A stretch of DNA of 22,376 nt from Discostella pseudostelligera (taxonomy: Eukaryota > Bacillariophyta > Thalassiosirophyceae > Thalassiosirales > Thalassiosiraceae), in NCBI GenBank assembly GCA_036940085.1, contig JALLBK010000207.1, positions 3,272-25,647 on the forward strand, given 5' to 3'. Positions 1-22,376 of this stretch are shown piece by piece; the stretch's first letter is position 1, and each line of letters opens with the position of its first letter. A program made the translations under genes and the position numbers. The notes beneath the pieces were generated by a model. It was not told where the DNA came from. It made no database searches and was given only the letters and a program-made list of their open reading frames with translations.

Positions 1-1786
1 GGTTGAGGACCAAGAAGTGTACTCAAGTGCTGGAATAAATCACAAGGTGCTCATCTTGATCAAACCATCTTCCTGCACATGCGACTGCCCCAGTAGCATC
101 ACCTTCCTCCTCAGCCTCAGCATCCCACTCTCCTTGCACCTTCTGTCATGTTGCTTTGCTCATCATTTTTCTCCTTGGTCCTTGGCATGATGATCTTCAA
201 CTTCAACAATGCTTGGCATAACAAGATGCCATATGCCATTAACCTCCTGTTCTACCTGCTGCTCCTCCTCATCATCTCATTATCCTTAGTACTTTGCTGA
301 TTGGTGTGATGATGATAGTTGTGTGAGGCTGAGGCTCAGGAGCCAGATGAGGAGCCTGACAAGGTGGTGTTGATACTGAGGAGAAGGAGCAGTGATGGTT
401 ATTGATGATGTTCTTGTTCTTGCTGTTCTTGTTAAGAAGTATAGTGAAAACATGAGGAGATATGGAGTAGTAGTAGTTGGTGCAGTATGCTGATGCTGAT
501 GATTGTTTTTTGGGTTCTTGTTTTTGTCACTTCTCCTACATGATGCTGTGAGAGGATGCTAACATCAAAACTGATACTGCTGTGATCTGTGATATCAAGG
601 AGGGTGGTGATGCCGGTGGGAGGAGGATCAGGACAAAGGACAAGCAGCAGCAGGTGAATTGATGCTGAGGACAGAGTGGATGCTGGTACTGGTGCTGAGG
701 AGCAGCAGTAACAGCAGAAGGAGCAAAGGGAGCATCATAACAAATAATAATGATGATGATGATGATGAGGAGGAGGAGGAGGAGCAGGAGTTTTCATAGA
801 GGAGGACCAGTGATTGTGATCATTGTGCTGAGGACTGAGGATGAAGATGAAGGTGCTGATATGGCAATACTACCAATAATGTCCAGGAGGATACTGATAA
901 TCCATTCTGTTGATGGTTCCCTGGTGTTGTGAGCCCATGGTATCCCTTTTATCAACATTAGCTACAAATGGTGACCCTTCTTATGCAAATGTCATCTCAA
1001 GCTGTAGTAGTAGCTGCTGTAGCTCCTCACATCACCATCCTGATCCTGTACCACATCTTCTCCTCCTGCTGCTGCTCATCATTCTTTTCCTATATCCCAT
1101 TCATATTCTTAGTAAGCAACCCCAATCTCCTGCCCTTTACTCATAATATCATGATCCTCTACAGTATCCTGAATTTCATCCTCACTCCTGCTCCTGCCAT
1201 CTTCATTCTCCTGTCAAGAGACTTTGGGTAAAAGACAAAGACCAAAGATGCTGCAATCATAACTGAGGTTGCAAATTTATGAGACTAAACTAGTTATTTG
1301 TGACCTGAGAAGCATCTTTGCAACTCTGCCATTGTACGGGCATTGTCTCAACACTTTAGCATTGTTGGGCTTGCATCCTAGTGAGTAGCGAGCTTGAGCT
1401 GTTGAGCCCAGTTCGATCCATCATTGCATGGGCAAAGAAGGTTGGGCTCATGGAAATGGTGAGAGTCCTTCTTCCTATTCTTGGGATCCCCAAGTATTTC
1501 AGCAATTCCCTTATCCTTGGCATCCACCACTACACATCACACCTTTTCCTACTCCTAGTCAGCACTGGTGGTAGTGGTAATTTTGTGATTGTGATCAAGA
1601 ACCACACCCATCACACATACATATTCTCAGTGCAATTGGGTCACTGGCACCCATCCTCACTAAGTGAAATTGGGTGGTCAACTATCCATGCTCAGTTCTC
1701 AGGCAATGTATCGTAATTGGTAATAGGGTAGTAGGAGTAGTCAACATCAGCAGTGAACAGAGATCATTCAATACACAGGAGGCAGG
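1..1786. other. CpG-depleted low-complexity intergenic block
   Basis: I see no convincing gene in this stretch: open frames are short, repetitive and unlike any family I know. Base composition swings between C/T-rich blocks (about 60-290 and 960-1230) and G/A-rich blocks (about 300-830), with many TGATGATG, CTCCTC and GAGGAG runs. I count only six CpG dinucleotides (near 82, 614, 1338, 1389, 1414 and 1712), whereas the 300 bases just after 1800 hold about 25. TpG and CpA are abundant. This fits old, methylated and deaminated repeat DNA, but no transposon ends or domains can be identified, so the origin is inferred only. Confidence 0.6.
751..784. repeat. TGA/GAG trinucleotide microsatellite
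   Basis: A run of about six TGA/GAT units passes directly into about five GAG units. It lies inside the CpG-poor block and is the purest simple repeat there. It may be a relic of a CGA-type run after C-to-T decay, which is inference. Confidence 0.7.
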
Positions 1787-1993
1787 ATGGAGCAGGAGGG
1801 TGGTTGTCGACGGACCACAGGCAGAGATATGAGATTTGTGACCTGTCTACTGTCGACGGACAAGCCTGATACCATACCTCGACCACCTTGTCACTTCGCC
1901 CTTCGCCATCGCCAACGCCAACGACGGACAAGCGAATGCGACCGCGAATCCAAAATCCAAAGCCAACAGCAACAGCCAGCAGCACCGTCGACC

Positions 1994-4273
1994 ATGAATG
2001 CCGCCGCCGCCCCTACCGCCTCTACTACTACGCCCCTACGACGAGTAGGCTCGTCTCCCAGCACCAATGCATCCTCCAAAACTTATCTCCTCTTCTTATC
2101 AACCTGCATCTTTGCTACAATGACGACGAACTTTATACATCATCATTTGGCCGATCCACACAATATTCACAAGCGCGCGAATCTGAAATTTCACAATCAA
2201 TTGAGAATGAGTATGACATCATCTGACAATAACACCAGGATCAAGAAACGGTTGGGAGGAGGTGGAGGGCAACAATTAGAAAAAGAGGCGGAAGAAGTAG
2301 AAAAACAAGCAGTAGCTGAAGATGCAATTGCAGCGATAGTGGCGGTGGCGACGATTTCATCACCTCACAATAATATTCTGGGTAGCCCAACAGATCATTC
2401 ACCAGTAGAGGAAAAGGAGGAGGAGGAGATTCAGCAACAATCACAACCAACATCACCAGAACTGCAACACCAGCAACCACCACCACAACAACAGCAATCA
2501 CAGAAGCAGCAACCGCCGCCATTGCATGATTTATCGGGATTGAATTGTCATGATCACAATGGTCCCTCGAACGACCTTGCTGCCGAAATGGTCTATTGGC
2601 AAGATATTCCCAGTGATTCTACATTTAAATCACCTATTGGGAATGAGGTGGGACATCGAAAATATTTGACATTTGAACCCGATGGTACGTTGGTGTGTCG
2701 AGGGGAGAGGGGATATTACATGACTTTTCTTCTCATCAACTATCCAAACGACGACAGTTCACCTGACAAACATCTTGCATCTTGCTTGTTACCATTTTCA
2801 TCTAACTCTCTTTGCTCTTCGCATTAGGTGGTGGCTTCAACAATGCCCGCATGAACATGGAAACTATTGTCGTCATGGCCCACGCCATGGGTCGAACATT
2901 AGTCTTACCACCCTCCCAAAGTGTCTACCTACTTCAGAAAGACAAGAAGAAACAACGCGTGCACTTCTCCTTTGCTGATTTTTATCATATGGAGCAAATT
3001 GGATATGAACATGCCGGACTTGATATTATTAGTACCGAAGAATTTTTATTGACTGAAGCCATGACGGGACATTTGCGAAACAAAACGACGGGTGAGGTGG
3101 CATTTCCACCGGACAATCGTACCAATTGGGATGGTGTGGAAGATATGTTCCCATTGAAAGAGTATTTGCGGAATACTACCTTAACTCCACTAGATTGGGA
3201 TCCATCCGTATGTTTGGCTGCCTTCCCCTCCGACGCGGGACCACAGCATTTTGAGGAATTGAATGATATGTTCAATGAGGCATATAGTACGAAGCGATCG
3301 AGGAATGAATATATGGATAATCCAGTGGCAGTGGATGCATCCCCGGTCGATCGACTTCGGGAGGTAGTGTCTGGTTTGAATATTGGTCGATTGTGTATCT
3401 ATGATCAGAAGATGCAAGCGGCTCCGTTGGTGCATTTTATGTGTTATCATAAGATGAGAGTGCGGATGCTCACGCACTTTTATGCATTTTTGTTCTTTGA
3501 GGTACGTCCACAATATCGCTTCGTCCATTTCTTGGCAACCGAATCCAATCAATGAATCTCAATACATGCCTCTTTTGTTCGAAATACAGGATTGGCGACA
3601 TGACTTATGGTCCAAACGATTCGTCCGTGATCATCTGCGCTACGCCGATGAAATTCAATGTGCCGCAGCACGTGTCGTAGCCGCACTTCGTGAACGATCC
3701 CGCAGTCGAGGCAATATCAATGGAATATATGATTCCTTCCATATTCGACGGGGTGACTTTCAATACAAAGACATGTTAGTGGATGCCAATGCAATATATA
3801 ACAATGCCAAGGAGGAAATTCCAGACAATTCGACAGTGTTTGTTGCCACGGATCATATGGGGAAACCATTCTTCCAACCCCTGGCCGATCGATATGATTT
3901 GGTATTTCTTAAAGATTTTGAGAAGGAATTAGAGGGAGTGAATACCAACTTATACGGTATGATTGATCAACTCGTTGCGTCACGTGGACGAGTATTCTTC
4001 GGATGTATGCATTCTACCTTCACTGGATTTATTTTTCGTATGCGGGGCTACCATGCCCAAAGAGACAAGGCACTTGGCTGGGAACGGGGGGCATTGCTCA
4101 ATTCCTTTTATTACACGTCGGCTGGTGACAAGCGAAAGTATGAGCAGTACACTCCCATGCATCCACCCACCTATTCGAGAGAATTCCCGACAAGTTGGAG
4201 AGATATTGATAGAGGCATTGAAGAGTTGTTGTCTTCTACTCATAATGAAGAAGCAGTAGCAGTTGTCGAGTAA
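1994..4273 (+). CDS. O-fucosyltransferase family protein (type II membrane)
   Basis: Proposed exons are 1994-2684, 2828-3501 and 3590-4273, giving 682 aa. Both introns start GTACGT and end TAG or CAG, and the phases match. Splicing restores TFEPDG-GGFNNARMNMET (residues about 225-242), the conserved start of the GDP-fucose O-fucosyltransferase-like domain. HIRRGDF at about 506-512 is the conserved basic loop of this family, followed by FVATD and FFGCMHSTFTG. Residues 31-48 (YLLFLSTCIF...) form a probable signal anchor, so the enzyme should face the Golgi lumen. A Gln/Pro/Glu-rich stem (about 90-190) separates anchor and domain. An in-frame ATG at 1787 would add 69 basic residues. I prefer 1994 because the anchor then lies close to the N-terminus and the ATG has A at -3. 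The acceptor protein is unknown. The gene converges on the SNARE gene with a 135-nt gap. Confidence 0.85.
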
Positions 4274-4408
4274 AAAGTGAGATTCATAATTAAGGAATTT
4301 TAGCTACGTGGTACCCCACTCGTCAGATTTAGGTATGCATTGTTGCCTTTTAATGTCGGAAACAACATCTTCAATCGGAAGAGAAGGGTTCACATGTGTG
4401 TGTATATT

Positions 4409-5125
4409 TCATCTCGGATTGCAGCATTCGCCATGGACATAATCCACACTCCCCGATCCTCCACATACCGAAATCAATCTCGTTATTTCTGATGCCTTTT
4501 TGGATAAATACGCAAATAGAAAGAATGGGTCTTTTTTATCCGGCCCTGCATCATCCTCGTTACCAGCATCATCACCACCACCATTACCCTTTTTCTGTTT
4601 CCGTCGATCATACTTCTTATTCGCCTTCTCTAACTGTTCCAATCCCCGTCGTGTCGAATCCTCCGCTCTCTCAAATTGATTTTCTAATGTATCAATTTGT
4701 TCTTGTTGTTGACCCACAATCTCTCCCAGATCTTTGTATATTGCATCGACTACATGCATTTTGTGATGTATGTCGAGTAGTTCTTTTTCGCGTTGTTGCA
4801 TTGTGCGGAGAGCGTATTCTTCTTCGCGTTGTTGGATTAGTAGACTTTGCCTTCCGCCTCCACTGCCACCACCATGACCGTCAGTACCATCATCATCATT
4901 AGTAGATGAGCCATGATAGTAGTAATTGTCATACGAGATTAAATCCGATCGCGATCGTGATAATGGTATACCATCTAGGCGTTGGTGTTGATGATGATGC
5001 GGATGGGAGATGGAAGTAGTGCTGCTGCCGGTAAGAGTGTTGCTTGTCGTTCTTCGGAGTGGACCCTTTCTCAATGGTGCGCCTTGTTGATGTGATTGTC
5101 GCGGTGTAAAATCACGAAATGACAT
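4409..5125 (-). CDS. Syntaxin-like Q-SNARE protein without evident TM anchor
   Basis: A 238-aa single-exon reading frame. Residues about 110-172 form a SNARE coiled coil (VDAIYKDLGEIVGQQ followed by EQIDTLE). Aligned by eye with syntaxins, Q140 takes the central zero-layer position, which points to a Qa-type membrane-fusion SNARE. The N-terminus is short and low-complexity (His-, Ser- and Gly-rich) with no room for an Habc domain. The expected C-terminal hydrophobic anchor is missing: after a Lys/Gly/Asp linker the protein ends with a short FFLFAYL stretch and a terminal CCNPR. A GTATGT donor just after LIS (residue about 219) could start an intron, but I found no hydrophobic exon beyond it. 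Attachment may be through lipidated cysteines, or the model may be incomplete. The start ATG at 5125 is the only good candidate. Confidence 0.72.
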   Translation of the reverse strand: MSFRDFTPRQSHQQGAPLRKGPLRRTTSNTLTGSSTTSISHPHHHQHQRLDGIPLSRSRSDLISYDNYYYHGSSTNDDDGTDGHGGGSGGGRQSLLIQQREEEYALRTMQQREKELLDIHHKMHVVDAIYKDLGEIVGQQQEQIDTLENQFERAEDSTRRGLEQLEKANKKYDRRKQKKGNGGGDDAGNEDDAGPDKKDPFFLFAYLSKKASEITRLISVCGGSGSVDYVHGECCNPR

Positions 5126-5312
5126 GGTCTAAAACATTGACGACAACTTGCACAATCTATAGAATTGAATAATAAAGCGGTTGCTGGTGGACAATGACGA
5201 TGCCGAACGATGTAGTGTGTGTGGTAGTAGGGAGCATTGGCATTGGTCCACCATCGTCATCGTCGACATGTGTCATGTTGTGAGCTGTGCGCGTTGGGTT
5301 TCTCACAAGGAA

Positions 5313-5335
5313 CGGGAAATAAATACAGTTTCCCG
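5313..5335. promoter_or_regulatory. CGGGAAA/TTTCCCG inverted repeat
   Basis: CGGGAAA at 5313-5319 and its reverse complement TTTCCCG at 5329-5335 flank a 9-nt spacer in the divergent promoter region. Each arm resembles half of an E2F-type TTTCCCGC site. It could be a binding site for a dimeric regulator, but nothing else supports function. Confidence 0.3.
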
Positions 5336-5388
5336 GGAATTTTACTTTATTGAATCAAAGAAATGGCGGGAGCTCCATAGTCGTTGTT

Positions 5389-5490
5389 AAGTATCTTTTC
5401 AATTTCAAAATTTCATTTCAAACTATTGTTAAGTATCTTTTTTAATTTTCAATTTAATTTCAAAATTTTCCTAAGTATCTTTTGAATTTT
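5389..5490. repeat. 42-nt AT-rich tandem repeat, about 2.4 copies
   Basis: AAGTATCTTTT occurs at 5389, 5431 and 5473, spaced exactly 42 nt apart. The first two units continue with related AATTTCAAAATTT-like sequence and the third breaks off after about 18 nt. The array lies about 200-300 nt upstream of the PDZ-PX-VPS9 start codon. Confidence 0.75.
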
Positions 5491-5691
5491 GATATCGGCC
5501 GCACACAAGTTCGAGTTCGTGGAGGCGGAATCCAAAGTCAAAGTGGACCATGGCCATGGACGCCGCTGCCACAGTATGCCATCCCTCCCCCCTCATAGAC
5601 GCGCCCATGGAGCACTACATCAAGTCGAGGCGACACCATAAGAGAAATTACCTACAATCGTTCACAGTTTTTCAAACTCACTGCGGCCATC

Positions 5692-8600
5692 ATGCTAGAC
5701 AAACCGCAACAGAACGGACATCATGTTGTTCGAAGTCGGAGTGGCGGCGTCGGCAACGACGACGCGGGGGATGATCATCAACGCCTTGCCGATAATACCA
5801 ACAACGGCAGCAGCAGTGGAGGAACCTCAATTTTATCCGACCATGATGTGCTGCGAGATGTTTTCACGATGGCACGGAGTAGTAATGGTATCGGCAAAAT
5901 ATCTAGCCAGAATCACAATGACGATGAAGGGAATGATAATGATACAGCCGAGACATTATCAAATATCATTAGACCATTGCATTTGGAGGATATTAATAGC
6001 GGAACCATCGCCCGACTGGACGATGGTGGTATTGGAACAACGACATCTCAGCAACAACTACTTCTACCACAACCACCGCTCACTTCTCGTTTGGGCAAAC
6101 GAATTATGCAACAATATCAAGATCAGCAACAGATCATACAATCGAATACTACTATATCAGACGATCCGTACCATTCCTTTCAAACTCAGCAAAATCAGGG
6201 GGGAAACCATCCAGTTTCTGCATCGGCATCGCTACAACTACAACGACCCTATTCCGACTTTCTACGTCTACCCCCTCCTCCATCCATGAATCAAATGCAT
6301 TACCTTACCCATCTTCCACCTACTCCTTCACAATTAAATGAAAGTACAACCGATAATATTCAAGAGCTAGAACGGCAGCTACTACAGTATCATTTAGATC
6401 ATGAAGCATTACAACCCCATCACCAGCAGCAGCAATCATCAACATCGCACAACCACCACCTCTCAGTATCAGTACTCACCTCCAATTGCTTCACTCGGGT
6501 AATTGAACGAGATGCAACTTTAGGATTAGGAATGTCCTTGCGTGAATATGATGGATGTATATATGTACAAGCATTGATGCAACGAGATGGAACCTGGTTC
6601 AAAGAGAATGGCAGTGTTGGTGTTGGTAGTGCCACCGCTGGGAAGGAGGCTGGACCAGGAGCAAGGGTGGGGATACTACCCGGGGATCGTTTAATAGGAT
6701 TGAATGGACGTCCATTCCTACAGGGAAGGTTGGCAAGTGATTACAGAGATACAATTGGTAATGGAGGGAGTTATTTTTCAACGCACAAAAATCCATCTTC
6801 GGAGGAAGTCATGACGAGCGTGCGTGATGCAATCTCCAATGCAACAAGTCCGATGGTTCTGCACATTCAGAGACTCCCTGATCGAGAGAAGATGGTGGCT
6901 TTGCTTCAGAGATTACAAAACGAATCGAGAAATAGCAATGTGGATAAGCCTGTATCGAAGGGATCGTCTCATTTACGCTCGAATGGCACAAAGGCACTTC
7001 CCAGTCCAGCGAGAACAACCACATCCAAGCGGCCACGAGGCCCAATCATTCATAAATTCGCAATTGCATTATCCAACCGCAGCATAATACAAAAAGGAAA
7101 AGAAGAGCAAACAGTCACAATGCAACTGAGACTCCTAACCGATCGCACTCGACAATGGGAATCCAAACTGTCCTTTCGACTTCGCGCTCATGATTTCACC
7201 CTCCGTCCACAACTTGATGCTCGAGATGTCGAACAATCGTACTATGCATCCTTCATATCTGATGAGGGGGAATGCCCGCCTTTCTTCGATTATAAATTCA
7301 GCAAGAGCATCCGATCGTATGCTCCATCGACACCCATGATACAGGACTGGAGATTATCCCATCCTAATGGTCATGAGCATTCGCCGATACCTCGCGTGAG
7401 TAAGAAGGTATCAAAGGAAGCAGCAATCATGGCAGATTTGTATGCTGGATTAGACAAGGATGATGCCGAGATACAAGATTTTTTATTAGGTGGCAAGAGC
7501 AGTGCTTCGATTGGCGAGGGGGCCGCGTATCCTACTGCCAATACATTTACAGGGCCTGACGCAGCGGATATATTTATCCCACTTGTAGGTGTTCGAAAGG
7601 CAATGTGTGTACGTATCCTTAATAGCTTTTTAGACAATCGAAATCAGACGGCATTCACGATTTGGTGCTACGATGTGGAGAGCGGTCGGGAGTGGTATGC
7701 ACCAGTCCGGTACTACAATGACTTTAAGGACCTGCGGTTGGCACTACTGCGGTTGGATAAGACTATTGCCGATATTCCATTTCCATCGTTGGGGTGGGGC
7801 TTGTCGTTTTCGATAGAGACTGGTGAATCTGCCAAATCGAAAGAATTGCGACGCAATCAACTAGAGATATTCTTGAGGCAAGTATTCGCGCATGTGTATC
7901 GAGGTCGACTGCACCCGTATATCGCCGAGGTGGCAGTCCACCTACAAACATTTGTCGGATGCGATACAGTCCTCGGTGAGGGAGGTGATCGTTCTGGCTT
8001 GTCCCTATCGAAGCAAGTGGCCATCTCTGAATCGACGTACGGCAAGAGAATGCCGGATGCTAAATCAGAACCAGACGCCAATGCTCGGAGGCACTTGAAG
8101 CGCTCGATTATGCGATATGTGTATCGGTTGTTCTTGCTACCAGCAATCGAGAAGTTAATCTCGAACTTTATTAATGCTACCAGGGAAATCGTAATGTCAG
8201 ATGCATCATCAAATCAACAGTTCTCCGTTGGCAAGAGTGAAGCGAGAGCATCCATTGTGAAAATACGTGACTTCATTGATAAGTTGCAGGAGCTCATTCT
8301 GGATGGTTGCCACGACGACTTCATATCTATCGCCCAGCGACGTGACTTTGCTGCACTTGTGGACGACGATGACAATTTAAACCGCGACGATTTGTTCCGA
8401 GAGGCAGTTCGTGAACAAGTTGAGCTTGAGGTCTACGTTCCACTGAGGAGTACCATATCCAAGTATCTGGTGTATGCTTGGTTTAATGAAGATATGGAAA
8501 TGAAACACAAAATGAAGGTGAATATCTTTCTTCTTACTACCATTTGCCTATTATCGATACTCGGTTATCCTCACGTGATTTTTGCATAGGCATTGATTGA

Positions 8601-9246
8601 CAAGCCACAGTCGTACTTCAGAATCTCGAAAGAGCACAGAAGCCGTTCAGATTGGAAGTCGGTTTCAAGAATCTTAACGGAAGGAGTGTGAGTGAATTCA
8701 CCACCTATTGCTTTACCTTTTTGCTCTTATCGGACACTCATGCATTGACCTATCCTCATTTAACGTGCGCTACTTGCGACGAATCCAGCGGACGGAGCAC
8801 GTTGCCTTGTGTAAAGCTTCGTGCTGTTGTGGATGCGGCGAAAGAGATCAGTCAGTTAGATGCCGAAGAGCGAAGTGTATTCCCCGATGCAACATTTTTC
8901 GATGCAACCGTTGTGACCAAAGTGAAAGCACTCGGGGCAGATGACTTCCTACCAATCTTCATCTACTGCTTTGTTCAGGCGAAAATCGAACGCCCCTCGG
9001 CACTTTGTGAGCTGAAAGATCGTTTCATTCTCTGCAGTGCTCACACTTGTTGATATTCTCACTGCAAATATTCTACTTTCTGCTGCTTGATCAGGCGAAT
9101 TGCTTTCAATACTGTGTGATCCTGCAAAAATGAATGGCGAAGTAGGGTATTACCTAGCGACTTTCCATGCTGCACTCACACACATCCACGAACTTGACTT
9201 GACCGAAGCAAACAATGATCTTTCTATCATTTTTGACACTGAATAG
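5692..9246 (+). CDS. PDZ-PX-VPS9 domain protein, putative Rab5-type GEF
   Basis: Exons 5692-8517, 8590-8687, 8789-9006 and 9095-9246 join in phase to give 1097 aa; introns are 72, 101 and 88 nt. Residues 1-260 are low-complexity (Asn/Gln/Ser). Residues about 266-402 look like a PDZ domain (LGLGMSL loop, then GILPGDRLIGLNG). Residues about 627-756 look like a PX phosphoinositide-binding domain (RYYNDFKDLRLAL, then IPFPS). The C-terminus, from about 943, is a VPS9 domain. Splicing rebuilds GADDFLPIFIY (about 1024-1034), RPSALC-ELLSILCDP and NGEVGYYLATFHAA. The Asp and Tyr that catalyse exchange in Rabex-5/Vps9 therefore appear to be present. VPS9 proteins activate Rab5/Rab21-class GTPases on endosomes, and the PX domain would supply membrane targeting. 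A helical segment (about 800-830) precedes VPS9. The exact Rab target is unknown. Confidence 0.85.
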
Positions 9247-9778
9247 CTCGAAAGGGTGAGAGGCCTTGCATCAACATGTTCGATGCACATTGCACATGCA
9301 TAATTCATAAATCTATTACACACTTCTTCCGATTTCCAATTCACTCTGACTTTGGTGGATGTCTACGAAGCAAGAAGGAGCCCATCACCAACCGAAAATC
9401 TATTCTAAAAAAGGGCGATGGCATTGTTTGGTGTCCTTTCATTCAGACATGACAAGAAAGATGTTGGTACTCCTAGTAGTTGAGCAGGCTCGCCTAATTT
9501 CCCAAAGCAGATAAATTCCTTCGAGTTCCTTTCTTTGAAGGCCTCTATCTATTTGCCAGCTGCAAGGGGTACTTATTCCGCCACAGGAGAAACATCCCCC
9601 ACGATGCACCATCCACAACACAACAACAACAACAACAGCGTCGCTCCGAAACCAAAAATTTGGGAAGAGCAGCCCCTCGACGGGTCCACATACGTAGGAA
9701 TTCAATAAACTGCCACCGAGGAAAGAAGAGTCACACAAACACCCCCAAATCCAAATCAAACCTTCTTTCGCATCAACC
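9247..9778. other. Intergenic region with CAA repeat
   Basis: This is the 3' flank of the VPS9 gene and the 5' flank of the next gene on the same strand. No RNA gene or recognisable coding segment is seen. A (CAA)5 run lies at 9621-9635. An antisense frame of about 113 codons (9439-9780) is probably chance: it includes a Val run that is the reverse of the CAA repeat. Confidence 0.55.
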
Positions 9779-11338
9779 ATGCTATGCTATGCATCGCCAT
9801 GCATGCAGACGAAACGCATAATACTGGCGACTGGCGGCTTCGGTTGCTCGACTATTGCTTCTCTGCCAAGCAGCGGAGGAGCCCACCGCCACCGCCGATC
9901 GGCAAGACAATATGGATGCAAGGAGGACAACGATATGGACGTCATAATTTCATGTGCACCATCTCACAACTCACAATACATGCACACCATCAATCGGATT
10001 GATGTTGCTATGCCGTCGTCGCCATCGTCTACCGCACCTATCCAACAGCAATCACATGTGGTACAAGCTATAGTTGATTCAGTAACACGATGTTTCCATC
10101 CGATACAGGTCTATCCTTGTTCTGATATCAGTAGTAATCCGACGAATGCCCATCAGACGGGTTCGCCTCCTATGACGAACGCCGATGCCGACGACAATGC
10201 GCGGAATCATTCGACATCGTCGCCATCATCTTCACCGAAGACAAAAGAGTACGATGCCGACAGATACATCCACCGTAAGTTAGAGATCTTCCGAACAACT
10301 GACGAGGATTGCATAGCGGCATTTGGAATTCCGCGTCCTCGCCCATCATCCTCGATGAGGCATGCTCATCGTCTATCGACATCGCAAACAAAGGTCCAAA
10401 GTCGAGGTGGTGGTGGTGGTGGAGGAGGAGGCAATAGGAAATCGAACACACTGGTCTCTTCCTCCGATGAGGAGATTTCTAACCTCGCTAAGAATCAAAA
10501 GAAGTTTGATGAAGATGGATATGATCACAAGAAAGATCAATCCTCTGGTACTCTCATCGCATCGTTGTTCAGGATTGTGCAAGATCCACTCAGCTGTATC
10601 GCCAACGCAAACAAGCATTACAATTATTCTGGGGGCGGTCTATGCTTCGCCAGCCCCGTTCGAATGCCAGAGGCAGAGAATGTTTCCGAACTTTCGGATT
10701 GGAGGCTCACGGCAAATGAATTTGTATCAAAGTATCAAGGTGGTAGAGCGATAGATGGATGTGGCAAGAACAATGCCATTGCCAACACTGCCGCCGACGA
10801 CATACCTGATGTCGTTGCAAGTAGCGCGAGTGAAGAGGCGACCATGACGTCGGCATCATACTTTGATCAAAAGTACTCTCATATCATCGAGAAGAATCCT
10901 CCCGTTCCATTGTTTCGCGAATATCTTGTCGATGTATCTGAAAACAATACGAAAGGTGTCATGAAAATATTCGAGCTGCGGAAAGCAGGAGCAGGAGGCT
11001 CTCCGACAAGAGGAGGGGTAGGAAGCTGGCGCAGAAACAATGAGTCACCACAAAGTTCAAAATCGAGCCAAACTCCAATTCATATCAAGGTGAAAAAGAA
11101 GTCTCCCAAGATTAGCAACATCAATCAAGCGAAGACAACCACTTATGACTCGGCACCCATTGGTAAGAGCTCCAGTGTGAGCACACAATCTGCCGACGAC
11201 GAGAAGACTTCATCGCCTTCTACTTCGACTCGTTCCCTGTGGCAGCGCATGTGTAATAACATTGTGCCGGATCAACAACAGCACCAGCCCGAATCTCAAA
11301 AGAATTACCGTGAACCGGAGTTTGTCATTTCACTTTAA
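9779..11338 (+). CDS. Hypothetical protein, Ser/Gly/Asp-rich, 519 aa
   Basis: A long single-exon frame starting at AACCATG and ending in TAA. I do not recognise it. The N-terminal 200 residues are low-complexity with His/Arg/Ser-rich stretches, and a nine-Gly run lies near residue 210. Three segments look more ordered and could be conserved: about 228-290 (SDEEISNLAKNQKKF onward), about 300-330 (ELSDWRLTANEFVSKYQGG) and about 375-402 (VPLFREYLVDVSENN). The C-terminal 120 residues are again Ser/Thr/Lys-rich. There is no clear signal peptide, membrane helix or metal-binding pattern. Length, one uninterrupted frame and codon use like its neighbours support a real gene. It converges on the HAD hydrolase gene with 245 nt between stops. 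Confidence 0.72.
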   Translation: MLCYASPCMQTKRIILATGGFGCSTIASLPSSGGAHRHRRSARQYGCKEDNDMDVIISCAPSHNSQYMHTINRIDVAMPSSPSSTAPIQQQSHVVQAIVDSVTRCFHPIQVYPCSDISSNPTNAHQTGSPPMTNADADDNARNHSTSSPSSSPKTKEYDADRYIHRKLEIFRTTDEDCIAAFGIPRPRPSSSMRHAHRLSTSQTKVQSRGGGGGGGGGNRKSNTLVSSSDEEISNLAKNQKKFDEDGYDHKKDQSSGTLIASLFRIVQDPLSCIANANKHYNYSGGGLCFASPVRMPEAENVSELSDWRLTANEFVSKYQGGRAIDGCGKNNAIANTAADDIPDVVASSASEEATMTSASYFDQKYSHIIEKNPPVPLFREYLVDVSENNTKGVMKIFELRKAGAGGSPTRGGVGSWRRNNESPQSSKSSQTPIHIKVKKKSPKISNINQAKTTTYDSAPIGKSSSVSTQSADDEKTSSPSTSTRSLWQRMCNNIVPDQQQHQPESQKNYREPEFVISL

Positions 11339-11583
11339 TGTACATTTGTTAGACATCCTCATCGCGACACTGCGATATTGTTCCGACTACCTCCGAGTGG
11401 TCCCATGCGTTTCATCGACCAAGAAATTCCAGAGAGAAGCGATCATACATTGTGCTCTGCATCTGAGCCATGTATAAAATCTCATGTATAAAGGCATCAA
11501 CATTAATGAATCATATACTGTAATGAGATACACTACAAAATGTGTTTTAAAGTCGCATCCATTGCTACTCGCCACAGCTTTAT

Positions 11584-13674
11584 CTATTGTTTTTCACCAC
11601 AGCTTGAGCAAAACTTGGCAGCGATAGGGAGCTTTCCGCCGCATGAGATGCAAAATTTGTACCCCGCTTGAGTCGTATCACTACTTGACACATCCTCCTT
11701 AGGTTGCTGACGACTTGTATTTCCTTCTATTTCTGAGTTTTCGTCGGAAACAAGTGCTTCATCTATGTTGTCATTTAGTTGTGAAATCGCACCCTCACGG
11801 TGCCACCTCACTAACAAATCGCCAAGATCACCAAATCGATCCAAGATCGCATCACTAAATTCCGTATGTATGGATTGACTCAAAAACTCCGATGCCCCAA
11901 TGGACATTTTTAGTACTCCATCTCCTGACTTGGCAATATCATTGACGAGATCACTAACAGAACGTTGTTTGACTTCCACTGAATTCCCATTGACGATGTT
12001 ATTGCTGCTATCGTTTCTATCGGTGGACGTGTCACTACAACCAATCAATTCGCGAGACCATACTGTTCTCATCTGAAACTCCTTCGCTGCAACGACATCT
12101 TTGAAAAAGTCATCACCCACATGGACCCACCATGGACCCATCCCATCAGAAAATGCCTCGACTGCATTTTCGTCAATATCTTTCCAATCGAGTACTCTCT
12201 TCGAACTAGAGTCAGATTTCACATACGTTGCAGGTAGAGCCGGTATGTCATCGCCGTCACCACCCAAAAAGAATTCCTCAATATTCCTTCCATCTTGCTC
12301 GAGCCGTAACATCAACGATGCCACTGCCGCCTTGTAGACACGTGCATCCGGTTTCGATACTCCGACATCTTCGGCGCGCACTACAAAATCAAACAATCCC
12401 GATAGCTCTGATACTTGATTGGGATTGGAGTTTCCATCTGTAATTGCACCAATGTATATCTTATTGGAGAATGTTGCATCGGATGTTGTAGGTAGCGTCC
12501 GTAATTGTTGAAGTGTCGAAACGGCACATGGTACAAAATTCTTTGAGATGGATTCACACCGTGCCTTCATCCACACGTCGAAGGCCAAGTCGATTTGTTG
12601 TTCCAAGTCTTCCATCAGGGAGTTCGAAGGCAGAGCAGAACCGTTGTCGTCATTTGCTAGGATCAACGAGCGTATGGCATCTTTCCTCAATAATGTGAGA
12701 TACACCGGCTTCATTTTCGTCTTTTTCTCGACGCCAAAATCAGCTTGAGTATGCACCCCATCACCCTCGTTACTTTCCGATTTAGTAGTAGCTTGTAATA
12801 GCTCACTCTGTCCTACATTCTGTACACGATCCGCAGCGTCCTCATCATCAGAGTCTCTCAACTCGTCCACTGACTCCATCATCATCGTCCTCCTTGATAC
12901 ATCATAGTCCACCCCAGCATACCGTTCAGGATATTGTCGAAACAACTGTCCCATCCGATTCTCCGATCGTTCTTTGATACCAAATTCATGTAATAGATGA
13001 GATGCCAGTGCATCATTGGCATCAGAAATAGTTTCGGAAGTTTTCCATATTGTGTTGTCAAGATCAAATGTAATAACGCGTATTTCGGATCTTGATGACT
13101 CCAACGTTGTAGTAGTTGGTGACGTTGCGATAGTGGCTGTGAAGCCAATATCATTACTGATGATCTCGATGGTGTTCGATTGTGAGTTGAATTTGCCAGA
13201 CGACGTTTGTTGCATTGGAGCATAATACATTTTCTCCCACTTTTGAAGCTCCTCTTCCTCCTCTTCCGTAGGAGTCGGCATATTGTTACTCTCCATGCTA
13301 TTGAACGGTCTGGTGTAACTGAATCTAAAATAATTACAACGTCGATTTTCAAGAGGTCGGAATAATGATGAATGTATTTTGTTGTTTAGAGCGCAGCCTC
13401 CCCTATGATGATAATGTGTACTTATTTTGTGCCTAGTCTGAAATGCGGTAGCGGTAATAGTGGTGATACTTCTTCTTCGCAATGGGTCTATCCCGTGCAG
13501 TAGCAATAGCGATCGATGATGTTGCCCGTGTATTGTCGGGATACAGTGATGTCTCGTAGATCTCACGAAGCTCATGGAAGATGACGATGACGACGATGCC
13601 GAAGCAGGTGTCGATCGCCCCGCAAAAGCAGTTATGAAGAAAAAGAATATCAAGAAGTCTTTACTACTAATCAT
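11584..13674 (-). CDS. HAD-superfamily hydrolase with C-terminal zinc ribbon, probably plastid-targeted
   Basis: Single frame, 696 aa. HAD motif I is ITFDLDNTIW (about 203-212), with Asp nucleophile and general acid/base Asp. Motif II is AITDGNSN (about 411), motif III the Lys of VSKPDARVY (about 440), and motif IV VHVGDDFFKD (about 521). All catalytic positions are kept. The long stretch between motifs I and II suggests a cap domain plus an acidic insert. The last 25 residues form a zinc ribbon (CISCGGK followed by CSSCGEKQ, C-X2-C-X10-C-X2-C). The N-terminus MISSKDFLIFFFFITAFAG is a signal peptide ending in ITA-FAG, like the diatom ASA-FAP motif with Phe at +1, followed by a Ser/Arg/His-rich stretch typical of a transit peptide. 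Import into the plastid is therefore likely. The substrate is unknown; phosphatase or phosphoglycolate-like activity is possible. Confidence 0.82.
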   Translation of the reverse strand: MISSKDFLIFFFFITAFAGRSTPASASSSSSSSMSFVRSTRHHCIPTIHGQHHRSLLLLHGIDPLRRRSITTITATAFQTRHKISTHYHHRGGCALNNKIHSSLFRPLENRRCNYFRFSYTRPFNSMESNNMPTPTEEEEEELQKWEKMYYAPMQQTSSGKFNSQSNTIEIISNDIGFTATIATSPTTTTLESSRSEIRVITFDLDNTIWKTSETISDANDALASHLLHEFGIKERSENRMGQLFRQYPERYAGVDYDVSRRTMMMESVDELRDSDDEDAADRVQNVGQSELLQATTKSESNEGDGVHTQADFGVEKKTKMKPVYLTLLRKDAIRSLILANDDNGSALPSNSLMEDLEQQIDLAFDVWMKARCESISKNFVPCAVSTLQQLRTLPTTSDATFSNKIYIGAITDGNSNPNQVSELSGLFDFVVRAEDVGVSKPDARVYKAAVASLMLRLEQDGRNIEEFFLGGDGDDIPALPATYVKSDSSSKRVLDWKDIDENAVEAFSDGMGPWWVHVGDDFFKDVVAAKEFQMRTVWSRELIGCSDTSTDRNDSSNNIVNGNSVEVKQRSVSDLVNDIAKSGDGVLKMSIGASEFLSQSIHTEFSDAILDRFGDLGDLLVRWHREGAISQLNDNIDEALVSDENSEIEGNTSRQQPKEDVSSSDTTQAGYKFCISCGGKLPIAAKFCSSCGEKQ

Positions 13675-13912
13675 TGGATACTTTCCTTCCTAATCATTTA
13701 GTGGGTAGGGGTGTCTAGAGTGGTAGTAAGTAGTGGGGTCGACGCCATCACCGTTATCTCTACTATCGTACTAGAGTTACAGTCATCCGTCACCGTCATG
13801 GTCGATCGGCGGTCGGCGTCCATGTCAATGAGCCAGAGTGGTGAATCTTCCGTCTGTCTGGCGTCACGACCGTCGGATCTTTGATGCTAGGAGTATCTTT
13901 GGTGCGTCAGAA

Positions 13913-13945
13913 TTGGCGGGAAAAGACACTAAATTTTGGCGGGAG
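13913..13945 (+). promoter_or_regulatory. Pair of E2F-like elements
   Basis: TTGGCGGGAAAA at 13913-13924 has TTTCCCGC on the reverse strand, an exact match to the E2F/DP consensus TTTSSCGC. TTTTGGCGGGAG at 13934-13945 fits the looser WTTSSCSS form. The second copy starts 21 nt after the first, about two helical turns, and the pair lies about 180-210 nt upstream of the reader-RdRP start codon. This suggests S-phase-linked transcription of one or both divergent genes; function is not shown. Confidence 0.45.
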
Positions 13946-13984
13946 AAGGTTCAAGTTCAATCTGCGGCGATAATCCTCTGCATC

Positions 13985-14008
13985 TATCACTATCACTATC
14001 ACTATTAC
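13985..14008. repeat. TATCAC hexanucleotide microsatellite
   Basis: Three perfect TATCAC units and a degenerate fourth (TATTAC) in the presumed 5' untranslated region of the reader-RdRP gene. Confidence 0.7.
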
Positions 14009-14124
14009 CGACCTTTCACTTTCACCCAACGCATCTATCGTTACCGATACCGGCAAATCCAAAGATCATTGTCAATACAGCATCTCTCAACGTCAACAAC
14101 AGCGGATGCGACAAGATTAATAAC

Positions 14125-14609
14125 ATGGCGAGCGACGACGAAATTATTGAGGGGTCGGGAGGGCGCATTTCTCTTGACTCCGACGACAACAACAACAACA
14201 AGCGCGGTGCAGAGACACCAACGACGTCGGCATCGGCATCGAACCCGAGGCAGTGTGGGTATCTGCAGCGCAGTCCTAGGGCCCCTCCATCACCTCCTCA
14301 CAACGACGACGATGACGGCGGGGGTGGCGATGAGTATGCTCCTCTCAATATTGACTTCAATTCATCCAGCGACGACGCCAACAACAATCGAATCGTCACC
14401 ACAACAACAAATACAGCAGCTGCGGCGGCATCATCAACATCAGCCGCGACGACAACCTTTGATCGCGCATTACTCATAGCATCCCTCCGTCCCGGCACCA
14501 ACATTGACGGCTTGTCCGACTATGAAATCCTACGACTACAGAAAATTCAAAGAAATGAGGCCAGATTGGCCAGTTTGGGATTGTGTGGTATTACAAGTAA
14601 GCCCACAAG

Positions 14610-14642
<33 letters not shown>

Positions 14643-17600
14643 CATCGGTGGAAAAGGCAGTACAGATTATGTACCATTCCAAACCCCACCTCCTCCTATG
14701 GAACCCGAGTCTGAGCCTGATTCTGAGCCTGAAACAAGCAAATGTAGTTCCCCTGGTCCTGGTTGGACCTACCCTCCTGATGAAAATTTCTTCCGACATT
14801 GGACATCTCCTACACGAAAGATTTCATTTCTGACACATCCAGCGGCGTGTCAATTTGAAGAATTGCGGAATCAATTTGGCAACGATGAATTCCAAGCATG
14901 GGAAGAGTATCGGAAACTTAATCCTTTCCTAGCAAGTACAGTTGTGTCTCCAGAAAAATACGATGCTGGTTCTCGATGTGGCAGAGGATTGACAACAACC
15001 AAAGCTGCTGCCCCTGCTCAGAATGCCATCAAAAGAGGACTATCCAACGAAGCAGCAGTCAGTTGTAATTCAAACAATACTCTTTGTTTCATGTGCAAAG
15101 ATGGGGGAGGTAAGTTGACAATATCGGCTGTGCGCCCTGTCCTGGACCCCGAGACTTGATTGCTCACACTTTTGTTTTCCATCTTCTCTATTCATTATTT
15201 CAGACCTGGTACTTTGCGACACTTGCCCGAAGGCATTCCACATGATATGCCACATTCCTAGGCTTCATGATACCCCCCCAGGAAAATGGAGTTGCTGCGA
15301 ATGTAAAGCAAGCTTGTTCACGAGGAAACAACGCTGTGGCGAATGCATGGAGTGTCTTCGACCAAACTGTGGCGAATGCGCTGCCTGCAAGGGAAAGAAG
15401 CAATTTGGAGGTGATGGTAGATACGGAAGCGCATGCAAGTTCAGGAAATGCAAGTTTATGCGTTATGCTCCTCCCGAAAGCATTTCAAAGTCTCCGTCGT
15501 TGAAAAGTAATTCCGAAAGTGTTGGTCTGAAGACCAAGTACCTTCCGGGTGTGGGATGGAAGGCAAGGCGTGTTTTCGAGAGTGGCCAGTACGTCTGCCA
15601 TTGGATATCTCCAACGAGACAGATTGAGTTCAAGAGGCATCTTGCAGCCTGCAACTTTGAACGGCTAAGGATTAAGTTTGGCTCTGACGAGGTTAAGGCT
15701 TGGGAAAAGTATAGGGCGCAATGTACTCGAAAGGGAAACGTCACACGGGTTGTTTCTCCTCAAGATTATGATGCTAAGTCAAAGAGTGGATCAACTGCAT
15801 CAAGGGCGCGTCAATATTCTGGAGGAGCACTGTTATCAACGCCACGCAAAAATTCACCTGATGTACTGCAATTGAAGGAGGAGGACGATCACACATTCCA
15901 AATTGCTGAAGCCAAGAATGATATTTCGAAGTCGCCGTCGTTGGGAACAAACTCTCTTGGTCCGACGAAGAACCCTCCAGGTCTGGGATGGAAGTTAAAG
16001 CCTGTTTGCGAGAGTGGATATGTTAAAACTTATTGGATATCCCCAGTGAGACAGATTGAGTTCAGGAGACACAAGGAAGCCTGCAACTTTGAACGGCTAC
16101 GGATTCAGTTTGGCTCTGACGAGGTCGAGGCTTGGGAAGAGTATCGAAGGAGAACTACTAGAAAAGGGATAAGGACACGCGTTGTATCTCCGCAAAATCA
16201 TGATGCTCAGTCAAAGAGTGTATTAACTAGGGCATCTAGGGCACGTCGACTTTCTGAAAGAACAATATCATCAAAGCCGCGCAAAATATCATCAGATGGG
16301 CAGCAACTGCGGAGGAAGGAGGACAATCTCATACCCCGACATAATGCTGCCAAGAATGATATTTCAAAGTCTCCGTCATTGGGAACGAACTCTCTTGGTC
16401 CGAAGAAGAACCCTCCAGGTCCGGGATGGGAGTCAAGCCTTGTTCACGAGAGTAGTCAGGTTGTCACTCATTGGATATCTCCAGTGAGACGGATTGAGTT
16501 CAAGAGGCATACTGCAGCTTGCAAATTTGAAAAGCTTAGGAATGAGTTCGGCTCTGACGAGGTCAAGGCTTGGGAAGAGTTTCGAAAGCGATATTATACT
16601 GTTGATAGGAAAAGTCATCCATCATTTGTTGTATCTCCGCAAAATCATGATGCTCATCCAAAAGGTGGGGTAGTACATAAGGCGGGCCTGAACAAGAAGC
16701 GACAGCGCTCTAGGGATCATGCCGTTTGTCTCGCTCCTGTGTCAAGAAAAAGACCTCGTCGTTCCACAACGAACAATTGTAGAGCCACTTCGAAATGCAA
16801 CAGAGGCGTCACTTTAGCCAATGATAAAGAGAGAGAGTCATTTGAAAGCGACGACTTTTGTTATAGTTGCGATGATGGCGGAGGTAAGCTTGAAGTTTCA
16901 CACCACACTTCATCGCTACCACTTATTGCTCACTGTTGTTGTGCGTCAACTATTTTAGACTTGGTTCTTTGCGATTTTTGCCCGAAGGCGTTCCATCTAG
17001 AGTGCCATATTCCGAAGCTTCATGTCATCCCACAAGGAGAATGGAGGTGCTGCGAGTGTTCCGCGGGCTTGTTCAAGAGGAAACAACGTTGTGGCTGTTG
17101 TGATGCTTGTCTAAGATCAGATGCTTGCGGGGAATGCGCTGCCTGTAAAACCAAGCAACGCTTTGGGGGTACTCTTAAGCGGGGTGGAAAGCAGTGTGAA
17201 CTGAGGCAGTGCAGAGATAAGCGCTACGCCGCCCCAGAGACCTTGCCAACCTGCAATGTATCCCGTTCTCCGAACACTAGTGGCACATCGATATGCAACA
17301 AAGGGCGAGCCACAACTAAACGCAAGGGTCAACGACGGCCGGTCCCCAAATCCATCGTCAAGTTCAGTGGCGGCCAGCATCACGAATCACGCTTTATAGC
17401 CTCTCCATTCCAGTCGTATTCTCAACTAGGCCCTGATCGTGGACTAAATAGTGGTGAAATCAAAATGATTTGCCTGAGGCCTGCAAAAAATATGTCATTT
17501 TTTCGCCAATGTTTCTCAAAACGAATTCTCCGTATTGAGAAGAGCCTCCGCGATGTACCCCCCGAAAAGTTTGTTACTGAAGTAAGTCATGAAATGATGA

Positions 17601-19551
17601 CTTTGCCGACTTTGCCGACTTCACTACTTTTGAGCGTCTAATTTACCTCGTTGCCGGGCTTAGAATGGAGCGAAGTATTTTCTCGCCTCTTCAAAGCTGA
17701 ATAATGAGAAGAGTGGAGGGAAAGTGAACGGGAAATATTTCGCTACCGATAGGAAGATTGACCTGTTATACATCGGCCTGAATAGCCTTGATACCGAGCT
17801 TGAAAAGTTATGTGCCTTCTCTTCATTGGCACCGGAGAAAGCTGTTGCAAGGCTTGGTGAGATTATATTACCTACCGAATCGCTTTCCATTATGCATGAT
17901 CTGACCTTTGAAAATTCATCCTTGTACACAAATAGGTCATCTCCAAAGTGATGCTCAGAATGTCCTGTACATTAAACCTCATGAAATAGAACAGATCGAA
18001 GAAAAAGGACACGAGGGTGAGTCGGCTTGTTTCTGCACCTCGTATTTCTCTTCGTGGTGAATGAGGTTTGCTCACACTGTTTCTATTTGCTATGTCAAGG
18101 CTGTGGATTCTTTCCAGATGGTTATTTTGATGGAAAGGTTGGTGGAAAGTTTGATTCAGTGCAAGTCCGCATTCTTGGGCCAACACTCGGCATGGCGAAG
18201 GGAATGTTGCTAAGAAAACCTGGGATCTCTCGCATTCAGTTACCATCGAGCATGTTCAAGGCCCCTCCTAGCCATATTTGCAATGACAGCTTTGCAGCAG
18301 TGATAATCAAAAATGTTTTTCCGAGTGAAGAAAACAAGCAACTGGGGCGCTTTTTGGATCCTGTGGTGGATGCTCGCGATAGCTGGACAGCGAACGACAA
18401 AAGGCCTCTGAGTGACATGTACCAGCGAATGCTGGTCGGGTATGGAGTCAAAAAATCAGTTGTTGATGAGTATGCACAGTCCGCAAGGAATCCAATTAAG
18501 TTGAAACACGGTCACTTCAAAGGGTGTGTCGATCCTACTGGAGCACTTCCAGAGAATAAAGTGTTTATCTCTGGATATACCACGGACGCCAGCAATAAAC
18601 GCGTACTCTTTGGCGAAGCTCATTCAAGGATATTCTTAAGCCGAAGTCCGTGTTTAGCGCCTTCAGATGCGAAAATGGTGTCTGTCGTCGGGAGCAAACC
18701 GGAAGAGATGTCAATGGATGATTGGAATATATTATGTAGTTATGATTTTGGTACCATTATTTTCCCACAGTCATTAGTTTCGATGACATGCGTCATTGCA
18801 GGTGAGAGTTTCAATCCATTTTGTTTTTTTCTATGGTTTGGTGTTCCTCACCACTTTTACGCATTGTTTTTAGATGGCGATCTCGATGGCGATGGTAAGA
18901 AGATTGATATGATGTAGGCCGTTCACATTCTCCACCTGAATCCTCACATTCATCGTTGATAATTTCTTGACAGATTATTTTGTATTATGGGATGAAAGGC
19001 TAATTCGCCAATTAAGTCATTGCAAGGACGAACGCACATCGAAGGCGAGAGCCTTGCTCCATAAACTTGAGCTGCCAAAAAAGGTTCAGCATTCTGTGAA
19101 CAAAGCGACGGAATTTTCACCAATCGCAGACAGTGAATGGCTTAGTAAAGCGCAGGATTTGATGCTGTGAGTGCGTGAGAGTGAAATTATTTTGCTTGCA
19201 TAACAAGAGCTCTCATTGTTCACTCTTCATATGGCAGTGATTTTCCCACGCAACTAAAAGCCTCCGATATGGTAAGCAAGCTCTACAAATTATGTGTAGA
19301 TGCATCAAAACGGGATGACGACTATGTTGATCTATGCGACGAAGATGCGGTGGCGTATGCAAGGTGAGTTCTGCTTCTTTGTTCAATGTCTCATTCAATG
19401 ACTTATTAAATAACACTCCTTTATGGCTGGTAGCGCCTACAAGGACGCAATGGACATTCAAAAACATGGTGGGCAAATCCACCTTCCACAACACCTCCAC
19501 ATCAATCTTCCCAAGGGAAGTCGACATTTACTGACATCGTATTCAGAATAG
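14125..19551 (+). CDS. Chromatin-reader / RNA-dependent RNA polymerase fusion (4 GW-SP repeats, 2 PHD, 2 CXXC, RdRP)
   Basis: Ten exons: 14125-15109, 15204-16883, 16959-17581, 17664-17856, 17936-18016, 18100-18801, 18874-18894, 18974-19166, 19238-19363, 19434-19551. All nine introns are GT-AG (70-94 nt), phases agree, and the sum is 1573 codons. Order: Ser run 163-173; GW-SP repeat A (about 212-281); PHD1 (320-362; CFMC, then [15 protein letters not shown] and CCEC); CXXC1 (371-415; CGEC to KQFGG); repeats B, C, D (Trp 447, 591, 737); PHD2 (881-922); CXXC2 (931-977; KQRFGG); RdRP (about 1050-1565). RdRP marks are [23 protein letters not shown], the catalytic DLDGD at 1424-1428 followed by [10 protein letters not shown], and a C-terminal [16 protein letters not shown] fingers read histone tails, CXXC fingers bind unmethylated CpG, and cellular RdRPs make dsRNA for small-RNA silencing. 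The start is the first in-frame ATG (AACATGG). The linker between CXXC2 and RdRP lies within one exon, which argues for a single protein. The RdRP region seems shorter than plant RDR proteins. Confidence 0.85.
14611..14643 (+). repeat. (AGT)10 microsatellite coding for poly-Ser
   Basis: Ten AGT units followed by AGC, in frame in the reader-RdRP gene, encoding Ser 163-173. Copy-number change here would alter only the length of a disordered linker. Confidence 0.85.
15481..16670 (+). repeat. Three tandem units of about 440 nt (GW-SP repeats B, C, D)
   Basis: Coding tandem repeat inside the reader-RdRP gene. Units begin near 15481, 15922 and 16360 (periods about 441 and 438 nt). Each carries a lead-in ([14 protein letters not shown] in C and D), then PPGxGW, WISPVRxIEFKRH, ACxFExLRxxFGSDEVxAWEE and VVSPQNHDA. 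Units C and D are nearly identical in long nucleotide stretches, pointing to recent duplication or gene conversion. A fourth, more diverged copy (A) lies upstream at about 14755-14970, before PHD1. Confidence 0.88.
16884..16958 (+). other. In-frame 75-nt intron inside PHD2
   Basis: GTAAGC donor and TTTTAG acceptor. It lies at the same codon and phase as the 94-nt intron 15110-15203 in PHD1 (after DGG, phase 1). Unlike that intron, it has no stop and is a multiple of three, so unspliced RNA would stay open and insert 25 residues into the zinc-binding core of PHD2. Splicing restores [10 protein letters not shown], so removal is the functional reading. Confidence 0.75.
18874..18894 (+). other. 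21-nt microexon carrying the RdRP catalytic motif
   Basis: Flanked by a TTTTTAG acceptor and a GTAAGA donor, with phase-1 junctions on both sides. With the flanking split codons it encodes DGDLDGD-D, the metal-binding active site of cellular RdRPs, joining CVIA to YFVLWDERL. Skipping it would keep the frame but delete the catalytic Asp triad. Confidence 0.8.
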
Positions 19552-19905
19552 TCACCTAGCACCCAGACGACATGTTCATGACGGCCACCTGCCTCACGAG
19601 GGAGCTGAAAGAGAACGAGTCAAATACGACAGCTGATTTGTATGATAAATCTATTTAATAGCTACTTAGGTTGGAATGATGTTCCATTTGTATGCGCTAT
19701 ACAGTCTGATGAGAGCCTATCACCATAAGCCATTCTAATTCGTTCACTTGTCGCAGGCATGCGGAACTCAAAATATTCTATCCCACCCCGTGCTGCTGCC
19801 TCTCGGCATCTTTGATTGCATAAAACACACTGGTGGTATTCCAACCGCCGTACTACCATAAACAGCAACAAAACATGTCAGCACCTTATCATAGTGCACC
19901 ATTGA

Positions 19906-20169
19906 ACATTTCACATTTCTGGAACTGCATTAAAGGCAGGGATTTTGAATGTCCCTGTATTGAACAACAATCAATTCGATGAAGATAAAGCTTTCCGAGT
20001 TAATTTATGGCTACGTAGTCGGGGCAATGGGGCGCTCCTGGTGTAACCGTTGGGGAGAGTTCCAACACCCTGGTCCTTGTGTGAATACCTTTGCCTCGGC
20101 ATCAACTACTTCCTCAATGGTACACAACCCATGCCCTTGGATTATAGTCTCTTCAATTTGTTGCCAACA
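19906..20169 (+). pseudogene. Possible decayed coding fragment, unknown family
   Basis: One frame stays open for 46 codons (19906-20043, containing AGILNVPVLNNNQFDEDKAF), meets a TAA, then continues in the same frame for 41 codons (20047-20169, containing LCLGINYFLNGTQPMPLDYS) to a TGA. Residue composition looks protein-like rather than random. There is no ATG at its start and I cannot name a family. It could be chance. Confidence 0.2.
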
Positions 20170-21348
20170 TGAATTGCTGGATTGATACTAGAACCGACAT
20201 CGACAAACACACATCCTCACAAAGTTGTTGTTTAGTGATCGCCCGTGATATGGTTGCCCCTGCCCACTGCCAACGATATCAATGATACTTATTGCATATC
20301 GACGAGCTCACGAGACTTTCGTCTTGTTTCGACTGTCTGCTAGATGACAATGGCGCACGCATGGCTCCGATGCGGCAGCATGCGAGAGATGACGGAAGCA
20401 ACATTGGCAACCAGCAATGGCAAAGAATGCGGCAATACCAACAGTCAACGACGAGGATGCCGATACCAGTGAGGAAAGTTGCAAAAATATCCAAGAAGAA
20501 CTCGTGTAGACAAGCAAGATCAGAAGGAGCGAGAGTGCAGTTCTTTTGTCTGCATCTAAACGAATTCAATAGTAATGTTGTCACGTGTGGTACCACCGCT
20601 GATGAGTTACCAATTGTAAATAGACCTGTGCTTTTCATGCAATGCTTTCCCAAGCCCAAGCTAGAAGCAAGTGGAATGATATCCCTAGCGCGATCGCCTG
20701 TAGTATGATGAAAATATGATAGATGCACCTCCGATCACTGAATTTCATGCACCCCCCCATTTGACAAGATTGTTGTTACATCAAAACGAGGACGGCCTAA
20801 TGGTACAACTGGCACCTCAGCGAATTTGTGGACGATGCATTGGAAGCTCACCATCTATTATTTAATTCTAAGAGTGATAATATGTATTAGGAGCGATTAG
20901 GAAAATGAATGATAATATGAAATAAATACAGCTTACCTCTTGGCTTCATATTGCATGGCTGTTTGTTGCATTATCAATTCAGTTGGTCGGTATTATTATT
21001 TCGTCGGAGCTTGACGACTTGTCCTCAGCATGCTGTCGATATATGTGCCAACGCTGCCATGATAGCTCGCTAAGTAGTACCCCCCCCTATGATGCTTATC
21101 GTCTCCCTACTGTTACTTGGTGATGCCATGCTGTTACAAACTGTGATGGCGACAGTGCATTTCGATGGATGAGATGCGATCATGTGGAAATTGGCGTTGG
21201 GTGACACTGTCACTTCGCAGCAAGCCATTATCACTGAACTCAAAGATGCGGCGACATGAGGAGAGGAGCCTGGATGACACGCTCGTGGATGGGGAGAAGG
21301 ACGAAATACTCGACGAATTTGTTGCAAGCTTCATCGACACCATCTGAT

Positions 21349-21485
21349 AAATGTAACAATCGGATAAAACATCACTCCAACAAATCTCCAACGAATCATC
21401 ACACTACGGATTAGCTGGGCTTAATCAACCCAAATGTAACAATCATACGACATTCCCTGCGATTCTTTCCCAAAAATGTAACATC
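21349..21485 (+). promoter_or_regulatory. Three copies of an AAATGTAACA motif upstream of the WYPD gene
   Basis: AAATGTAACAATC occurs at 21349-21361 and 21432-21444, and AAATGTAACATC at 21474-21485. Starts are 83 and 42 nt apart, about 190-325 nt upstream of the ATG at 21673, all in the same orientation. They may be transcription factor sites or remnants of a short repeat. Confidence 0.4.
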
Positions 21486-21672
21486 GTCACGGATGATACA
21501 AAATGGGGTAAGGACCAGCTGAGCTTTTTGAACATCGCCATCCTCTGCGATGATGCATTAGTATCATTCGCCCGGCCGACAACATACGACTACAACATCA
21601 ACCCGACGAGCAGAGAGATGGCATAAACGAGATCAAGTGAACATAAAGTTTTCAAACTGCCCGACCCTCACC

Positions 21673-22376
21673 ATGAAGCTCTCCCTGCACCTCCTGCTTC
21701 TTGCTGCTGCTGCCAACAGCAGCATGACGATGATGATGGTGGCTGCGGATGACGCTTTGTTTCACAACACTGTGGACAAAGACACCATCACAGCAAATGC
21801 TATGGCAAAGGCTCGTCGCGACCTTGAGGCCTCATGTGCCTCGATGGCTGCCTATCATCCCGACTACTCTCTCCCATGGAGCCAAGGCAAGTGCGAACTA
21901 ACCATCACTTGTTTTTCCAACAGTTATGCCACGGAATTGGCCTGTTGCAAAGCGGAGTATGCTGGACAGGATTCCGGCATTTGCTTGAGCCAGTTGGATA
22001 ATCCTCCCACTACAAGTCCAACAAAAAAGGGAGGACCTGACATTTGGTACCCTGATTACTCACTTGCTTGGACCGAAGGGAAATGTGTCAACACCGTTCC
22101 CAGGCCCAACAACGCCAACCCCATGTTTGCCTCACAGTTGGCCTGCTGTAAGTCAGCATATGCTGGACAGTCGAGCAACATATGCATTGCTGCGCTTGCC
22201 AACCCACCCACCTTCAGTCCTACGAAACCGGGAGGACGGGACGCCTGGTACCCTGATTACTCATTCACATGGACTGAAGGGAAATGTATCAACACAGCAG
22301 TACTACCAGTGCCCAGCGGCGGACCCGTTTACACCGCACAACTAGCTTGTTGCAAGGGAGCATATGGAGGACAGCT
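21673..22376 (+). CDS. Secreted Cys-rich WYPD tandem-repeat protein (5' partial)
   Basis: Open from CACCATGAAG to the window end (234 codons), so the 3' part is missing. Residues 1-26 form a signal peptide (MKLSLHLLLLAAAANSS, then MMMVAADD). Three repeats of 64-67 residues follow, starting near 61, 125 and 192. Each has the pattern [WY]xPDYSxxWxxGKC, then a Cys-containing or Pro-rich stretch, LACCKxxYxGQ and a final C. Spacers such as PTFSPTKPGG are Ser/Thr/Pro-rich, as in cell-surface proteins. Repeats 2 and 3 share identical nucleotide runs (TGGTACCCTGATTACTCA), so they are recent copies. I associate this repeat with diatom secreted or cell-wall-associated proteins of unknown function, where the cysteines probably form disulfides. 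No intron is needed in the visible part. Confidence 0.82.
   Translation, partial: MKLSLHLLLLAAAANSSMTMMMVAADDALFHNTVDKDTITANAMAKARRDLEASCASMAAYHPDYSLPWSQGKCELTITCFSNSYATELACCKAEYAGQDSGICLSQLDNPPTTSPTKKGGPDIWYPDYSLAWTEGKCVNTVPRPNNANPMFASQLACCKSAYAGQSSNICIAALANPPTFSPTKPGGRDAWYPDYSFTWTEGKCINTAVLPVPSGGPVYTAQLACCKGAYGGQ

Follow-up and report, generated by a model that had tools for sequence, protein, structure and literature searches.

Introduction

A central open question about silencing RNA-dependent RNA polymerases (RdRPs) is how they pick the loci that serve as templates. This choice is spread over several partner proteins in the systems known to us. RDR2 of plants depends on Pol IV and separate reader proteins to reach chromatin, whereas the gene described here has its readers in the chain. 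The Rdp1 protein of S. pombe, part of RDRC, depends on partner proteins, and to our knowledge fungal QDE-1 has no chromatin readers in its chain. Among CXXC proteins, KDM2 also combines CXXC with PHD. The effector in DNMT1, KDM2B, MLL, and CFP1 is a methylase, a demethylase, a histone methylase, or none, and not an RdRP.

Diatoms have CpG-methylated repeats along with small RNAs (PMC5124317, PMC4247016), and for Thalassiosira pseudonana the available text of two papers gives an RdRP count of three (PMC3155517) versus two (PMC3145265). Here, we analyzed a stretch of 22,376 nucleotides from the diatom Discostella pseudostelligera (contig JALLBK010000207.1; hereafter the window), which holds a gene that joins chromatin readers to an RdRP.

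A single gene for readers and polymerase

The original prediction placed one phase-consistent gene of ten exons and 1573 codons at positions 14125 to 19551, which is right; every coordinate that we checked agrees. The product of 1573 amino acids (4722 nt with the stop) was the sole open, in-phase product among four splice combinations tried, and all nine introns are GT-AG, at 70 to 94 nt each. When the spliced protein was searched with HMMs, as the prediction had proposed, all three families scored above their curated Pfam cut-offs: PF05183 with 73.8 bits against 23.8 (aa 1306-1556), PF02008 (zf-CXXC) with 49.9 against 26.5 (two stretches), and PF00628 (PHD) with 38.9 against 24 (two stretches). 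Together with a repeat HMM, Pfam also bears out the predicted domain counts, namely, four GW-SP repeats, two PHD fingers, two CXXC fingers, and an RdRP with DLDGD. The features are as follows.

14125..19551, + strand: whole gene, in the order MBD-like, PHD-CXXC, three MBD-like, PHD-CXXC, RdRP (in-phase ten-exon model and Pfam)
14752..14928, + strand: MBD-like repeat 1, aa 210-268 (repeat HMM)
15085..15304, + strand: PHD finger 1, aa 321-362 (Pfam PF00628); intron 1 splits it between DGG and D
15320..15463, + strand: CXXC finger 1, aa 368-415 (Pfam PF02008; nearest solved chain DNMT1, 33 bits)
15545..15721, + strand: MBD-like repeat 2, aa 443-501 (repeat HMM; fold model)
15977..16153, + strand: MBD-like repeat 3, aa 587-645 (repeat HMM)
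16415..16591, + strand: MBD-like repeat 4, aa 733-791 (repeat HMM)
16859..17062, + strand: PHD finger 2, aa 881-923 (Pfam); intron 2 splits it at the same codon as in PHD finger 1
17081..17233, + strand: CXXC finger 2, aa 930-980 (second Pfam stretch; solved matches include the CpG-binding protein 3qmb)
17492..19533, + strand: RdRP core, aa 1067-1568, exons 3 to 10 (family profile; Pfam for aa 1306-1556; fold of a relative)
18801..18893, + strand: active site DGDLDGD, aa 1422-1428, almost wholly in the 21-nt exon 18874-18894

The exon coordinates confirm that exon 16959-17581 (aa 889-1096) is common to the second CXXC finger and the conserved start of the RdRP (aa 1067), with no stop between them. 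For a random sequence of its composition, read in one frame, its 208 open codons have a probability of about 4e-5. The observation of a fused gene is confirmed.

Elsewhere in the window, a GDP-fucose protein O-fucosyltransferase lies at 2806-4273 (two overlapping frames, probably two exons). At 5599-9053, a PX domain and a weak PDZ are followed by a VPS9-like frame slightly under the cut-off, perhaps one sorting protein. On the minus strand at 11584-13689, a HAD-like hydrolase frame of 701 aa is divergent from the RdRP gene.

The fusion recurs in relatives

The positions of all nine introns follow splice rules instead of reads from this organism, and in-frame ATGs occur at aa 1058 and 1067, just upstream of the RdRP core. 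The gene model could accordingly have joined two neighboring genes or transcripts, one for a PHD-CXXC protein and one for an RdRP that starts separately near 17465-17492. We consider this highly improbable. Apart from the single open exon that holds CXXC finger 2 and the RdRP start, both halves occur in P0017, a protein of 1126 aa from MMETSP (presumably the transcriptome project) with the header terms "Transcript" and "type:complete," where PHD (two stretches), CXXC, and RdRP share one transcript ORF. They also occur in the jgi protein P0003 (1699 residues, 7427-nt contig), which has repeats, PHD, CXXC, and RdRP and is partial, since it lacks an initial Met. P0003 appears to be one uninterrupted frame, because other jgi proteins (P0019, P0027, and P0030) run into introns and their source thus seems unspliced: the first two read into an intron just past DGDLDGD and the third just before it. 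In P0024, from a jgi contig of 3627 nt, three repeats and the RdRP are joined. With respect to the window gene, the frames of P0019 and P0027 read on where intron 7 begins, and that of P0030 where intron 6 begins.

The order PHD-CXXC-RdRP recurs in gene models of other assemblies. It is found in P0001 (Discostella pseudostelligera), P0002 and P0007 (Thalassiosira sp. AJA248-18), P0004 (T. profunda, on a 3.6-Mb contig), P0005 (T. exigua), and P0018 (Conticribra weissflogii), so that the search for the same order in other diatoms, suggested at the outset, succeeded in three genera of centric diatoms. Our homologue set comprised 23 proteins (P0001-P0023), and Pfam was run on 22, with P0016 left out. 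PHD, CXXC, and RdRP were all present at E up to 0.01 in 8 of these 22; six of the eight (P0001, P0003, P0004, P0007, P0017, and P0018) passed all three cut-offs, while scores fell below them for CXXC and PHD in P0002 and for CXXC in P0005. P0010 has PHD and CXXC with a truncated RdRP detected only with a purpose-built family profile. Taken together, the transcript ORF, P0003, and the gene models of other assemblies form three lines, none dependent on the window's gene model, and the predicted fusion is no gene-model accident. The relatives show neither separate transcripts for the two halves nor a break in assembly between them; an artifact of gene modeling was rejected on the strength of P0017 and P0003.

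A bacterial or viral origin was also rejected, as no bacterial or viral name occurred among the named hits listed, many hits being nameless. When the alignment of the RdRP was used to scan IMG/VR, no relative was found among 110 pattern matches, and a search of phage DNA with exon 3 gave zero matches.

The original prediction knew of no described protein with this architecture, and our search of an open library of 5.4 million papers, by titles and the starts of abstracts, listed no description of a fused PHD-CXXC-RdRP either. The available text of a review of marine stramenopiles that covers diatom RdRPs has no occurrence of CXXC, MBD, or PHD (PMC3145265). In the protein database, the PHD, CXXC, and RdRP domains already stand together in precomputed lists of Pfam domains. 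As far as we searched, the fusion is visible in databases yet undescribed.

PHD and CXXC fingers

The nearest solved chains of the PHD fingers are CHD4, PHF12, AIRE, TRIM66, TRIM24, and BHC80, the first three being nearest to PHD finger 1. The PDB titles of two of these structures name unmodified H3 (6ieu, TRIM66) and H3(1-10)K4 (3o37, TRIM24). PHD fingers of the CHD4, AIRE, TRIM24, and BHC80 type are readers of H3 unmethylated at K4. The CXXC fingers, in both of which the cysteine pattern is present, resemble DNMT1 and CFP1 by nearest solved chains. CpG-binding CXXC fingers have the residues KFGG and KQ. CXXC finger 1 has QFGG, and GS at the KQ position of DNMT1; CXXC finger 2 has RFGG, and its KQ is one residue nearer its cysteine; the homologue P0004 has both KFGG and KQ. 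By analogy, the CXXC fingers would recognize non-methylated CpG, and the PHD fingers an H3 tail that lacks methylation at K4. Elsewhere in the same assembly, a frame of 743 aa on contig C76 (L034, 1865-4096) contains two CXXC fingers that match strongly (72 bits) and keep KFGG.

The combination of H3K4me0-type PHD fingers with CXXC fingers suggests docking on CpG DNA that is neither active promoter nor methylated. Alternatively, the readers could guide the RdRP to CpG promoters that are active and non-methylated, and not to silent DNA, for the tuning of genes, much as the CXXC protein CFP1 targets non-methylated CpG-rich promoters (PMC6868398). We find this very doubtful, since the PHD fingers match the CHD4/AIRE/TRIM24/BHC80 type. 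The mark that this type reads, H3 unmethylated at K4, is absent from active promoters.

By sequence identity, the reader domains are better conserved than the linkers. Relative to P0001, identity is 86-98% in the PHD, CXXC, and MBD-like domains and 68-84% in six linkers, with 158 of 195 positions identical in the first 209 residues. The RdRP part is 85% identical to that of P0001; 430 of 459 aligned residues are identical, and 43 are unaligned owing to gaps in the P0001 model.

MBD-like repeats

The original prediction listed MBD-like readers. The four GW-SP repeats stand, as does a profile similarity to MBDs; an identification with MBDs proper does not. Pfam MBD (PF01429) matches none of 26 repeats at E up to 1 and nothing on the spliced protein, and the Asp that five of five MBDs have in the strand preceding the SP motif is missing from all 26. 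A PDB profile search of the repeats returned a photosystem chain on top (E 0.17), followed by eight MBD1/MBD2 chains (0.18-0.53), and DUF7028 was weakly matched by 5 of the 26 (best 0.0069). A role as methyl-CpG readers was rejected on the missing Asp. The repeats are only MBD-like and would, by analogy, add chromatin or nucleic-acid contacts. Two repeats of the same kind, with no RdRP match, occur in an 888-aa frame on contig C236 of the same assembly (L035, 3064-5730); this protein matches DUF7028 below the cut-off, and the adjoining frames resemble, by eye, a DEAH helicase.

The polymerase part

A silencing-type cellular RdRP, as predicted, is supported by conservation, the fold of a relative, and trees. 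The active-site string, from aa 1421, is ADGDLDGDDYF. DLDGD is kept in 20 of 23 homologues; the exceptions are P0018 (DLVGD), P0005 (motif absent), and P0010 (ending upstream of the motif). Because the motif is altered or missing in these three, some family members may be inactive or misannotated. Eight aligned RdRP parts all keep KG, the DP in DPT/DPS, and R-x-P. The P0001 gene model is missing 32 residues, the KG motif among them, which we treated as an annotation gap. In a structural model of the relative P0004, the RdRP core fold is confident and resembles RDR2 and QDE-1. The mean pLDDT of the whole model is 60.6, and the CXXC is poorly predicted (about 38-47); therefore, support from the fold excludes the CXXC. 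In the PDB profile search of the RdRP part, full-length rows made PHD hits dominate, and we used only the RDR2 and QDE-1 rows.

The 21-nt exon 18874-18894 is frame-neutral, and a transcript that skips it would keep the reading frame but lose the active site. This feature, along with DLVGD in P0018 and the missing motif in P0005, would fit a fused nuclear protein whose RdRP part does not polymerize and which serves as an RNA or single-stranded DNA binder, or as a scaffold that brings the readers to transcripts. Such a role is quite unlikely given that DLDGD is intact in the window gene and in most homologues, that the other three motifs are invariant, and that the core fold is confident in the modeled relative.

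One lineage with different readers

Other relatives combine the RdRP with other domains. P0008, with the locus name CCRYP (a prefix that we take to be Cyclotella cryptica), has PHD, chromo, and bromo domains; P0009 has an MBD above the cut-off; P0020 has an MBD slightly under it and a weak PDZ. In a 26-row RdRP tree, the sister group of the MBD-RdRPs is a set of 13 rows that contain PHD or GW-SP parts, and all 15 group at 98/98. The corresponding group in a 46-row tree (n=28) has a support of 100/98; for 11 of the 28 rows, N-terminal domains were taken from the database's own Pfam list. This second tree was built without P0016 and P0010 (long branch, half length) and without P0035 (the window's own frame). 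Of 23 further proteins, 22 are in the tree and 9 were read; the rest are mostly fragments whose N-termini were scanned for the repeat alone. Both trees are midpoint-rooted, for drawing only. The GW-SP repeat occurs in 13 of 48 proteins, 12 of which are rows of the reader-fused group; the thirteenth, P0010, is in that group in the first tree. The two other RdRPs found in the genome of the window group elsewhere, C24 with P0013 and C643 with P0015. Judging from the supported clade and the distribution of the repeat, with the C24 and C643 RdRPs placed elsewhere, the reader-fused RdRP is one lineage. An MBD-RdRP ancestor that later gained PHD-CXXC would be the simplest reading.

Regarding the other RdRPs, the nearest relative of the C24 protein (L036, 1446-4187), P0013, has a PDZ domain, and P0011 has KOW; in relatives of the C643 type (L037), an inserted segment following the active site is visible by eye. 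Three classes with different N-terminal modules may exist among diatom RdRPs. P0021, an RdRP of Seminavis robusta, is named "autoimmune regulator" in one source, and Pfam finds no PHD in it.

Silencing machinery in the genome

The genome has at least three RdRP loci, and the assembly also holds Dicer-like and Argonaute-like genes. Contig C729 carries a 1331-aa frame with two RNase III domains, whose PAZ match is under the cut-off, contig C293 has Piwi exon pieces that are each alone under the cut-off, and candidate DNA-methylase matches lie on five contigs of the assembly.

Discussion

Our analysis describes one protein with PHD, CXXC, and MBD-like domains and an RdRP core, which is likely a self-targeting polymerase that would dock on chromatin and make double-stranded RNA (dsRNA) for silencing; we put the probability of this reading at about 0.6. 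The original interpretation is supported in its architecture and its silencing-type RdRP. The choice of loci by CpG or histone state may apply as well, but against assigning it a particular mark stand CXXC finger 1, which lacks the KQ pair of DNMT1, and the repeats, which lack the Asp of true MBDs. The protein, which has basic runs at aa 826-849 and 1009-1015, would use them to enter the nucleus and would dock on chromatin via its own readers. The tethered RdRP would then copy nearby transcripts into dsRNA, to be cut by the genome's Dicer-like protein and used by Argonaute-like proteins, with transcriptional silencing of transposon-like DNA as the outcome.

Cellular RdRPs often amplify small interfering RNAs from mRNAs. 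The protein might therefore be a cytoplasmic or perinuclear amplifier in post-transcriptional silencing, with the readers employed otherwise, for instance in regulation or in assembling complexes. Induced gene silencing is indeed functional in the diatom P. tricornutum (PMC4247016). Nevertheless, we regard this role as unlikely: the linkers are less conserved than the MBD-like, PHD, and CXXC domains, and chromatin readers of other kinds occur in relatives, with chromo and bromo domains in P0008 and an MBD in P0009.

If the polymerase does target itself to chromatin, docking on CpG DNA that is neither active promoter nor methylated would start silencing at new insertions. Tentatively, the protein could act as a coincidence detector that recognizes naive DNA upon invasion. 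Its PHD fingers would sense H3 unmethylated at K4 and its CXXC fingers non-methylated CpG, two signs that jointly point to DNA that is not an active promoter and has not been silenced so far. From the docked protein, dsRNA would lead to de novo small-RNA silencing and CpG methylation, and the CXXC fingers would then let go. Within this scheme, which we hold to be possible rather than probable, skipping of the 21-nt catalytic exon could switch the polymerase off while keeping the reader. Repeats of C. cryptica are highly methylated, predominantly at CpG (PMC5124317); this counts against a self-targeting polymerase with such readers, in that a reader of non-methylated CpG would avoid them unless it acted before methylation.

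With recruiter and polymerase in one chain, mutations in single domains can uncouple the readers from dsRNA synthesis, and a single protein suffices for testing how RNA silencing chooses its loci. Diatoms would gain a concrete candidate for a nuclear silencing initiator. Furthermore, the occurrence of MBD, PHD-CXXC, and PHD-chromo-bromo on one RdRP lineage resembles a natural series of targeting experiments.

Among the closest known systems is plant RDR2 (maize and Arabidopsis; Pol IV pathway), with which the gene shares the catalytic motif and, by the relative's model, the RdRP core fold, the structural match spanning RDR2 residues 290 to 931. Nuclear dsRNA synthesis for transcriptional silencing, the function of RDR2, is the role proposed here too, and the core fold is shared with fungal QDE-1 as well. 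The CXXC fingers are of the same type as those of DNMT1, KDM2B, MLL, and CFP1, and DNMT1 is the best solved match of the first. MBD proteins (MeCP2, MBD2, and AtMBD6) have profile similarity to the repeats and are their first, though weak, structural match, but differ by the Asp conserved in five MBDs. RDRs of oomycetes and Dictyostelium likewise extend a cellular RdRP with an extra N-terminal domain; in the available text, this is a DEAD-box helicase in place of the window gene's chromatin readers (PMC4791657).
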